From the NCBI GenBank assembly GCA_020845575.1, contig JADLFL010000012.1, forward strand, positions 186,001-250,000: DNA of 64,000 nucleotides, read 5' to 3'. Within the stretch, counting starts at the first letter, position 1; every line of letters begins with the position of its first letter. The notes under the pieces are model-generated. The model saw only the letters and a program-made list of their open reading frames with translations. It was not told the DNA's origin and ran no database searches. The DNA is from Acidobacteriota bacterium (lineage in GTDB: Bacteria; Acidobacteriota; Vicinamibacteria; Vicinamibacterales; Vicinamibacteraceae). The position numbers and the translations under genes were made by a program. Below are positions 1-64,000 of this stretch, one piece after another.

Positions 1-1
1 C

Positions 2-2566
2 CTGCTGCGATACGAAGCAGCCAAGCAGGCGCGCGGCGCGCTCGACTTCACGGACCTGCTGACGCGCGCCCGCGACCTGCTGCGCGACAACGCCGGCGTG
101 CGCGTCGATTTCCAGCAGCGCCACCGCCGCTTGTTCGTCGACGAGTTCCAGGACACCGACCCGATCCAGGCCGAGATCCTCCTGCTGCTCGCGGCAGACG
201 ATGTCGGCCAGTCCGACTGGACGCGTGTCACGCCCGTCCCCGGCAAGCTCTTCATCGTCGGCGACCCGAAGCAGGCGATCTACCGCTTCCGCCGCGCAGA
301 TGTCGATACGTACTGGCGCGTGAAGACGCAGTTGCTGGCCACGGGCGGGCACGCATGTCAGTTGCGCACGTGCTTCCGCAGCGTGCCGGCGCTGCAGCGA
401 GCCGTGAATCACGTGTTCGCGCAGGTGATGCAGGGAGGTGTCGACGCCTCGCAGGCCGACTACGTGGCGCTCGAACCCGTTCGCGATGATGCCGTCGGGC
501 AGCCGGCTCTCGTGGCGCTGCCGGTGCCGCGACCGTATGGCTCGAAGTACATCAGTCACGACGCGATCGAGGCATCACTGCCTGACGCGACGGGCGCGTT
601 CATCGAGTGGCTGATCCAGGAGAGCGGTTGGACGGTGTCCGAACGCGCACCGGGCGGTGGAGAGCGGCGCGTACCGATTCAGGCGCGGCACATCGCGATC
701 CTCTTCCGCCGCTTCACGAGTTGGGGCGTCGACGTCACGCGTCCGTACGTCGAGGCGCTGGAGTCGCGGCAGGTGCCGCACCTGCTCGTGGGCGGCCGCA
801 GCTTCCACGAACGCGAAGAGGTGGACGCGCTGCAGGCGGCGCTCTGCGCGATCGAGTGGCCGGATGATGAGTTGTCGGTGTACGCGACGTTGCGCGGCGG
901 CTTCTTCGCGTTCCCCGACCACGAACTGCTCGCCTATCGCGACGCGCATCACGGTCGCCTCGACCCGATGGCCCCGGCGACCGCTCTGCCTTCTGATTCC
1001 GATCCGTCCGAGTCCGGTAGGGGCGACGCATGCGTGGCCCCTGCGACGGGAGGAGACTCTGCTCGTTCGACGGAGGGCATCGATGATGCCCTGCGACTGC
1101 TGCGATCGCTGAACCGCGAGCGCAATCGCGTTCCCGTGCAGGACACGCTGCAGACGCTGCTGCGCGCGACGCGGGCGCAGGCAGGACTCGCGCTGAGACC
1201 GGGAGGAGAACAGGCGCTGGCGAACGTGCTGCACGTGGTCGAGCTCGCGCGGCAGTATGAAGCGAGGGAAGGCGCGTCGTTCCGCGGCTTCGTGCAGCAG
1301 TTGCTCGACAGGTCGTATACCGAGGCGGCCGAGACGCCGATCCTCGAAGAGGGCAGCGACGGCGTGCGGGTGATGACGGTGCACAAGGCCAAGGGCCTCG
1401 AATTCCCCGTCGTGATCCTGGCCGATATCACGTGCCGGCTGGCGTCCGATCGACCCACGCGCGCACTCGTGCCGTCGCGTGGAGCGTGCGTGCAGACCAT
1501 CGCGGGCTGCACGCCCATCGAACTCGTGGAATTGCGCGACGTGGAAGTGGCGCGCGATCGCGCCGAAGGGCACAGGCTTGCGTACGTCGCGGCGACGCGC
1601 GCGCGCGACCTGCTGGTGATCCCCGGCGTGGGCGACCAACCGTACCCGAATCCGCGACAGGGCGAGAAGTGGATCGACGTGATGAATCGCGCGATCTATC
1701 CCGACATGCCCTGGCCGGCGCCGCAGGACGCGATCGGCTGTCCGCCGTTCGGGCGCGACACCGCGCTCGAACGATCCGACGATCCCATCGCGGCGCACGC
1801 CACGCCCATCAGGCCAGGCCGCTACACGCTCGGCGAGCCAGGCGCCACCTTCGACGTCACCTGGTGGGATCCGTCGCGTCTGCACCTCGACGCGGTGATG
1901 GCCTTCGGTGAGCGGCAGCGCACGCTCATCGACAAGGCCGCTCCGGACGAGCGCGTTCGGGAGGGGCTCGAGGCGGTGGACTACTGGACGCAATTGCACG
2001 AGCGTCGGCTCGAACACGGCCGGCAGCCGTCGATGCGCGTCGCACGCGTGACGCAGGCAGCGAAAGAGAGCGAGCCGTCCGACGTGGACGTCGACGTCGT
2101 GTCAGTGGGATCGACGGCCCCTCGCAGCGGCGGACGCCTGTTCGGCGCCCTCGTTCACGAAGTGCTCGCCATCGTCGCGCTCGATGCGTCGGAGGCGGAC
2201 ATCGGGGCGGCCGTCGCGTTCAAGGCCCGAGTGCTTGGTGCGCATGGCGTCAATCACGCCACCGTCGCCGCCGTGGTCCGCGACACGCTGCGTCATCCGC
2301 TCGTCGACGCCGCTGCTCGCGCGCACCGCGCCGGACGCTGCCGCCGCGAGTCGGCCGTCACGCTGCGGCTCGACGATGGGACGTGGGTGGAGGGGCAGTT
2401 CGACCTGGCGTTCGAAGACGAGACGGGCTGGACGGTGGTGGACTTCAAGACCGATGCAGACCTCGACGCGTCGTTCGATGTGTACCGTCGGCAGGTAGGT
2501 CTCTACGCGCGCGCGATTGCCACGGCCACGGGCCGCCCGGCCCGCGCCGTCCTGATGCGTGTGTGA
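2..2566 (+). CDS. AddA/RecB-like ATP-dependent helicase-nuclease (5' truncated)
   Basis: C-terminal ~854 residues of a UvrD/RecB-family helicase with a nuclease domain, which resects double-strand ends for recombinational repair. The frame is open from base 2, so the N-terminus and Walker A lie upstream of the window. Seen: DFTDLL; Walker B VDEFQDTDP (nt ~140); motif III GDPKQAIYRFRR (260-295); motif V VMTVHKAKGLEFP (~1370-1408); motif VI AYVAATRARDLL (~1580-1615); and a C-terminal PD-(D/E)XK core with QFDLAFED, VVDFKTD and YRRQVGLYARA (~2395-2500). The nuclease block argues for AddA/RecB rather than plain UvrD. An AddB-like partner would be upstream and is not visible. Residues ~339-348 are encoded by an inserted palindrome (1017-1044) and look like a surface-loop insertion. 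Confidence 0.88.
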   Translation: MLRYEAAKQARGALDFTDLLTRARDLLRDNAGVRVDFQQRHRRLFVDEFQDTDPIQAEILLLLAADDVGQSDWTRVTPVPGKLFIVGDPKQAIYRFRRADVDTYWRVKTQLLATGGHACQLRTCFRSVPALQRAVNHVFAQVMQGGVDASQADYVALEPVRDDAVGQPALVALPVPRPYGSKYISHDAIEASLPDATGAFIEWLIQESGWTVSERAPGGGERRVPIQARHIAILFRRFTSWGVDVTRPYVEALESRQVPHLLVGGRSFHEREEVDALQAALCAIEWPDDELSVYATLRGGFFAFPDHELLAYRDAHHGRLDPMAPATALPSDSDPSESGRGDACVAPATGGDSARSTEGIDDALRLLRSLNRERNRVPVQDTLQTLLRATRAQAGLALRPGGEQALANVLHVVELARQYEAREGASFRGFVQQLLDRSYTEAAETPILEEGSDGVRVMTVHKAKGLEFPVVILADITCRLASDRPTRALVPSRGACVQTIAGCTPIELVELRDVEVARDRAEGHRLAYVAATRARDLLVIPGVGDQPYPNPRQGEKWIDVMNRAIYPDMPWPAPQDAIGCPPFGRDTALERSDDPIAAHATPIRPGRYTLGEPGATFDVTWWDPSRLHLDAVMAFGERQRTLIDKAAPDERVREGLEAVDYWTQLHERRLEHGRQPSMRVARVTQAAKESEPSDVDVDVVSVGSTAPRSGGRLFGALVHEVLAIVALDASEADIGAAVAFKARVLGAHGVNHATVAAVVRDTLRHPLVDAAARAHRAGRCRRESAVTLRLDDGTWVEGQFDLAFEDETGWTVVDFKTDADLDASFDVYRRQVGLYARAIATATGRPARAVLMRV
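1017..1044. repeat. REP-like palindrome inserted in frame in the addA-like gene
   Basis: The arms AGGGGC (1019-1024) and GCCCCT (1037-1042) flank a perfect inner palindrome ACGCATGCGT (1026-1035). It is read as GRGDACVAP in the helicase-nuclease, between conserved helicase blocks, inside a Ser/Asp/Gly-rich stretch unlike the surrounding sequence. This is best explained as a mobile palindromic unit tolerated in a loop. Confidence 0.6.
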
Positions 2567-2568
2567 GG

Positions 2569-2592
2569 GGGCCGGCTCGCCGAGCCCGGCCC
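2569..2592. terminator. Hairpin between convergent genes (REP family C)
   Basis: GGGCCGGCTC (2569-2578), a 3-nt loop, and GAGCCCGGCCC (2582-2592) form a 10-bp stem with one bulged base. It sits between the stop of the addA-like gene (2566) and that of the convergent DsbA-like gene (2602), so it could terminate both transcripts. There is no U-tract. The core CGGCTC-N-CCGAGCCCG recurs inside lhr (27900-27921). Confidence 0.5.
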
Positions 2593-2601
2593 ACCCGGAG
2601 G

Positions 2602-3651
2602 TCACGGCCGGTCGCCGCGCAGTTCTTCGTCGATCAACGTGACGAACGCCTCGATCGGCTGCGCTCCGCGAATTTCTCGTCCGTTCACGAAGAACCCGGG
2701 CGTGCTGTTGAGGCCCAGCGCCTCACCCTGAGCGATGTCCGTCTGGATCGCCACGCGGGCTTCGGAGCCCGCAAGGCATGCCGCGAACGCCTGCGCGTCG
2801 AGGCGGGCGGCCGACGCGAAGCGGGTCAGCGCCGCTTCGCTCGAATCGTTGCTCGTGTCGGCGTACACCGCGTCGTGGAACTCCCAGAACTTGCCCTGCC
2901 GCGCGGCGCACCACGACGCTTCCGACACGCGCCGCGCCTGCGGGTGAAGGCCATCGAGCGGGAGGTGCTTGTAGATCAGGCGCACCTTCCCCGGGTACTT
3001 GTCGAGCAGCGCCATCAGCGTCGGCTGCACACGACGGCAGAACGGGCAGTGGAAGTCCGAGTACTCGACGATGGTGACGGGGGCGGTTGCGGTGCCGCGG
3101 ATGGGCGCGTCGGTGACGTCCACGTCGACGCGATGGACGGGTGGGGGCGTGAGGTGTACTTCGACCTTCGCGCTCGTCCGCAGACCGTCCACGACGGCCG
3201 CGCGCTGGGTGCTGACCTTCTGTTCCTGGAGGAACTCGCGAATCTGCGGGCGAAGCTGCGTCACGTCGCCGCGAATGCGCGCGCGGTTGGCCTCGATGAA
3301 CGCGTCGATTTCCGCGTCGGTGACGGCCGTCACCTTGCTGCGGATCTCCGTCTGTTCGAAGACCTCGAACGCCTGTCCGCGACGTGTGGCTTCCGCTTCG
3401 AGCAGCCGCCGCTCGATGAGCGCCTCCACCTGTTGCTTGCGCAGCTCGTAGACCTGCTCCTCGAGTCGCGAGATCTCGAGGCCGGCCGCCTTGCGGACGT
3501 CGTCCTCCGTGATCGGGGTGCCGTTGACGGTGGCCAGGACCGTCGGTGAGCCGGGGGTCGTGCGTGAGGTCGCAGGTTGCGCCTCCGACGAGGGCGCGGC
3601 GGTACAGCCGCCGAGCAGGAACACCGCCATCAACATCCACGTGGAACGCAT
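2602..3651 (-). CDS. DsbA-like thioredoxin-fold lipoprotein with SurA-like N-terminal region
   Basis: A 349-residue envelope protein. Residues 1-16 are a lipoprotein signal with lipobox LLGGC (Cys16). Residues ~36-150 resemble the SurA/parvulin N-terminal chaperone region (ATVNGTPITEDDV, then a Glu/Arg-rich helical stretch). Residues ~187-345 are a DsbA/Thioredoxin_4 domain with active site CPFC (202-205) and the cis-Pro loop STPGFFVNG. It probably handles disulfide exchange on exported proteins, with the N-terminal region binding clients or its own chain (inference). The start at 3651 is chosen because AGGAAG lies 9 nt upstream and the lipoprotein signal begins there; longer readings add a nonsense leader. 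It is the last gene of a three-gene minus-strand operon, 28 nt after the TraB/GumN-like gene. Confidence 0.85.
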   Translation of the reverse strand: MRSTWMLMAVFLLGGCTAAPSSEAQPATSRTTPGSPTVLATVNGTPITEDDVRKAAGLEISRLEEQVYELRKQQVEALIERRLLEAEATRRGQAFEVFEQTEIRSKVTAVTDAEIDAFIEANRARIRGDVTQLRPQIREFLQEQKVSTQRAAVVDGLRTSAKVEVHLTPPPVHRVDVDVTDAPIRGTATAPVTIVEYSDFHCPFCRRVQPTLMALLDKYPGKVRLIYKHLPLDGLHPQARRVSEASWCAARQGKFWEFHDAVYADTSNDSSEAALTRFASAARLDAQAFAACLAGSEARVAIQTDIAQGEALGLNSTPGFFVNGREIRGAQPIEAFVTLIDEELRGDRP

Positions 3652-3679
3652 GCGAGCTTTCTTCCTGTGTGCCGGACGG

Positions 3680-4633
3680 TCAGGGCCGTGCGCGGCGCGA
3701 ATCGTATCCGCGGGCCTGCAGGAGCTGCGGAAGGTTGTCGGGGCCGACCAGGTGCAGGGCCCCGACGGCAACGAAGATGATCTCATGCGGCGACGCGGTG
3801 TGCAGCGCGTCGATCCGGTCGGCCATGCGCCTGTTGCGCTTGATCAGGATTTCCTGCTCGACCTTGCGCGAGAGCGCCGGATCGCCAACGCCCTGGCTCA
3901 TCGCCGTCGCCAGCTTCTCGTCATCTCCGGCAAGGTACCACTCCACCAGCGTGGCTCCGGGGATGGCAAGACCGCTCGCGCCGCCTTCGCGCAGCGCGTC
4001 GTCCATGAGCGTGGTCTGCTCCTCGAGCGTGAAGGCCTCGAAGGCGCCTACCTGCTCCGCCACGGTCTCGAGACCGCCGGCCTTCTTGCCCGCGGCCACG
4101 GCGTCGGCGTAGAGCTGGGCGTCGAGCGCCAGCCGTCCGGCCATCAGGTCGGGCAGGTAGTCGAGCGTGGCGAGCTGTGCAAGCGCGGCCCACGGCTTGA
4201 GGCGGTCGAGCAAGCCGGCGACCAGCGGGGCGACCTGCGGGGCCACGGGCGTGAGCGCGGAGCGCACGCGCGCATCGAGCCGCGCGAACCGTTCCTCGCC
4301 GAGGATGGTGCGCAGCCGCTGGCCCTCGGGCAGCATGAGCGCGGCTGCGAGTTCGGCCTGCTGCACTGTGTCGAACGCCACTTCGGTGACCACGCGATCG
4401 GACGCGTCGAACGCCTCGCGTACGGCCGGTGGCAGGGCGAGGACGCGCGCGTCAGGGACGTGGATGGTGCCGAAGAGCCAGAGTTGCTGGCCGTCGATGC
4501 GGACGTCCCACAGCAGCGGCGCGCGCACCGGGGCCGTGCTGGCCGCGGGACTCTCGCCCCACACAAGCAGCGCCATGAGCGCCACCGCCAGCGCCGCACT
4601 CATCGTCTGTCGTCCGCGCATCGAGGTTCTCAT
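3680..4633 (-). CDS. TraB/GumN family secreted protein
   Basis: A 317-residue protein with an N-terminal signal peptide (~1-30, hydrophobic AALAVALMALLVW). The TraB/GumN hallmark LWLFGTIHV (~51-59) is followed by a conserved Glu in VVTEVAF, and the C-terminus carries FVAVGALHLVGPDNL. These GxxH blocks are proposed metal-binding motifs of a family whose biochemical role is poorly defined; some members are described as metalloproteases. The start at 4633 is supported by a 4-nt ATGA overlap with the stop of the flavoprotein gene, implying translational coupling. It lies in the operon flavoprotein - TraB/GumN - DsbA-like lipoprotein. The exact function cannot be read from the sequence. Confidence 0.85.
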   Translation of the reverse strand: MRTSMRGRQTMSAALAVALMALLVWGESPAASTAPVRAPLLWDVRIDGQQLWLFGTIHVPDARVLALPPAVREAFDASDRVVTEVAFDTVQQAELAAALMLPEGQRLRTILGEERFARLDARVRSALTPVAPQVAPLVAGLLDRLKPWAALAQLATLDYLPDLMAGRLALDAQLYADAVAAGKKAGGLETVAEQVGAFEAFTLEEQTTLMDDALREGGASGLAIPGATLVEWYLAGDDEKLATAMSQGVGDPALSRKVEQEILIKRNRRMADRIDALHTASPHEIIFVAVGALHLVGPDNLPQLLQARGYDSRRARP

Positions 4634-5943
4634 CCTGACACAGGTGCCTGTGCGGCCTCGACCGCCAGTCTGGCCGCCGCTCGTCCGGCACACGTGCCAC
4701 TCGCCCATGACCATTGGAAGTTGAAACCGCCGATCCGGCCGTCCACGTCGCAGAGCTCGCCGCAGACGAACACGCCGGCGTGGGTCCGTGCTTCGAGGTT
4801 CGCCGTAAGGGCCGACAAGGGGACGCCGCCTGCCGTGACTTCGGCGACCTCGAATCCGCGCGTGCCGGTAATCGGCAGGCGACTGGCAGTGGCCACGGTC
4901 ACGAGCCGGCGACGCGCTTCGCGCGTCAGGGTCGCGCCCGACTGCTCGGGATCGACATCAGCCATCCCGCACAACGCCGCAGCCAGTCGATCGGGCAGCG
5001 CCGGCGCGAACACACGCCTCACCGGTCGATTCCCGTGCGCCTGCAGCCGCCTGTCGAAATCCTCCGGCGTGCTCGCCTTCCGTCCTTCGTCCTGGCCCGG
5101 CCCTTCAATCCCTCCCACCCAATCCACCAACAACCCTGCGTCCGGATCGTCCTCGAGCGCGGCCTGCCACACGCGGCTGACGTCGAGCACGGCCGGCCCC
5201 GAGATGCCCTGATGCGTGCAGAGCAGGGCGCCGCTCACGGTATGGAGGCGCCGGCCCGTCCCCGACACGACGGTGAGGCGCACGTCCGTCGCAAGCCCCG
5301 ACAACGCGCGCAGCGGGTGGCCGTCTGGCAGCGTCAGCGGCACGAGCGCGGGGAAGGTCCGCGGCGTCAGCGGCAGGCCGAGGCTCCTGGCCAGCGCATA
5401 CCCCGCGCCATCGGAGCCCGTCTTCGGCACGCTCCTGCCCCCCGTCGCCAGCACCACGGTGCGCACGGCGAGCGTGTCGTCGCCGTCGCGCGTGCGCGTC
5501 ACCACATGGAAGCCACCAGCCCCATCGTTCCTGACGGCCGTCACGCGAGCCGGATGCCGGAGTTCCACGCCGGCCCGACGCGCGGCGCCCGTGAGCGCGT
5601 CGAGGACGTCGCTGGCCCGGTTCGATGCGGGAAACAGCTTGCCTGTCGATTCCCTGACGAGCGTGACGCCTTCGGCCTCGAAGAACGTGCGCGTGGCTTC
5701 GACGTCGAACGCGCGGAGGACGCGGCGGATGGCCGCCGGCGACGACCCATGGAAGTCGCGCTCGTTCACGGCGTGATGCGTGACGTTGCAGCGCCCGCCG
5801 CCGGCAATCAGGATTTTCGCGCCGAGACGGACGGCACCATCGAGCGCGATGACGCGAATACCGGGCGACTGACGGGCGGCGGCGATGGACGCCATGAGCC
5901 CCGCGGCACCGGCACCGACCACCGCGACAGCGGCATTTTTCAT
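4630..5943 (-). CDS. HI0933/YhiN-family NAD(P)/FAD-dependent oxidoreductase
   Basis: A 437-residue flavoprotein. The N-terminus has a dinucleotide-binding GAGAAGLMA (~10-18), then the family motif GRCNVTH (~50). The middle contains GGRSVPKTGSDGAGYALA, and the C-terminus GVFVCGELCDVDGRIGGFN, which closes the FAD site in the HI0933-like family (also called BaiN/YhiN). Length matches the family (~390-440). The physiological substrate is unknown for most members. The start at 5943 places the FAD motif at the usual distance from the N-terminus; an in-frame GTG at 5967 is possible. First gene of a minus-strand operon with the TraB/GumN-like protein (ATGA overlap) and the DsbA-like lipoprotein, a redox/envelope grouping. 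Confidence 0.9.
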   Translation of the reverse strand: MKNAAVAVVGAGAAGLMASIAAARQSPGIRVIALDGAVRLGAKILIAGGGRCNVTHHAVNERDFHGSSPAAIRRVLRAFDVEATRTFFEAEGVTLVRESTGKLFPASNRASDVLDALTGAARRAGVELRHPARVTAVRNDGAGGFHVVTRTRDGDDTLAVRTVVLATGGRSVPKTGSDGAGYALARSLGLPLTPRTFPALVPLTLPDGHPLRALSGLATDVRLTVVSGTGRRLHTVSGALLCTHQGISGPAVLDVSRVWQAALEDDPDAGLLVDWVGGIEGPGQDEGRKASTPEDFDRRLQAHGNRPVRRVFAPALPDRLAAALCGMADVDPEQSGATLTREARRRLVTVATASRLPITGTRGFEVAEVTAGGVPLSALTANLEARTHAGVFVCGELCDVDGRIGGFNFQWSWASGTCAGRAAARLAVEAAQAPVSG

Positions 5944-6049
5944 CCTTAACAATCTTTTTACCGGCACTTGACCACTGCCGGGCCTCGAGGATCGTCCAAT
6001 GGTTTCGAGCCCAAGGGAAGGGGCGTTCGTGAAGGGACAGGGCAGACAG

Positions 6050-7069
6050 ATGCAGAACACGATGATGCGGACCGCGGCGCTTGCCGCGTTGATGGGCGTG
6101 ATGGGAGCGGGCAGCGTGCTGGCACAGGCGCCGGCAGCCGACCCCGCGGCGCAGCAGGCCGTGGCCACCAAGGGCGATCCGGAGAAGGCGCAGGCGGTGC
6201 TTGCCGCGGTCGCCAAGGCGATGGGCGGCGACAAGGTCACCAACCTCAAGTCGTTCACTGCCGAAGGCGAGTACCGCCGCGTGATGGGTGAGCGCGAGAT
6301 GACGGGTGGTCTCGAGCTCGCGGGTCTCAACCCCGATGCGTTCCAGGTTGCCACCGACATCACGCTGCCCAACGGCATGGCCGGGCCGCGGATCACGCAG
6401 ACCATCAAGGGTGCCGATGCGTTCCGCGAGTCCACGGGGGGCGGCGGGTTCATGATGCGCATGGGACCGGGTGGTCCAGGCGGTCCTGGCGGCGGTCCGG
6501 GTGGCCGGGGCAGACGTGGTGGCCCTGGCATGGGCATCGAGATGGGCGGACCGCGTCAGCAGGACCCGTCGGTGGGCATCAAGGCGGACCTGTATCGGAC
6601 GCTGCTGGGGATCCTGCCGACCTCGCCGGTACTGTCGGAACTCACGTTCGCGCACGTGGCCGAAGCCGAGGCACCGAGCGGCGTGGCCGACGTCATCGAC
6701 ATCACCGGGCCCGACAACTTCCGCGCCCGGCTTTTCGTGGATCAGGCCGAGCATCGTCCGCTGATGCTCAGCTACATGATGCGGCAGCCCCGCATCCGCC
6801 AGATGGCGCCGCCCCCGCAGTTCAAGACCGACGAGGAGCGCCGCGCGTACTTCGAGGACATGCGGAAGAAGTTCGAGGCCGAGCCTCCGCCGCCGCTGGT
6901 CGAGGCCAACGTGTTCTTCAGCGACTACCGCAAGGTCGATGGCGTGCTGCTGCCCCACAAGATCACCCGTCAGGTCGAGGGCAAGGTGCAGGAGGAGTGG
7001 ACCATCGAGAAGTACAAGCTCAACACAGCCGTGAAGGCCGATCGGTTCCAGAAGAAGGCGAGCAACTGA
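6050..7069 (+). CDS. Secreted Gly-rich protein upstream of a TonB receptor
   Basis: A 339-residue protein of no recognised family. A signal peptide (~1-24, ALAALMGVMGAGSVLAQ) is followed by a mixed alpha/beta region. Residues ~140-170 are a Gly/Pro/Arg-rich low-complexity stretch (GPGGPGGPGGGPGG-type repeats, nt ~6465-6545). The C-terminal half (FFSDYRKVDGVLLPHKITR) resembles outer-membrane lipoprotein-sorting or LolA-like beta proteins seen beside Oar-like receptors; this is weak similarity from memory. The start at 6050 follows AAGGGA ~12 nt upstream and begins the signal peptide. The stop is one base from the receptor start (TGAGATG), so the two are co-translated and probably work together at the outer membrane. 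Confidence 0.75.
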   Translation: MQNTMMRTAALAALMGVMGAGSVLAQAPAADPAAQQAVATKGDPEKAQAVLAAVAKAMGGDKVTNLKSFTAEGEYRRVMGEREMTGGLELAGLNPDAFQVATDITLPNGMAGPRITQTIKGADAFRESTGGGGFMMRMGPGGPGGPGGGPGGRGRRGGPGMGIEMGGPRQQDPSVGIKADLYRTLLGILPTSPVLSELTFAHVAEAEAPSGVADVIDITGPDNFRARLFVDQAEHRPLMLSYMMRQPRIRQMAPPPQFKTDEERRAYFEDMRKKFEAEPPPPLVEANVFFSDYRKVDGVLLPHKITRQVEGKVQEEWTIEKYKLNTAVKADRFQKKASN

Positions 7070-7070
7070 G

Positions 7071-9698
7071 ATGAAGTTTCTTCGAGTTCTCCTGGCGGCC
7101 CTCGTGGTTGCCGGGAGTGCCGTGACGGCGTCCGCACAGGAGCGTCCCGGCACGCTGAGCATCACCGTGTACGACACGACGGGCGCGGCCATCGCCGCCG
7201 CCAGCGTCACCCTGACCCGGCCTGACGGCACGGTGACCGAACAGCTCGCCGACGAGAAGGGCGTGGCGACGTTCGCCGCGCTCGTGCCCGGTCGCTACGC
7301 TGTCGTTGCCGAGTTCCCCGGCTTCGATCCGTCCGCGGCGTCGGACCTCCAGGTGCGCGCCGGCCGCACGACGCGCCAGGACGTGACCCTGGAGATTGCC
7401 GGCTTCGTGGAGCAGGTGGACGTGGAGCAGGACACGACCGATCGCGTCCTGACCGAAGCGTTCTCCACGTCGTTGAGCGCGTCGCAGATCGAGGCGCTCG
7501 CCGACGATCCCGACGAGATGGCGCAGCAGCTCGAACAGCTCGCCGGGCCAGGCGCGCGCATCCGCGTCAACGGCTTCGAGGGTGGGCAGCTCCCGCCGAA
7601 GTCGCAGATCCGCGAGATCCGCTTCAGGTTCGATCCGTTCGCGGCCGAGAACCACGATGCCGGCTTCCCGCGCGTGGACATCGTCACGCGTCCGGGCAAC
7701 GGCCCGATTCGCAACAACATGAACGTCGCGTTCCGCGACAACCAGCTCGATGCGCGCAACGCGCTCGCCGACGCCAAGGGCGAGGGTCGGACGTACAGGT
7801 ACGGCTGGTCGATCGATGGACCCATCGTGAAGGGGCGCACGGGCTTCTCGCTGAACGTCCGAGGCAACAACGTGTACGACGTGCAGAACCGCGTCGCCAC
7901 GACGCCCACGGGCCTCTTCAACGGACTCGTCACGCAGCCGTCAGACCGTTACAGCTTCGACTTCAACATCGAGCACGTCCTCACGAAGACCCACACGCTG
8001 CGCTTCTCGTTCGACCGCGACACCAACAGCGCGACGAACCTGGGTATCGGCGAGTACGACCTCGATTCGAGGGCCTACAGCCGTGACGGCTTCACGAACA
8101 GACTGCGCGTCTCCGACTCGGGGACGTTTGCCAACAAGTACCTGAACGAGATCCGCGTGCAGTATTCGTGGCAGGAGAGCTCGTCCACCTCGGTCAGCGA
8201 CGCTGTCACGGTTCGCGTGCAGGATGCGTTCACCGATGGTGGTGCGCAGGTGCAGGGCGGCAGGCGGTTCTGGGAACTGCGCGTGGCCGACAACCTCGAT
8301 ATCCCCGTGGGCAAGAAGCACAGCATGCGCACGGGCTTCGAGCTCGAGACGGGCAACTACATCGGCGACGAACTGCGCAACTTCGCGGGCACGTTCACGT
8401 TCCCGTCGATGGACGCCTACTACGCGAATCAGCCCAACAACTACACGGTGCGCCTTGGTGACCCGTACGTCGAGTACCGCAACACGCAACTCGGGCTGTT
8501 CGTGCAGGACGACTATCGATTCCGCAAGAACCTCCTGCTGTCGTTCGGCGCGCGCTACGAAGTGCAGTCGCTCGTGGCAGACAAGCTCAACGTCGCGCCG
8601 CGCGCGGGCATGACGTGGTCGCCGTTCAAGAGCAACAAGACCACGATCCGCGCGGGGGCAGGGCTGTTCTACGACTGGTACGAGACGAGCGTGTACGAGA
8701 GCGCGCTGCGTCAGGACGGCACGCATCAGTACGACGAGATCGTGCGCAACCCGGGGTTCCCGAATCCGTACGACGGCGGAACGGCAGTGCCGGTGAACGC
8801 GAGCATCGTGCGGATGGCGCCGGACCTCGACATGCCGACGGTGCGCCGCTACTCCCTGGGCGTGGACCAGCAGCTCACGGGATGGCTGCGGCTGCGCGCC
8901 AACTACTTCAACCAGCACGGCTGGAACCAGTTCCGATCGCGCAACCTGAACGCGCCGGTTGACGGCGTGCGTCCGGACCCGACGCTCGGCAACATCACGT
9001 ATCTCGAGTCGACGGGCGCCGCAGACAGCCAGGGCCTCGACCTGAACGTGAACTTCAACTATCAGCCGCGCCGGCTGTTCGGCAACATCGGCTACATGAT
9101 TGGCGAGCGGAAGAACTACACCAACGGCGCGCTCACGCTGCCGGTGGACAGCAACAACCTCGAAGCCGAGTGGGGGCCTGCCGGCGACGACATCCGGCAT
9201 CGAATCTTCGCGTTCGTCAACACGGACCTGTTCCTGGGCCTGCGGGCGACGATCAACTATCGGGCGATGTCAGGGCGTCCGTACACCATCACGACGGGCC
9301 TTGATACCAACCAGGATGGCGTGATCAACGAACGGCCCGAAGGCGTGGGACGCAACAGCGAACGCCTGCCGTGGCAGAGCAACACCGACCTGCGTCTCAG
9401 CTGGACGCGTGGCTTCGGCGCACGTCGCGGTGGAACCGGTGGAACCGGCGGCCCAGTGGTGATTGCGGGCGGACCGGGCGGCGGTGGACCTGGCGGCGGT
9501 CGTGGCGGCGGCGGGTTCGGTCCGATGGGCGGCAACGACCGTGCGATGCAGCTCGAGGTCTACCTGCAGGCGTTCAACGTGTTCAACCAGGTGAACTACG
9601 TCAACTACGTGTCCGTGCTCTCGTCGAACCGCTTCGGCGTCCCCACGGCCGCCATGGCGGCCCGCCGGTTCGAGACGGGCATGCGCATCAGGTTCTGA
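7071..9698 (+). CDS. Oar-like TonB-dependent receptor with carboxypeptidase-regulatory-like domain
   Basis: An 875-residue outer-membrane beta-barrel protein. A signal peptide (~1-23) is followed by a carboxypeptidase-regulatory-like beta-sandwich (~26-110, LSITVYDTTGAAIAAASVTLT), a plug-like region with IRVNGFEGG and IREIRFRFDPF, and a long barrel ending in METGMRIRF-like residues with the expected terminal Phe. It is expected to import or bind large substrates with TonB energy; the substrate is unknown. A Gly-rich loop near residues ~785-825 (GGPGGGGPGGG type) mirrors the one in the upstream partner, with which it forms a two-gene operon. Length is somewhat below the ~1000-1200 residues common for Oar proteins. 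Confidence 0.9.
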   Translation: MKFLRVLLAALVVAGSAVTASAQERPGTLSITVYDTTGAAIAAASVTLTRPDGTVTEQLADEKGVATFAALVPGRYAVVAEFPGFDPSAASDLQVRAGRTTRQDVTLEIAGFVEQVDVEQDTTDRVLTEAFSTSLSASQIEALADDPDEMAQQLEQLAGPGARIRVNGFEGGQLPPKSQIREIRFRFDPFAAENHDAGFPRVDIVTRPGNGPIRNNMNVAFRDNQLDARNALADAKGEGRTYRYGWSIDGPIVKGRTGFSLNVRGNNVYDVQNRVATTPTGLFNGLVTQPSDRYSFDFNIEHVLTKTHTLRFSFDRDTNSATNLGIGEYDLDSRAYSRDGFTNRLRVSDSGTFANKYLNEIRVQYSWQESSSTSVSDAVTVRVQDAFTDGGAQVQGGRRFWELRVADNLDIPVGKKHSMRTGFELETGNYIGDELRNFAGTFTFPSMDAYYANQPNNYTVRLGDPYVEYRNTQLGLFVQDDYRFRKNLLLSFGARYEVQSLVADKLNVAPRAGMTWSPFKSNKTTIRAGAGLFYDWYETSVYESALRQDGTHQYDEIVRNPGFPNPYDGGTAVPVNASIVRMAPDLDMPTVRRYSLGVDQQLTGWLRLRANYFNQHGWNQFRSRNLNAPVDGVRPDPTLGNITYLESTGAADSQGLDLNVNFNYQPRRLFGNIGYMIGERKNYTNGALTLPVDSNNLEAEWGPAGDDIRHRIFAFVNTDLFLGLRATINYRAMSGRPYTITTGLDTNQDGVINERPEGVGRNSERLPWQSNTDLRLSWTRGFGARRGGTGGTGGPVVIAGGPGGGGPGGGRGGGGFGPMGGNDRAMQLEVYLQAFNVFNQVNYVNYVSVLSSNRFGVPTAAMAARRFETGMRIRF

Positions 9699-9749
9699 CC
9701 GATCTCTCGACGAACACCTTCCCCTTCCCTTGTTCGTCGGAGTGCTGCG

Positions 9750-9777
9750 GGCGGGACCGGCTCACACCGGTCCCGCC
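9750..9777. terminator. Strong hairpin between convergent genes
   Basis: An 11-bp perfect stem GGCGGGACCGG (9750-9760) and CCGGTCCCGCC (9767-9777) around the loop CTCACA. It lies between the receptor stop (9698) and the convergent gene stop (9806). Only a short U-poor tail (TGTTG) follows, so it may act as a bidirectional terminator or mRNA-stabilising hairpin. Confidence 0.6.
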
Positions 9778-9805
9778 TGTTGCGTCACTGCCCGCACATG
9801 ACAGG

Positions 9806-10282
9806 TCAGCTCGGCGGGAGCGTTTCGAGCACGATCTCCACGGTCTTGGCGGCGTAGATCTTCCGCTTCACGTAGCGGAACATCACCACGATCTCGCCCT
9901 CCTCGCCCGGGTCGAGATCGCCGAGGTGATTGCTCTCGCTCGCGGCGATCACCGCACCCCTCTCGTCGTAGAGGACGATGGCGATGCCGAAGTCCAGAGC
10001 CTTGGTACCCGCGTTCTTCACGGCGAGGAAGGCCTGCGGGCCTTTGCCAGACTTGAACGGATTGAACTTGATCCCGCCTTCGAGGCTGAAGCGGATCGTG
10101 CTCACCTCCACACCCTGGACGACGAGCTTGACGGGCACCGTGTCGCTGCCGTCGAAGCGCACCTTCTTCGAGTCCGTCTCGGCATGAGCGCCGGGGACGG
10201 CGAGCACCAGCGTGAAAGCGGCGACGCACGCGCCAAGGGCAGCGCGAGCGGAAGCGAACGAAGCAGACGTGGACATGGTCAT
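9806..10282 (-). CDS. Secreted protein of unknown function
   Basis: A 158-residue protein with a signal peptide (~1-35, CVAAFTLVLAVPGAHA). The mature part is beta-rich (VKLVVQGVEVSTIRFSLEGG, then alternating hydrophobic strands to DPGEEGEIVVMFRYV), suggesting a single immunoglobulin-like sandwich. No catalytic motif is visible and I do not recognise the family. The start is ambiguous between two nearby Met codons (10282 and 10276); neither has a clear Shine-Dalgarno. The gene ends against the hairpin at 9750-9777 and appears monocistronic. Confidence 0.7.
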   Translation of the reverse strand: MTMSTSASFASARAALGACVAAFTLVLAVPGAHAETDSKKVRFDGSDTVPVKLVVQGVEVSTIRFSLEGGIKFNPFKSGKGPQAFLAVKNAGTKALDFGIAIVLYDERGAVIAASESNHLGDLDPGEEGEIVVMFRYVKRKIYAAKTVEIVLETLPPS

Positions 10283-10345
10283 GGTGGATTCAGGCAGGAC
10301 GTCGCCCGCATGGCCGACAGTACCAGACAACGCCGCCATCCGAAC

Positions 10346-11356
10346 TCATCTGCGGCTGAACGCTTCGTACTGATCGGTGGCGATGAAGTCCACGCGGGCT
10401 TCGCGCGCGGCCTGCCACCGCAGCCTCGCGTTCGCCTCGCTGCCGAAGTTGTACGTCCGCGACCAGCCCTGGCGTGACGCCTCGTCGGCGGGGTGTCCGT
10501 TGAGCGTGTAGAAGCGGATGAACAGCCCCTGCCCGTGGGCACGCGTCACGAGCGCGTCGAGCCGCGTGCGATCGGCGGCCGTCCAGTCGCCGGCCTTCGT
10601 CGGGCCGCCTGACTCGACGACCAGCCACGGGAAGTTGACCCAGCGGCGATAGTTGGTGGCGCGCGCCGGCATCAGGACCTCCGGTGCCGTCGTGCCGAGC
10701 GCGAGCGTGCGCTGCTCGCTGGTGAGTTCGGGCGTGGCGGGCGCTTCATACGCGCCGAACAGCCTGATGCGATCGCCCGGAGCGATGGCATCGTGGAAGC
10801 TTCGCTGCTGGCCGTCGTTGCTGCCGGTGAGCACCAGCAACGGACCGACGGTGAACGGCTCGGGACGTTCGGGTGTGGCGGTGCGCGGCGCCGTCGTGAG
10901 CCACGCGTCGTGCGCGGTCAGGAGCTCGAGCACGCGGGCGTGGTGCGCGGGCTCGTTCGTCTTGAAATCGAGGTTCAGCACGATGAGCGGCCACGTCTCG
11001 CGCCGGTTCTCCTCGAGCGCCCACCGCATCAGCGGCGCGATGGTTTTGAAGAAGTACGCCTCGAACGTGGCCGCGTCGGCCACCTTGTCCTCGTCGTGGC
11101 CCACCACCGACTCGCCCTTGCCGTCGGACCCCACGCGCCAGATCAGGTCCTGTTCGATGGCCACCGGCAGCCCCGTGGCCAGGCCTCGCGTGATGCGGTC
11201 CGCGAACCGACCTTCATACGGATACGCGTTGTGCGCGTCGAGCAGGACGCGCGCGCCGGGTACCAGCGTGGGCGTCTGCGCGTGCGGCACTGCCAGCATC
11301 AGGCATCCGAGGGCGAGAACGATGCCGCGGGTGAGGCCGTGGAGGCGAGGTTGCAT
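10346..11356 (-). CDS. Secreted PLC/GDPD-like TIM-barrel phosphodiesterase
   Basis: A 336-residue exported protein. A signal peptide (~1-26) precedes a fold resembling the phospholipase-C-like phosphodiesterase superfamily: LLDAHNAYPYEG near the mature N-terminus (first catalytic-His region), AIEQDLIW (acidic metal-ligand strand), VVGHDEDK (second His), PLIVLNLDFKTN mid-barrel, and C-terminal IRFYTLNGHP and VDFIATDQYEAF strands. It probably cleaves a phosphodiester in a lipid or exported substrate. The start at 11356 is supported by a TACACT box ending 7 nt before the ATG, pointing to a leaderless mRNA. It diverges from the PilT-like gene. Confidence 0.8.
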   Translation of the reverse strand: MQPRLHGLTRGIVLALGCLMLAVPHAQTPTLVPGARVLLDAHNAYPYEGRFADRITRGLATGLPVAIEQDLIWRVGSDGKGESVVGHDEDKVADAATFEAYFFKTIAPLMRWALEENRRETWPLIVLNLDFKTNEPAHHARVLELLTAHDAWLTTAPRTATPERPEPFTVGPLLVLTGSNDGQQRSFHDAIAPGDRIRLFGAYEAPATPELTSEQRTLALGTTAPEVLMPARATNYRRWVNFPWLVVESGGPTKAGDWTAADRTRLDALVTRAHGQGLFIRFYTLNGHPADEASRQGWSRTYNFGSEANARLRWQAAREARVDFIATDQYEAFSRR

Positions 11357-11363
11357 GGCGGAA

Positions 11364-11369
11364 AGTGTA
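11364..11369 (-). promoter_or_regulatory. -10 box TACACT, 7 nt before start codon
   Basis: Minus strand: TACACT, then 7 nt, then ATG (11356-11354). With a typical start 6-8 nt after the -10 box, transcription would begin at the initiation codon. One of several such arrangements in the window. Confidence 0.5.
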
Positions 11370-11450
11370 GACCCGGACATGCCGCGATGCCGCGGATGCC
11401 GACAGCCATGCCCTCCAGTCCCGCCGCGTCGTGCCGATTGGGGACGTGAG

Positions 11451-12599
11451 ATGGCTTCCGTTGCTCCCGCGCCCACGCCGATCGTCCAGGAACCCCCGAT
11501 CAACCGCCTGTTCCGCCTGATGGTGCAGACAGGGGCCTCGGACCTGCACCTGAGTGTCAGCGTGCCGCCGATGGTGCGCAAGGACGGCAGGATGGCGCCC
11601 GTCGAGGAAAGCGCGCCGCGATTGACGGCCGACGACATCCGGCGTCTGCTCGGGCCCATCACGCCCGAGAAGAACCGCACCGAGTTCGAGCGGCGCCACG
11701 ACACCGACTTCGCCTACGAGATCCAGGGGCTGGCGCGCTTCCGCGCCAACATCTTCATGGATCGCAAGGGCATGGGCGCGGTGTTCCGCGTCATCCCGAG
11801 CCAGATCCTCACCGCGGAGCAGCTCGGACTGTCGTCGCATCTGCTGCAGTTGTGCCACTTGAGCAAGGGGCTCGTCCTCGTGACGGGACCGACAGGTTCG
11901 GGCAAGTCGACCACGCTCTGCGCGATGGTCGACTACATCAACAGGACGCGCCAGGATCACGTCATCACGATCGAGGATCCGATCGAGTTCGTTCACGAGA
12001 ACAAGCAGTGCCTCATCAACCAGCGTGAGGTCCACACGCACACGGACGGCTTCAAGGACGCGCTGCGCGCGGCGCTGCGCGAGGATCCCGACATCGTGCT
12101 CGTCGGCGAGATGCGCGACCTCGAGACGGTGGCTATCGCCATCGAGACGGCGGAGACCGGGCACCTCGTGTTCGGCACGCTGCATACGAGCACCGCGGCG
12201 TCGACGGTGGACCGCATCATCGACCAGTTCCCAGCCGACAGGCAGAGCCAGATCCGCGTGATGCTCAGCGAGTCGCTGAAGGGCGTCGTGGCGCAGACGC
12301 TCTGTCGCAAGGTCGGCGGCGGCCGGATCGCGGCCCTCGAGACGCTGATCGTCAACACCGCGATCAGCAACCTGATTCGCGAAGGCAAGACCTTCCAGAT
12401 CCCGTCCATGATGCAGGTGGGCAAGGCCGTCGGCATGCAGACGCTGAACGACGCGCTCGCCGACCTCGTGAAGAACAAGCTCGTGGCGCCGGAAGAGGCC
12501 TACGTGAAGGCGGTCGACAAGACAGGCTTCGAGGCCATGCTGAAGCGCCTGGCGGTGGACACCAAGTTCATCACTCCGCAGGCACCCGCCGCGAAGTAG
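11451..12599 (+). CDS. PilT/PilU-family type IV pilus retraction ATPase
   Basis: A 382-residue cytoplasmic hexameric secretion ATPase that powers type IV pilus retraction. An N-terminal PAS-like region (LFRLMVQTGASDLHLSV, typical of PilT) is followed by Walker A GPTGSGKST (146-154), the Asp box HVITIEDPIEF, Walker B DIVLVGEMRD and the His box HLVFGTLHTS. Length (~345-380) and the GEMRD motif fit PilT/PilU rather than PilB. The start at 11451 begins MASVAPAPTP; upstream codons encode unrelated low-complexity sequence. No other pilus gene is in the window. The slightly long form and missing PilT operon context make PilU or a PilT paralog possible. Confidence 0.92.
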   Translation: MASVAPAPTPIVQEPPINRLFRLMVQTGASDLHLSVSVPPMVRKDGRMAPVEESAPRLTADDIRRLLGPITPEKNRTEFERRHDTDFAYEIQGLARFRANIFMDRKGMGAVFRVIPSQILTAEQLGLSSHLLQLCHLSKGLVLVTGPTGSGKSTTLCAMVDYINRTRQDHVITIEDPIEFVHENKQCLINQREVHTHTDGFKDALRAALREDPDIVLVGEMRDLETVAIAIETAETGHLVFGTLHTSTAASTVDRIIDQFPADRQSQIRVMLSESLKGVVAQTLCRKVGGGRIAALETLIVNTAISNLIREGKTFQIPSMMQVGKAVGMQTLNDALADLVKNKLVAPEEAYVKAVDKTGFEAMLKRLAVDTKFITPQAPAAK

Positions 12600-12681
12600 T
12601 CGCCGATCGGCCCGCGGCCGGGCCTGGATGGCTGGCCCTGCCGACGGATTCAGATGCAAGCCGCGGTTCGGCCGACATCTG

Positions 12682-12687
12682 TACACT
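12682..12687 (+). promoter_or_regulatory. -10 box TACACT, 7 nt before GTG start
   Basis: TACACT followed by 7 nt and the GTG at 12695. It supports GTG 12695 over the in-frame GTG at 12689 as the ABC ATPase start, and suggests a leaderless transcript. Confidence 0.5.
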
Positions 12688-12694
12688 CGTGGGC

Positions 12695-13465
12695 GTGATC
12701 CGCGTCACAGATCTCCATCACGCGTACGGTGGGACGCCCGCCGTGCAGGGGCTCACCTTCGAAGCGCACGGCGGCGAGGTGCTCGGACTGCTCGGCCCGA
12801 ACGGCGCGGGAAAGTCGACCACCGTCAAGATCCTCACCGGCCTGCTCCCGCTGCAGCGCGGACGCGTGGAGGTGGCGGGCTTCGACATCGCCACGCACCC
12901 GATCGAGGTGAAGCGGCGCGTGGGGTACGTGCCCGAGACGGGCGCGCTCTACGACGCGCTCACGCCTGACGAATACTTCCGCTTCATCTCGCTGCTGTAC
13001 GGCCTCGATGCCGGCGTGGTGGGATCGCGCATCGAGGAACTCCTGCGCATGTTCGACATGCAGGACGTTCGCGGATCCCGCATGGTGACGTTTTCCAAGG
13101 GCATGCGGCAGAAGGTGCTCATCGCGTCGGCGTTGCTGCACGCGCCTGACGTCATCATCTTCGACGAGCCCCTCAACGGCCTCGACGCCAACGCGATGCT
13201 CGTGTTCAAGGAGCTGCTGCGCGGGCTGGCGGCGCAGGGCCGTACCATCCTCTTCTGCTCGCATTTGCTCGATATCGTCGAACGGCTTTGTCCCCGCATC
13301 GTCATCGTCGACAAGGGGCGCGCGATCGCCGCGGGAACGCCGGAAGACATCGCGCGCGAGACGGGGAGTGAGTCGCTCGAGCACGCGTTCGCCGCGCTGA
13401 CCGGAGCACGGAGTGCCGAGGACGCCACGGCTGGCGTGCTGTCGGCGCTCGAGGCGCGACGGTGA
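12695..13465 (+). CDS. ABC exporter ATP-binding subunit
   Basis: A 256-residue ABC ATPase of the ABC-2 exporter type. Walker A GPNGAGKST (34-42), signature-like SKGMRQKV, Walker B DVIIFDEPLNGLD and a switch His in LFCSHLLD are all present, so it should hydrolyse ATP. It drives transport through the membrane subunit encoded next; its stop overlaps that gene's GTG start by 4 nt (GTGA). The substrate is unknown. GTG 12695 gives the family-typical start VIRVTDLHHAYGG; GTG 12689 is the alternative and adds two residues. Confidence 0.9.
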   Translation: MIRVTDLHHAYGGTPAVQGLTFEAHGGEVLGLLGPNGAGKSTTVKILTGLLPLQRGRVEVAGFDIATHPIEVKRRVGYVPETGALYDALTPDEYFRFISLLYGLDAGVVGSRIEELLRMFDMQDVRGSRMVTFSKGMRQKVLIASALLHAPDVIIFDEPLNGLDANAMLVFKELLRGLAAQGRTILFCSHLLDIVERLCPRIVIVDKGRAIAAGTPEDIARETGSESLEHAFAALTGARSAEDATAGVLSALEARR

Positions 13466-15060
13466 CAGCCATCCTGGCGCGCGCGCTCGGCGTCGACCCC
13501 GTGCAATGGCGGGCGCTGGTGTGGGTGTCGGTGCTCAGCGACATCAGGCAGATGACGGGCACCGGGCTCCGTCTGTCGCGCGCGGCCATCGGCAGCTTCG
13601 GCGGCGCGCTGCTGTCGCAGTTCGTGTACGGCGGCTTCTGCGCGGCGCTCATCGTGGCACTGCCCAACGTCTTCGCCACGAGCACCATCTACTACTCGCT
13701 CCTGCTCGCGACGCTGGGTCTCGCGCTGCTCGTGGACTTCACCAGCATCGTGCTGTCGCCAGACGACCACGTGCAACTCGCGCCGCGTCCCGTCGACGGC
13801 CGGACGTTCTTCGTCGCGCGCCTCACGTCGGTGGTCGGATTCTCGCTGATGCTCACGGCGCCGTTCGCGCTCCTGCCGACGGTGGCCTACGTCTATCGTG
13901 ACTTCGGCGGATCGATCGCCGCCGCACTCACGAGCCTCGCCGCCGCGATCCTGTGCGCGATCCTCGTGCCGCTGGCCGTGATCCTGCTGTTCCTGACGCT
14001 CGTGCAGGTCATTCCCGCTGGCCGGCTGCACCGCGCGCTGGGCTATCTGCAGTTCGCCCTCTCGTTCGTGTTCATCGGCGGCTTCTTCGTCCTGTCACGG
14101 TCCACGCGCGGACTCGACGCCCTGACGTTCGACAAGTCGTCGTGGGCGTACGTGAATCCGGCGGCCTGGTTCGCGGCATGGATCGAACTGGTCGAGGGAC
14201 GCGGGACCGGGCTCGACGTCATCGCGGCCGTTGCGCCACTCGTGGCACTCGTCGGTGCCACGCTGCTGGTGCGCAGTCGGCTCACGCTCACGTACGCGGA
14301 CCGCCTGTCGACGATGTTCGTGGACCGGCCGCGACGGGGCACGCTGCCGGCGTCGCGATGGTCGCCGTTCGGGCGCGCGCACCAGGCGATCGGACTGCTC
14401 GCCGCCGCCCAGTTCCGCACCGACCAGAAGTTCAGGCTCGGCGTGCTCGGCATCCTGCCGCTGACGGTCATCTACCTGTTTGCCGGGTTCAGCGATTCGG
14501 AGGGGCCCGAGGTGATGCAGCGGGAGCCGCTGCTGGTCTACTACGCGGTCCTGTTCTTCCCGGTGATGCTGCGGCAGTTCCTCGTCTACAGCGAATCGTG
14601 GCGGGCGGGCTGGGTGTTCCATGCGGCGCCAACGTCCCGGGAATCCATCGTCGTCGCGTTGAAGAACACCGTCGTCACGCGGTTCCTGCTGCCGTATCTG
14701 GTGCTCGTCCTGGCGATCCTCGGATGGCTGTATCCGCGCCCGCCGCTCGAACTGCTCGCGCACGGCGTTGTCGTCGGCCTCCTGTCGCACGCCCTGTTGA
14801 CCGCCGATCTGCTGCTGAATCCGGCGCTCCCGTTCTCGCAGCCCACACGACAGGGCACGCGCTCGTTTGCCCTGCTGCTCCTCATGGCGCCGACGATGGT
14901 GATCATTTCGACGATTCCGTTCTGGCGGCCGTATCTCTACGCCAACGTCGTGCGTACACTTGTGGGCGTGGCCGGGTTGGCGGCGATCGACCTCCTCCTG
15001 CACCGATGCCTGCTCGCGCGCGTCCGCCGGCTGTCGCGCCACTGGGAATGCCCGAACTGA
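13462..15060 (+). CDS. ABC exporter membrane subunit
   Basis: A 532-residue integral membrane protein with roughly 10-12 hydrophobic segments, among them AALIVALPNVF, YYSLLLATLGLALLVDF, AAAILCAILVPLAVILLF and FALLLLMAPTMVIISTIPF. It is the permease partner of the preceding ATPase (GTGA overlap, so translationally coupled). It matches no permease subfamily I can name. No receptor or periplasmic binding protein is nearby, consistent with an exporter. The hybrid histidine kinase starts 8 nt downstream of its stop and may be co-transcribed. Confidence 0.8.
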   Translation: MTAILARALGVDPVQWRALVWVSVLSDIRQMTGTGLRLSRAAIGSFGGALLSQFVYGGFCAALIVALPNVFATSTIYYSLLLATLGLALLVDFTSIVLSPDDHVQLAPRPVDGRTFFVARLTSVVGFSLMLTAPFALLPTVAYVYRDFGGSIAAALTSLAAAILCAILVPLAVILLFLTLVQVIPAGRLHRALGYLQFALSFVFIGGFFVLSRSTRGLDALTFDKSSWAYVNPAAWFAAWIELVEGRGTGLDVIAAVAPLVALVGATLLVRSRLTLTYADRLSTMFVDRPRRGTLPASRWSPFGRAHQAIGLLAAAQFRTDQKFRLGVLGILPLTVIYLFAGFSDSEGPEVMQREPLLVYYAVLFFPVMLRQFLVYSESWRAGWVFHAAPTSRESIVVALKNTVVTRFLLPYLVLVLAILGWLYPRPPLELLAHGVVVGLLSHALLTADLLLNPALPFSQPTRQGTRSFALLLLMAPTMVIISTIPFWRPYLYANVVRTLVGVAGLAAIDLLLHRCLLARVRRLSRHWECPN

Positions 15061-15067
15061 GAACGAC

Positions 15068-16600
15068 ATGTGGACCGGATCGCACGCTTCATCGCTGACG
15101 CCGTTCATCCCGCTCATCCAGCACCTGCCCGAGGCCGCGTGTCTCGAGGCGGTGGAAGGCGGCGCATGCGTCGTCAACGCGGCGTGGGTCGCGCTGTTCG
15201 GCGACACGGGGACCGCGCCGCTGAAGGAAGGTCCGTTACAGTCGGTGTGGGCGGCCGCGTCGGCCTCGTTCGACCAGAGCGTCGGGCTCGACGCGCGGCT
15301 GGCGGCGAGTCGCGAGCCGCATGCCGGGCCGGCGCAGGAGACGCTCACCGCGACAGACGGCCGCACGCTGGAATGGTCGTATTCGCCCATCGATCAGCGC
15401 GGCAGGACCATCGTCCACTTCTGGCGGTTCCGCGACGCGACGCATCAGCGCAAGCTCGAAGAGTCCGTACGGCAGGCCCAGCGCCTCAACACGGTGGGCC
15501 GCCTCGCCGGCGGCATCGCGCACGACTTCAACAACCTGCTGACGGCCGTGGTCGGGTACTGCGATCTGCTCGACACGCAGTTCGAGATCGGCGATCCCCG
15601 GCGCTTCGACCTGCACGAGATCCGCAACGCCGCGATTCGTGCGTCATCGCTGACGCGTCAGTTGCTGGCATTCAGCCGGCGTCAGCTCATGCAGCCCGAG
15701 ATCGTCGACATCGGCGTGATGCTCGGCGACATGTCGAAGATGCTGTCGCGGCTCATGGGCGAGCAGGTCAGGGTCGAGATCCGTGTCCCCGACGAGCCCG
15801 TCGAAGTGTTCGCCGATCCGGGACAGATCGAGCAGACGATCTTCAGTCTCGCCGCCAACGCCAGGGACGCCATGCCCGATGGCGGGACCTTCTCGATCGA
15901 GATCTCGCTCGGCGTGCTGGACGATGAGCGGGCGCGGACGCTGGAGGTGCGCCGTGGGCCGGCGGTCACGCTGACGGTGGCCGACACCGGTTCGGGCATG
16001 TCGGAAGCGACGCGTGCCAGCGCTTTCGAACCCTTCTTCACCACGAGGCCGCTCGCGCAGGGACTCGGACTGCCGACCGTGTACGGCATCGTGCGCCAGA
16101 CGGGTGGCGCGGTGGCGCTGGATAGCACGCCAGGCGTCGGCACCCGCGTCGAAATCGTGCTGCCGCGGTACTACGAAGAGCAGAAGGGGGCCGCGGTGCA
16201 GGCGCCCGTGGTGCCGCCACCCGTCGCGCGCATCGGGCCGCCCGTGGTGCTGGTGGTGGAGGACGAGGCGTCGGTGTTGCGCCTCGTGCGGCGCGTGCTC
16301 GAAGGAGAAGGACTCGTGGTGCTCTCGGCGCAGGACGCCGAGGAAGCGCTGCTGCTGTCGTCGCAGCACGCCGGTGCGATCGATCTGCTCCTGACCGACG
16401 TGGTGATGCCGGGCCTCAACGGCGTGGAACTGGCAAAGCGCGTGGGGGCCGAGCGCCCCCACGTCCATGTGCTGTTCATGTCCGGCTACGCCGATCACGC
16501 GCTCGTGCAGCGCGACATCATCGACGCAGGACGTCCGTTCCTGCAGAAGCCCTTCGCGCCCGATCGCCTCCTCGCGCGCGTGAGGGCCGTGGTGGCGTGA
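15068..16600 (+). CDS. Hybrid sensor histidine kinase with receiver domain
   Basis: A 510-residue soluble kinase with no membrane segments. Residues ~1-130 are a divergent PAS-like sensor ending in the linker FRDATHQRKLEESVRQAQ. The HisKA region RLAGGIAHDFNNLL has the phospho-acceptor His152. The HATPase domain follows with an N-box-like AANARDAMPDGG, G1 VADTGSGM and a GLGLPTVYGIV-type lid (~255-375). The C-terminal receiver domain (~397-508) has acidic VEDE, phospho-acceptor Asp444 (LLTDVVMPG) and Lys in FLQKPF. Its input and output partners are not in the window; being soluble, it probably senses an intracellular cue. It lies directly after the ABC exporter genes, which it may share a transcript with. 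Confidence 0.92.
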   Translation: MWTGSHASSLTPFIPLIQHLPEAACLEAVEGGACVVNAAWVALFGDTGTAPLKEGPLQSVWAAASASFDQSVGLDARLAASREPHAGPAQETLTATDGRTLEWSYSPIDQRGRTIVHFWRFRDATHQRKLEESVRQAQRLNTVGRLAGGIAHDFNNLLTAVVGYCDLLDTQFEIGDPRRFDLHEIRNAAIRASSLTRQLLAFSRRQLMQPEIVDIGVMLGDMSKMLSRLMGEQVRVEIRVPDEPVEVFADPGQIEQTIFSLAANARDAMPDGGTFSIEISLGVLDDERARTLEVRRGPAVTLTVADTGSGMSEATRASAFEPFFTTRPLAQGLGLPTVYGIVRQTGGAVALDSTPGVGTRVEIVLPRYYEEQKGAAVQAPVVPPPVARIGPPVVLVVEDEASVLRLVRRVLEGEGLVVLSAQDAEEALLLSSQHAGAIDLLLTDVVMPGLNGVELAKRVGAERPHVHVLFMSGYADHALVQRDIIDAGRPFLQKPFAPDRLLARVRAVVA

Positions 16601-16603
16601 GGG

Positions 16604-17134
<531 letters not shown>

Positions 17135-17182
17135 GGCCCCACACCTTATCACCCGCGCCGTGTCGCCATCCCTTCGCCGGTT

Positions 17183-17188
17183 CATAAT
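17183..17188 (+). promoter_or_regulatory. -10 box CATAAT, 6 nt before ATG
   Basis: CATAAT, six bases (CCCGGC), then ATG at 17195. This predicts a transcription start at or next to the initiation codon. No recognisable -35 box is present at 16-18 nt. Confidence 0.45.
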
Positions 17189-17194
17189 CCCGGC

Positions 17195-18127
17195 ATGGAC
17201 GGCGTTGCTCGGCGAGCCCTGACCGGCAGTGCGCTGCTGGCCGTGGCGCTGAGCGGTGCCTTCGTGCCTGTTCGCGGAAATGCCAGGTTTTTCGGCGGAA
17301 ATCAGGGGCGCGCGGTGCTCTCCGGTTGTCCAACTCCGACTGTCGAGCCGCGACTGCTGCCAACGGTCCTGCTGCCTGACGCGCAGCTCACGCTGGCGCG
17401 CTGCGTGCAGCGCGACCTCGACGAGGGGCGCTGGCGCGACGCCGACGCGCGACTGACGGCAGCCCGCCGTGCCGGCCTTGTCCTCGATCCGGGCGATCGT
17501 GACGCATGGGACGCGCTCATCCTGCGCGGTGACGCCACGCGTCTGGTCGACGGGGCGCAGTGGTCCACGCTCGCGTCGGTGTCGCTGCCAGGAGAGCTGG
17601 CGATTCCCTGGGTCGGGCCGCTCGTGCGCGGCGTCGCGTCGGCACGTGCCTCCTGGGCCACGCAGGACGCCGGCCTGCAGGCGCAGGCGCGCGCCGAACT
17701 GGATCGGCTCACGCACATGGCTCGCACCGCAGGTCCGGTGAGCGAAGCGGAACGCGCGCGTCTCATCGTGCAGGGGACGATGGCCGGCGCGCAGTACGAA
17801 CGTGACGAGATGCAGATGCTGCTCGACGCCGCACACGATCTCGAACGGCGATTGAACGCCGGCGAGGAACTGCTGGCGCCGGTGGTCCTGGCCCGGGAGG
17901 TCGAAGCGGATCTGCTGCTGACAACGGATCGCTACGCTGCGGCTGTCGAACGCTACAGGGACGTGATCGCCGAATGGCCCCGGCGCGTGCAACCCCGTCG
18001 CGGTCTTGCGGCGGCGTACCGGCACCTCGGGCACGCCCGCGAGGCGGAGGAGACGATCGCGCAGGCGCGCGCGTTGTGGGCCGATGCCGACCCTGACGCC
18101 GCGAGCACGCTTCAGCCGCGCCCATGA
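17195..18127 (+). CDS. Putative secreted TPR-like helical protein
   Basis: A 310-residue protein with an N-terminal hydrophobic segment (~9-27, [17 protein letters not shown]), probably an export signal or anchor. The rest is Ala/Arg/Leu-rich and helical. The last third ([37 protein letters not shown]) looks like one or two tetratricopeptide repeats. No enzymatic motif. I cannot assign a partner. It precedes the Tat-exported aminotransferase gene by 88 nt on the same strand. Confidence 0.7.
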
Positions 18128-18215
18128 ATGGCAGGCGCGAACGCGCCTCGACCGGCGCATACTAGGGCACCAACGACGTCACCCTCCGGCGCCATCACTC
18201 CGAGGATCGACACAC

Positions 18216-19361
18216 ATGGCTCTGACACGACGCGGATTCGTCCGCCGCATGGGACAGGTCACCGCGACGGTGAGCGGTGCAGCCCTCTCGGCCCGGGGCT
18301 TCGAGGCGATGACCGCCGCGCACGCCGCAGGACAGGACCGTCCGCAGATTCCGCCGGGCATGATTCGCCTCGGCAGCAATGAGAGTCCGTACGGTCCTGG
18401 CCCGCGCGTGGTCGCCGCCGTCGAACGCGCGCTGCTGGATGACGGGAACCGTTACTCGCGATCGCCGAGCCTCCTCACGGGACGCGTGGCGGCGATGCAG
18501 GGCATCTCCGCCGCGTCGGTACTCGTGGCGGCAGGATCGGGCGATCTCCTGAGGGCGTCGGTGTTCGCGTGGGTCACGGCCGAACGTCCGCTCGTGGCTG
18601 CGACGCCGACGTTCGAGACGCCCGTGCGTACGGCAGGCGCGCTGCGCATGCCCGTGCGCATGGTGCCGCTGACGCCGGCGCTCACGATCGATCTCGACCG
18701 CATGGCGGAACAGGGCCACGGTGCCGGGCTCGTCTACGTCTGCAACCCGGACAACCCCACGGGCACCTTTCATCCGAAGACCGCCATCGTCTCGTTCATC
18801 GAACGCATCGCGGCGGCATCGCCCGAGACGGTGGTGATGATCGATGAGGCGTACTTCGACTGCGCCGACGATCCGACGTACGGCTCGGTGGCGTCGCTCG
18901 CCGCCGAGCGACGCAACCTCGTCGTGCTGCGAACGTTCTCGAAGATCCACGGTCTGGCCGGCATGCGCATCGGGTACGCCATCGGTCATCCGGACACGCT
19001 CGAACGCCTTCGCCTGTGCGCCGGCAGCGGCACGCTCGCCTGCGCGTCCGTCGCGGCCGCCATCGCGTCGCTCGACGACACGGTGTACTTCGCGCGGCAG
19101 CAGGCGCTCAATCGCGAAGCGCGTGCGCGCCTCGTGAAGGCGTTCACGGAGATCGGCTACCCGCCCGTGCCGTCGCAGGCCAACTTCGTGATGGTCGACG
19201 TGCGCCGCGACGTCCGCGACTTCGGCGCCGCCTGCCGCGAGCGCGGCGTCCTCATCGGCCGCCCGTTCCCGCCACTGGCCACGCAGGCCCGCATCTCCTT
19301 CGGTACGCCCGACGAGATGACCACCGCCATCGCCGCCTTCAGAGCCATCCTGGTTTCCTGA
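18216..19361 (+). CDS. Tat-exported class I/II aminotransferase (HisC-like)
   Basis: A 381-residue PLP enzyme of fold type I resembling histidinol-phosphate aminotransferase. The N-terminus TRRGFVRRMGQVTATVSGAALSA is a twin-arginine signal, not found on biosynthetic HisC. Seen in order: RLGSNESPYGP, VAAGSGDLL, VYVCNPDNPTGT (PLP phosphate/ring region), VVMIDEAYFD (Asp to the pyridine N), and the Schiff-base Lys243 in RTFSKIHGLAGMRIGY. All catalytic residues are present. Tat export would carry folded holoenzyme, implying periplasmic amino-acid or amine chemistry (inference). Monocistronic; a REP-like hairpin follows the stop. Confidence 0.88.
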   Translation: MALTRRGFVRRMGQVTATVSGAALSARGFEAMTAAHAAGQDRPQIPPGMIRLGSNESPYGPGPRVVAAVERALLDDGNRYSRSPSLLTGRVAAMQGISAASVLVAAGSGDLLRASVFAWVTAERPLVAATPTFETPVRTAGALRMPVRMVPLTPALTIDLDRMAEQGHGAGLVYVCNPDNPTGTFHPKTAIVSFIERIAAASPETVVMIDEAYFDCADDPTYGSVASLAAERRNLVVLRTFSKIHGLAGMRIGYAIGHPDTLERLRLCAGSGTLACASVAAAIASLDDTVYFARQQALNREARARLVKAFTEIGYPPVPSQANFVMVDVRRDVRDFGAACRERGVLIGRPFPPLATQARISFGTPDEMTTAIAAFRAILVS

Positions 19362-19370
19362 GGTGTAGCC

Positions 19371-19387
19371 GCCGGATTTCATCCGGC
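19371..19387. repeat. REP-like hairpin, family B
   Basis: A 7-bp perfect stem GCCGGAT / ATCCGGC with loop TTC, 9 nt after the aminotransferase stop. The identical element in inverse orientation follows the gene ending at 62044 (62047-62063), so it is a repeated unit and may also end transcription here, ahead of the riboswitch promoter. Confidence 0.6.
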
Positions 19388-19428
19388 TGACGGTGTCGCG
19401 CACCAGACGCGCATGACACGCTCGGCTG

Positions 19429-19457
19429 TTGAGGCGATCAGCGCCGACAGCTAGAGT
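19429..19457 (+). promoter_or_regulatory. Sigma70-like promoter of the SAM-riboswitch operon
   Basis: TTGAGG (-35, 19429-19434), a 17-nt spacer, and TAGAGT (-10, 19452-19457). The predicted transcription start is near 19464, within two bases of the first paired base of the riboswitch (19466). This fit supports both calls. Confidence 0.6.
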
Positions 19458-19461
19458 GCCA

Positions 19462-19560
19462 GGAGACATCCCGAGTGGCCCGTGGACGACACGGGTCCGG
19501 CAACCTGCGACGACCACGCAAGGTGCCCGCGCGCTCACGCGCGGATGTGGCCGGTGGAGC
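19462..19560 (+). promoter_or_regulatory. SAM-I/SAM-IV-type riboswitch
   Basis: The leader carries the conserved core of the SAM-I/SAM-IV clan. P1: ACATCC (19466-19471) with GGATGT (19543-19548). Directly inside P1 is GAGTG, then P2 CCCGTG/CACGGG (19479-19484, 19490-19495). The joining motif TCCGGCAACC (19496-19505) leads to P3 TGCG/CGCA (19506-19509, 19517-19520), followed by AAGGTGCCC and a hairpin GCGCG-CTCA-CGCGC (19529-19542). The P3 loop CCAC (19514-19517) can pair with GTGG downstream of P1 (19554-19557), as in SAM-IV pseudoknots. That GTGG lies in the likely ribosome-binding site GGTGGAG of the next gene, so SAM binding would block translation (inference). The first operon's fourth gene encodes a SAM synthetase, matching the ligand. 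Confidence 0.83.
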
Positions 19561-19571
19561 CCGGCAACCAA

Positions 19572-20969
19572 ATGGTTACCATTCGCGCACACGCGCGGCT
19601 GGCGGCGCTCGGCGTGTACGGGTTCGACACGTGCGAGCCCGTCATCATGGCCGCGCTCGTCACCGGGGATCCGCTCCTGCTCATCGGGCGATCCGGCACA
19701 GGCAAGACGTATCTCCTCAACACGCTCAGCGAGGCCCTCGGGCTCGAGCACCGCCACTACAACGCCAGCCTGATCGCGTTCGACGATCTCGTCGGGTTCC
19801 CGTATCCGGACGACGACCGTGCGGGCATCACGTTCCTGCAGACGCCCGCCACCGTGTGGGGCGCCGAGTCCGTCCTGATCGACGAGATCAGCCGGTGCAG
19901 GCCCGAACACCAGAACCGGCTCTTCTCGCTCATCCACGAGCGCCGCCTGCAGGGGATCGCCCTCCCGACGCTGCGCTATCGGTGGGCGGCGATGAATCCG
20001 TGCCCGAGCGATCGCGACACCCACGAGGACTACACGGGTTCCGAGCCGCTCGACCCCGCGCTTGCAGATCGCTTCGCGCTCTTCGTGCGCGCGGCGGAGT
20101 GGAGCGAACTGAACCCCGACGAACGCCTGCGCCTGGCCGATGCCGGTGGCGAAGGGCGCATCGCGCCGGCAGACGACGATCTGCGCGATCGAGTGACGGC
20201 ATGGCGCGCGACGTTCGAACACACGCTTGCGCACGGCTCGTCGTTCGCGCAGGCGTACGCGTCGGCGGCGGCGACGGCGCTGAACGCGGGTCGTATCCGC
20301 GTCTCGCCGCGGCGCGTGCGGTTGCTCGCGCGAAGCCTCGTCGCCGCGTCCATCGTCGCCGGCGGGGGGACGAGTGACCTGTTCAAGCTGGTGCTCGGGT
20401 GCAGCCTGCCCCACGCGACGTGGGGAGAGGACCCGGATGGCGCGCGAGTGGCGGCCGCGCACCAGAGTGCGTGGGACGTCGCCCGGCAGTCGCGGCCCGC
20501 CTGGGTCCACGAGTTCATGGCGGCGGGCTCGATCGCCGAGAAGCTGCGCCTGCTGCTCGCGCATTGCACCGATCCCGACGAAGGGACGCAGGTGGTCTCC
20601 GAGTGGCTGGCCAACGCGACGACGCACCGCGCGGCGGCATTCGCCTTCGCTGTCTATCCGGCAGCCGTGGCCGGCCGCCTGCCGATCGGCGCGGACGCCG
20701 TCGAGGATCTCGGCCGGATCGCCGGGCGGATCCTCGCCGTCGACGCCGAACTGCACTGGCAGGAGCGTCTGTCGCAGTCGGGCACCACGCATCCGCAACT
20801 CGCGCGCCTCGGGAAGGTCCTCGCGACCCTGAAGGGCGCCCGCAGGGAGCGAGCGCACCAGTTCTTTTCCTGGTGCACCACGTCCGACACTGCAGTCGGA
20901 TCGCCAGCGGCGCTGGAGGCCGACATCGACGCCTGCGTGCGCCAACTCGAAGGGATCCGCACGTCATGA
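19572..20969 (+). CDS. MoxR-type AAA+ ATPase of a SAM-riboswitch operon
   Basis: A 465-residue AAA+ ATPase. Walker A GRSGTGKT (39-46), Walker B VLIDEI (101-106), sensor-1 Asn142 (RWAAMNPCPSD) and a putative Arg finger Arg167 (LADRF) are intact. MoxR ATPases act as chaperones that remodel or activate targets through a VWA-domain partner, encoded two genes downstream. The start ATG 19572 is chosen because upstream in-frame codons lie inside the riboswitch; GGTGGAG (19553-19559) is the likely ribosome site. The ATG is itself in a short hairpin (AACCA-AA-TGGTT, 19566-19577). Its stop overlaps the next start (ATGA). C-terminal residues ~260-465 are helical and unassigned. Confidence 0.88.
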   Translation: MVTIRAHARLAALGVYGFDTCEPVIMAALVTGDPLLLIGRSGTGKTYLLNTLSEALGLEHRHYNASLIAFDDLVGFPYPDDDRAGITFLQTPATVWGAESVLIDEISRCRPEHQNRLFSLIHERRLQGIALPTLRYRWAAMNPCPSDRDTHEDYTGSEPLDPALADRFALFVRAAEWSELNPDERLRLADAGGEGRIAPADDDLRDRVTAWRATFEHTLAHGSSFAQAYASAAATALNAGRIRVSPRRVRLLARSLVAASIVAGGGTSDLFKLVLGCSLPHATWGEDPDGARVAAAHQSAWDVARQSRPAWVHEFMAAGSIAEKLRLLLAHCTDPDEGTQVVSEWLANATTHRAAAFAFAVYPAAVAGRLPIGADAVEDLGRIAGRILAVDAELHWQERLSQSGTTHPQLARLGKVLATLKGARRERAHQFFSWCTTSDTAVGSPAALEADIDACVRQLEGIRTS

Positions 20970-21400
20970 CGGTGTGGGCCAACACGGGCGGCCCGTGCAG
21001 CCGGACGCGCGTGGAGCACATTCGACGGACGCTGCTCAATCGCACCGACGGTCCGATCCGCATGCCGCGTGTGCTGCGCGTGGGCCTGGACCATCGAGCA
21101 AGCGACGATGTCGCCGACATCGTGTGGCGAACGCTTGCCGCTGCCGGCTTCGCGACGCCTGACCATCTGCGCGCGGCGTTCACCGTACCAGCGAAGCGAC
21201 TCTTGTGCAGGCGGTTCGTGCCTCGCGCGCGGGAGTTGCCGTGCCTCGACGATGCCCCGCTGGCCGTGCTGGAGCAGGCGTTGCTGCTCGGCCTGTGTAC
21301 CGCGCACCTCTTCGATCCGTCGCGTCCCGTCGTCTGGACGACGGCCAGCCTCTCGAGACAGCTCGAGCTCTTCGAGCCGGAAGGGTTCTACGTGTCATGA
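20966..21400 (+). CDS. Unknown 144-aa protein between MoxR and VWA genes
   Basis: No family recognised. The protein is basic and has four Cys residues (near positions 11, 79, 92 and 111) and a helical middle (ADIVWRTLAAAGFATPDHLRAA). The C-terminus is WTTASLSRQLELFEPEGFYVS. No signal peptide or membrane segment. It overlaps its neighbours at both ends by 4 nt (ATGA each side), so it is made in step with the MoxR ATPase and the DUF2201 protein. That suggests a stoichiometric subunit or adaptor of that complex (inference from context only). Confidence 0.82.
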   Translation: MTVWANTGGPCSRTRVEHIRRTLLNRTDGPIRMPRVLRVGLDHRASDDVADIVWRTLAAAGFATPDHLRAAFTVPAKRLLCRRFVPRARELPCLDDAPLAVLEQALLLGLCTAHLFDPSRPVVWTTASLSRQLELFEPEGFYVS

Positions 21401-22707
21401 CCGACGCACGCATTCGCGCCATCCTCCAGGAGCTCATCGACGAGAACCCGCTGGCGTGCCGCGCGATCCTGCGCGTGCTCCACGTCGAGTTCACGCGCGA
21501 CGTGCCGACGCTTGCCGTGACGTGCGAGACGCTGCCGCGCCTGCGCATCAACGCCGCGTTCGTCGCCGCGCACTGCCGCACCGACGCGCACGTGAAAGCC
21601 GTGATCCTGCACGAGCTGCTGCACGTGCTGCTGCGGCACACGCAAACGCGGCTCGGTGTCACGCCCGCGCGGCATCTCGCGTGTGATGCCGTGATCAACG
21701 CCATCATCGCTCGGCAGTGCGGCGAGGCGTACTCGTCCATGATGTCGCGCTACTACGCGACTGAAACGGGGCTGGCGAGGCTGCTGCGCAGGAGGCGCGC
21801 GCGCGAGGTCCTGCGCACCGAGCGGCACGGAACACGCATCGACCTCACATCGCTGTGGGACGGGCTCTACGCGGGAACACTGGTGGCCGACGACATCGAG
21901 GCCCTGGCGCACGACATCGAGCCGCACGTGCCCGCCGTTGCGAGACGGCTGATTGGCAACCACGCGGAACTCGACGAGGCGCTGCCGTCGGTACTCGAGA
22001 CAGCCGTGGACGCCGCATTCCGGCAGATGAACGGCGCGGGGATCTGGCGATCGCCGCGGGGGCGAGGCTCGTCGGCGATCGTCTTCGAGCAGGTGTTCGC
22101 GTCGAGCGACGCGCCGATCGAGCAGTGGCGGCGCGCCACGCTCGCCGTGTTCAGGCGGCACATCCAGCCGGACGCGCGCGGTGCCGGACGGGAGGCACGC
22201 GAGGCGGCGTACACGCTGCCCGTGCTGAGTCCGTCAGACAGGCGCGCCTTCCTGCGTGCACGGTGGTCGCCGTTGCTGCCCGACGCGTGCTGGGCGACCG
22301 AGCGCCCGCATCGCACCGGCAGCACGCAGGTGTACCTCGACGTCAGCGGGTCGATGTGGGCGGAGATGCCGGAGATCGTGGCGCTCATCGCGCGGCTGCG
22401 GCGATACGTGCGCCAGCCGCTGTGGGCGTTCAGCGACATCGTCGCACCCGCGATCGTCGAGCACGGACACCTGAAGGCCGAGACGTCGGGTGGCACGAGC
22501 CTGACGTGCGTGTTGCGGCACGTAGCGGACACGCGTCCAGCGGCTGCCGTGATTGTCACGGACGGGTACGTCGAGCCCCTCAACTCGAAGCTGGTGGCCG
22601 CCGCGAGTCGCTCGCGGCTCCACGTCATCGTGACGAGAGACGGCGATCCCGCTCTGGTGCGACGGGCCGGCCTGCCCTGGTCGCAACTCGATCGGATGCC
22701 GTCGTGA
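21397..22707 (+). CDS. DUF2201-like metallopeptidase-VWA protein
   Basis: A 436-residue protein joining two domains typical of DUF2201 proteins. The N-terminal half has a zincin motif HELLH (72-76; Glu73 catalytic) followed by ARHLACDAVINAII, whose His/Asp could supply the third metal ligand. The C-terminal third is a VWA domain with an intact MIDAS: DVSGS (315-319), a Thr in GGTSL (~366) and Asp in VTDGYV (~388). Known DUF2201 proteins pair with MoxR ATPases; the VWA is the expected docking site for the ATPase two genes upstream. The start overlaps the preceding stop (ATGA), and its stop overlaps the metK-like start (GTGA). Proteolytic activity is plausible but unproven for this family. Confidence 0.87.
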   Translation: MTDARIRAILQELIDENPLACRAILRVLHVEFTRDVPTLAVTCETLPRLRINAAFVAAHCRTDAHVKAVILHELLHVLLRHTQTRLGVTPARHLACDAVINAIIARQCGEAYSSMMSRYYATETGLARLLRRRRAREVLRTERHGTRIDLTSLWDGLYAGTLVADDIEALAHDIEPHVPAVARRLIGNHAELDEALPSVLETAVDAAFRQMNGAGIWRSPRGRGSSAIVFEQVFASSDAPIEQWRRATLAVFRRHIQPDARGAGREAREAAYTLPVLSPSDRRAFLRARWSPLLPDACWATERPHRTGSTQVYLDVSGSMWAEMPEIVALIARLRRYVRQPLWAFSDIVAPAIVEHGHLKAETSGGTSLTCVLRHVADTRPAAAVIVTDGYVEPLNSKLVAAASRSRLHVIVTRDGDPALVRRAGLPWSQLDRMPS

Positions 22708-23849
22708 TTCGCGTCTGCGAGGCCGTACTGCCCGGACATCCCGACAAGTTCTGCGATCAGATCGCCGATGCGATCGTCGCGGCCGCGTCGGCGGTCGAGC
22801 CCGATGCCTATTGCCAGACCGAGGTGTGTGCGTGGTCCAACGAAGTGTTCCTGACCGGTGGCATCGCCACGCGCGCACCATTCACTGCCGACCTCGGCGC
22901 GCTCGTGCGACGCGTCGCGCGCGAGGTGGGGTATTGCGGCGGCAACTGGATCGACGGCGACCGCTATCGTGTGACAGACACGATCTGCCGCGTCGTGGCC
23001 GATCCCACGCGCTGGACGCGGCACGTGAACGACCAGTCGATCGTCGTCGGGCATGCGTGGGGCGATGCGCGGACGCACTACCTGCCGCCGGAAACGTTTC
23101 TCGCGCACGCGTTCCGTCGCGCGCTCACCGACGCGTGTCGCGATGGCGAACTGCGGGGCGAGGGACCGGATGGCAAGCTCCTGGTGCGCATGCGTCTCGA
23201 GGGCGGGGATTCGCGCGCGCGATCCGCCGTTCGACTTCGTCTCGAACACGTGCTCGTCACCCTCCAGCATCGGGAAGAGACGGAGGTGCTCGACCTGGCG
23301 GAGCGCGTGGCGGCTTGCCTCGGTCTGGCGTACGCGCAACTGGCTGATGGCGACGGCCGCTGGTGCGAACCGTGGTCGACGGTGGACCTGGACGTGAACC
23401 CGAACGGCCCGCTGCTCAACGGCGGGAGCGACGGAGACAACGGCCAGACGGGACGAAAGCTGGTGATGGACTACTACGGCCCGCACGTCCCGATCGGCGG
23501 CGGGGCGCTGTCGGGCAAGCACCTCACGCACATCGACCGCCTGGGCGCCTGTGCGGCACGTCACGCCGCCGTGCGCGCGGTTGCCGGCGGGGCAGGCGAG
23601 TGCACCATCCGCGTCGCGTACGCACCGAACGTCGCGGTGCCGCTGGAGGTCACATGCGAAATGTCGCCGCGCGGCCCACGCGCTCCTCGCGAGTTCTTCG
23701 ACTTCGACGCGATGGCGGATCGTTACGCATCGGCAGAGATCGACTCATCACTGGCCCGCGGCGACCACTTTTTCGACCTGTCGCGCCCCTGGAACCGTGA
23801 CGAGCCGCAGCGTCTCGTCGTCACGCGGTCGCACTGCTCCGGTCAGTGA
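22704..23849 (+). CDS. Divergent S-adenosylmethionine synthetase (MetK-like)
   Basis: A 381-residue protein, the usual MetK length (~385), converting methionine and ATP to SAM. Conserved: GHPDK (11-15, methionine/ATP His and Asp), the GDQG-loop equivalent NDQS (109-112) keeping the Asp, DGKLLV Lys, GGSDGDNGQTGRK (240-252) keeping Asp and Arg-Lys, and GGGALSGKH (265-273). Departures from E. coli MetK: GDQG to NDQS, GGGAFSGKD to GGGALSGKH, and the second active-site Lys (269 in E. coli) is His276. Most catalytic residues remain, so activity is likely but kinetics or substrate may differ. The GTG start overlaps the VWA gene stop (GTGA). Fourth gene of a SAM-riboswitch operon, so probably feedback-controlled. 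An inverted repeat GAGGCGC/GCGCCTC (23875-23898) follows the stop. Confidence 0.87.
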   Translation: MIRVCEAVLPGHPDKFCDQIADAIVAAASAVEPDAYCQTEVCAWSNEVFLTGGIATRAPFTADLGALVRRVAREVGYCGGNWIDGDRYRVTDTICRVVADPTRWTRHVNDQSIVVGHAWGDARTHYLPPETFLAHAFRRALTDACRDGELRGEGPDGKLLVRMRLEGGDSRARSAVRLRLEHVLVTLQHREETEVLDLAERVAACLGLAYAQLADGDGRWCEPWSTVDLDVNPNGPLLNGGSDGDNGQTGRKLVMDYYGPHVPIGGGALSGKHLTHIDRLGACAARHAAVRAVAGGAGECTIRVAYAPNVAVPLEVTCEMSPRGPRAPREFFDFDAMADRYASAEIDSSLARGDHFFDLSRPWNRDEPQRLVVTRSHCSGQ

Positions 23850-23882
23850 GCTACTTCTGGCTCGACGAATGCGTGAGGCGCG

Positions 23883-26800
23883 CTACCTCGTGCGCCTCGC
23901 TGCCACGCTCCCCCGACGCGGTAGATGTGCCACGACCCCGACAGCCGCCGATGGGCCCGCTGATGGGGCGCGCCGCTGCAGGCCTTGCGATGTCGCGGTG
24001 AAGCCTGCCGCCTCGAGATGCGGACGCACCTGGGAGTCGAGCGCCGGGCCGCCGTTGATCTCCGCGAGCACCACGGCCGCGGATCGTTCATCGGGATCCG
24101 TACCCGTCATGAGGAGGGCACTCGTCAGCGCCGTCGCGTGCCTGGTGCGATCGGGATCGTGCTCGGGCAGCCACACCAGCAACGACCGGAGACCGCGCGC
24201 GAGCCACGCGGCGAGATGGCCGTCCACGAGCACGACGCGCGCGCCGACACTGCGCGTGGGGCCGCGTCCACTCGCGCCGGGCGGCGGTTCGGGCCATTTC
24301 ACGAGGGCACCGTACGGATTGGCGGGATCGGTCGCCGACAGCACCGCGACCTCCGGTTCCTCCGGCGGTGTCCTGAGCGCCCGCAGGGCGTCCACGGCCG
24401 CCGGCATCGCGAACTGCATGGCGCCCACGCCGTTCACGAAGTACCCGCGCCTGATACGCCCGCTCTCCTCCAGCGTGCGGAAGACGTCGTGGATCGCCGT
24501 GAATCCACCCGGCAGGCTCTCTGCCGATGCCGCCTCGCGCGTGACGATACCGTAACGGGTGAGGAGTTGCTGACCTGTCGCCGCGCTCCACGTCGTGGGT
24601 GTTGTCATCAGGTCGCGGCGTTCCGCCACCAGCGCCCATCGGCCCTCGGCGGCGGGCGGCGCGGACCGTCGCGAGCGGAACGTCCGCGGCGCTCGACTGC
24701 GGCGTTCCCTGACGGCAGCACCGACGTGCGCGCGCAGCGACTGCAGCGTGTCGTTGGTGATGAACCCGCGCCAGACCAGCGACCAGATCGCGTCGACGGT
24801 CTCCTGCGGGAATCCGCCGCCTGCCGCGTCGTGGAGTGCGCCGAAGAACTGCGCGCCGCGCGTACCGAGTGTCTCGAGAATCGCGTCCTCGCGCGGCGAC
24901 AGGTCGGTGCGATCGGGCGGCTGGATGGCCCCGCGCCAGAGCGCCCCCATGTGATCGGCGAGGAACAGCGCGACGCGGCCGTCGCGCTCACCGAGCGGTT
25001 CGACGCCCGTCCACACGACCTCCCCCGCCGCGATCAGGGCGTCGAGGTCGGAGGGCTGGTAGCGCTGCAACCGCGCGGGCAGGATCTCGCGCTCGAGGAT
25101 CGACGCCGCCAACGGCAGTCCCTGCAGCGATTCGACGATGTCGAGGAGGGCGTCGAGACCGCGTCGCCGATGCGTGACGCCCTGCCACTGTGCGAGCAGG
25201 CGACCGAGCACGGGCAGTTCGACGGGCTCGACGTCGGATCGCAGCTTCGCGAGCGACCGTCGTCGCAGCGACGTCAGTACGCCGCTGTCGCACCATTCGC
25301 GATGCTGCCCGCCGGGACGGAACGCGCCTTCGAGGAGGCGCCCTTCCGCGTGCAGAGACGAGAGCGCGAGTTCGGCGGTGGAGCGGCCCAGCCCGAATCG
25401 CGCCGCCACCTCGTCGGTGGTGAACGGCCCGTGCGTGCGCGCGAAGCGCGACACGAGATCGCGGAGCGCGTGCGGCTGTGGAGTCAGCAGCGACTCTGGG
25501 ACGCCCGGTGGCAGTGGCACGCCGAGCGCGTCGCGATAGCGAGCCGCGTCCTCGATGGCCACGTAGCGCTGCTCGCCGGCGATCGACAGCACGAGCGCCC
25601 GTCGCGCCCGCACGAGCCGGTCCCCCGCCGACGTCGGATGCGCTCCTTCCGATGCCGTATGGAGCGAACGGGCTTCAGCCCGTTCGTCAGCGTTGCGCGC
25701 GTGCAGTTCGTCGGCGCTCAGATCGCCGATGCGCAGCAGCAGATCGTGCACGCCATCCAGCGATCGCGCGCGATAGTCGGGCGCCAGGCACTGCAACTGC
25801 GCTTCGAGCGCGGCAAGTGCGTCGGTGTCGAGCAGATCGCGCAGTTCCGCCGATCCCAGCAACGTCTGGAGCTGGACCTGATCGATCGTGAGCGCCTGCG
25901 CGCGACGCTCGGCCAGCGGCGCGTCGCCCTCGTAGAGGTAGTTCGCGACGTAACCGAACAGGAGCGACGCGGCGAACGGCGAGGGCGTCGGCGTGTCTGC
26001 GGTGGCCACGCGGATGCGCCGTGCCTGCACGGCCTGCAGCGTTTCGACGAGCGCCGGCATGTCGAACACGTCGCGCAGGCACTCGCGATACGCCTCGAGG
26101 ATGATGGGGAAGGATCCGTAACGCGCGGCAACGGCCAGCAGATCCTGCGCGCGCTTGCGCTGTTGCCAGAGTGGGGCGCGACGGCCAGGACGCCTGCGCG
26201 GCAGGAGCAACGCACGCCCGGCGCACTCGCGGAAGCGCGCGGCGAAGAGCGACGTCGAGCCAAGCTGCCTCACGACGACGTCCTCGATCTCGTCTGGCGC
26301 AGGGATCAGCCACATCGGATCCGGAGGGTCGTCGGTCTCCGGAAAGCGCACAGCGAACCCATCGTCTGCCCACCACGTCTCGACGTCGAGCCCGAGCCTC
26401 TCGCGCAAGCGGGCGGTGACGGCCATCGCCCATGGCGCGAGCACGCGCGCGCCGAGTGGCGACAGCAGACAGAGCCGCCATTCGCCCATCTCGTCGCGGA
26501 CGCGCTCGATCACGATCGTGCGATCGTCGGGCACCGCGCCCGTGGCCTCTTCCTGCTCCGCGAGGTATTGCAGCAGGTTGGCCGCCGCGAGCGCGTCGAG
26601 GTCGTGCCGCTCTTCGAGTCGCGTGCGCGCCGCGTCAGGCGTGTCGTGCCGCAACTGCCGGACGAGCGCACCGATCTCGCGGCCGAATTCGAGCGGCCGC
26701 CCGGGCGCATCGCCCTTCCAGAACGGCATCTTGCCGGGCTGTCCTGGCGCCGGCGACACCATGACGCGGTCGTGCGAGATGTCCTCGATGCGCCACGACG

Positions 26801-28610
26801 AGGCGCCGAGCAGGAACGTCTCGCCCACGCGGCTTTCGAACACCATCTCCTCGTCGAGTTCACCGACGCGAGCCGTGCCGGCCGCCGCGCCGGCGAGGAA
26901 GACGCCGTACAGGCCGCGGTCGGGAATCGTGCCGGCGTTGGCGATGGCGACGTGTTTGGCGCCCTGCCGTGTCGTGAGTTGATTGACCACGCGATCCCAC
27001 GTGAGACGCGGACGAAGCTCCGCGAACTCGTCGGACGGGTAGCGTCCTGACAACATGTCGAGCACGCCGTCGAAGATCTGCCGAGGGAGCGACGCGAACG
27101 GCGCGGCGTGCATCACGCGCGCGTACAGGTCGTCGGCGTGCCAGTCGTCCATGGCCACCATCGCGACGATCTGCTGCGCGAGCACGTCGAGCGGGTTGCG
27201 CGGCATGAACGAGGCCTCGACGCGTCCGTCGTGCATCGCGCGCACGGCGGCGGCGCACGCCACGAGATCGCCGCGATACTTCGGGAAGATCAGCCCCGCG
27301 CTCGTCGCGCCCACCTGATGGCCGGCCCTCCCGATGCGCTGCAGGCCGCTCGCGACAGACGGCGGCGCTTCGATCTGCACCACGAGATCGACGGCCCCCA
27401 TGTCGATGCCGAGCTCGAGCGACGATGTGCAGGCGAGTCCGCGGAGCCGCCCGGCCTTGAGGGCGTCCTCGATCTCGACGCGCTGCTCGCGCGCGAGCGA
27501 TCCGTGATGCGCGCGGACCAGCGTTTCGCCAGCCAGCTCATTGATCGCGCCCGCAATCCGCTCGGCGAGACGACGGCTGTTGACGAACAGCAGCGTGGAG
27601 GTGTGCGCGCGGATCACGTCGAGGAGACGTGGATGGATGGCCGCCCAGATCGACGGTGCGAGTGGACCGGCTGCCGCGGGCCCGCTCGTGATCGCCTCCA
27701 CCTGCGTCAGGCGCGCCATGTCTTCGACGGGCACTTCGATGTGCAGCGACAGGTGTCGCTTGCGTCCCGCGTCGACGATCTGCACCGGCCGCCACGCAGG
27801 ATCTTCCTGCGGGGCCGGGTTCGGAAAACCGGCCCTACCAGAAGCGTTGGCGCTACCAGAAGCGTCGGCCCTACCCGGAATGTCGGCCTCACCTGGTATG
27901 GTCGGCTCTCCGAGCCCGACCGCACCGCTCCTGCGTGGCGCGCCGCCGAGGAAGCGTGCGACTTCGTCGAGAGGGCGCTGCGTGGCGGAGAGGCCGATGC
28001 GCTGCACCGGACCGCGTGCGCGTGCCTCGAGCCGTTCGAGCGTGAGCGCGAGATGCGCGCCGCGCTTGGTGGCGACCATCGCATGGATCTCGTCGACGAT
28101 CACCGTATGGACGTCGCGCAGCACGTCGCGCGCGTTCGACGTCATCAGCAGGTACAGCGATTCGGGCGTGGTGATGAGGATGTCCGCCGGATGCCGCGTG
28201 AAGCGTGCGCGCTCGCCGGCGGGCGTGTCGCCCGTGCGAACCGCAACCTCCGGCATGTGGTGCGGCACGCCCTGCTCCAGCGCGAGGCGGCTGATGCCGG
28301 CCAGCGGCGCACGCAGGTTGCGCTCGACGTCAACGGCCAGCGCCTTCAGCGGCGAGATGTAGAGCACGCGGCAGCGTTCGCGTGCCGTCGCCGGCGGCTC
28401 GAACATCACCCGGTTGATGCACCAGAGAAAGCCCGTGAGGGTCTTGCCGCTGCCCGTGGGCGCGAGGAGCAGCGTGTGCGCGCCGCTCGCGATGACGGGC
28501 CAGCCCTGCACCTGCGGCGGGGTGGGTCTGGCGAACGCCGCCGAGAACCACTGCGCCACCACCGGGTGGAAGAGTTTGGGCACGTCCACGGTTTTTCGGT
28601 ATCCTCTCAT
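23883..28610 (-). CDS. lhr: Lhr-type large ATP-dependent helicase
   Basis: A 1575-residue SF2 helicase, close to E. coli Lhr (~1540), probably involved in DNA repair. Q-motif-like TPPQVQGWPV, Walker A APTGSGKT (50-57), Ia SPLKALAVD, TTPESLYLLM, DEIH box (173-176), motif III LSAT (207-210), then the RecA2 motifs LLFVNSRRLAERI and GLQRIGRAGHQ. The long C-terminal part contains winged-helix and Lhr-core blocks. Two oddities: residues ~228-272 are a low-complexity insert with four hexapeptide repeats ending in a palindrome, and residues ~973-984 are encoded by a second palindromic repeat. Both keep the frame. The start ATG 28610 has no clear Shine-Dalgarno. It diverges from the small gene at 28654. 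Confidence 0.93.
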   Translation of the reverse strand: MRGYRKTVDVPKLFHPVVAQWFSAAFARPTPPQVQGWPVIASGAHTLLLAPTGSGKTLTGFLWCINRVMFEPPATARERCRVLYISPLKALAVDVERNLRAPLAGISRLALEQGVPHHMPEVAVRTGDTPAGERARFTRHPADILITTPESLYLLMTSNARDVLRDVHTVIVDEIHAMVATKRGAHLALTLERLEARARGPVQRIGLSATQRPLDEVARFLGGAPRRSGAVGLGEPTIPGEADIPGRADASGSANASGRAGFPNPAPQEDPAWRPVQIVDAGRKRHLSLHIEVPVEDMARLTQVEAITSGPAAAGPLAPSIWAAIHPRLLDVIRAHTSTLLFVNSRRLAERIAGAINELAGETLVRAHHGSLAREQRVEIEDALKAGRLRGLACTSSLELGIDMGAVDLVVQIEAPPSVASGLQRIGRAGHQVGATSAGLIFPKYRGDLVACAAAVRAMHDGRVEASFMPRNPLDVLAQQIVAMVAMDDWHADDLYARVMHAAPFASLPRQIFDGVLDMLSGRYPSDEFAELRPRLTWDRVVNQLTTRQGAKHVAIANAGTIPDRGLYGVFLAGAAAGTARVGELDEEMVFESRVGETFLLGASSWRIEDISHDRVMVSPAPGQPGKMPFWKGDAPGRPLEFGREIGALVRQLRHDTPDAARTRLEERHDLDALAAANLLQYLAEQEEATGAVPDDRTIVIERVRDEMGEWRLCLLSPLGARVLAPWAMAVTARLRERLGLDVETWWADDGFAVRFPETDDPPDPMWLIPAPDEIEDVVVRQLGSTSLFAARFRECAGRALLLPRRRPGRRAPLWQQRKRAQDLLAVAARYGSFPIILEAYRECLRDVFDMPALVETLQAVQARRIRVATADTPTPSPFAASLLFGYVANYLYEGDAPLAERRAQALTIDQVQLQTLLGSAELRDLLDTDALAALEAQLQCLAPDYRARSLDGVHDLLLRIGDLSADELHARNADERAEARSLHTASEGAHPTSAGDRLVRARRALVLSIAGEQRYVAIEDAARYRDALGVPLPPGVPESLLTPQPHALRDLVSRFARTHGPFTTDEVAARFGLGRSTAELALSSLHAEGRLLEGAFRPGGQHREWCDSGVLTSLRRRSLAKLRSDVEPVELPVLGRLLAQWQGVTHRRRGLDALLDIVESLQGLPLAASILEREILPARLQRYQPSDLDALIAAGEVVWTGVEPLGERDGRVALFLADHMGALWRGAIQPPDRTDLSPREDAILETLGTRGAQFFGALHDAAGGGFPQETVDAIWSLVWRGFITNDTLQSLRAHVGAAVRERRSRAPRTFRSRRSAPPAAEGRWALVAERRDLMTTPTTWSAATGQQLLTRYGIVTREAASAESLPGGFTAIHDVFRTLEESGRIRRGYFVNGVGAMQFAMPAAVDALRALRTPPEEPEVAVLSATDPANPYGALVKWPEPPPGASGRGPTRSVGARVVLVDGHLAAWLARGLRSLLVWLPEHDPDRTRHATALTSALLMTGTDPDERSAAVVLAEINGGPALDSQVRPHLEAAGFTATSQGLQRRAPSAGPSAAVGVVAHLPRRGSVAARRTR
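25661..25692 (-). repeat. REP-like palindrome family A inside lhr
   Basis: Minus strand: GAACGGGCT-GA-AGCCCGTTC (20 nt) with flanks CGCTGAC and GCTCC. The element at 39294-39325 has the same flanks and length but GAACGGGTT-GA-AACCCGTTC: one C-G pair replaced by T-A, a compensatory change. Read in frame in Lhr at residues ~973-984. Confidence 0.75.
27835..27906 (-). repeat. Four 18-bp tandem repeats inside lhr
   Basis: Units at 27835-27852, 27853-27870, 27871-27888 and 27889-27906 share the pattern CTACCAGAAGCGTCGGCC with divergence rising toward the last unit. In Lhr they encode six-residue repeats such as IPGEAD, IPGRAD, ASGSAN and ASGRAG, between the helicase core strand LGG and the conserved WRPVQIVDAG. 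Unit length is a multiple of three, so copy-number change keeps the frame. Confidence 0.75.
27900..27921. repeat. REP-like palindrome family C inside lhr
   Basis: GGTCGGCT-CTCCG-AGCCCGACC with one bulge, abutting the tandem repeats. A copy at 56753-56774 has the same outline with the T-A pair replaced by C-G (compensatory), and a related core lies at 2569-2592. Confidence 0.6.
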
Positions 28611-28653
28611 GTTGGACCGTGGGCAGGAGCCGCCACGGGGAGGACTGACCTGA

Positions 28654-28908
28654 ATGAGTGATGCCGGAGAAGGGCTCGTCGACGCCGAAGCCCGATTGCA
28701 GGAACAACTTGACGCGCGGGAACACGAGAAGCGTCGCCGCGGCCTGGCCGCCGGCGTCGATCCCGAGAAGCTGCGTGCCCGCGAATCGCTTCGGCTAGCG
28801 AGGGCGGAACTGACGCGTCAGCTCGAGAACACCACCCACCCGGTCCGCAAGGTGCAGATCGAGGCGGCCGTGGCCGAACTCGATCGCCGTCTCGCCGCCG
28901 TTCAGTAG
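28654..28908 (+). CDS. Small coiled-coil protein
   Basis: An 84-residue, highly charged, helical protein (Arg/Glu/Ala/Leu-rich; EARLQEQLDAREHEKRRRG and ESLRLARAELTRQLENT) predicted to form a coiled coil. No family recognised. GGGAGGA lies ~9 nt before the ATG, a good ribosome site. It is 8 nt upstream of pcs and so co-transcribed with it, and diverges from lhr. Its role is unknown. Confidence 0.7.
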   Translation: MSDAGEGLVDAEARLQEQLDAREHEKRRRGLAAGVDPEKLRARESLRLARAELTRQLENTTHPVRKVQIEAAVAELDRRLAAVQ

Positions 28909-28915
28909 CGGGGCA

Positions 28916-29620
28916 GTGCCGAACCGGTTCGCGGCCTTCGGCGTACACGCCTTCACGGCGTCTGGGGCGCTGCTCGGCTGGCTCGCCCTGCGAAGCGCCT
29001 GGGGCCACGACATCCGCACCGCGTTCCTCTGGCTCGCGGTGGCCGTCGCCGTGGATGCCGTCGATGGCGTCATCGCACGGGCCGTCGACGTCAAGCGCCA
29101 CGCGCCGTCGATCGACGGCGCGCGTCTCGACGACATCGTCGATTACTTCACGTACGTCATCGTCCCGCTGGCGATCCTGTGGGAAGGCCGGTGGCTGGGC
29201 GGCGCATCGGGGACGTGCGCCGTGGCCGCCGTGCTCATCGCGAGTGGCCTCGGGTTCTCCAACCTCTCGGCCAAGACCGCCGACCACTTCTTCACGGGCT
29301 GGCCGTCCTACTGGAACATCGTGGCGCTGTACATCGCGGCGTGGGGATGGTCGCAGACCACCGCCACCGTGCTGCTGGTGGTGCTGGCCGCGCTCGTGTT
29401 CGTCCCGATCAAGTACGTCTATCCCTCGCGCACGCCGATCCTCATGGGACTGACGGTGGCCCTCGGCATCATCTGGGCCGTGCAGATGCTGCTGACCATC
29501 TGGTGGCTGCCCGACGTGCCTGCCTGGCTGCGCTGGAGCGGACTGGTCTACCCCGCGTACTACACGGCGCTGTCGTTGTGGCTCAGTGGCTCGTCGCGAG
29601 CCATGCGGCCCGTGACGTGA
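28916..29620 (+). CDS. pcs: Phosphatidylcholine synthase
   Basis: A 234-residue membrane enzyme joining choline to CDP-diacylglycerol to make phosphatidylcholine at the inner membrane. The CDP-alcohol phosphotransferase motif is visible as VDGVIAR ... DGARLDDIVDY (DG-x2-AR-x-G-x3-D-x3-D type, ~44-76), followed by several hydrophobic helices. Features shared with rhizobial Pcs as I recall them: VKRHAPSID before the Gly, DYFTYVIVPL after it, FFTGWPSYWNIV, and PIKYVYPSR. Length matches Pcs (~240). The start is GTG. Its 3' end overlaps the convergent M61 peptidase gene by 38 bp. The enzyme needs exogenous choline. Confidence 0.85.
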   Translation: MPNRFAAFGVHAFTASGALLGWLALRSAWGHDIRTAFLWLAVAVAVDAVDGVIARAVDVKRHAPSIDGARLDDIVDYFTYVIVPLAILWEGRWLGGASGTCAVAAVLIASGLGFSNLSAKTADHFFTGWPSYWNIVALYIAAWGWSQTTATVLLVVLAALVFVPIKYVYPSRTPILMGLTVALGIIWAVQMLLTIWWLPDVPAWLRWSGLVYPAYYTALSLWLSGSSRAMRPVT

Positions 29621-31412
29621 GCTGTTCCGGCGTCGCTCCCGGGCGCGGGATCAGGCGCCATGCGTTGCCGGGTTCCTGCGCGAACGTCACGTCGAGTCGC
29701 ACCAGCTGATCGCGGCGCGCCACGAGGAGCGAGGCGCGCGTCGTCGGCGGGTACTGGTCCATCCGCCGTTCCCACTGGTCGGCCCGTACGCGGATGTCGT
29801 CGATGGCGAGGATCTCATCGTCGACGTTGACACCGGCGGCCGCGGCAGGTGAGTCGCGCTGCACTTCGCTCACCACCAGACGTCCGCCGTCGATCCTCGT
29901 TCGCACGCCGAGCCAGCCCCGTGTCGCACGGCTGTCTGGCGGCAGGAACTGCAGGCCGTATGCGTCGAGCAGGGGCTCGTAGTCCAGCGGCTGCGTCGTG
30001 TCGAGCATGCGCGTCAGCATGTCGGCGATGCCGGCGCCGCCCAGCTCTACGACCACTGCGCGGAACTGCGCCTCCGTGTAGCCTTTCGCCCCGGAGTACC
30101 GTGCGTACGCGAGCCGCATCACATCGTCCAGTGACTTCTGCCCCTGCGTGGCAAGGCGGATGCGCGCGTCAAGCAGCGCGGCGATGACGAGCCCCTTCGT
30201 GTAGTAGCTGATCGTCGTGTTCGGCGAGTTCTCGTCAGGACGGTAGTACTTGATCCACGCATCGAACGACGCCTGCGTCACGGGCGTCACCAGTCGCCCA
30301 GCGGTGCGCTCGACGCCGCTGATGTCGCCCGACAAGCCGACGAAGTAGTCCGCGTCGGACGCGAGACCGGCGCGCCGCACCAGCAGATCGCCGTAGTACG
30401 ACGTGAAGCCTTCGGCAACCCAGAGACTCGGCGTGTAGTTCTCCTGCTCGTAGTCGAACGGTCCGAGGGTGACAGGACGCAGGCGCTTGATGTTCCACAC
30501 GTGGAAGAACTCGTGACCCACGAGGTTGAGCCAGCCCACGTACGCTTCGCGCGTGCCCATCGCCCAGCGCGACGCCATCAGCACCGACGAATTGGCGTGC
30601 TCGAGCCCGCCACCGGCCTCGGTGATCATGTTGATGAACACGTACTTGTCGTACGGCAGGCCGCCCCAGAACGCCTCATGCTCGGCGACGATGCGCTGGA
30701 CGTCGGCAACGGCACGTTCCCCATTCCAGGAGCCGTTCTCGTTGACGTTGACCAGGGCGTGCGGCTTGCCGCCCTGCGTGAACGTGTAGACCTTCATGTC
30801 GCCGGCCACGATCGGGCTGTCCACGAGCGTGTCGTAGTCGGCGGCCACGAACGCGTTCGTCCGGCCGCTGGCCTCCGCGAGTCCGCTCATCGCGTTCAAC
30901 CAGCCGTCGGGCAGCGTGAGCGCGACGTGATGCGGCCGCTGCAACCCGCCGACGAGCGTCAGGTACGTCGATGCGCCCTGCAGCAGCGCGAATCGCGACT
31001 CGATCCAGTTGGTGCGCACGCTCATCTCGCGACCGTAGACGCGATAGCGGATCGTGACGTGCGAGGCGCCACCCGTCTCGACGCTCCAGCGGTTCTTCCG
31101 CGTCTTGACCGGCGCCGAGACGCCAGCGGGTGCCACCACCTGGACGCCTTCGACGTGGCGTGCGTACTCGCGCACGAGGTACGAACCCGGCGTCCAGACC
31201 GCCATCATCAGCTCGATGCGCGGCTGCCCACTCGTCGGATAGGTGGCTTCGACGTCCACGTAGTGCCGCGTCGCGTCGGCGAAACTCAGCGCGTAGGTGA
31301 TCGGGGCGTCGGCCTGCGCCCGCGAGGGCACCCTGGCGGCGGTCTGGGCGTCGGAAGTCATGGGCGACAGGCAGGCGAGTACAGCGAGAACGGTGAGGGT
31401 GTGGCGAATCAT
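29583..31412 (-). CDS. Secreted M61 glycyl-aminopeptidase-like metallopeptidase with PDZ domain
   Basis: A 609-residue exported peptidase. Signal peptide ~1-24 (TLTVLAVLACLSPMTSDAQ). An N-terminal beta domain with MAVWTPGSYLVREY, typical of M61, precedes the gluzincin site HEFFHVWNIKRLRP (His300, Glu301, His304) with the third-ligand Glu in WVAEGFTSYYGDLL. A C-terminal PDZ domain (~500-600, GVNVDDEILAIDDIRV) follows. All catalytic residues are present; probably cleaves N-terminal Gly/Ala from peptides. The start at 31412 begins the signal peptide. It converges with and overlaps pcs at the 3' end and diverges from the penicillin-acylase-like gene. Confidence 0.92.
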   Translation of the reverse strand: MIRHTLTVLAVLACLSPMTSDAQTAARVPSRAQADAPITYALSFADATRHYVDVEATYPTSGQPRIELMMAVWTPGSYLVREYARHVEGVQVVAPAGVSAPVKTRKNRWSVETGGASHVTIRYRVYGREMSVRTNWIESRFALLQGASTYLTLVGGLQRPHHVALTLPDGWLNAMSGLAEASGRTNAFVAADYDTLVDSPIVAGDMKVYTFTQGGKPHALVNVNENGSWNGERAVADVQRIVAEHEAFWGGLPYDKYVFINMITEAGGGLEHANSSVLMASRWAMGTREAYVGWLNLVGHEFFHVWNIKRLRPVTLGPFDYEQENYTPSLWVAEGFTSYYGDLLVRRAGLASDADYFVGLSGDISGVERTAGRLVTPVTQASFDAWIKYYRPDENSPNTTISYYTKGLVIAALLDARIRLATQGQKSLDDVMRLAYARYSGAKGYTEAQFRAVVVELGGAGIADMLTRMLDTTQPLDYEPLLDAYGLQFLPPDSRATRGWLGVRTRIDGGRLVVSEVQRDSPAAAAGVNVDDEILAIDDIRVRADQWERRMDQYPPTTRASLLVARRDQLVRLDVTFAQEPGNAWRLIPRPGATPEQLTSRAAWLATSH

Positions 31413-31509
31413 GGGTCTGGTACGCGCGGTCAGCGCAGCCGGGAGGCACACGCCGGACAAATCATAGGAGATTCCGTTCGCGCGCTCACGTTCGTCATAC
31501 CATGACGCC

Positions 31510-33924
31510 ATGCCCCGTCGTACCATCGGTGTCGCCCTCGGGCTCTGCCTCGCTGCGGCGGTGCCCAGCCAGGCTCAGCCACGCACCTCCGCACCGCCTG
31601 CGCACGCCGTCCCCGGGCTCGAACGACCGGTCACGGTCTCGATCGATGGGAGCGGCATCCCGCACATCCGTGCCGAGCGCCTGTACGACGTCTTCGTGGC
31701 CCAGGGCTACATGGCCGCCCGCGATCGCCTCTGGCAGATCGACATGTGGCGCAAGCGCGGGCTCGGGCAGATGGCGAAGGACTTCGGACCCGAGTACGTC
31801 GAGAGCGATCGCATGGCGCGCGCCGTGCTGTTCCGCGGCAACCTGTATCGCGAGTGGTTGGCGTACGCCTCGGATGCCAAGCGCATCGCCGAGGCGTTCG
31901 TCACCGGTGTCAATGCCTACGTGGCGCTCACCGAGCGTCAGCCGGAGCTGCTTCCGGAGGAGTTCCGGCTGCTCGGCTACACCCCCGCTCGCTGGGACGC
32001 CTCGGACATCGTCCGTATCCGTCACCACGGACTTACGCTCAACCTGACGGGCGAGATCGACAGGGCGGAGGTGTACTGCAAGGACGGGCAGGATGCCGCG
32101 AAGGCAGACTGGCTGCGGCGCGCACTCGTGCCGGAGATCGCGCCGACGCTCGCTGACGGTGTCGATCCGTGTGCGCTGCCGTTCGCGCGTTTGCGTGAGG
32201 TCTACGCGCTCGCGACGGCGCGACCTGTCTTTCGCGCGCCGACGGCGGCAGCCGGTGGTGTTGCCGGGCCATCGCTCGCGCTGCTGCCGGTGGCGGCCGA
32301 CGATGCGGCGGCGCAGGGATCGAACAACTGGGCGGTGGCTCCGGCCAGGACGGCGACCCGGCGGCCGATTCTCGCCAGCGACCCGCATCGCGCGCATTCG
32401 GTGCCGAGTCTCCGCTACATCAGCCACCTCGTCGCACCGGGCCTCGACGCGATCGGCGCGGGCGAGCCGTTCCTGCCTGGCATCTCGATCGGTCACAACG
32501 ACGCGATCGCATTCGGCCTCACGCGCTTCTACATGGATCAGGAGGATCTCTACGTCTACGAGACCAACCCCGATCGCCCCGACGAGTACAGGTACCAGGG
32601 CCGCTGGGAGCCGATGACCATCGTGACGGAGCGCATCGAAGTGCGGGGCGAGGCGCCGCGCGACGTGACGCTGGCGTTCACGCGGCACGGCCCGATCCTC
32701 GTGCGTGATGCGGCATCGCGTCGTGCGTTCGCGCTGCGTGCGGCGTGGCTTGACGAGGGGATGGCCCCGTACTTCGGATCGATCGAGTACATGCGCGCGC
32801 GCAACTGGGATCAGTTCACTGCCGCGATGAACCGATGGGGCGCGCCGGGCGAGAACCAGGTGTACGCGGACACGCAGGGAAACATCGGCTGGGTGCCAGG
32901 CGGCCTGACGGTGATCAGGCCGAACTGGGACGGTCTCACGCCCGTGCCCGGCGACGGTCGCTACGAGTGGGCCGGCTATCGCGACATGGACGAACTGCCG
33001 CGTGCGTTCAATCCGACGGCGGGCTACGTCATGACGGCGAACGAGGCCAACATTCCGCCGGATCATCCGGCGGCGGCCAAGGGCGTCGGCTACGAATGGA
33101 GCGACGCGTTCAGGGCCACGCGTCTGCACGAACTCCTCGGCGCGTCCGATCCGCATCGTCTCGACGACTCGCGTGCGTATCAACTCGACACGCTGTCGAT
33201 CCCCGCGCGGCGCGTGACGGCCATGCTCGCGGGTCTCACCGACGATCGTCCTGGCGTGGCGCGCGCGCTCGACCTGCTGCGTGGATGGGATCACCACATG
33301 CGGCCGGACAGCACCGCGGCCGCGATCTTCGAGGTGTGGTACTCCGCGCACCTGCGGAAAGCCGTGGTGCAGGCGGTGCTGCCGGCAGGAGCGGCAGCGC
33401 GCGTGGGGAATGGCGATTCGACGCGCGTGCTGCAGGTGCTCGACGGGCACGAAGGATGGTTGACGCCGGAGCGTCGTGCGCGTGTGCTGGTCGACTCGTT
33501 GGCCGCCGCGCTGCACGACCTCTCGCGCACGCTGGGTTCCGACGAGTCGACGTGGCGATGGGGCGCGCTGCACCAGGCGATCTTCGAGCACCCGCTCGGC
33601 GCACGTGTGGATACGGAGGCGCGGCGCCGGCTCACCGTCGACGCGGGACCGATCGGCGGATCCGCCGTGACGCCGATGGCGACGAGCTACCGCGCGAGCG
33701 ACTATCACCTGACGGCGGGCGCGTCCTTCCGCATGGTGGCCGACGTCGGCCGCTGGGATGCGTCGGTCGCGATCAACACGCCGGGCCAGTCAGGCGATCC
33801 CGCGAGCCCGCACTACCGCGATCTCGCACCCCTGTGGGCGCAGGGACAGTACATCCCGCTCCCGTATTCGAAGGCCGCCGTCGACAAGGCCACGCGCACG
33901 CGCCTCACGCTCGTCCCGGAATGA
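31510..33924 (+). CDS. Penicillin-acylase-family (Ntn-hydrolase) secreted amidase
   Basis: An 804-residue S45-type Ntn hydrolase. Signal peptide ~1-23. The alpha chain begins VPGLERPVTVSIDGSGIPHI with the family motif AARDRLWQIDMWRKRGLGQM. The autoproteolytic nucleophile is Ser271 in GSNNWAVAP, followed by PILASDPH and the oxyanion Asn region further on. Cleavage before Ser271 yields alpha and beta subunits. Expected to deacylate N-acyl amino acids, acyl-homoserine lactones or similar amides; substrate not deducible. Length is typical (780-830). Confidence 0.92.
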   Translation: MPRRTIGVALGLCLAAAVPSQAQPRTSAPPAHAVPGLERPVTVSIDGSGIPHIRAERLYDVFVAQGYMAARDRLWQIDMWRKRGLGQMAKDFGPEYVESDRMARAVLFRGNLYREWLAYASDAKRIAEAFVTGVNAYVALTERQPELLPEEFRLLGYTPARWDASDIVRIRHHGLTLNLTGEIDRAEVYCKDGQDAAKADWLRRALVPEIAPTLADGVDPCALPFARLREVYALATARPVFRAPTAAAGGVAGPSLALLPVAADDAAAQGSNNWAVAPARTATRRPILASDPHRAHSVPSLRYISHLVAPGLDAIGAGEPFLPGISIGHNDAIAFGLTRFYMDQEDLYVYETNPDRPDEYRYQGRWEPMTIVTERIEVRGEAPRDVTLAFTRHGPILVRDAASRRAFALRAAWLDEGMAPYFGSIEYMRARNWDQFTAAMNRWGAPGENQVYADTQGNIGWVPGGLTVIRPNWDGLTPVPGDGRYEWAGYRDMDELPRAFNPTAGYVMTANEANIPPDHPAAAKGVGYEWSDAFRATRLHELLGASDPHRLDDSRAYQLDTLSIPARRVTAMLAGLTDDRPGVARALDLLRGWDHHMRPDSTAAAIFEVWYSAHLRKAVVQAVLPAGAAARVGNGDSTRVLQVLDGHEGWLTPERRARVLVDSLAAALHDLSRTLGSDESTWRWGALHQAIFEHPLGARVDTEARRRLTVDAGPIGGSAVTPMATSYRASDYHLTAGASFRMVADVGRWDASVAINTPGQSGDPASPHYRDLAPLWAQGQYIPLPYSKAAVDKATRTRLTLVPE

Positions 33925-33931
33925 ACGCCCT

Positions 33932-33993
33932 TTCCGGTTGCCGGCGTGCCCGTATGCCCCTTCCGGTTGCCCGTTGCCGATTGCCGGTTGCCG
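33932..33993. repeat. TTGCCGG-type simple repeat between convergent genes
   Basis: Seven-to-nine-base units of CCGGTTGCC/TTGCCGA/TTGCCGG recur across 33932-33993, filling almost the whole gap between the penicillin-acylase-like gene and the convergent isomerase gene. No coding potential and no hairpin of note. Confidence 0.55.
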
Positions 33994-33994
33994 T

Positions 33995-34969
33995 TCAACC
34001 CGTCAAGCCCAGCGCTTTCTGCATCTGCTGGCGCACCAGCGTGAGACGCTCGAGTCCGCCGCCCTCGACTTCCGCCGACGCCCAGCCCGCGAAGCCGATG
34101 TCGGCGAGCGCGCGCCGCACCTGGTCCCACGGCACGTCGTCCTGCGCGTGCGTGATGTCCACCATCGTGCCTGCCGCGCGGCTGCGGCCCTTGATGTCGA
34201 GCTTCACACAGCGGTGGCCGAGCGTTCGGATCCACTCGCCTGGCCGCGCGAAGCGCCAGTGGTTCCCGATGTCGTAGTACATGCCGATCCACGGACTGGT
34301 GAAGCTGTCGATGAAGCGGATGAAGCGCTGCGGTCCCTGGTCGGCTCCGCCCTCGATGTCGTACATCATCCGGTTGCCGACGTTCTCGATGAGGATCATC
34401 TGTCCGAGCGACGCGGCGAGCGGCAGCACCTTCTTGATCTCCTGTCGCGCGCGCTCCTCGATCACCTCCGTCGGTCCGTCACTCGCCTGACCGACCACCA
34501 GCAGCACGCCGTTGCCTCCGGCCGCGTGCGACAGGCGCACGCAGTGTTCCAGGTTTGCCCGGCCCTGATTGCGCTCCGCCTCGTCTGCGCTCGTGAGCCG
34601 CAGCTTCCAGTGCGCGTGATTGATCGCGCCATGGACGAAGACGCCGGTTTCCTGCACCGCGGCGCGCGCCTGCTCCACGGTGAAGCTGCCAGCCTCGTCG
34701 AAGTCCACGCCGTCGAATCCTGCGGCGGTCGCCATCTTCAGTCGCTCGGCCAGCGACAGCACGCGCCCGCCGTCCTCTTTGGCAATCATGCTCAGCTTCG
34801 TCGCGATCAGCAGCGGCTTGCCCGCCGGCGGCACGACGATGGCGCCCGCGTCGCGCGGCTGTGTGCCCTGCGCATGCGCAGGCACCGTCGCAACGGTGGC
34901 ACCGCCAGCCAGCGCCGCGGCGTGCGTGAGGAAGTGACGACGAGTGGGCGACGTGTGTTGGTGAGCCAT
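33995..34969 (-). CDS. Tat-exported sugar-phosphate isomerase/epimerase-like TIM-barrel protein
   Basis: A 324-residue protein of the xylose-isomerase-like TIM-barrel superfamily. The N-terminus TRRHFLTHAAALAGGATVATVPAHA is a twin-arginine signal. The barrel includes FDGVDFDEAGS (first acidic metal ligand region), GAINHAHWKL, GNGVLLVV, ILIENVGNRM (Glu ligand), IGMYYDIGNHW, VKLDIKGRS and WASAEVEGGG (C-terminal Glu). Divalent-metal enolisation of a sugar or keto-acid is likely; substrate unknown. Upstream on the minus strand, TATACT (34981-34986) lies 11 nt before the ATG, implying a very short leader. Confidence 0.85.
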   Translation of the reverse strand: MAHQHTSPTRRHFLTHAAALAGGATVATVPAHAQGTQPRDAGAIVVPPAGKPLLIATKLSMIAKEDGGRVLSLAERLKMATAAGFDGVDFDEAGSFTVEQARAAVQETGVFVHGAINHAHWKLRLTSADEAERNQGRANLEHCVRLSHAAGGNGVLLVVGQASDGPTEVIEERARQEIKKVLPLAASLGQMILIENVGNRMMYDIEGGADQGPQRFIRFIDSFTSPWIGMYYDIGNHWRFARPGEWIRTLGHRCVKLDIKGRSRAAGTMVDITHAQDDVPWDQVRRALADIGFAGWASAEVEGGGLERLTLVRQQMQKALGLTG

Positions 34970-34980
34970 GACAGTGGCCG

Positions 34981-34986
34981 AGTATA
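34981..34986 (-). promoter_or_regulatory. -10 box TATACT, short leader
   Basis: Minus-strand TATACT followed by 11 nt and the ATG at 34969. The predicted 5' leader is about 5 nt. Confidence 0.45.
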
Positions 34987-35005
34987 TGCGCCCTCCCGCC
35001 GTTCC

Positions 35006-35611
35006 CTAGAACCGGTGCGGATCGAAGCCCTTCGTGTTCAGGATGCGCACGAGGCCCGTGCCGAGGCCGAACATCAGCAGGCCCTTGCGTTCGCCGGCGG
35101 TGATGAGGCTCGGGTCGATACGGAAACTCGCCAGCGCTCCCACCACGTCGCGCCCGTTGGCCTGAGGCAGATACTCGCGAATCTCCGCCAGGCCCTGCAT
35201 GAAGTTGGGGATATCGTCCGGCCGCAGCGTGCTTTTCGTCTCGCACACGAGCACGAGATCGCTCGCGATGACGATGGAGTCGAACTCCCGCGTGCGCCCC
35301 GGATCGCGTCGATCCGCAACGGTCAGCCGCTCCAGCGTCAGCTCGATGCGCCGCCTGCCGAACATGCGCCGGAACACCCGACTGATGCCCGGCGACATGA
35401 TGTCCTCGACCAGCCGTCCCTGCTTGTTGGCCAATGCCCCGAGTTGTCTGTCCAGTCGCTTCGACGACCGCTCGAGTTGCTCGTTCTCCGTCTGTATGCG
35501 CTCGTGGCGCGCCTCCATCCGCTCGTTGGCCGCGTTCAGCCGTACAAGGCTGGCCGCGACGTCCGCCAGGTGATCCTCGACCGTCGACATCCGCTCGATC
35601 ATCGTGTGCAT
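35006..35611 (-). CDS. Coiled-coil protein with PD-(D/E)XK-like domain (DUF3782-type)
   Basis: A 201-residue protein. Residues ~1-75 are a heptad-rich coiled coil (MIERMSTVEDHLADV, RIQTENEQLERSSKRLDRQL). The C-terminal part has FDSIVIASDLVLVCETKST: an acidic residue followed by E-x-K, the core of PD-(D/E)XK folds, as in DUF3782-like proteins. Catalysis is not assured. GGAGGA 6 nt before the ATG at 35611 decides the start; the longer reading adds 57 residues without coding character. The 215-bp gap upstream (35612-35827) holds nothing else I can identify except a short inverted repeat GGCAGG-A-CCTGCC. Function unknown. Confidence 0.75.
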   Translation of the reverse strand: MHTMIERMSTVEDHLADVAASLVRLNAANERMEARHERIQTENEQLERSSKRLDRQLGALANKQGRLVEDIMSPGISRVFRRMFGRRRIELTLERLTVADRRDPGRTREFDSIVIASDLVLVCETKSTLRPDDIPNFMQGLAEIREYLPQANGRDVVGALASFRIDPSLITAGERKGLLMFGLGTGLVRILNTKGFDPHRF

Positions 35612-35827
35612 CTCGCTTCCTCCGGTGCAATTGACGACCGGAAACAGCGCACGGCGCGTGCCAAGTCGAAATCCGTGGAATTCGGCATTTCTGACGCGGA
35701 TTGTGGCAGGACCTGCCAACCGGAGGTCCCCGATCCATTGCGGAATCTGCGCTGTCAGAGTGGCTCTCGACGACGATACCATCGTCTGGCCGCGGCGTAC
35801 ATGAGCGCGCCGGACGGCGATCCGAGT

Positions 35828-36763
35828 TCAGCGCAGCAGCTTCCAGGAGCGCAGCCAGTCGCCGAGCGCGTAGAGGTGGTCGACGTGGTCGGGCGCCGAG
35901 TTGCCGGCGAAGCCGAACACGCGGAAATCGCCTCGTTGTGCCTCGCTCAATTGCTGCATGCCGAGCGGACCCTGCTTCAGGACGGGACGTCGCGTGAGCG
36001 CCAGCGACGCGAGCAGGGCGTTCGCCGTCTCGGTGGTGCTGGCGTACGTGCCTGGATAGACCTCGGAGTGCGTCACCACGAAGCGCTTGCGCCCGGCTGC
36101 CGCATCAGCGGCGAATCGCGTGAAGACGTCGATGTCGGCGATCTTCACGTCCGGATCCTTCGTGCGCGCGGCGCGTACGTCACCGTCGAGAACGTACGAC
36201 GCGTGCAGGCTGTCGAGCAGCACGATGGCGTCGACACGTGCGTAACCGCCTGATTGCGCGAGTGCGGCCCTGACGGCGCCGTAGCCGGCGCTGAAGGACG
36301 TGAGCACGACGCGTGACCAGGTCACGGGTCGCCCGAGCGCACGTGAGGTTTCGTCGGCGGCATGCTCGAGGAGTTGCGCGAAAGCGGCGGGATCGGCAAA
36401 GGGCGCCGCGTACCTGGCCGATCCGGCGCCGAGATTGATGGTCACGAGTGCCGCATGCGGTGCGCTCCGCGCCACGTGCTGTTCGATGAGCCACGACGCA
36501 CCGTGGAAGTGCACGATGAGCGGCATAGATGCCCGCCGCGCATCGAGGGCCGCGCGAGACACGAACAGTTCGCCCATCGGGAGCGTCGCACGCGTACCCG
36601 CGGGACGCGCTTCGGTCAGACGCGGGTGCGGTCGCGTCGTATCCGACATCGGCGACGCGTTCTGGGCCGTCTGCGCGCGTGCGGGTGCCGACACGACACT
36701 CATGGCGATCGCGAGCGACGCGAACGCCGCACCGCATCGCCAGTGGACTGCCGGACGTGTCAC
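35828..36763 (-). CDS. Secreted alpha/beta-hydrolase-like protein
   Basis: A 311-residue exported protein with a signal peptide (~1-30). Seen: LIVHFHGASWLIEQ (oxyanion HG region), the nucleophile elbow-like TSFSAGYGAVRAA (Ser in S-x-S-A-G), Asp in IVLLDSLHAS, and a C-terminal His in DHVDHLYALGDWL. This Ser-Asp-His order fits an alpha/beta hydrolase, though it is not a named subfamily. The GTG start overlaps the stop of the YdeI-like gene (GTGA, 36760-36763), so the two are translationally coupled; why a secreted hydrolase is coupled to a cytosolic protein is unclear. Confidence 0.75.
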   Translation of the reverse strand: MTRPAVHWRCGAAFASLAIAMSVVSAPARAQTAQNASPMSDTTRPHPRLTEARPAGTRATLPMGELFVSRAALDARRASMPLIVHFHGASWLIEQHVARSAPHAALVTINLGAGSARYAAPFADPAAFAQLLEHAADETSRALGRPVTWSRVVLTSFSAGYGAVRAALAQSGGYARVDAIVLLDSLHASYVLDGDVRAARTKDPDVKIADIDVFTRFAADAAAGRKRFVVTHSEVYPGTYASTTETANALLASLALTRRPVLKQGPLGMQQLSEAQRGDFRVFGFAGNSAPDHVDHLYALGDWLRSWKLLR

Positions 36764-37221
36764 CGCCGCCTGTCGCCGCTGAGGATACCGATCGCCGTCG
36801 CGATGCGGCGCGCCCGTGTCTCGGGCTTCTTCGCATCCTCGATCGCGCGCACGTGCTCCTTGCGGTGCGTATACGACAGCGCGTCGAAGGCGGCCCGTGT
36901 ACCGGGGGCCTTCCGCATCGCCGCAGCGAAGTCCTTCGGCACTTCCACGGTGCGGTCGGCCGTGTCGAGCTCCAGCGTCACCCGCACGCGGTCGCCGCCG
37001 GCCACGCCGGCCTTCTCGCGATGCGCCGCCGCGAGCGCGATGAGGTACCGGCCGCCCATCACCGCGACAGTGCTGCGATAGCTGTAGCCGCGGATCGTGA
37101 CGACCACCTTGGGTCGCTTGCCGCTGGACAGCTGCTCCACCACGTCGGCAGGCACCTCGATGCCCGTCGCACGCATGTCGTCGGCCTTCAGAATCGTCGT
37201 CGTGAATGTCTTGCGAGCCAC
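36760..37221 (-). CDS. DUF1905 / YdeI-OmpD-associated-like protein
   Basis: A 153-residue cytoplasmic protein. The N-terminal ~90 residues (FTTTILKADDMRATGIEVPADVV, GYSYRSTVAVMGGRYLIAL, GDRVRVTLELD) match the DUF1905 beta-barrel. The C-terminal ~60 residues (VEVPKDFAAAMRKAPGTRAAFDALSYTHRKEHVRAIEDAKKPETRARRI) match the YdeI/OmpD-associated helical segment, a family sometimes annotated as bacteriocin-protection. Function is not established. The GTG start at 37221 fits the conserved ARKTFTTTI opening. Confidence 0.82.
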   Translation of the reverse strand: MARKTFTTTILKADDMRATGIEVPADVVEQLSSGKRPKVVVTIRGYSYRSTVAVMGGRYLIALAAAHREKAGVAGGDRVRVTLELDTADRTVEVPKDFAAAMRKAPGTRAAFDALSYTHRKEHVRAIEDAKKPETRARRIATAIGILSGDRRR

Positions 37222-37265
37222 GTCCGCATCATTGGCCCCCGCCCCGCGCCTGTCAACGCCCGCGG

Positions 37266-38333
37266 TTACGACGTCGCGCCAGAGCTGGTGAGGATCGCGT
37301 ACAGGCGCGTGTTGATGTAGTAGTTCGATCGCCTGATCCTCCGCTTCTCGAGGATCCCGTCCGCCACGAGCGCGTCGAGATACTTCGCGGCAGTGAGGCG
37401 CGACACGCCCAGGTCCCGTTCGACGAATCCGATCTTCGTGTACGGGTGCAGGAACAGGTTGTTGATCAGATCCTGACTGTAGAACCTGTGCTTTGCACGG
37501 ATACGGTGTTTGGTGTCGAGCAGGGCGTCCTTGATCGCCTGAATCGTGGCGATGCCTTCTTTCGCCGTGACCTCGACGGCGGTGAGCATGTACAGCACCC
37601 ACTCCTCCCATGCGTCGGCGACGCGGACGGCCTGGAGCAGACGGTAGTACTCGGGCTTCGTCTTCACGATGTGACGACTCAGGTAGAGGACCGGCAGCGA
37701 CAGCAGGCCCTGCTTCACGAGGTAGAGCACGGAGATGATGCGTCCCGTGCGGCCGTTGGCGTCGTAGAAGGGATGGATGCTCTCGAACTGGTGGTGGATG
37801 AGCGCCATCTTGATGAGCGGGTCGGCGTCGTAGGGCACATCCTCGTTGATGAAGCGTTCGAGGTGCGCCATCAAGGCGACGATCTCGTCAGGATCCTGCG
37901 GCGGTGTGTAGACGACGGCTCCCGTGCCGGACATGAGGACCGTGCCCGGCAGCTTGCGGAAGCCCGCGCGATTCTGCTCGAGCTGCGCCTGGATGGTGAG
38001 GATGTGCCGGTTGGTCAGCAGCCCCGAGTCGAGCACCTGGTCGAGACCGGTGACCAGCGCCTCCCGGTAGCGAGCCACCTCCTTGGCCGCGCCGGACACC
38101 GGGCCAGCTGAAGTGTCCTGGAAGAGCTCGTCGTGGGTCGTGACGATGTTCTCGATGGCCGAGCTGTCCTTGGCTTCCTGAAGCGCCAGCGTGTTGACGA
38201 GGATCGACTCGTTCGGGATCGACGATACAACCCCTTTCAATTCAGCAAGTTGCCTGCTCGAAGCATTGAGGCGAGCCATGATGGCTGGCGTGGTGAATCG
38301 TCCTGGAGGCAGCTCATCGAGGCGTGTCAGCAC
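37266..38333 (-). CDS. Fic-domain protein with C-terminal winged helix
   Basis: A 355-residue Fic enzyme that transfers AMP (or another NMP) to protein hydroxyls. The catalytic motif HPFYDANGRTGR begins at His187 and is intact. An inhibitory motif (S/T)xxxE(G/N) is present near the N-terminus (SSAIEN), so it is class II and autoinhibited. The C-terminal winged helix (VERDLGVSRLTAAKYLDAL, then a RRSNYYIN wing) suggests DNA binding and autoregulation. Start GTG 38333 is supported by TAGACT ending 6 nt upstream; ATG 38279 is the alternative. The AT-rich inverted repeat at 38357-38397 is the likely operator. Confidence 0.92.
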   Translation of the reverse strand: MLTRLDELPPGRFTTPAIMARLNASSRQLAELKGVVSSIPNESILVNTLALQEAKDSSAIENIVTTHDELFQDTSAGPVSGAAKEVARYREALVTGLDQVLDSGLLTNRHILTIQAQLEQNRAGFRKLPGTVLMSGTGAVVYTPPQDPDEIVALMAHLERFINEDVPYDADPLIKMALIHHQFESIHPFYDANGRTGRIISVLYLVKQGLLSLPVLYLSRHIVKTKPEYYRLLQAVRVADAWEEWVLYMLTAVEVTAKEGIATIQAIKDALLDTKHRIRAKHRFYSQDLINNLFLHPYTKIGFVERDLGVSRLTAAKYLDALVADGILEKRRIRRSNYYINTRLYAILTSSGATS

Positions 38334-38339
38334 CGGGGC

Positions 38340-38345
38340 AGTCTA
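38340..38345 (-). promoter_or_regulatory. -10 box TAGACT of the Fic gene
   Basis: Minus-strand TAGACT, 6 nt, then GTG (38333-38331). Predicts a leaderless or near-leaderless transcript. Its -35 region (about 38363-38368) falls inside the left arm of the inverted repeat. Confidence 0.5.
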
Positions 38346-38356
38346 GCATTGCAGCA

Positions 38357-38410
38357 CCAGACGTGTATAGAAAAGACGAAAATTTATACATATCTGGCGC
38401 GACATGTATA
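38357..38410. promoter_or_regulatory. AT-rich inverted repeat, putative operator of the Fic gene
   Basis: CCAGACGTGTATA (38357-38369) and TATACATATCTGG (38385-38397) are inverted repeats matching at 11 of 13 positions with a 15-nt spacer. A third half-site ATGTATA lies at 38404-38410. This is the only AT-rich stretch for kilobases. It overlaps the predicted -35 of the Fic promoter, so a dimeric repressor, perhaps the Fic winged helix itself, could bind here (inference). Confidence 0.55.
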
Positions 38411-38464
38411 GAGAATCTGCGCTTCTGATCCATCACATCCCGAACACCGCGCCAGCGTGCGAGG

Positions 38465-39289
38465 ATGGCGGGCATGTCGCGCATGCTGTCGCTTGCCTCG
38501 CTCCTGTCCGGCGCCGCCATCGCCGCGGTGCTCGTCGCTCTGCCGTTGCCTCTCCGTGCGCAGGCGGCTGTCTCCTGGCCTGGCGGGGCGCGCATGGCGC
38601 TCAGCCTCAGCTTCGACGATGGGCGGGGGAGCCAGGTGACCGAAGGACTGCCTGTCTTCGCGCGGCATGGCGCGAAGGCCACGTTCTACGTCGTGCCGTC
38701 TGCCGTCGAGCGCGACGTGGAGGGCTGGAAGCGAGTCGCGGCCGCCGGTCATGAGATCGGCAACCATTCGCTCACGCATTCGTGTACCGGCAACTTCCCG
38801 TTCTCGCGATCGAAGGCGCTCGAGGATCACTCGCTCGAACGGATGGCGCGGGAACTCGCGGAGGCCAACGCGCGTGTCACGACGCTGCTCGGCGTGACGC
38901 CGCGGACCTTCGCGTATCCGTGCGGTCAGAAGTTCGTCGGGCGTGGCCGTGACGCACGCAGCTACGTACCTGTCGTTGCGGAGCAGTTCCTGGCGGGGCG
39001 CGGCTGGCGCGACGAGGCCGCCAACGATCCGGCGTTCGTCGATTTCGCGCAGACGCTCGGCGTCGAGATGGACGGCATGGACTTCGACCAGATCCTGCCG
39101 CTGCTCGACGATGCCAGAACCCGTGGTGCGTGGCTCGTACTCGCGGGACATGAGATCGGCGCCGGCGGCCGGCAAACCACACGCGTGGCGATGCTCGACG
39201 CGCTGCTCGCGTACGTGAAGGACCCTGCCAACGGGATCTGGCTGGCTACCGTCGCCGAGGCGGCGGAACGGATCGCGGCGACCCGCTGA
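38465..39289 (+). CDS. Secreted polysaccharide deacetylase (NodB family)
   Basis: A 274-residue carbohydrate esterase family 4-like enzyme. Signal peptide ~1-33. Motif 1 SFDDG (Asp51, Asp52), motif 2 GNHSLTHSC (HSxxH metal ligands), motif 3-like FAYPCGQ, and a late WLVLAGHEIG near the C-terminus matching the final His motif. It would remove N-acetyl groups from an envelope or extracellular polysaccharide. It diverges from the Fic gene; a REP-like palindrome follows its stop. Confidence 0.88.
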   Translation: MAGMSRMLSLASLLSGAAIAAVLVALPLPLRAQAAVSWPGGARMALSLSFDDGRGSQVTEGLPVFARHGAKATFYVVPSAVERDVEGWKRVAAAGHEIGNHSLTHSCTGNFPFSRSKALEDHSLERMARELAEANARVTTLLGVTPRTFAYPCGQKFVGRGRDARSYVPVVAEQFLAGRGWRDEAANDPAFVDFAQTLGVEMDGMDFDQILPLLDDARTRGAWLVLAGHEIGAGGRQTTRVAMLDALLAYVKDPANGIWLATVAEAAERIAATR

Positions 39290-39293
39290 CGCG

Positions 39294-39325
39294 CGCTGAC
39301 GAACGGGTTGAAACCCGTTCGCTCC
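39294..39325 (+). repeat. REP-like palindrome family A
   Basis: GAACGGGTT-GA-AACCCGTTC (39301-39320) with the same flanks (CGCTGAC and GCTCC) as the copy embedded in lhr. It lies between the deacetylase stop and the tldD-like promoter. Confidence 0.75.
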
Positions 39326-39373
39326 TTATGGGTGGATGGAGGGTCGGGCGTGGGTGGCGCCGCGCCGGGCGCA

Positions 39374-39379
39374 TATAAT
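39374..39379 (+). promoter_or_regulatory. Consensus -10 box TATAAT, 7 nt before ATG
   Basis: TATAAT, seven bases, then the ATG of the tldD-like gene at 39387. The transcription start would coincide with the initiation codon, giving a leaderless mRNA. There is no Shine-Dalgarno and no good -35 match. Confidence 0.6.
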
Positions 39380-39386
39380 CCGCGCG

Positions 39387-40961
39387 ATGACGCCAGCCGA
39401 TCTGACGCGTCGCCAGTTCCTTGCCTCGAGTGGCGTTCTCGTCGCCAGTGCGGCCGTGCCCGCATGGGGCGAGATCTTCCAGACGGGTCCCACCGCCGAC
39501 GCGCAGCGGGCCGAAGCCGCGGACGAGGCGCTGGCCGCAGCGGCCAGGCTCGGTGCGTCCTACGCCGACATCCGTGTCAACCGCTATCGCCGCGAGTCGA
39601 TCGCCACTCGCGAGAAGCAGGTGCAGAACGTCTCGCGTTCGGCCAGCTACGGCATGGGCCTGCGCGTGCTCGTCGACGGCGCCTGGGGTTTCGCGGCCAG
39701 CAACAGGGTCGACGCCGCGACGGCGCGAACGATCGCGACGCAGGCTGTGGCCATCGCGCGGGCGCACGCCGCGCTCGGCACGCGAAAAGTCGAGCTCGCG
39801 CCCGTGGAGGTCGTGAAGACGTCGTGGACGAGCGCGTTCAGGCGCGATCCCTTCGAGGTGCCGATCGACACCAAACTGTCGTTCCTCATGAAGCTGAACG
39901 AGACGGCGCTCGCGGTTCCCGGCGTGTCGTTCGTCAGTTCGCAGTTGCTGTTCGTTGACGAGCAGAAGTACTTCGCGTCGAGCGAGGGTTCGCGCATCAC
40001 GCAGCGGCTCGTGCGCACGTATCCGCAGTTCACCACCACGGCTGCCGACCGCACGAAGGGCGACTTCCAGTCGCGCCCCGTCGTCGATCGTGCGCAACTG
40101 GTGGGTTACGAATACGTGGATGACTACCCCTGGCTGCGTGATGCCGAGAAGGCCGGCCACGACGTGGTCGAGAAGCTGAAGGCGCAGACCGTCAGTCCCG
40201 GCCGCTACGACATCGTTGTCGATCCGTCGCAGTTGTTCCTGTGCATCCACGAGTCCGTCGGCCACTCGACCGAACTCGATCGCGCGCTCGGCTACGAAGC
40301 CAACATGGCGGGCACGAGCTTCCTGAAGCCGGCAAACGCGGGTTCGCTGCGCTTCGGCGCGTCGATCGTCAATCTGGTCGCCGATCGCACGCAGCCGGCG
40401 GGCCTCGCAACGACGGGATTCGATGATGAGGGTGTGCCGTCGGAGCGCTGGCACATCGTGCGCGACGGCGTGTTCGTGGACTGGCAGACCACGCGTGAGC
40501 TCGCGCCGCTGGTGGGGCAGCGCCGGTCGCACGGGTGCCTGCACAGCGACAGCTGGGCGAGCGTGCCGTTCCCGCGGATGCCGAACGTGTCGCTCCAGCC
40601 CGCCGCGACGGAGGTCACGCTCGACGACCTGTTCAGCGGCATCAAACACGGATTGTTCATCGAGGGCCGTGGCGTGTCGTCGATCGATCAGCAGCGCTAC
40701 AACTTCCAGTTCGGCGGTGGCGTGATTCGCGAGATCCGCAACGGCAGGCTCGGCGCGATGGTCAAGGACGCCGCGTACCAGTCGCGTACGCCCGACTTCT
40801 GGGGTGCGTGTGACGGCGTGGGCGGCCCCGCGTCGTATCGCCTGTGGGGCACGTCGGCAGACGGCAAGGGCGAACCGGGCCAGATCAACGCCGTGAGCCA
40901 CGGTTGTCCACCAGCGCGATTCCGCGACATCACGGTGCTCAACACGGCGGCCTCGTCATGA
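39387..40961 (+). CDS. Tat-exported TldD-like metalloprotease
   Basis: A 524-residue member of the TldD/PmbA (U62) family. The metal site HESVGH (His288, Glu289, His293, HExxxH) marks the catalytic TldD-type subunit. Conserved blocks include SYADIRV near the N-terminus, GHSTELDRALGYEANMAGTSF after the metal site, and the C-terminal GGGVIREIRNGRLG and CDGVGG. The N-terminus LTRRQFLASSGVLVASAAVPAWG is a twin-arginine signal, which ordinary cytoplasmic TldD lacks. It likely forms a complex with the PmbA-like protein encoded 13 nt downstream. Confidence 0.92.
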   Translation: MTPADLTRRQFLASSGVLVASAAVPAWGEIFQTGPTADAQRAEAADEALAAAARLGASYADIRVNRYRRESIATREKQVQNVSRSASYGMGLRVLVDGAWGFAASNRVDAATARTIATQAVAIARAHAALGTRKVELAPVEVVKTSWTSAFRRDPFEVPIDTKLSFLMKLNETALAVPGVSFVSSQLLFVDEQKYFASSEGSRITQRLVRTYPQFTTTAADRTKGDFQSRPVVDRAQLVGYEYVDDYPWLRDAEKAGHDVVEKLKAQTVSPGRYDIVVDPSQLFLCIHESVGHSTELDRALGYEANMAGTSFLKPANAGSLRFGASIVNLVADRTQPAGLATTGFDDEGVPSERWHIVRDGVFVDWQTTRELAPLVGQRRSHGCLHSDSWASVPFPRMPNVSLQPAATEVTLDDLFSGIKHGLFIEGRGVSSIDQQRYNFQFGGGVIREIRNGRLGAMVKDAAYQSRTPDFWGACDGVGGPASYRLWGTSADGKGEPGQINAVSHGCPPARFRDITVLNTAASS

Positions 40962-40974
40962 CAGGAGACGCGCA

Positions 40975-42303
40975 GTGCTGAGTCGTTCGGAATCGCTGTT
41001 GCTCTGCGAGACCGTGCTGGCGCACGCGAAGGCCGCTGGTGCGGAAGACGTCGTCGTGTCCGTCGAGAGCACGATCGCGGCGCACGCGAGGCTTGCCGAC
41101 AGCCGTTTCACGACGAGCGGACGTGCCGAGGACCTGTCAATCACCGTAACCGTGTGGATCGAGCGCCGGCGTGGCGCGGCAAGCGGCAACGACGCGAGCG
41201 CACCGGCCCTGGAGCAGCTCGCGCGCGAGGCCGTGCAGATCGCGCGGATCTCGCCGGTGCATCGCGAGTACGTGCCGACGCTCGGACCACTCGAGTATCA
41301 GGAGTCGAAAGGCTTCTCCGACGCGACGGCCGACGTGGACGTCGCCGCGCGTGCGAAGGCGCTGCGCGCCGTGCTCGACGCATGCGGCACTGCCGGCGTG
41401 AGCGGTGCGGGCGTCCACACGGCCAACGCGTCGGCGATCGCGGTGGCGACGGCCAACGGCAATCGCCGCTATTTCCGTTCGAGCGAAGGGACGTTCAGCC
41501 TCACGGCGCGCAGCGCGGACGGGACGGGCTCCGGCTACTGCGCGGGCGATCACTTCGACGTGCGCCGCGTCGATCCCGCGCGCATCGCGACGGTTGCCGT
41601 CGACAAGGCCGTGACCTCGCAGGCCGCGCGCCCGATCGAGCCCGGTACGTACGCGGTCGTGCTCGAAGCGCAAGCCGTGGCGGACCTGATGGGATTTGTC
41701 GTCGGCGCGCTCGACGCGCGCACGGCCGACGAGGGCCGCAGCGCCTTCTCCGCCGCCGACGGCAAGACACGCGTGGGCGAGGCGCTGTTCCATCCGTCGC
41801 TGAGCATCCACAGCGATCCCATGCACCCGGAGATGCCGGCGGTACCGGCAGCGGACGAGGGCATTCCCGCGGAGCGCATCACGCTCGTGAAGGACGGCGT
41901 TCTCGAACGTCTGGCCTACAACAGGTACTGGGCTACAGAACGTAAGCAGACACCAACGCCTGGTCCCGTCAACTTCATCGTCGAATCGGCAAAGCCGACG
42001 CCGATGGAAGGCCTGATCGGCGGTCTCGAGCGCGGTCTCCTCATCTCGCGCTTCTGGTACGTCAGGCTCGTGGACCCTCGCACGATCGTGCTCACCGGTC
42101 TCACGCGCGACGGCGTGTGGTGGGTGGAGGACGGTCGCGTGAAGCACCCGGTCCGCAATCTCCGATTCAATCAGGGCATGCTCGCGATGCTCGCACCGTG
42201 GAATGTGCAGGCGATCGGCGCGTCGGTCCGCCGGTCGCCGTTCATGGTGCCGCCGCTGCGGCTCGCGGGTTTCACCTTCACCTCGATCTCCGACGCGATC
42301 TGA
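40975..42303 (+). CDS. PmbA-like (TldE) partner of TldD
   Basis: A 442-residue TldD/PmbA family protein lacking the HExxxH metal motif (the equivalent region is VLEAQAVADLMGFVVG), so it is the non-catalytic E-type subunit. PmbA-like features: ANGNRRYFRSSEGTFSLTARSADG in the middle and LTRDGVWWVEDGRVKHPVRNLRFNQ near the end. GTG start, preceded by AGGAG with a 7-nt spacer. No export signal, unlike the TldD partner, which suggests either a cytoplasmic pool or piggy-back Tat export (inference). Part of the operon tldD-like - pmbA-like - selA-like. Confidence 0.9.
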   Translation: MLSRSESLLLCETVLAHAKAAGAEDVVVSVESTIAAHARLADSRFTTSGRAEDLSITVTVWIERRRGAASGNDASAPALEQLAREAVQIARISPVHREYVPTLGPLEYQESKGFSDATADVDVAARAKALRAVLDACGTAGVSGAGVHTANASAIAVATANGNRRYFRSSEGTFSLTARSADGTGSGYCAGDHFDVRRVDPARIATVAVDKAVTSQAARPIEPGTYAVVLEAQAVADLMGFVVGALDARTADEGRSAFSAADGKTRVGEALFHPSLSIHSDPMHPEMPAVPAADEGIPAERITLVKDGVLERLAYNRYWATERKQTPTPGPVNFIVESAKPTPMEGLIGGLERGLLISRFWYVRLVDPRTIVLTGLTRDGVWWVEDGRVKHPVRNLRFNQGMLAMLAPWNVQAIGASVRRSPFMVPPLRLAGFTFTSISDAI

Positions 42304-42306
42304 TCG

Positions 42307-43938
42307 ATGAACACCTTCACACGTCTCACACGCCTGTTGTCCGGTCGCGCGTCACGTCGTCAGATGCTGCAGGGCGGCGGCGCGCTCGCGGCCACGATGC
42401 TCACCTCGTCCGCCGGCAACGCCACGGCGGTTGTCGCCGACGCTGCCGCGCGGCGCGCGACGGCTTCCGGTGCGCAGGCCGCAACGCCATCGATCTACGC
42501 GAGCGTGGGCGTGCGGCCGCTCGTCAACGCGCGAGGCACCGTGACGATCGTCGGCGCGTCGCGCACGCTGCCGGAAGTGAAGCGCGCGATGGACGCCGCG
42601 GCGCGCGACTACGTGCAGATCGACGAGCTCATGGACGGCGTGGGCCAGCGCCTTGCCACGCTCACCGGCGCGGAGTGGGGCATCGTGACGTCCGGCGCGT
42701 CGGCGGCGCTCACCGTGGCGACAGCCGCGTGCATCACCGGCGGCGACCCCGATCGCATGGTGCAGTTGCCGAACCTCGCGGGGCTGCCTGACGAGATCGT
42801 GACGCCGCGTTACTCGCGCTCGGCGTACGACCATGCGCTGAAGGCCGTTGGCGCGAAGGTCGTCGAGGTGGCGACGTTCGAGGAGTTCGTCGCGGCACTC
42901 GGGCCTCGCACGGCCATGGTGATGCTGCTGGCCGGGCGTGGATCCGAAGAAGGACCGCTATCGCTGCGACGGATCGCCGATGTTGCGGGGCCTCGACGCA
43001 TTCCGATCCTCGTCGACGCGGCGGCCGAGACGCTCGACGTCCCCAACCCGCACCTGGCAGAGGGCGCCGATCTCGTCGCCTACAGCGGTGGCAAGTGTCT
43101 GCGTGGACCGCAGTGCGCAGGCCTGTTGCTCGGGCGCAAGGCGCTGGTGCAGGCGGCGTGGATCAACAGCGCACCGCATCACGGTCTCGGTCGCGGCCTG
43201 AAGGTTGGTCGCGAGGAGATCATGGGCATGCTCGCGGCGGTCGAGGCGTGGAAGACGCGCGATCACGACGCCGAGGCGCGGCAGTGGACGACCTGGCTCG
43301 AGACGATCGCCGCGCGCGTGGCGCAGGTGCCAGGTGTGACGACGGAGATCAGGCAGCCGAGGGGCCGATCGAATCGCACGCCGTCGCTCGCCGTGACGTG
43401 GGACGAGGCGCGCATCGCGCTCACGGGACACGAGGTCGAGATGCGGCTGTACGACGGCGAGCCGCGCATTGCCGTCAGCGGTGCGGGATCGTTCCTCCCG
43501 TTCCCGCCGAACCTGCGGCCGAGCATCGACATCACGCCGTATCAGCTCGAAGCGGGTGAGGAGCAGATCATCGCCGAGCGCGTGTACGCCGTGCTCGCCG
43601 GCGCACCGGCGACGCGGTCGGCACCACCGTCAGCGGCGTTCGATCTTGCCGGCCGCTGGGACGTCGACGTGGACTTCGCGGCCCGGCGGTCGCCGCACGT
43701 CTTCGTGCTCGCGCAGGATGGATCGGCGCTGAGCGGCACGCTCCACGCGAGCTTCGCGCCGCGTCCGATCGCCGGCACGATCCACGGCCGCGACGTCGTC
43801 CTCCGCGCGTCGTACACGTCGAACGGCGTGAGGCTGAACTTCACCTACACGGGTACGGCAACCGACGCGCGCACGATGAGTGGCGACGTGAGCCTGGGAG
43901 AATACGGCACCGCCAGGTGGACCGCCCGCCGCGCGTGA
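42307..43938 (+). CDS. Tat-exported SelA-like PLP protein with C-terminal beta domain
   Basis: A 543-residue protein. The N-terminus SRRQMLQGGGALAATML is a twin-arginine signal. Residues ~58-425 match the SelA-like PLP fold (VRPLVNARGTVTIVGASRTLPEV, GIVTSGASAALTVATAA, IPILVDAAAET), with the Schiff-base Lys263 in YSGGKCLRGPQCAGLLLG. Such proteins are often named selenotransferases, but without tRNA-binding features a lyase or ammonia-lyase role is more likely. The C-terminal ~100 residues (FDLAGRWDVDVDF, GSALSGTLHASF, IHGRDVVLRASYT, FTYTGTATDARTMSGDV) form a separate lipocalin-like beta domain. It starts 3 nt after the pmbA-like stop. Confidence 0.85.
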   Translation: MNTFTRLTRLLSGRASRRQMLQGGGALAATMLTSSAGNATAVVADAAARRATASGAQAATPSIYASVGVRPLVNARGTVTIVGASRTLPEVKRAMDAAARDYVQIDELMDGVGQRLATLTGAEWGIVTSGASAALTVATAACITGGDPDRMVQLPNLAGLPDEIVTPRYSRSAYDHALKAVGAKVVEVATFEEFVAALGPRTAMVMLLAGRGSEEGPLSLRRIADVAGPRRIPILVDAAAETLDVPNPHLAEGADLVAYSGGKCLRGPQCAGLLLGRKALVQAAWINSAPHHGLGRGLKVGREEIMGMLAAVEAWKTRDHDAEARQWTTWLETIAARVAQVPGVTTEIRQPRGRSNRTPSLAVTWDEARIALTGHEVEMRLYDGEPRIAVSGAGSFLPFPPNLRPSIDITPYQLEAGEEQIIAERVYAVLAGAPATRSAPPSAAFDLAGRWDVDVDFAARRSPHVFVLAQDGSALSGTLHASFAPRPIAGTIHGRDVVLRASYTSNGVRLNFTYTGTATDARTMSGDVSLGEYGTARWTARRA

Positions 43939-44002
43939 GTCGCGCTTCGAAGACAGCGACACGACCACGGGCTGACAGGTGCGTGTCTGCGTCCTGCCGC
44001 GT

Positions 44003-45094
44003 CTACCAGCCCGGATAGCGGTCCGACAATCGTTCGGCCAACCCATCGTCATCGGCCCCATTCACGATCGCTGTGAGGTCACGCGAGAGGGTTTCGATCA
44101 CGTCGCGCAGCTCCACCTGCTCGGTCCCCTCCGTGGGGAGGGAATGCACGCCGCCGATCGCGCCGACGATGTTCCCGGTGATGGCTCCGGTGGAGTCCGA
44201 ATCGCCGCTGTGGTTGACCGCCGCGATGATGGCCTCGCGCGCGTCTTCGGCGGCCAGCGCGCAGAGCACCGAGATGGCAAGAGCTTCCTCCGCGACCCAG
44301 CCCTGGCCAAGTTCCGGTAGACGCCTGCGCCAGTCCGGCACGCGACTCAGTTCGACTGCCCGCCGGAGAGCATCGCGAACCTCGCCGGCCTCGGCGCGAT
44401 CCTGCAACGTCGCCAGTGCATGGCCGGCGGCATCAGCCAGCGACTCGCCCCGCACGATGTGCGCGATGATCACCGCCAGCGCACCGGACGAGAACCACGC
44501 CGACGGATGCCCGTGCGTGGTCTGCGCGGTCTCGACCGCCCACTCGAACGCGATTGAGGGGTCGTCGAACCGGAACAGCCCGATCGGCGCATCCCGCATG
44601 ACCGTGCCGCACCCCTTGCTGTTGTTGGTGGCCTTGCCGCCGAACTCGCGCGACCCTCGAGCCGCGCGAAGCGCGGACAAGCAAGTCCTCCCTGGCGCTC
44701 GAGCCGCCCACAGCCGCTTGTCACGGATCAACCACCCATCGATCTGCCCGGCGATCCGTTCATTCGCAGCGAACGCTTCGAACCGCTCGTCCTGAGTGAC
44801 CAGCCATCGCAGGTACGCGTGATGGACGATGGTCGGAGGGTGGCAGCTGCCCTCGAGTGTGCTGCGCACGTAGGCACGGATCAGCCCTTCGACGGTGAAC
44901 AGCGTCATCTGCGTGTCGTCGGTGACGAGACCGAACCCGCCGTACGCCTTGTCGAACCGCGTGATGCCTGCCGCGCCATAGCGCGCCACGATCGCCTCGT
45001 GAGACACGAACTCCACCGGCGCACCCAGCGCGTCGCCGCAGGCGCCACCGAGGAGGCAGCCGTGGATCTTGTCGTAGAGGGTCAGTTCAGTCAT
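44003..45094 (-). CDS. ADP-ribosylglycohydrolase family protein
   Basis: A 363-residue ARH/DraG-like enzyme that removes ADP-ribose from proteins or nucleic acid. LLGGACGDALGAPVEF near the N-terminus, the metal-binding TDDTQM (~57-62), and HSGDSDSTGAITGNIVGA near residue ~290 carry the Mg-binding Asp residues and are all intact. No signal peptide, so it is cytoplasmic. It begins an accessory patch with two orphans and HicBA. No ADP-ribosyltransferase is visible nearby. Confidence 0.92.
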   Translation of the reverse strand: MTELTLYDKIHGCLLGGACGDALGAPVEFVSHEAIVARYGAAGITRFDKAYGGFGLVTDDTQMTLFTVEGLIRAYVRSTLEGSCHPPTIVHHAYLRWLVTQDERFEAFAANERIAGQIDGWLIRDKRLWAARAPGRTCLSALRAARGSREFGGKATNNSKGCGTVMRDAPIGLFRFDDPSIAFEWAVETAQTTHGHPSAWFSSGALAVIIAHIVRGESLADAAGHALATLQDRAEAGEVRDALRRAVELSRVPDWRRRLPELGQGWVAEEALAISVLCALAAEDAREAIIAAVNHSGDSDSTGAITGNIVGAIGGVHSLPTEGTEQVELRDVIETLSRDLTAIVNGADDDGLAERLSDRYPGW

Positions 45095-45117
45095 CGATCA
45101 CCTGTAGGATGCACATC

Positions 45118-45306
45118 ATGACCGACACGAAGCGCGAGCATCATGAACCAACCCCAGTTCCTGAACGCGAGGTGCCGGTGAATGCACCTCCCGTGCCGCC
45201 GTCACCAACGTCTGTCGACCCGCCGCCGATCAACATCGACGCCGGGCGCAACGGAAACTGGCTGGCCGAGCTCCGCCGCCGAATCCGCGACGGTGAAGAC
45301 ATCTAG
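45118..45306 (+). CDS. Small Pro-rich protein of unknown function
   Basis: A 62-residue protein, Pro-rich (APPVPPSPTSVDPPPIN) with a C-terminal amphipathic helix (NWLAELRRRIRDGEDI). AGGA at 45106-45109 lies 8 nt before ATG 45118, so that start is preferred over ATG 45109. No family recognised. Its TAG stop and that of the convergent gene share the tetranucleotide CTAG (45303-45306). Confidence 0.5.
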   Translation: MTDTKREHHEPTPVPEREVPVNAPPVPPSPTSVDPPPINIDAGRNGNWLAELRRRIRDGEDI

Positions 45307-45704
45307 GGACCCGACCGGTCCTTCCAGGGTTCCGCCGCGTCGACCCGTGCTCTGTTGATCACCGTCGTCTCGTCAACCGGCCATCCCATCGTCCAGTACT
45401 TGAACTCGTCCACGACCCAGTAGAGGTGGCGAATCCGGTAGTAGAAGTCGGCGTGGCCGAATCGACGAATGAGAGCAACGAACTGCTCGAAGTCGACGTT
45501 ACCGGCCTCGTCGGGCACCCACTTGCGAACCGTGTACTCGTGCGGAGCCGTGTCGCGATAGGTGACGGCCTCCTGCCACCGACGATGCCGAATGAAGTCC
45601 CGGGTCCACGCCCAGTCGTCGCCGGATGGCATTTCGAGCAACTCGGGCAGATCGAGTTTGCCGTCCTTCAGATAGTCGCCGTGAATGCCGTAACGGTGAG
45701 CCAT
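45303..45704 (-). CDS. Conserved hypothetical protein (133 aa)
   Basis: An acidic and aromatic-rich cytoplasmic protein (MAHRYGIHGDYL, GDDWAWTRDFIRHRRW, FYYRIRHLYWVVDEFKYWTMG, VDETTVINR). It resembles a widespread uncharacterised family that I have seen described only as hypothetical; I cannot name it. No catalytic motif is clear. It lies between HicBA and the small Pro-rich gene in the accessory patch. No Shine-Dalgarno is obvious. Confidence 0.7.
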   Translation of the reverse strand: MAHRYGIHGDYLKDGKLDLPELLEMPSGDDWAWTRDFIRHRRWQEAVTYRDTAPHEYTVRKWVPDEAGNVDFEQFVALIRRFGHADFYYRIRHLYWVVDEFKYWTMGWPVDETTVINRARVDAAEPWKDRSGP

Positions 45705-45814
45705 GAGGTGCCAGGAAAGGAAGACGCACGGCTTCCGGGCGACCTGACACTTGGGCGGGCCGGCGGGGGCCTGGTGTGTCGCAGGATGAGAGGGTCGTGG
45801 CTACCGCAACGCGG

Positions 45815-46051
45815 TCAACGGCGGCTTGGATCCGAGGAGATGAGCTGCTCTGCCGTCAGCCCGATGTCCTTCGCGATCTTGCGCAGCAGCGTCGGTGAGA
45901 TGTCGCGCCCCGCGTGGAACGGAACGGTCGTCCCGCGGCCGTCCGCGTGCCGAAGCTGCTTGTGGGAGCCCTTCTGCCGGACTTCGCTGAAGCCCAGTCC
46001 TTCCAGGAAGGCGACGACCTCACGTGGCTTGAGGGTGGGCAGGTTGCCCAC
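45815..46051 (-). CDS. hicA: HicA toxin
   Basis: A 78-residue dsRBD-like mRNA interferase. Seen: LKPREVVAFLEGLGF, the catalytic-His block RQKGSHKQLRH, and TTVPFHAGRDISPTLLRKIAKDIGLT; all are typical of HicA. The GTG start shares one base with the TAG stop of hicB (TAGTG), so the pair is co-translated. Gene order is antitoxin first. Confidence 0.9.
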   Translation of the reverse strand: MGNLPTLKPREVVAFLEGLGFSEVRQKGSHKQLRHADGRGTTVPFHAGRDISPTLLRKIAKDIGLTAEQLISSDPSRR

Positions 46052-46260
46052 TACGCCACCTTGATGGTCTGGACCGCGACGAACTCGGACTCGAGCTTCG
46101 GCTCGCCGTCCTCGAGGAGCATGCTCACGACTTCCTGCAGGTTGACCTGCAGTTCGTCGAGCGTGTCGCCCTGGCTATGTGCGCCTGGCCACCCCGGGAC
46201 ATGACCGACGAAGAGGCCGGTGTCAGGGTCACGTTCGATGACGACGTTGAACGTACGCAT
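46051..46260 (-). CDS. hicB: HicB antitoxin (short form)
   Basis: A 69-residue HicB antitoxin of the short class: degraded RNase-H-like fold (FNVVIERDPDTGLFVGHVPGWPGAHSQGDTLDEL) without a DNA-binding tail. It neutralises the adjacent HicA. GGAGGAG lies ~11 nt before the ATG. The lack of a helix-turn-helix or ribbon-helix-helix suggests regulation by another protein or by the complex. Confidence 0.9.
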   Translation of the reverse strand: MRTFNVVIERDPDTGLFVGHVPGWPGAHSQGDTLDELQVNLQEVVSMLLEDGEPKLESEFVAVQTIKVA

Positions 46261-46321
46261 GCTTCAGAATACTCCTCCGTCCTGCTGTCCTGCACGTCCT
46301 TCGCAGATGGTCGACACAGCG

Positions 46322-47905
46322 CTACCGTGGTGGCGACGGGGCGACGAGGACAGGTGGGAACGAGGCGGCGCCGAATGCACCTGGCGAGCGGAGGCGTTGT
46401 ACTTGATCGCGATCGGCGTTGAGCGGGATCGAGAGGCCACCCGTGTCAGCGAGGATCGCGAACATCCTGTCGCTCATCTCGGCGGCGCGCGCGGCGTGCT
46501 CGGGTTTGTCGATGAGGTTCTCCATCTCCAGCGGGTCGTGCTCGAGATCGAAGAGTTCGTCGACGTCCCAGATGCCGTGGTAGCGGATGAACTTGTATGT
46601 GTCGCCACGCAGCGCGAATACCGTGGGTGTCTGCGGGAAGTTGCGCTCCCAGTAGTACTCGTAGAGCAGTTCGCTGCGCCACGGTACTGACTCGCCCCGC
46701 GCGATCGGCAGCAGGCTGGCGCCCACCATGTCCGCCGGCTGACGCAGGCCTGCGGCCGCAAGAATCGTCGGCGCGATGTCGAGGTTCGCCGCCATCGCCT
46801 CGATCGTGCGTCCGCCGCCGAAGAGTGCCGGGCATTGCATGACCATCGGCACGCGCATCGACTCCTCGTACGCCGTGCGCTTGTCGATGAGGCCGTGCTC
46901 GCCGAACGCGAAGCCGTTGTCGCCCATGTAGATGACGAGCGTCGACTCGGCCAGGCCTTCGGATTCGAGGAGGTCGAGCACGCGGCCGAGGCTGTCGTCC
47001 ACGCCGAGCAGCGTCTCGGCATAGCGCTTGAAGTACTCGCCGACGTCGAGTGTGCCGTGGTACGGATACTCCACGCCGTGCCAGCTGTTGCGCTGATCGC
47101 GAACCCAGCGCGGTCGACGCTCCTCCAGTTCCGCCGGGAACGACTGACTGCGCGGCGGCGTGAACGTGCGCGAGGCGAGTCGTCCGGCGTGGCGTTCGGC
47201 GGGAGTGAAGTTGGCGTGGACGCCCTTGTGTGAGAGATACAGGAAGAACGGCCGGTTCTTGTCGCGCGCGCGCAGCCAGTCGATCGCGTAGTCGGTCAGC
47301 TCGTCGCTGATGTAGCCCTTCTGCGGCACGCGCGTGCCGTCCACGTTCAGGCCGTTCTTCGACGGCAGGTACGAGCCTTGACCGCGGAAGCTCACCCAGC
47401 GATCGAAGCCGGGCTGCGGGTCGTCGCCCTCGCCGCCCATATGCCACTTGCCGATGAACGCCGTCTGGTAACCAGCACGTTGCAGATACTGCGGGAAGAA
47501 GGTCGTGCCGGGCGGCACCGGGTTGTTGTTGTCGACGACGCGGTGCTGGTGCGCGTAGCGTCCGGTGAGGAGGGTGGCCCGGCTCGGCGAGCAGAGGGCC
47601 GTCGTCACGAACGCGTTCTTCATGTGGACGCCGTTGCGCGCCACGCGGTCCATGTTGGGCGTTTCGACGATCGGATGGCCCATGAAGCTCATCGCGTCGT
47701 AGCGATGATCGTCGGCCAGGACGAACACCACGTTGCGGGGCTGCGCGCCGGCGATGCGCTCGAGCGCGGGAAGGGCGGCGTCCTGCCGCGCGTCAGGCGA
47801 GGGTGTCTCGCCGCGTAGCGTTCCGGTACATGCCGCGTTCGACGCCGCGGCGATGACGGCCACGGCTGCGATCGCGATCAGCCGCGTCAGTGCGAGCCTG
47901 CGCAT
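46322..47905 (-). CDS. Sulfatase with Cys-type formylglycine site
   Basis: A 527-residue secreted sulfatase of the arylsulfatase superfamily. N-terminal signal with a possible lipobox (SNAAC, Cys26). Active site: VFVLADDHRYDAM (metal Asp pair), then Cys105 in ALCSPSRATLLTGR, the C-x-P-S-R signature converted to formylglycine. Further metal/His residues: GKWHMGG and YMGDNGFAFGEHG. It ends in a DUF4976-type C-terminal domain (YKFIRYHGIWDVDELFDLEHDPLEMENL). The Cys-type site needs a formylglycine-generating enzyme, not present in the window. AGGAG lies upstream of the ATG. Substrate is probably a sulfated polysaccharide. Confidence 0.92.
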   Translation of the reverse strand: MRRLALTRLIAIAAVAVIAAASNAACTGTLRGETPSPDARQDAALPALERIAGAQPRNVVFVLADDHRYDAMSFMGHPIVETPNMDRVARNGVHMKNAFVTTALCSPSRATLLTGRYAHQHRVVDNNNPVPPGTTFFPQYLQRAGYQTAFIGKWHMGGEGDDPQPGFDRWVSFRGQGSYLPSKNGLNVDGTRVPQKGYISDELTDYAIDWLRARDKNRPFFLYLSHKGVHANFTPAERHAGRLASRTFTPPRSQSFPAELEERRPRWVRDQRNSWHGVEYPYHGTLDVGEYFKRYAETLLGVDDSLGRVLDLLESEGLAESTLVIYMGDNGFAFGEHGLIDKRTAYEESMRVPMVMQCPALFGGGRTIEAMAANLDIAPTILAAAGLRQPADMVGASLLPIARGESVPWRSELLYEYYWERNFPQTPTVFALRGDTYKFIRYHGIWDVDELFDLEHDPLEMENLIDKPEHAARAAEMSDRMFAILADTGGLSIPLNADRDQVQRLRSPGAFGAASFPPVLVAPSPPR

Positions 47906-47988
47906 CCTTCGTTCTCCTGTCGCGCCGGTGTGACCCGCCGCGGTATTCGTTCAGTCCGACGTACGATACGCCGCTTCGTCATCGCGTC

Positions 47989-48010
47989 GCCAGGGGTTGA
48001 AACCCCTGGC
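47989..48010. repeat. REP-like palindrome (family A core)
   Basis: GCCAGGGGTT-GA-AACCCCTGGC, a 10-bp perfect stem with loop GA, between the divergently transcribed sulfatase and DUF3224 genes. It shares the GGGTTGAAACCC core of the 39301 element but has different flanks. Confidence 0.6.
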
Positions 48011-48025
48011 CCCGTTCGTCTGTGG

Positions 48026-48031
48026 TACTAA
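48026..48031 (+). promoter_or_regulatory. -10 box TACTAA, 7 nt before ATG
   Basis: TACTAA followed by 7 nt and the ATG at 48039; predicts a leaderless transcript for the DUF3224 gene. Confidence 0.45.
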
Positions 48032-48038
48032 CAGACGC

Positions 48039-48527
48039 ATGGAATGGCGTGGGCGTGCTGCAGGGATGTGCCTGGCGGTCGTGTGTGTCACGCTGGCGGG
48101 TGTTGCGGCGGCACCCGACGCGCGCAGACAGGAGCAGAGGATGACCACGGCGAGAGGGGAGTTCGACGTCAAACTGAGCCCGCAGGAGGACGAGGCTCGG
48201 TTCGCGTCTGGCCGGATGACGATCGACAAGACGTTTCGGGGCGATCTGACAGGGACCAGCACAGGGCAGATGCTGTCGTTCCTGAACGCGGCGCGCGACT
48301 CCGGCGGTTATGTGGCCATCGAGCGCGTGACGGGCACGCTGCACGGTAAGGCGGGCTCGTTCGCGTTCCAGCACGGCAGCACCATGGCGCGCGGCGCCCA
48401 GCACCAGTCGGTCATCGTCGTGCCCGGATCGGGTGAGGGGGAACTGGCGGGCCTGACGGGTACCCTGACCATCGAGATCAAGGACAAGCAGCACTTCTAC
48501 GTGTTCGAGTACCACCTCGAGCCGTAG
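48039..48527 (+). CDS. Secreted DUF3224 protein
   Basis: A 162-residue protein. Signal peptide ~1-26 (GMCLAVVCVTLAGVAAAPDA). The rest is a DUF3224 beta-barrel: ARGEFDVKLSPQ, MTIDKTFRGDLTGTSTGQML, GYVAIERVTGTLHGKAGSFAFQHG, SGEGELAGLTGTLTIEI. DUF3224 proteins are uncharacterised and usually cytosolic, so the signal peptide is noteworthy. The start at 48039 avoids reading through the palindrome at 47989-48010. It is followed 32 nt later by the triplicated-repeat gene. Confidence 0.82.
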   Translation: MEWRGRAAGMCLAVVCVTLAGVAAAPDARRQEQRMTTARGEFDVKLSPQEDEARFASGRMTIDKTFRGDLTGTSTGQMLSFLNAARDSGGYVAIERVTGTLHGKAGSFAFQHGSTMARGAQHQSVIVVPGSGEGELAGLTGTLTIEIKDKQHFYVFEYHLEP

Positions 48528-48559
48528 CCCGTGGCGAAGCGCTCTTCCAGGAGATACGC

Positions 48560-49147
48560 ATGAACGTGTGGATGTGCCGTGCGACGGTGATGCTTGCGGG
48601 ACTCGTGTTGGCGTCGGCCACGCAGGCCCAGCCGGCACGCGTGGAGTATCGCGTGCTGGCCACCAACAAGACGTCGACCATGCAGAAGGAGCTGAGCGAA
48701 GCGGCAGCCGCCGGTTTCCGCTTCGGCGCCGTGATGGGCGGCGAAACGTCGTTCGGCGGGGCGGAGGCGGTGGTCGTCATGCAGCGCGTGCCGGGTGCGA
48801 CGCGCGCGGAGTACAGGCTGCTGGCGACGAGCAAGACGTCGACGATGCAGAAGGAGTTGCAGGAGGCGAGCGACGCGGGCTTCGAGTATGTCGGCCAGAC
48901 GGTGTTCAGGTCGACCTTCGGCGGCGCTGAAGTGGCGTGCATCCTCGAGCGCGCTGTCGGTGACGCACCGGCCCAGCGATACCAGTACCGCCTGCTGGCA
49001 ACCAAGCGCACGTCGACGCTCGAGAAGGAACTCCAGGACGCCGGCGGCGAGGGGTTCGAGATCGTCGGCATGACCGTGGGACAAACGGCGATGGGCGGCA
49101 ACGAGCTCGTGGCGATCACGAGGCGCAAGGTGTCCACGTCGAGGTGA
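48560..49147 (+). CDS. Secreted protein with three tandem ~50-residue repeats
   Basis: A 195-residue protein. Signal peptide ~1-23. The mature part is three copies of one unit: YRVLATNKTSTMQKELSEA, YRLLATSKTSTMQKELQEA, YRLLATKRTSTLEKELQDA, each followed by a GF..G..(S)FGGxE strand pattern. Each unit reads as strand-helix-strand, so the product could form a small multi-strand domain. I do not know a family for it (DUF4177-like resemblance is weak). The stop is 3 nt before the pterin dehydratase start, so they are co-transcribed. Confidence 0.75.
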   Translation: MNVWMCRATVMLAGLVLASATQAQPARVEYRVLATNKTSTMQKELSEAAAAGFRFGAVMGGETSFGGAEAVVVMQRVPGATRAEYRLLATSKTSTMQKELQEASDAGFEYVGQTVFRSTFGGAEVACILERAVGDAPAQRYQYRLLATKRTSTLEKELQDAGGEGFEIVGMTVGQTAMGGNELVAITRRKVSTSR

Positions 49148-49150
49148 CCC

Positions 49151-49438
49151 ATGCCTCTCACACCAGACGACGTCACCGCTCACCTGCGTACCCGCCCGGG
49201 CTGGCAGCTGCAGGGTGATGCGCTCACGAAGACGTTCGCCCTTCCGTCGTTCGCCGACGCCATCGCCTTCGTGACGCGCCTGGCGTTCGACGCCGAGGCG
49301 AACGACCACCACCCCGATCTGCAGATCAGCTATCGAAAGGTGCGTGTCTCGTGGTCGACGCACAGCGAGGGTGGCGTGACGGCGAAGGACATCGCCGGCA
49401 TCGATCAGACGGAACACGCGGCGTCGCGCCTGCAGTAG
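49151..49438 (+). CDS. phhB: Pterin-4a-carbinolamine dehydratase
   Basis: A 95-residue PCD/DCoH enzyme that dehydrates 4a-hydroxytetrahydrobiopterin, recycling the cofactor of aromatic amino acid hydroxylases. Signature: WQLQGDALTKTFALPSF, FVTRLAFDAEANDHHPDLQISYRKVRVSW with the catalytic His pair in NDHHPD, and a C-terminal TAKDIAGIDQ. Full length and apparently active. No hydroxylase lies nearby, so it may also serve molybdopterin or another pterin pathway. Confidence 0.93.
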   Translation: MPLTPDDVTAHLRTRPGWQLQGDALTKTFALPSFADAIAFVTRLAFDAEANDHHPDLQISYRKVRVSWSTHSEGGVTAKDIAGIDQTEHAASRLQ

Positions 49439-49452
49439 GCGACAATGCCCCC

Positions 49453-50004
49453 ATGTCTACTCCTCGTGCCCCTCGTGCCCCTCGTGTCGCGGTTCGGTCG
49501 CGGCGTGCGGCGATGACGGCCGGACTCGCCGCGCTCGCGGGTTCGGCGACCGCCGCATCCGCCGCGCCATCGTCGTCGGCAGCAACCCAGGCATCCGTCG
49601 GTGTGTGGACGCCGAAGAAGGTCGCCATCAACAGGCGCGACAGGCAGGCACCGAATCCGCTGCTGTCGCATTGCATCAGGTCCGGCCATCTCCTGTTCCT
49701 CGCGGGCATCGGCGGCTGGTACGCGGAGGACAGGAAGGAACCCGGTGACGCGAAGGTGCAGACAGACAGCGCGCTGAAGGCGATGCGCATGCTCCTGGAG
49801 CAGGCGGGGTCGTCGATGGCCAACGTGCTCAAGGTGCACATGACGGTCGCCGAGCCGAACCGGAACCTCACGCTCGTCAACGCGGGCTACGCGGGCCACT
49901 TCCCGGACCCGCCGCCGGCGCGGTCGTTCAGCGGCTGCGGCGTGGACCAGATGGGCCGCGACGGCGTGCTCGTCCAGATCGACTGCATCGCGTACGTCGA
50001 CTGA
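49453..50004 (+). CDS. Tat-exported RidA/YjgF-family protein
   Basis: A 183-residue protein. Residues ~14-40 look like a twin-arginine signal (VRSRRAAMTAGLAALAGSATAASAA). The mature part is a RidA/YjgF fold: FLAGIGGWYAEDRKEPGDAKVQTDSALKAMRMLLEQAGSSMANVLKVHMTVAE and GVLVQIDCIAYVD. RidA proteins hydrolyse reactive enamines and imines such as 2-aminoacrylate made by PLP enzymes. The catalytic Arg of RidA is not clearly visible, so this may be a paralog of another RidA subgroup. The start is the ATG at 49453. Confidence 0.82.
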   Translation: MSTPRAPRAPRVAVRSRRAAMTAGLAALAGSATAASAAPSSSAATQASVGVWTPKKVAINRRDRQAPNPLLSHCIRSGHLLFLAGIGGWYAEDRKEPGDAKVQTDSALKAMRMLLEQAGSSMANVLKVHMTVAEPNRNLTLVNAGYAGHFPDPPPARSFSGCGVDQMGRDGVLVQIDCIAYVD

Positions 50005-50022
50005 TCCACCATCGTGCTGGGC

Positions 50023-50042
50023 GGGCCGGACAAGTCCGGCCC
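50023..50042. terminator. REP-like hairpin between convergent genes (family C)
   Basis: GGGCCGGAC-AA-GTCCGGCCC, a 9-bp perfect stem, followed by CCTAC. It lies between the RidA-like stop (50004) and the convergent AAA ATPase stop (50060). No U-tract. Confidence 0.5.
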
Positions 50043-50059
50043 CTACACCGTGGGCGAAG

Positions 50060-52606
50060 TCAGCGCGAGACGACAGCCGCCAGATCGACGGCGGTGACGA
50101 TGTCTTCGTCACTCGCCTCGTTGCCGGCATCGCCGCGAAGGTAGTCGCCCGGACGACACGTGAAGACGATTACCTGATGGTCGTGCGCCCGCACCGATGC
50201 GCGCACGCGATCGTTGAACCACGCGAGGCGCGCGCTGTCGCTGTGCACCAGCTGATCGTCCAGGACCACGGCGGTGCGCAGGTAACCGGCGATGGCCAGC
50301 CGGAGCAGCGTGGCGAGCTGTTCGCGAGCGCCAACCGAAAGACGCTCCAGCGAACGATCACCACCCTGGGCCTCGACGTGTTCCGTGCGCAGCCCCGGCG
50401 TCACGCGAATCGCGCTGTAGCGTCCGCCCGTCAGTTCGTGGAAGGCCTCCGTGACGGGACCAGCCATCGCGCGTCCGAGGTGCGCGGCGCGCTCGGCCTC
50501 GACAGCCTCGAGCTCGCGCAGCAGCCGCAGCGCGGCGCGCTCGGATCGCTCGCGTTCGCGGACTTCGTCGCGCGCCACGCGCACCACGTCCTCCTGTTGT
50601 GCGAGCCGCTCGGAACCGACGTGTCCGGCCACGAGGTGGAGTTGTCCCTTCGCGTGGTTCAGGTCGTTCGTACACCGCTCCAGCCGTGCCTGCACGGCTT
50701 CGAGCGCTTCGCGCGCCTCGGTCAGATCGAACGGCAGCGTGTCTGGGACCTGGTCCCGATGTTCGTCCGGTGTCGACAGCGGCGTCTCGTGCGCATCTCG
50801 CAGCATCTGCTCGGCGACTGCGATGTTCCGCGCGCACTCGTCGTACGCCCGCCGGGCTCGGTCTCGTGCGTGCGCGGCAGCTTCGCGCGCCTCGACCGCT
50901 TCCGCTCGATCGCGAGTGCGCGCGACGCGCGCGGCCACGGTGTGCGGGTCGACTCCTGGTGCCTCACGTTCGAGACGCGCAAGTGCGTCCCGACACGACG
51001 CCAGTCGCGCGGCGTCGCGCGCCGCTTCACTCGCGTTCCGATCCGCAAGGTCCGCCTCATCGCGCAGGCGTCGTACGTCACTCCTTCTGCGTTCGACGTC
51101 GGCTACGGCACGCTCGTAGTCGGCCAGCGTGGTCAGGCTCGCGGCGCGCAGTGACGGCTCTACCTCCTGCGTCCATCTGTCACGTCGTCTGACTCGCAAG
51201 TCGTAGTCCGCCAGCCGCGCGCGCACCGCACGTTCGCTCACGGCCCACGCCACACCGCCTGCCACACCACCGACGATGACGCCGGCGAGTGCTGCGGCAA
51301 CCGGTGTCAGCACGCCGGAGAGGTACGCGATGGCTGCCGAGATGATGAACGTGCCAATGAATATGAGGACGGCTGGCAGTATGGCTGACGCGGGCGCGGA
51401 TGCCGGCACGGGATGCGCTCTCAGGTCCGCGTCGAGTGCCCGCCATGCATCGACGCGCTCACGCGTCGGCAGTGTGCGATCCGTTACCTGTCGTTCGATC
51501 GCCGACGCCTCGGTGCGCATCGCTTCGGCACGCGCACGAAGATCCCGCGCACGATCGGCATCCTCTTCCAGCGCTCGCACCATGGCGCGCTGTTCCTCGA
51601 TCGCGAGATGGGAATCCACTGCCTGAAGGAGGAGAAGCTCCGCGTCCGCCGCGTCGAGCGTGTCGCGCTCTGCCTGCTGTCGCTGGCGGGCGTCATCGAG
51701 CTGCGCAGTTGCCTTGGCGATGTTCTGCGCTCTCAGTCGATCGACCTCGGCGTCAAGTGCCGCCCTGGCTCGCACGCGTTCGGCGTGCGCCGCGGCCGCA
51801 TCGGCCACGGACTTCGCGGCGTCGACGTCGGCACGCAGACGCTGCTGCTCGTCCTGAAGCCGCACGACCGTCTGGCGGATCGTCGCTCCCGCCTCCTCGT
51901 CGCTCCGCAACGTCTGGAGCAGGCGTTCCTGCGCTCGTAGGTGCTGTTGCAGCTTGACGAGCGGCGAATCGGCGGCGGTCTTGAACTCGCCCTGAGACGT
52001 GAAGATGCTCTCGACACGCGTGGTGAGCCGATCGATAATGCGCCGCACCAATGGATCCCCGTCGAGCGCGCCCATCGCGCGCGTGACCAGCGACTTACCC
52101 GTCTCGTCGCGGTCATCGTCCAGGCTGGCGTCGAGAATCGCCTGGACCTCGCCCTGTTTACCGAGCAGCGCCGTGAGCAGGAAGCTCTCGGCCTTCGGCG
52201 AGGCCCCCCTCGCAGCCGGCGCCGCGATACCCCACGCAAGCAGTTCGCGCAGCCGGCCTTCCACGCCCCTGCCCGCGACAACCTCCCTGAACCGCGGTGG
52301 CTCGACATCCTCGCTCGACTCGAGTGCCGCTGCCGCCCTCGGCCCGAATCGCTTCGACACGCGCCACAGCACGCCTTCATGCTCGAACGTCAGCGTGACG
52401 CACGCCGGCTTCGCGCCGCCCCACGTCACGAAGTCGTGTCCCGCCTGAGACGAGTACTGCACGAACAACGCTGCGCGAATCGCCTCGACGAGCGTGGACT
52501 TGCCGAGCTCGTTCGGTCCATGGAGCACGGTGAGTCCGCGTCCGAAGATGACGGACGCCTGGCGAATCCCGCGGAAGTCCGCGACGTCGAGGTGCCGCAG
52601 CCTCAC
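50060..52606 (-). CDS. SbcC/YhaN-like AAA ATPase with central membrane segments
   Basis: An 848-residue Rad50/SbcC-type ATPase. Walker A GPNELGKST (30-38) follows LRHLDVADFRGI. Long coiled-coil arms (~185-400 and ~450-760) are broken by a hydrophobic stretch (~405-455; LPAVLIFIGTFIISAAIAYL and VAAALAGVIVGGVAGGVAWAV) that should form two membrane helices, as in YhaN-type proteins. The C-terminal ABC signature LSVGAREQLA and Walker B/D-loop AVVLDDQLVHSD complete the split site. The GTG start overlaps the SbcD-like stop (GTGA). Third gene of a Snf2 - SbcD - SbcC-like operon, probably a nuclease complex on DNA ends. Confidence 0.88.
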   Translation of the reverse strand: MRLRHLDVADFRGIRQASVIFGRGLTVLHGPNELGKSTLVEAIRAALFVQYSSQAGHDFVTWGGAKPACVTLTFEHEGVLWRVSKRFGPRAAAALESSEDVEPPRFREVVAGRGVEGRLRELLAWGIAAPAARGASPKAESFLLTALLGKQGEVQAILDASLDDDRDETGKSLVTRAMGALDGDPLVRRIIDRLTTRVESIFTSQGEFKTAADSPLVKLQQHLRAQERLLQTLRSDEEAGATIRQTVVRLQDEQQRLRADVDAAKSVADAAAAHAERVRARAALDAEVDRLRAQNIAKATAQLDDARQRQQAERDTLDAADAELLLLQAVDSHLAIEEQRAMVRALEEDADRARDLRARAEAMRTEASAIERQVTDRTLPTRERVDAWRALDADLRAHPVPASAPASAILPAVLIFIGTFIISAAIAYLSGVLTPVAAALAGVIVGGVAGGVAWAVSERAVRARLADYDLRVRRRDRWTQEVEPSLRAASLTTLADYERAVADVERRRSDVRRLRDEADLADRNASEAARDAARLASCRDALARLEREAPGVDPHTVAARVARTRDRAEAVEAREAAAHARDRARRAYDECARNIAVAEQMLRDAHETPLSTPDEHRDQVPDTLPFDLTEAREALEAVQARLERCTNDLNHAKGQLHLVAGHVGSERLAQQEDVVRVARDEVRERERSERAALRLLRELEAVEAERAAHLGRAMAGPVTEAFHELTGGRYSAIRVTPGLRTEHVEAQGGDRSLERLSVGAREQLATLLRLAIAGYLRTAVVLDDQLVHSDSARLAWFNDRVRASVRAHDHQVIVFTCRPGDYLRGDAGNEASDEDIVTAVDLAAVVSR

Positions 52607-53727
52607 GCCCGCTCCTCGCTCACGAGACGATGCAGCTCCTGGAGCGCGCGTCTCGCGTCATCGTCTGTCTCTGCCGCGGCCGCGAGCCTCCTGGCAACGA
52701 CAGACAGCGTCTCCGGCACATCGTCCATGACGTTGTCGGCAACGCCGACGTCGATGCGAAGCCCGCTCCTGTCGATGAGCAGCGCGCCCGCGCGGCCCGT
52801 GTTGGCGTCGTCGCCATGCAGTTGCCGCGTCAGACGATCGACGATGGTCTCGTCGGCTGTGGGGACCGTCATGTCGAGCCGCACGCGAAGGGCCGTGGTC
52901 GAGAGATCCTCGCTCGCCAGGCGATGCAATGCTTCGAGGCTGGTGATGGTCTCCTGACGCCACGCCCATCGGCCTACCTTGTGCGCTGTCACCATCGGCT
53001 TCGCACCGGCGCGCATCAGCGTGACGAGTGCCACATGACCGGCGTCCGACTCGCCGAAACGGGTCTGCTCGGGAGCACCCGGGTACACGATGGGCGCGAC
53101 GCCGCCGTCCGTCAGGATGCGGAAGCCGTGCGTGTCGCCCACGGCCAGGTAGTCGAGGCCACGCCGCGCAGGCGCATCGCGCGCGACGGGGAAGTTGGTC
53201 TGATGTCCTTCGATGTCGAACGTGGAGCCATGGACCATCCCGATGCGGATGCGCGTATCGCCCTCGGCGCGCGCTGGAAGCGACAGCGCGAGGTCCTCGG
53301 CGCCGGCCGTCGATCGGCATGGCGCGGCCAACAGCACGGCGTCCGGTGTGAGCGGCAGCGCGAAGGCGTCCGAATCCACCACGTGTACCCACGGTGGCAG
53401 GAGTGCGCGAAACGGGTGCGTCGCGTGGTAGACGGAGCCAGGCTTGAGTGGGTCGTGATTGCCTGGCAGCAGCACGACGGGCCGGCTCCAGCCGTCGCGG
53501 CTCGTGAGCACGTTCGCGAATCCGCGCCACCAGTCCTCGCCGGGCTCGGGCGTGTCGAAGATGTCGCCGGCCCAGAGCACGGCATCGACGGCGTACTGCT
53601 CGGCCACCGACAGGATCGTGCGCGCCACGTCGAGCCGCGCCCGCGCGAGCCGGCGACGAGCGTCGGCGTCGAACTGTGCCGATTCCAGCCCCAGGTGCAG
53701 ATCGGCGGTGTGCAGCAGCTTCAGCAT
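52603..53727 (-). CDS. SbcD/YhaO-like metallophosphoesterase nuclease
   Basis: A 374-residue Mre11/SbcD-type calcineurin-like phosphoesterase. The metal-binding motifs are in order: HTADLHLG (~5-12), GDIFDTPE, GNHDPL, VHGSTF and GDTHGF. With the SbcC/YhaN-like ATPase it should form a DNA end-processing exo/endonuclease. The ATG overlaps the Snf2 helicase stop by 7 nt (ATGCTGA) and its stop overlaps the ATPase GTG by 4 nt, so the three are translationally coupled. Confidence 0.92.
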   Translation of the reverse strand: MLKLLHTADLHLGLESAQFDADARRRLARARLDVARTILSVAEQYAVDAVLWAGDIFDTPEPGEDWWRGFANVLTSRDGWSRPVVLLPGNHDPLKPGSVYHATHPFRALLPPWVHVVDSDAFALPLTPDAVLLAAPCRSTAGAEDLALSLPARAEGDTRIRIGMVHGSTFDIEGHQTNFPVARDAPARRGLDYLAVGDTHGFRILTDGGVAPIVYPGAPEQTRFGESDAGHVALVTLMRAGAKPMVTAHKVGRWAWRQETITSLEALHRLASEDLSTTALRVRLDMTVPTADETIVDRLTRQLHGDDANTGRAGALLIDRSGLRIDVGVADNVMDDVPETLSVVARRLAAAAETDDDARRALQELHRLVSEERA

Positions 53728-56700
53728 GCGCCGTCCACCACGTCGAACCGTACGTCGAGCACGCGCGTCACGTCGGGCCTGGCGTATCGCCGCGCGAACA
53801 GCCGATCGCGCCACTCGCGATACTCGTCGTCGCCGCCGTCTTCGAGGTGTGCGATCTGTCGCGCCACGAGATCGCGTTCCTTCGAGACCTGCGCGGCGCG
53901 CGTGTCCGTTGCATCGCCCGCGTCGACGCCGAGCGTGCGCTGGCGTCGCTCGCGCAGTTCGGCGATCTGCGCGGTCAGCCGCGACTCCCGGCGGCGCATC
54001 ACGAGCACCTGATCGGCCAGGTAGTGATCGAGCTGGCGGAGCATCTGGTCGAAGCGCGCCTCGTCGCGTGCCGCCGTCGCCGCCTGATCGCTGAAGAGCG
54101 CCGCGTCGATCGCATCCTGCAATGGCTGGTTCGCGGTGTGGTCGCCGATGGCCTGGCACTTGCGCACCGGCAGCGCGAGCAGGCCCTCGACGACAGTCGC
54201 CGCGAGCGGGTCGTCATCGCCATCAACGACCGCAGTGAACATCAGGTTGTCAACGCGCTCGATGCCCCTGTACGCCGCGCGCGTGACCACCAGCCTGCCG
54301 CGGCGTCCCACGAGCGCGCGCACATCGTCTGCCGGGCCAGTATCTGCTTCGAACACCACGTGCAGCGGTGAGTCAGTGGCACGCCGCGCGGCGTCGATCG
54401 CCGCCTGCACGACGGGATGCCCGACGTGCAGCGCTTCGCCCTCGCTGATGGCGCGCGCGTCGCCGACGATCGCGACGAAGCCATCGCGATAGCCGTCGGG
54501 CAGTGCAGCGTGGGACTGCACACGGTAGCCGACGCGACCGGGTTGTTCGTCGCGCTCGTATGCCACACCCTCATCGTCCAGCCAGGTGCGTACGACCAGA
54601 TCGACGTCTCGATCGAGGCCTTCGAGTTCGGCCGGCAGCGCGCCCTGATAGCGCGCAAGCACCTGCCGTACCGCCTCGTCGAGCCGGGTCTCGATGAGAT
54701 CCGACGCGCGATCCTGCACCTCGTCGAATGCGCGCTTCCGGCTCTCCATCGTGTCGCGCAGATGGCGCAGGTCTGCCGCCACATCGTCGATCGAACGCGC
54801 GCGGCCGTAGATCGTGCGCAGTTCCGCTTCGAAGTCCACGCTCACGCTGGCCACGAGCGACTCGGGCGCCGTGCGCGACGGCTCGTAGAGCACCGCGTCC
54901 GATGCGTCGAGCACCTTGCCGAACAAATCGAGCTTCTGCGTGAGGATGTCGAGCGTGAGCCGCTGCGCCACGTTGCCCGCCGCCAGGAAGCTGATGACCG
55001 TGACGCCGCGTTGCTGACCGTAGCGGTGCACGCGCCCGATGCGCTGCTCGATGCGCTGCGGATTCCACGGCAGGTCGTAGTTGACGATCGTGTCGCAGAA
55101 CTGGAGATTCAGCCCCTTGGCCCCCGCCTCTGTCGAGATGAAGACCTTCGAGCGATGCCTGAACTCGTGGACGAGCGCGAGACGGATGGCCACGTCGCGG
55201 CTCGGACGATGGGCAGGAGCGATGGCGTGTCCCTCGTCGGCCTCCCACCGCTCGAGTGCGCGCTCTGCCTCCGGTCCTTCGTTGTCGCCACGGAACACCG
55301 TGATGTCGCCTGGCTCGTGGCCATGCTCCAAGAGCAACGCGCGCAAGTAGTCCTGCGTCGTCAGAGACTCGGTGAAGATGACGGCCTTGCCGGAGCCGGT
55401 GCCTTCGACGCCACGCGTACGGACGAGCGCGAGCGCGTCGAGCAGGCGATGAGCCTTGCTGTCGTGGCCGAGAGTTCGCGCGCGCACGGCGAACGCCGCC
55501 ACGGTTTCGAGTTCCTCGCGGAGGCTTTCATCGAGTTCGGAGATGGCATCCCGCGCATCGAGGGCCTCGTCTGCCTCGTCGCCATCCGGACCGCCTTGCG
55601 CCGAGAGGCTCTCGTCGTCTTCGAGATCCGCTGCCATCTCGCGCAGGAACTGCGTCCCATCGTCAGAGACCGCGTGGCCGCGCCGCGCAAGTCGATCGCG
55701 GAGGCGCTGCGCCACGCGCTGGAGACTCTCGGCCAACGCCGCCAGTGACGATCCCATGCGCCGATGGAAGCCGATGAGCAGCAGGTGACGCTGCGTGCCC
55801 CGGAATGCGTGCAGGCGTTCGCGCATCAGCCACGCGGTGACGTCCGTGTACAGCGCCTGCTCCTCCGGGCTCATCGCGTACTCGAACACGCGTGAGTGCC
55901 GCTCGACGAACGGCACCTGCAGGAACTCCTGCGCCTGACGCCTGAGCGTGCGCTGCAGCACCGTCTGCAGTCGACGTCTGAGCTCGCGCGCCTGATCGGG
56001 CAGCACCGTCCGATCGCCCGCCTCGCAGAATCGCTCCCGGAACGTGGGCAGCCGTCCGAGGAGCGTGCCCGTCGGCTCGACGTACTGCACGAGCCCCCAC
56101 AATTCTGCGAGCGAGTTCTGGATCGGCGTGGCCGTGAGCAGCACGACGGGCGTGCGTCCACGCCTGATCACTTCGCGCAGGCGTCCCGCCGTCTGCGCGT
56201 GCGTGGAGTCCTGGTCGTACGCGCCGTCCTTGCCGTAGCGCTTGTAGATCCCGGAGAAGATCTCGTGCGCTTCGTCCACCACCACGAGATCGAAGGGGTC
56301 GACGGCCTTGAGCACCGAGGCTCCCTTCGGACCACCCGCGAGCTCGCGATGCGCGAGGAAGACGCCCGTGCCGCCGAACGACTCCGGGTCGAGACGGCCT
56401 TCGCGCGCCTCGATGCCGAAGAGCGCGTACAACTCCGTCTGCCATTGGCCGAGCAGGGCCTTGGGCACCACGAGCAACACGCGACGCATGCCCTCGGCCA
56501 TCAACTGCGAGATGATCAGACCCGCTTCGATGGTCTTGCCGAGGCCGACCTCGTCGGCGAGGATGCAGCCGCCTTCGGGGATGCGGCGCAGGGCGAACAC
56601 GACGGCGTCGATCTGGTGCGGGTTCGGATCGACACGACCCTGACGCTGACACGTGGCGTATCGCCGCTGCTCGTCAGGCCGCCGGATGCGGACGAGGTCT

Positions 56701-56744
56701 TCGGCCAGCAGTCGGCGCTGGATGGGGCTGAGTCTGCGTGTCAT
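53721..56744 (-). CDS. Snf2/RapA-like SF2 helicase
   Basis: A 1007-residue Snf2-family ATPase. RHPNPHQIDAVVF-type Q region, Walker A DEVGLGKT (64-71), Ia VVPKALLGQW, DEAH box (157-160), motif III LTATPIQNS, then the second RecA domain with VIFTESLTTQDYL, STEAGAKGLNLQFCDTIVNYDLPWNPQRIEQRIGRVHR (motifs V-VI). The C-terminal ~400 residues are charged and helical, unlike RapA, so RNA-polymerase recycling is unlikely. First gene of an operon with SbcD- and SbcC-like proteins, suggesting it remodels or translocates on DNA for them. A REP-like palindrome lies just upstream of its start. Confidence 0.9.
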   Translation of the reverse strand: MTRRLSPIQRRLLAEDLVRIRRPDEQRRYATCQRQGRVDPNPHQIDAVVFALRRIPEGGCILADEVGLGKTIEAGLIISQLMAEGMRRVLLVVPKALLGQWQTELYALFGIEAREGRLDPESFGGTGVFLAHRELAGGPKGASVLKAVDPFDLVVVDEAHEIFSGIYKRYGKDGAYDQDSTHAQTAGRLREVIRRGRTPVVLLTATPIQNSLAELWGLVQYVEPTGTLLGRLPTFRERFCEAGDRTVLPDQARELRRRLQTVLQRTLRRQAQEFLQVPFVERHSRVFEYAMSPEEQALYTDVTAWLMRERLHAFRGTQRHLLLIGFHRRMGSSLAALAESLQRVAQRLRDRLARRGHAVSDDGTQFLREMAADLEDDESLSAQGGPDGDEADEALDARDAISELDESLREELETVAAFAVRARTLGHDSKAHRLLDALALVRTRGVEGTGSGKAVIFTESLTTQDYLRALLLEHGHEPGDITVFRGDNEGPEAERALERWEADEGHAIAPAHRPSRDVAIRLALVHEFRHRSKVFISTEAGAKGLNLQFCDTIVNYDLPWNPQRIEQRIGRVHRYGQQRGVTVISFLAAGNVAQRLTLDILTQKLDLFGKVLDASDAVLYEPSRTAPESLVASVSVDFEAELRTIYGRARSIDDVAADLRHLRDTMESRKRAFDEVQDRASDLIETRLDEAVRQVLARYQGALPAELEGLDRDVDLVVRTWLDDEGVAYERDEQPGRVGYRVQSHAALPDGYRDGFVAIVGDARAISEGEALHVGHPVVQAAIDAARRATDSPLHVVFEADTGPADDVRALVGRRGRLVVTRAAYRGIERVDNLMFTAVVDGDDDPLAATVVEGLLALPVRKCQAIGDHTANQPLQDAIDAALFSDQAATAARDEARFDQMLRQLDHYLADQVLVMRRRESRLTAQIAELRERRQRTLGVDAGDATDTRAAQVSKERDLVARQIAHLEDGGDDEYREWRDRLFARRYARPDVTRVLDVRFDVVDGAC

Positions 56745-56752
56745 GAAGGTAG

Positions 56753-56774
56753 GGTCGGCCCTCCCGGCCCGACC
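56753..56774. repeat. REP-like palindrome (family C)
   Basis: GGTCGGCC-CTCCC-GGCCCGACC with one bulge, 8 nt upstream of the Snf2 helicase start, in the divergent intergenic region. It matches the lhr copy (27900-27921) with paired T-A to C-G change. Confidence 0.6.
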
Positions 56775-56864
56775 GCCGAACGAAGTCCTGCGATTCTAGC
56801 GCTGTCGCCATTCGGATTCGGACATCGTTGACCTGATGTCCGTTGTCGGCCGAAGATCCGCGTC

Positions 56865-59783
<2,919 letters not shown>

Positions 59784-59821
59784 TCGGCCTGCGGTTCTGA
59801 CGCGGCACGCCGGCTCCTTTC

Positions 59822-62044
59822 GTGCCGAAGTCTCCATCCACCCGTCCCGGGCAGGCGCGCACGGATCATGCCCTCGCACGCGGCGGCGACTGGACGATGG
59901 TTGCTGGCCTGGTGGCAGCGCTGGTGCTCCAACTGGCGCTCGCGCTGACGCTGGCCGATCATCCGCTGCTGCAGCCCGTCGGCGATCTCGACGCGGGCGA
60001 GTACTGGCGCCTCGCGCAGCGTGTCGCAGCCGGCGACGTGCTGCTGCGCGGCACGCCGTTCTACGTGTCGCCGCTGTACATCTACTGGCTCGCGTTCGCG
60101 CAGGTGGTGACGGACGCGAGCGTGACGGGCGTGCTCGTCCTGCAGGCGGTGCTCGGGACGATCGCCGTCTGGCTCGTCGCACTCACCGCACGCGACTGGG
60201 TGCCTTCGGCTCGACGTCGTGTTGCGGGCCTCGCGGCCGGTGGCGCGCTCGCGCTCACAGGCATCGTCTCGCTGCAGAACGCGCTGATCCTGCAGTCGGC
60301 GCTCGACGCCGTGCTCATGGCGGCGTTCGCGTACGCGTTCACGCGGGCCGTGCAGGTGACGTCGCCGCCCGCGTGGCTGGCGTGCGGCGCGGCGCTGGCG
60401 CTGCTGGCCACCAACAGGCCGAACGCGTGGGTGATGGGCGTCGCGCTTGTCGCGGCGGTCTGGTCTGATGCTGACGCGTCACAGCGCGACGAGACCCACG
60501 TCCGCGCTGGCGCGCCACGGCGCGGCAAGTCGTGGCGTGGCGCCATCGCCCGGGCTGGCGTACTGGCCGCGGGGGCGCTGATCGTCCTCGCCCCGTTCAC
60601 GCTGCGTACGGTCGTCGCGACAGGTGAGTGGCAGCTGCTCCCCGGGCACGGCGGTCTGAATCTCTACATCGGCAATCACGCGGGCGCCACGGGCACGTAC
60701 TCGGTGATCGATGGCATCAGGCCGTCGATGGAAGGCCAGCGTGAGGATGCCAGGCGTGTGGCCGAAGGTGGCGTGGGACACGCGCTGACCGACAGCGGCG
60801 TGTCGTCGCACTTCGCGGGGCGCGCGCTGGCGTGGTGGCGCGACGCTCCCGTCGACGCCCTGCGACTCTTCGCGTACAAGGCATGGCTCTCGACGCACGC
60901 GTGGGAACTGCCCGTCAACGTGAGCTACGCGTGGTTCCGCGCGCACGTCACGCTGCTCGGACTGTTGCCCATCGGGGCATGGGTACTCGTGCCGCTCGGA
61001 CTGGCTGTCGTCGTCTGCGGGCATCGCCTCGTTTCTGACGACATGCAGCATGCATGGTCGTCGTTCCGTCTGCTGCTGCCGGCGTACCTGCTGAGTGTCG
61101 CGGTGTTCTTCGTGGTGGATCGGTACCGTGCGCCGGCACTCGTGCTCGCCGCGATCGGTGTCGGCGTGCTCGCGTCGGCACGTCGCGCAACGTGGACAGG
61201 TATCGTGCGTTCGCCCTCGGTCATTGCCGCCGCGCTCGTCGCGATCGTGACAATGAGCGCCGGTTTCGTGCGACTGCCGTTCCACCTCGGAGAGGCCGAC
61301 GCAGACACCAACATGGCGCTGCACGCGATCGAAGCGGGACGAGACGATGAGGCGCGCGGATGGTTGTCGCGCGCGGCGGCGCACCATCCGACGCCGGGAG
61401 TCGCGTGGCTGCGCGCGGGGCTGGCGTGGCAGTCGTCCAACAGGATGATCGACGCCGAGCGCGCGCTGCGCGAGGCGTACCGGCTCGATCCCGATGTCGG
61501 CGACGTCGCGTTCGCGCTGGGCGAGGTGCTTCTCGCGCAAGGCAAGGGGGGCGAGGCCGTGCCGTTGCTGGAGCAGGCGGAAGCCGCCGGCGTACGTCGC
61601 GATCGTGCGCGGCTTGATCTGGCACTGGCGCTTTGGCAGGCGGGTCAGCAGGACCGCGCGCGTGCGGCGCTCGACGAGCGTGTGCCTGTCGAGGGCTTGC
61701 CATTGCTGCGCGCGCGAGCGCTGGCGTCCGTCGAAGCGAGACAGACGGACCTTGCGGAGTGGTTGCTCGCCGAGTATCGACGAGCGGCGCCGGAAGACGC
61801 GGAGGTGGCCGAGAAGCTGGGCCTGATGCACGCGCGGCGCGGAGATCTCGCAGGTGCGGCGCTGTTGCTGGAGAATGCCGCGCGCCTCGAACCGTCCCGC
61901 GCCACAGCGCGCTTCAATCTCGCGGTCGTGAGGGTGCGACAGCAGCGTCGCGATGAGGCCATCGCCCTCCTGCGCGACGCCCTGCGCATCGATCCGTCAT
62001 ACGCCCAGGCGGCTGGCGCGCTACAGGAACTCGGAGTGCACTGA
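59822..62044 (+). CDS. Membrane glycosyltransferase-like protein with C-terminal TPR
   Basis: A 740-residue protein. The N-terminal ~450 residues have about 10 membrane helices and a first periplasmic loop with GDLDAGEYWRLAQRVAAGDVLLRGTPFYVSPLYIY, typical of GT39/ArnT-like transferases that use polyprenyl-phosphate sugars. The C-terminal ~280 residues are TPR-like (WLSRAAAHHPTPGVAWLRAGLAW, AERALREAYRLDPDVGDVAFALGEVLLAQGKG, RFNLAVVRVRQQRRDEAIALL). The start is GTG 59822; an ATG at 59897 just before the first membrane helix is possible. Acceptor and sugar are unknown. Confidence 0.78.
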   Translation: MPKSPSTRPGQARTDHALARGGDWTMVAGLVAALVLQLALALTLADHPLLQPVGDLDAGEYWRLAQRVAAGDVLLRGTPFYVSPLYIYWLAFAQVVTDASVTGVLVLQAVLGTIAVWLVALTARDWVPSARRRVAGLAAGGALALTGIVSLQNALILQSALDAVLMAAFAYAFTRAVQVTSPPAWLACGAALALLATNRPNAWVMGVALVAAVWSDADASQRDETHVRAGAPRRGKSWRGAIARAGVLAAGALIVLAPFTLRTVVATGEWQLLPGHGGLNLYIGNHAGATGTYSVIDGIRPSMEGQREDARRVAEGGVGHALTDSGVSSHFAGRALAWWRDAPVDALRLFAYKAWLSTHAWELPVNVSYAWFRAHVTLLGLLPIGAWVLVPLGLAVVVCGHRLVSDDMQHAWSSFRLLLPAYLLSVAVFFVVDRYRAPALVLAAIGVGVLASARRATWTGIVRSPSVIAAALVAIVTMSAGFVRLPFHLGEADADTNMALHAIEAGRDDEARGWLSRAAAHHPTPGVAWLRAGLAWQSSNRMIDAERALREAYRLDPDVGDVAFALGEVLLAQGKGGEAVPLLEQAEAAGVRRDRARLDLALALWQAGQQDRARAALDERVPVEGLPLLRARALASVEARQTDLAEWLLAEYRRAAPEDAEVAEKLGLMHARRGDLAGAALLLENAARLEPSRATARFNLAVVRVRQQRRDEAIALLRDALRIDPSYAQAAGALQELGVH

Positions 62045-62046
62045 CC

Positions 62047-62063
62047 GCCGGATGAAATCCGGC
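62047..62063. terminator. REP-like hairpin family B between convergent genes
   Basis: GCCGGAT-GAA-ATCCGGC, the exact reverse complement of the element at 19371-19387, 3 nt after the glycosyltransferase stop and 23 nt before the convergent receptor stop. Possible bidirectional terminator; no U-tract. Confidence 0.55.
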
Positions 62064-62085
62064 GATCAGCGCATTCCAACGTGAA

Positions 62086-64000
62086 TCAGAAGTCGATCCT
62101 TGCCGTCAGCAGCAGCCGGCGCGGCGGCGCGTAGCTGGTTGGCGTACCGAAGCGCGAATTCGGCTGGTTGGTGTTGATCACCAGCGCGCGCGTGTAGCTC
62201 GCGGGATCACCGGGCACCTGCGTGCCGTTGAGTACGCGGGTGCGCGGATCGAGGAACGCGCGGTTGTCGCGGCTCAGCGCGGTCTGCGTGTCGAACAGGT
62301 TCAGCACGCGGGCTTCGAGCCTCGTCGTCACGCGCCCGCCCATGCGGAAGTTGTAAGCGACGAGGAAGTCGGCGTTGGTCCACGTGTCGTTGCGCGACGT
62401 GCCCAGCGGCTCGATCAGCAGACGATAGCCGCCGTACCAGTCCTGCACGCGACGCTCGTACGGCGTGCCGCTCTGCACGCGCAGATAGCCGCCGAGCGAG
62501 AGCGCGTCGGTGACCATGTACGTGCCGAACACCTTCAGCACGTGCGGGCGATCCTCGCCGAGCGGCCCGTACCTGTAGTCGTCCTCGACGAACACGCCGG
62601 GGCCATCCTGCAGGATCGACGACGTGTTGAACACGGCACCGGCCGCGTAGTCGAGGTCGAAGTTGCCCTTCAACTGGCTCCACGCGTAGCTGATCGTCGT
62701 GCTCCACCGATCCGCCATGCGCCTGTTGATCTCGAGGGTGAACGCCTTGTAGTCGCGGCGCGCGTTGGCCAGGTTGTCCACGACGAACGTGGAGGCCGGA
62801 AGGACGCTCGGCTGGTCTTCGATGAAGTCCTTTGCCGTGCGATCCATGTAGAAGGCGTCGAGGCCCCAGTTGCCGCCGAGCGGCGTCGCGTACCCGACCA
62901 GCCATTCGTCCGTGTACGTGGGCTGCAGCCCTGGCCTGATGACGCGGTTCGTCGTGTTCGCGCTCGTCGTGTCGCTTATGAGCGCACCCGTCGTCGCGTT
63001 GAAGAACGGCGTGTTCTGCACCAGACGCAGGGGCGCGTGCGCGCGCGCGCTGCTCTTCTGGTCGCTGCCGTAGTAGCGGCCGTAGTTGGCGTAGACCTTG
63101 TCTCCGGCGCCCTTACGAAGCTGGTAGTTCACGCCGAGGCGCGGCTGTACCTGATCGCCGTAGTCGAACGTGAGGAACGTGTTGCGCGCGTCGCCGATCT
63201 GCTGCGCGAACTCGTCCTTGTTGACGAGCACGCCGGCATTGAGCACCAGACGGGACCCGATCTGGATGTTGTCCTGCACGAAGAAGCTGTACGTGCGCGA
63301 CTTGGAGAGCTGCGGATTCTGCGTGGGGTAGTACTGCCCCTGCCACCGCGTGCCGGACTCGACCAGCGTGATGGTGCCCCACCCGTTCGCGATGCGCGTG
63401 AGGTCTTCGAGCGTGTCTTCGTACATGAAGCCCGCGCGGAGATCGTGCGACGACTTGCCGATGTTGAACACGGTGCCCGAGTTGACGCGGAATTCGTTGC
63501 GCGCGTAGTTCTGCCGGTTGAGGAGCAGGGCCGCACCGCCATACCTGAAGCCCGTGGTCGGATCGACCCAGTAGCCCATCCGGCGCAGGTTGTTCAGGTC
63601 GAATGTCGGGCGGTAGCCGAGGTCGGTACGCGCGACCGCCTCGCCTTCTTCATCGAGGCGGAGGTACTTGGCCTCGACGTAGTTGCGCTGCCCGAAGAAC
63701 ATGTTCCAGTTCGCCGTGGCCACGCGGTTGGTGCCCTCACTGTCTGTGGCGACCTCTGGCGAATCGTTCACGCCGACACCCGCGTACGCCGACGTGGATG
63801 GACGCACGCGATAGCCGGCGTTGATGAACTGCGACGCCGCGGGGGCGTACGTCACCTTCCCGAAGAACTCCTTCGTCGTCGTCTCGCTGTCGGGCACCGG
63901 ACCGAGGTTGTTCACGCGACCCGACGTGTCGGAGCGCAGCAGCATGCCCGACGTGTAGAAGAACAGTCTGTCGCGCAGGATCGGGCCGCCGATCGCGTAC
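62086..64000 (-). CDS. Oar-like TonB-dependent receptor (N-terminus outside window)
   Basis: C-terminal ~637 residues of an outer-membrane beta-barrel. The frame stays open to the right edge of the window, where it reads YAIGGPILRDRLFFYTSG, the plug-to-barrel junction motif of Oar-like receptors; the signal peptide, regulatory beta-sandwich and most of the plug are missing. The barrel strands are regular (LRDRLFFY, KVTYAPAASQFINAGYRV, MADRWSTTISYAWSQLKGNFD, GYRLLIEPLG) and the protein ends LLLTARIDF with the terminal aromatic. Substrate unknown. It converges with the glycosyltransferase-TPR gene. Confidence 0.88.
   Translation of the reverse strand, partial: YAIGGPILRDRLFFYTSGMLLRSDTSGRVNNLGPVPDSETTTKEFFGKVTYAPAASQFINAGYRVRPSTSAYAGVGVNDSPEVATDSEGTNRVATANWNMFFGQRNYVEAKYLRLDEEGEAVARTDLGYRPTFDLNNLRRMGYWVDPTTGFRYGGAALLLNRQNYARNEFRVNSGTVFNIGKSSHDLRAGFMYEDTLEDLTRIANGWGTITLVESGTRWQGQYYPTQNPQLSKSRTYSFFVQDNIQIGSRLVLNAGVLVNKDEFAQQIGDARNTFLTFDYGDQVQPRLGVNYQLRKGAGDKVYANYGRYYGSDQKSSARAHAPLRLVQNTPFFNATTGALISDTTSANTTNRVIRPGLQPTYTDEWLVGYATPLGGNWGLDAFYMDRTAKDFIEDQPSVLPASTFVVDNLANARRDYKAFTLEINRRMADRWSTTISYAWSQLKGNFDLDYAAGAVFNTSSILQDGPGVFVEDDYRYGPLGEDRPHVLKVFGTYMVTDALSLGGYLRVQSGTPYERRVQDWYGGYRLLIEPLGTSRNDTWTNADFLVAYNFRMGGRVTTRLEARVLNLFDTQTALSRDNRAFLDPRTRVLNGTQVPGDPASYTRALVINTNQPNSRFGTPTSYAPPRRLLLTARIDF

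Follow-up and report, generated by a model that had tools for sequence, protein, structure and literature searches.

A horizontally spread four-gene cassette behind SAM riboswitches encodes an AAA+/VWA pair and a MetK-like protein with a replaced methionine site

The window, which is the whole 64-kb stretch of DNA analysed here, contains a SAM-I/IV riboswitch followed by four genes linked to each other by 4-nt overlaps (ATGA, ATGA and GTGA), just as the sequence-only reading had claimed (Table 1). Full assignment to a SAM riboswitch family (RF01725, RF00162 or RF00521) required a covariance-model score above the curated cut-off in a leader on the coding strand. The SAM-I/IV-type aptamer proposed for this leader passed the covariance check on both counts, and it is the sole Rfam match in the whole window. 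A likely Shine-Dalgarno sequence, GGAG (19556-19559), sits in the loop of the aptamer's 3' hairpin. The UGG of the same loop (19555-19557) may pair with the CCA of the P3 loop (19514-19516) to form a pseudoknot, and the aptamer may occlude the Shine-Dalgarno sequence. Control is probably exerted at translation, where the operon would be switched off, because the aptamer extends into the moxR start and contains the likely ribosome-binding site. The promoter that had been claimed upstream of the operon was not found in a sigma-70 scan. No terminator-like site was found between 19300 and 24100, and in 23 of 28 loci a 4-nt overlap joins the start of the metK-like gene to the stop of the VWA gene. 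Both observations agree with the view that metK is not transcribed separately.

Table 1. Features of the cassette and its leader, in window coordinates
Feature	Position	Strand	Evidence
SAM-I/IV riboswitch aptamer (RF01725), operon leader	19461..19581	+	50.8 bits vs gathering 41.1, E 2.2e-5
Aptamer 3' hairpin, GCCGG/CCGGC	19550..19565	+	Sequence and fold; Rfam alignment supports the hairpin
MoxR-like AAA+ ATPase, 465 aa	19572..20969	+	AAA_5 5.3e-9
144-aa protein without family	20966..21400	+	No Pfam/NCBIfam match
HExxH (DUF2201_N) and VWA protein, 436 aa	21397..22707	+	PF13203 28.8 bits vs 23.2
MetK-like protein, 381 aa	22704..23849	+	Three SAM-synthetase domains above cut-off; residue audit

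The first protein carries the AAA+ motifs Walker A (GRSGTGKT), Walker B (VLIDE), sensor 1 (MNP) and the arginine motif (LADRF), all of which are invariant in 26 relatives. It reaches 36.6 bits for AAA_5 against a cut-off of 22, and stays below the cut-offs of AAA_3 (PF07726, MoxR proper; 24.5 against 27 bits) and bpMoxR (17.4 against 27 bits). In a PDB sequence search with the AAA+ alignment, midasin was the only match. Judged by these profile scores, the protein is nearer to AAA_5, on the CbbQ/NorQ/midasin side, than to MoxR proper. The earlier assignment to the MoxR ATPases was not confirmed in this respect. Walker A, Walker B and sensor 1, together with a neighbouring VWA protein that has a MIDAS, identify a MoxR AAA+/VWA module.

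This neighbour had been described as a DUF2201 HExxH-VWA protein, and the description is borne out by a DUF2201_N match above cut-off (E 1.2e-6) and by its HExxH motif. The HELLH sequence and the MIDAS (DVSGS/T/D) are intact and invariant among relatives, H72, E73 and H76 included; the peptidase activity of DUF2201_N is putative. The VWA half scores 20.9 bits for PF09967, below the cut-off of 26.4, and its alignment gave no match in a PDB sequence search; a fold search with the VWA model returned NorD of the NorQD system among its best matches. The 144-aa protein belongs to no known family, as had been noted. Its C-terminal part is conserved in an alignment of 29 sequences (LGLCT..LYDP.RPVLWT..SL.R.LELF...GFYA), and its structure model, with a pLDDT of 81, has no PDB fold match at E < 0.001.

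The MetK-like protein has the N, M and C domains of SAM synthetases, all above their Pfam cut-offs (56.0, 29.6 and 69.6 bits), and scores 150.9 bits for the metK equivalog TIGR01034, the cut-off of which is 309.4. Residues were audited, in human MAT2A numbering, in 26 cassette proteins and 41 other MetKs, phage enzymes included. E23, H29, D31, K32, E57, D134, K181, D258, R264, K265, K285 and D291 are kept in 26 of 26 cassette proteins, so that all ATP, triphosphate and metal residues tested are retained. K289 is replaced by H and I322 by P in every one of the 26, I117 and S114 are likewise lost in all, and E70 is lost in 25, locus L008 being the one that retains it. The same five residues are present in 40-41 of the 41 other MetKs. 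In MAT2A, Glu70 and Asp258 bind the amino nitrogen of methionine and Gln113 its oxygen, the Ser114Ala mutant retains 2.5% activity, and a patient mutation of Lys289 lowers SAM but leaves the phosphatase activity intact (PMC6850014). These comparisons indicate that the protein, correctly recognised as a divergent MetK, is not an ordinary SAM synthetase. Because the methionine-binding site is replaced, the guess of a plain SAM synthetase is weakened, and the enzyme may put adenosine on an acceptor other than methionine; the companion guess of a SAM-related product is favoured in a wider form, as a SAM-related or other product. A second MoxR/DUF2201/MetK-like lineage, which also includes a small protein, has most of the same methionine-site losses; its MetK-like protein has R in place of E70, retains K289 and has K in place of R264, and its chemistry may therefore differ from that of the cassette protein.

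The four genes keep an identical order across 31 distinct loci, which belong to many bacterial groups. The order is shared by 28 loci plus G097 and G451 and is kept in every full cassette found, as the sequence-only reading had anticipated. No conserved neighbour was found beyond the four genes, and the same order within unrelated flanks rules out chance neighbourhood. The distance matrices of the four proteins correlate with r of 0.84-0.97, a value not reached in any of 999 permutations, which demonstrates at the sequence level that the four proteins co-evolve. The distribution is patchy: the cassette was found in 7 of 100 genomes drawn around the window's genome, mostly from the same order, and in 0 of 4 congeners. 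An integrase and a tRNA adjoin it in L006. Phage, plasmid and viral collections contain no copy above 45% identity, and phage or plasmid cargo was rejected on this ground.

SAM riboswitches of three classes (SAM-I, SAM-I/IV and SAM-II) precede the cassette in 19 of the 27 loci that have a leader. Besides the window, SAM-I/IV scores above cut-off in L016, L017, L022 (two aptamers) and L023, SAM-I in L021, L030 (two) and G451, and SAM-II in L014. Matches below cut-off lie in the leaders of L006, L010-L013, L024, L029, L031 and L081, the riboswitch of L067 was recovered with a model built in this analysis, and six cassette leaders have no detectable SAM riboswitch. In eight leaders there are two or three aptamers, combined as SAM-II with SAM-I/IV (L016, L017), SAM-II with SAM-II (L013, L014, L067) or as same-class pairs of SAM-I and of SAM-I/IV. 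The aptamer overlaps the moxR start or ends at most about 10 nt away in the window, L006, L011, L012, L013, L021, L023, L029, L030 and L081, and reaches into the moxR start codon in about half of the leaders. Terminator-like hairpins follow the upstream SAM-II aptamer in L014, L017 and L067 (z of -3.1 to -4.5). When about 330 kb of loci were scanned at curated cut-offs, all SAM-class matches, apart from two extra loci of the window's genome, lay upstream of the cassette on the same strand, which rules out a chance riboswitch. Predicted SAM-riboswitch control is thus a recurrent property of the cassette, and the recruitment of riboswitches is a case of convergent regulation. That a single cassette has convergently recruited three classes strongly suggests a role tied to SAM metabolism. 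Together with the 31 cassettes, this supports the SAM-controlled unit, and its novelty, far more strongly than the window sequence alone allowed.

By combining these observations, it is possible to propose how the cassette may work. It is best read as a self-contained, horizontally spread four-gene operon under SAM riboswitches, and the proposal starts from what the sequences establish, namely the operon structure, the kept ATP machinery and the loss of the methionine-contact residues. When SAM is plentiful, the riboswitches would hold the operon off, and falling SAM would release it; in some relatives, a further SAM-II aptamer lies upstream with a terminator hairpin behind it, which would provide two locks. 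The AAA+ and HExxH-VWA proteins would assemble into a remodelling complex comparable to NorQ/NorD or CbbQ/CbbO, and the 144-aa protein would serve it as adaptor or substrate. Like MetK, the MetK-like enzyme would activate the C5' position of ATP and release triphosphate, but its adenosyl group would go to an acceptor that is not free methionine. The machine would most likely activate, load or condition the MetK-like enzyme or its acceptor. We give somewhat less than even odds, roughly 45%, to the reading that a shortage of SAM induces both a remodelling machine resembling NorQD/CbbQO and a MetK-derived enzyme that adenosylates a non-methionine acceptor. The AAA+/VWA pair may also serve a client other than the MetK-like protein; the earlier suggestion was that it may mature or turn over SAM-dependent proteins. 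The broader proposal is slightly more tentative: that two lineages of MetK-fold enzymes form a new class, moving the 5'-adenosyl group of ATP to a non-methionine acceptor with a dedicated AAA+/VWA/HExxH machine and induced by SAM depletion through convergent riboswitches. In that proposal the acceptor is possibly a macromolecule, given the short gating loop and the loss of residues that recognise free amino-acid ends.

The counterpoint to a non-methionine acceptor is that the simplest function for a MetK paralogue controlled by a SAM riboswitch is that of a SAM synthetase. The cassette enzyme might still make SAM in an emergency, with different kinetics (for example, no product inhibition), and be activated by the AAA+/VWA pair as Rubisco is by CbbQO. 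SAM-riboswitch control is what such an isoenzyme would have, the window genome's canonical metK likewise has a SAM-I/IV riboswitch of its own upstream, canonical metK adjoins the cassette in L006 and L028, and none of the catalytic ATP, PPPi and metal residues is missing. The combined pocket changes could also be compensated, given Q at the aligned Q113 column in 7 of 26 proteins, the E70 retained in L008 and the universally kept D258, which binds the methionine amino group. However, the joint loss, in essentially all cassette proteins, of five residues near-invariant elsewhere and a score far under the equivalog cut-off make this explanation rather unlikely. The active sites of canonical MetK lie at the subunit interface, and the MetK-like protein, which retains the fold and the residues on both faces of the shared active site, might instead mix with canonical MetK and, with the AAA+/VWA machine, remodel or regulate host SAM synthesis. 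Nearly all sampled hosts do have a canonical MetK (13 of 16 host genomes, and the window's genome). Such a regulatory subunit is improbable, as the fully conserved ATP and triphosphate residues argue for catalysis of its own and a cassette moving among distant hosts would need to pair with very different MetKs.

Recycling of methionine, in which SAM shortage would call up an unfoldase and an HExxH peptidase to free methionine from proteins for SAM synthesis by the MetK-like enzyme, would fit the invariant HExxH site and the SAM control of the operon. It is very improbable, since the methionine site is the very part that was lost and the peptidase itself is putative. The patchy, horizontal spread and the integrase and tRNA of L006 would suit a conflict or defence system triggered by SAM depletion by an invader, for instance through a phage SAM hydrolase, and MoxR-VWA modules do occur in conflict systems (PMC7159879). 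Against this, PADLOC gives nothing but a weak mad8 AAA match, the flanks hold scattered single defence matches among 60 proteins, the gene set is constant without a variable effector domain, and the cassette was not found in the phage, plasmid and viral collections. A known anti-phage defence system is rejected for lack of PADLOC support and of a defence-island context, and a conflict or defence role in general is improbable.

If the adenosyltransferase reading is true, the small set of enzymes known to attack ATP at C5' with release of triphosphate would include a MetK-fold member that uses a different acceptor, and a MoxR/VWA machine would gain a companion enzyme open to purification and assay. 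Since the riboswitches identify low SAM as the inducing condition, the long-standing question of the role of the DUF2201/MoxR pair becomes directly testable. In agreement with the sequence-only reading, which knew of no published description, searches of the open-licence PMC literature found no paper that joins MoxR, SAM synthetase and vWA, or a SAM riboswitch with MoxR or von Willebrand; DUF2201 or COG3864 occurs in four papers.

The cassette can be compared with several known systems. A leader with two SAM aptamers is known, and these are described as acting on transcription and on translation; cassette leaders likewise carry two, in the SAM-II and same-class combinations given above. The MetK-like protein shares the three-domain fold and the ATP, triphosphate and metal residues of canonical MetK (human MAT2A, E. 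coli MetK), but differs in its replaced methionine contacts, its shorter gating loop and its place below the TIGR01034 cut-off. COG3864-type MoxR/DUF2201 pairs, such as that at 836-4013 of L027, have the same domain pair; the L027 pair, however, lacks the small protein and a dedicated MetK partner, and the PF09967 score of its VWA half is much higher. The MoxR-vWA ternary conflict systems also combine MoxR and vWA with a third protein (VMAP, iSTAND, FtsH or a beta-propeller), and the paper describing them mentions neither DUF2201 nor MetK (PMC7159879). In contrast to them, the cassette has none of these partners or variable effectors, and its bpMoxR score is below cut-off. In NorQ/NorD, which inserts FeB into nitric oxide reductase, and CbbQ/CbbO, the Rubisco activase, a MoxR-class AAA+ protein stands beside a MIDAS-bearing VWA partner and is encoded with a dedicated enzyme, as in the cassette. 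The cassette departs from these two systems in the HExxH DUF2201_N domain of its VWA partner, in its 144-aa third protein and in a MetK-like companion under a SAM riboswitch.

The only Rfam match in the 64 kb of the window is a SAM-I/IV riboswitch, which scores above its cut-off directly ahead of the four-gene cassette (see table). The aptamer proposed by the sequence-only reading is thus found, as are the 4-nt overlaps at every junction, which leave no gap between the genes; the promoter was not found, and a search for terminator-like sites inside the operon gave none. The riboswitch match extends beyond the moxR start. The likely Shine-Dalgarno sequence, GGAG, is located in the 3' hairpin of the aptamer, 12 nt ahead of the moxR ATG, and CCA in the P3 loop is a predicted pairing partner for UGG in the hairpin loop. 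As this hairpin contains the likely ribosome-binding site of moxR, the SAM-bound, stabilized structure would be expected to conceal it.

Features of the window operon (G000, the window's own genome) and of comparison loci (L-numbers) from genome searches
Feature	Position	Strand	Remarks
Window	G000:C12:186001-250000		genome 4.57 Mb, 78 contigs
SAM-I/IV riboswitch (RF01725)	19461-19581	+	50.8 bits, cut-off 41.1
3' hairpin of aptamer	19550-19565		GCCGG-UGGAGC-CCGGC
moxR-like gene	19572-20969	+	
144-aa protein gene	20966-21400	+	
HExxH-VWA gene	21397-22707	+	
MetK-like gene	22704-23849	+	
L016 tandem leader	SAM-II 2302-2377, SAM-I/IV 2504-2653		
L017 tandem leader	SAM-II 863-940, SAM-I/IV 977-1079		terminator-like hairpin between
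Second-lineage operons (MoxR/small/DUF2201/MetK-like)	L101 2564-6598		also L102, L096

The first protein, initially called a MoxR AAA+ ATPase, is a AAA+ protein (AAA_5, 36.6 bits, cut-off 22) but falls below the cut-off of AAA_3, the model of MoxR proper (24.5 against 27 bits). The VWA protein does belong to DUF2201 (DUF2201_N, 28.8 bits against 23.2). The Walker A, Walker B, sensor 1, HExxH and MIDAS motifs are intact in the window and invariant among relatives. The AlphaFold model of the VWA protein is of moderate confidence (mean pLDDT 74), and NorD of the NorQD complex is one of its three matches at E < 0.001. The 144-aa protein has no family match, and a PDB fold search with its model (pLDDT 81) gave none.

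The MetK-like protein matches three of three SAM-synthetase domains, yet its 150.9 bits are below the metK equivalog cut-off of 309.4. In an alignment of 26 cassette proteins with human MAT2A (whose numbering is used) and 41 other MetKs, all tested residues that bind ATP, triphosphate and metal are kept (E23, H29, D31, K32, E57, D134, K181, D258, R264, K265, K285, D291). The methionine side, near-invariant in the other 41, is altered: E70 is lost in 25 of the 26, S114 and I117 are lost, and K289 is replaced by histidine and I322 by proline in all 26. The gating loop is shorter by several residues. I322 and I117 line the methyl pocket. Engineering work on I117 is part of the basis for this placement (PMC11240257). 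In MAT2A, the amino group of methionine is held by Glu70 and Asp258, and one of its oxygens by Gln113; the Ser114Ala variant has 2.5% of the activity, and a patient mutation at Lys289 lowers SAM with phosphatase activity unaffected (PMC6850014). A canonical MetK is also present in 13 of 16 sampled hosts, among them the window's genome, where a separate SAM-I/IV riboswitch lies upstream of the canonical metK (contig C44). The enzyme thus seems, judged from its residues, to have kept ATP activation and not methionine recognition. Adenosyl transfer to an acceptor other than methionine would be the most economical explanation; the protein may alternatively be a SAM synthetase with a rebuilt methionine site.

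In the tree, the cassette proteins and a second lineage (L101, L102) form a group that includes no other protein (support 1.0). The genes of this lineage adjoin a DUF2201 gene and, on a contig of sufficient length (L101), a MoxR-like gene as well. It shares the loss of E70 (to R), the I322 to P change and the short gating loop, but retains K289 and has R264 changed to K. No riboswitch was detected in the L101 leader.

When the MetK-like protein was searched against 84,980 species genomes, 28 loci emerged, 27 at 47-60% identity and one a 20-residue match at a contig end. The order and strand of the four genes are identical in all 28; two further cassettes (G097, G451) come from genomes around the window's. 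The hosts, all metagenome-assembled genomes, carry submitters' titles including Elusimicrobia, Riflebacteria, Kiritimatiellae, Acidobacteria, Myxococcota, Gammaproteobacteria, Caulobacteraceae, Akkermansiaceae and Bacteroidia; at least one title, Acidimicrobiia for L021, is doubtful, because the L021 match recurs in G063, a genome of the window's order. In a sample of 100 genomes taken from around the window's, 7 have the cassette; none of four congeners does, and in the phylum it occurs in 8 of 396 genomes. The distance matrices of the four proteins are correlated with one another (r 0.84-0.97; 0 of 999 permutations as high). No neighbor beyond the four genes is common to more than a few loci; at one, L006, a tyrosine integrase and a tRNA adjoin the cassette. 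Phages, plasmids and viral contigs yielded no copy, only other MetKs at about 30-34%. On this evidence the cassette is chromosomal; its four genes are inherited together and have passed as a unit from lineage to lineage.

Several loci have features of their own. One cassette has just upstream of it a MoxR/DUF2201 pair of the classical type (L027 836-4013; PF13203, 115 bits). A canonical metK and another AAA+ gene, the latter overlapping moxR by 4 nt, immediately precede another (L028 1025-3491), with an AdoCbl riboswitch 1.5 kb downstream. In L030 (6696-8741) a frame break splits the VWA gene and metK is shortened, representing a decaying copy or an assembly error. MetK relatives in 119 phage records (84 Streptococcus; best about 30-34% to the query) are SAM synthetases unrelated to the cassette. 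MoxR/DUF2201-like pairs occur in phages too: lytic Delftia phage RG-2014 has an AAA gene (33) close to a DUF2201_N/VWA gene (36) (PMC5735904).

Of the 27 cassettes whose leader is sequenced, 19 have at least one SAM riboswitch, counting matches above and below the curated cut-offs and those of a model (A6, R1) built from cassette SAM-II copies; L008, L015, L018 and L020 are truncated and lie outside the 27. Matches above cut-off are SAM-I/IV (window, L016, L017, L022 with two, L023), SAM-I (L021, L030 with two, G451) and SAM-II (L014). Similarly placed matches below cut-off are SAM-I (L006, L011, L012, L081), SAM-I/IV (L010, L024, L031) and SAM-II (L013 with two, L029). The built model adds a second copy in L014, itself a training sequence, and two further, independent matches in L067, one abutting moxR. 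L025 and L026 are borderline, and no SAM riboswitch was seen in the leaders of L007, L009, L019, L027, L028 and L032. The placement ahead of the cassette is not due to chance, because whole host genomes have just 0-3 matches per class. Close relatives (L011, L012, L014, L021, L032) mix SAM-I, SAM-II and no-hit leaders. The class of riboswitch is thus not tied to position in the cassette tree, and SAM control has been acquired or replaced repeatedly.

Two or three aptamers occur in eight leaders, of differing classes in two (L016 and L017, whose SAM-II copies are under the Rfam cut-off). A terminator-like hairpin follows the upstream SAM-II in L014, L017 and L067 (z -3.7, -4.5 and -3.1), and in roughly half of the loci the start codon directly adjoins the downstream aptamer; start-abutting SAM-II copies may belong to SAM-II or the related SAM-V class. 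This arrangement of upstream hairpin and start-abutting aptamer resembles the Pelagibacter SAM-II/SAM-V tandem, for which control of both transcription and translation is described (PMC11508383).

Two elements lie elsewhere. A SAM-II-like element (L008 3336-3412; 53.5 bits, built model) downstream of the cassette directly precedes a 231-aa ORF, possibly a further SAM-regulated gene. The third SAM-I/IV match of the window's genome (L003 1501-1631, G000:C37:45287-45417; 41.6 against 41.1) is followed after about 330 nt by a DEAD-box RNA helicase gene and is either chance or an unusual target.

Each part of the cassette is of a kind already known. What appears to be new is their combination, together with the re-specified MetK lineage and the convergent riboswitches. 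Open-licence papers searched for MoxR together with SAM synthetase, for a SAM riboswitch together with MoxR or von Willebrand domains, and for DUF2201/COG3864 gave no description of the set. ATPases of the MoxR class work with VWA partners to remodel a client of their own. The AAA+ and VWA proteins of the cassette may, by analogy, act upon the MetK-like enzyme or its acceptor, with the 144-aa protein possibly serving as an adaptor. In NorQD, twisting and stretching of the NorD linker drive metal insertion (PMC13036017), and CbbQO-type proteins are described as activating Rubisco (PMC4660213). The likeness of the cassette machine to these two systems is structural and positional.
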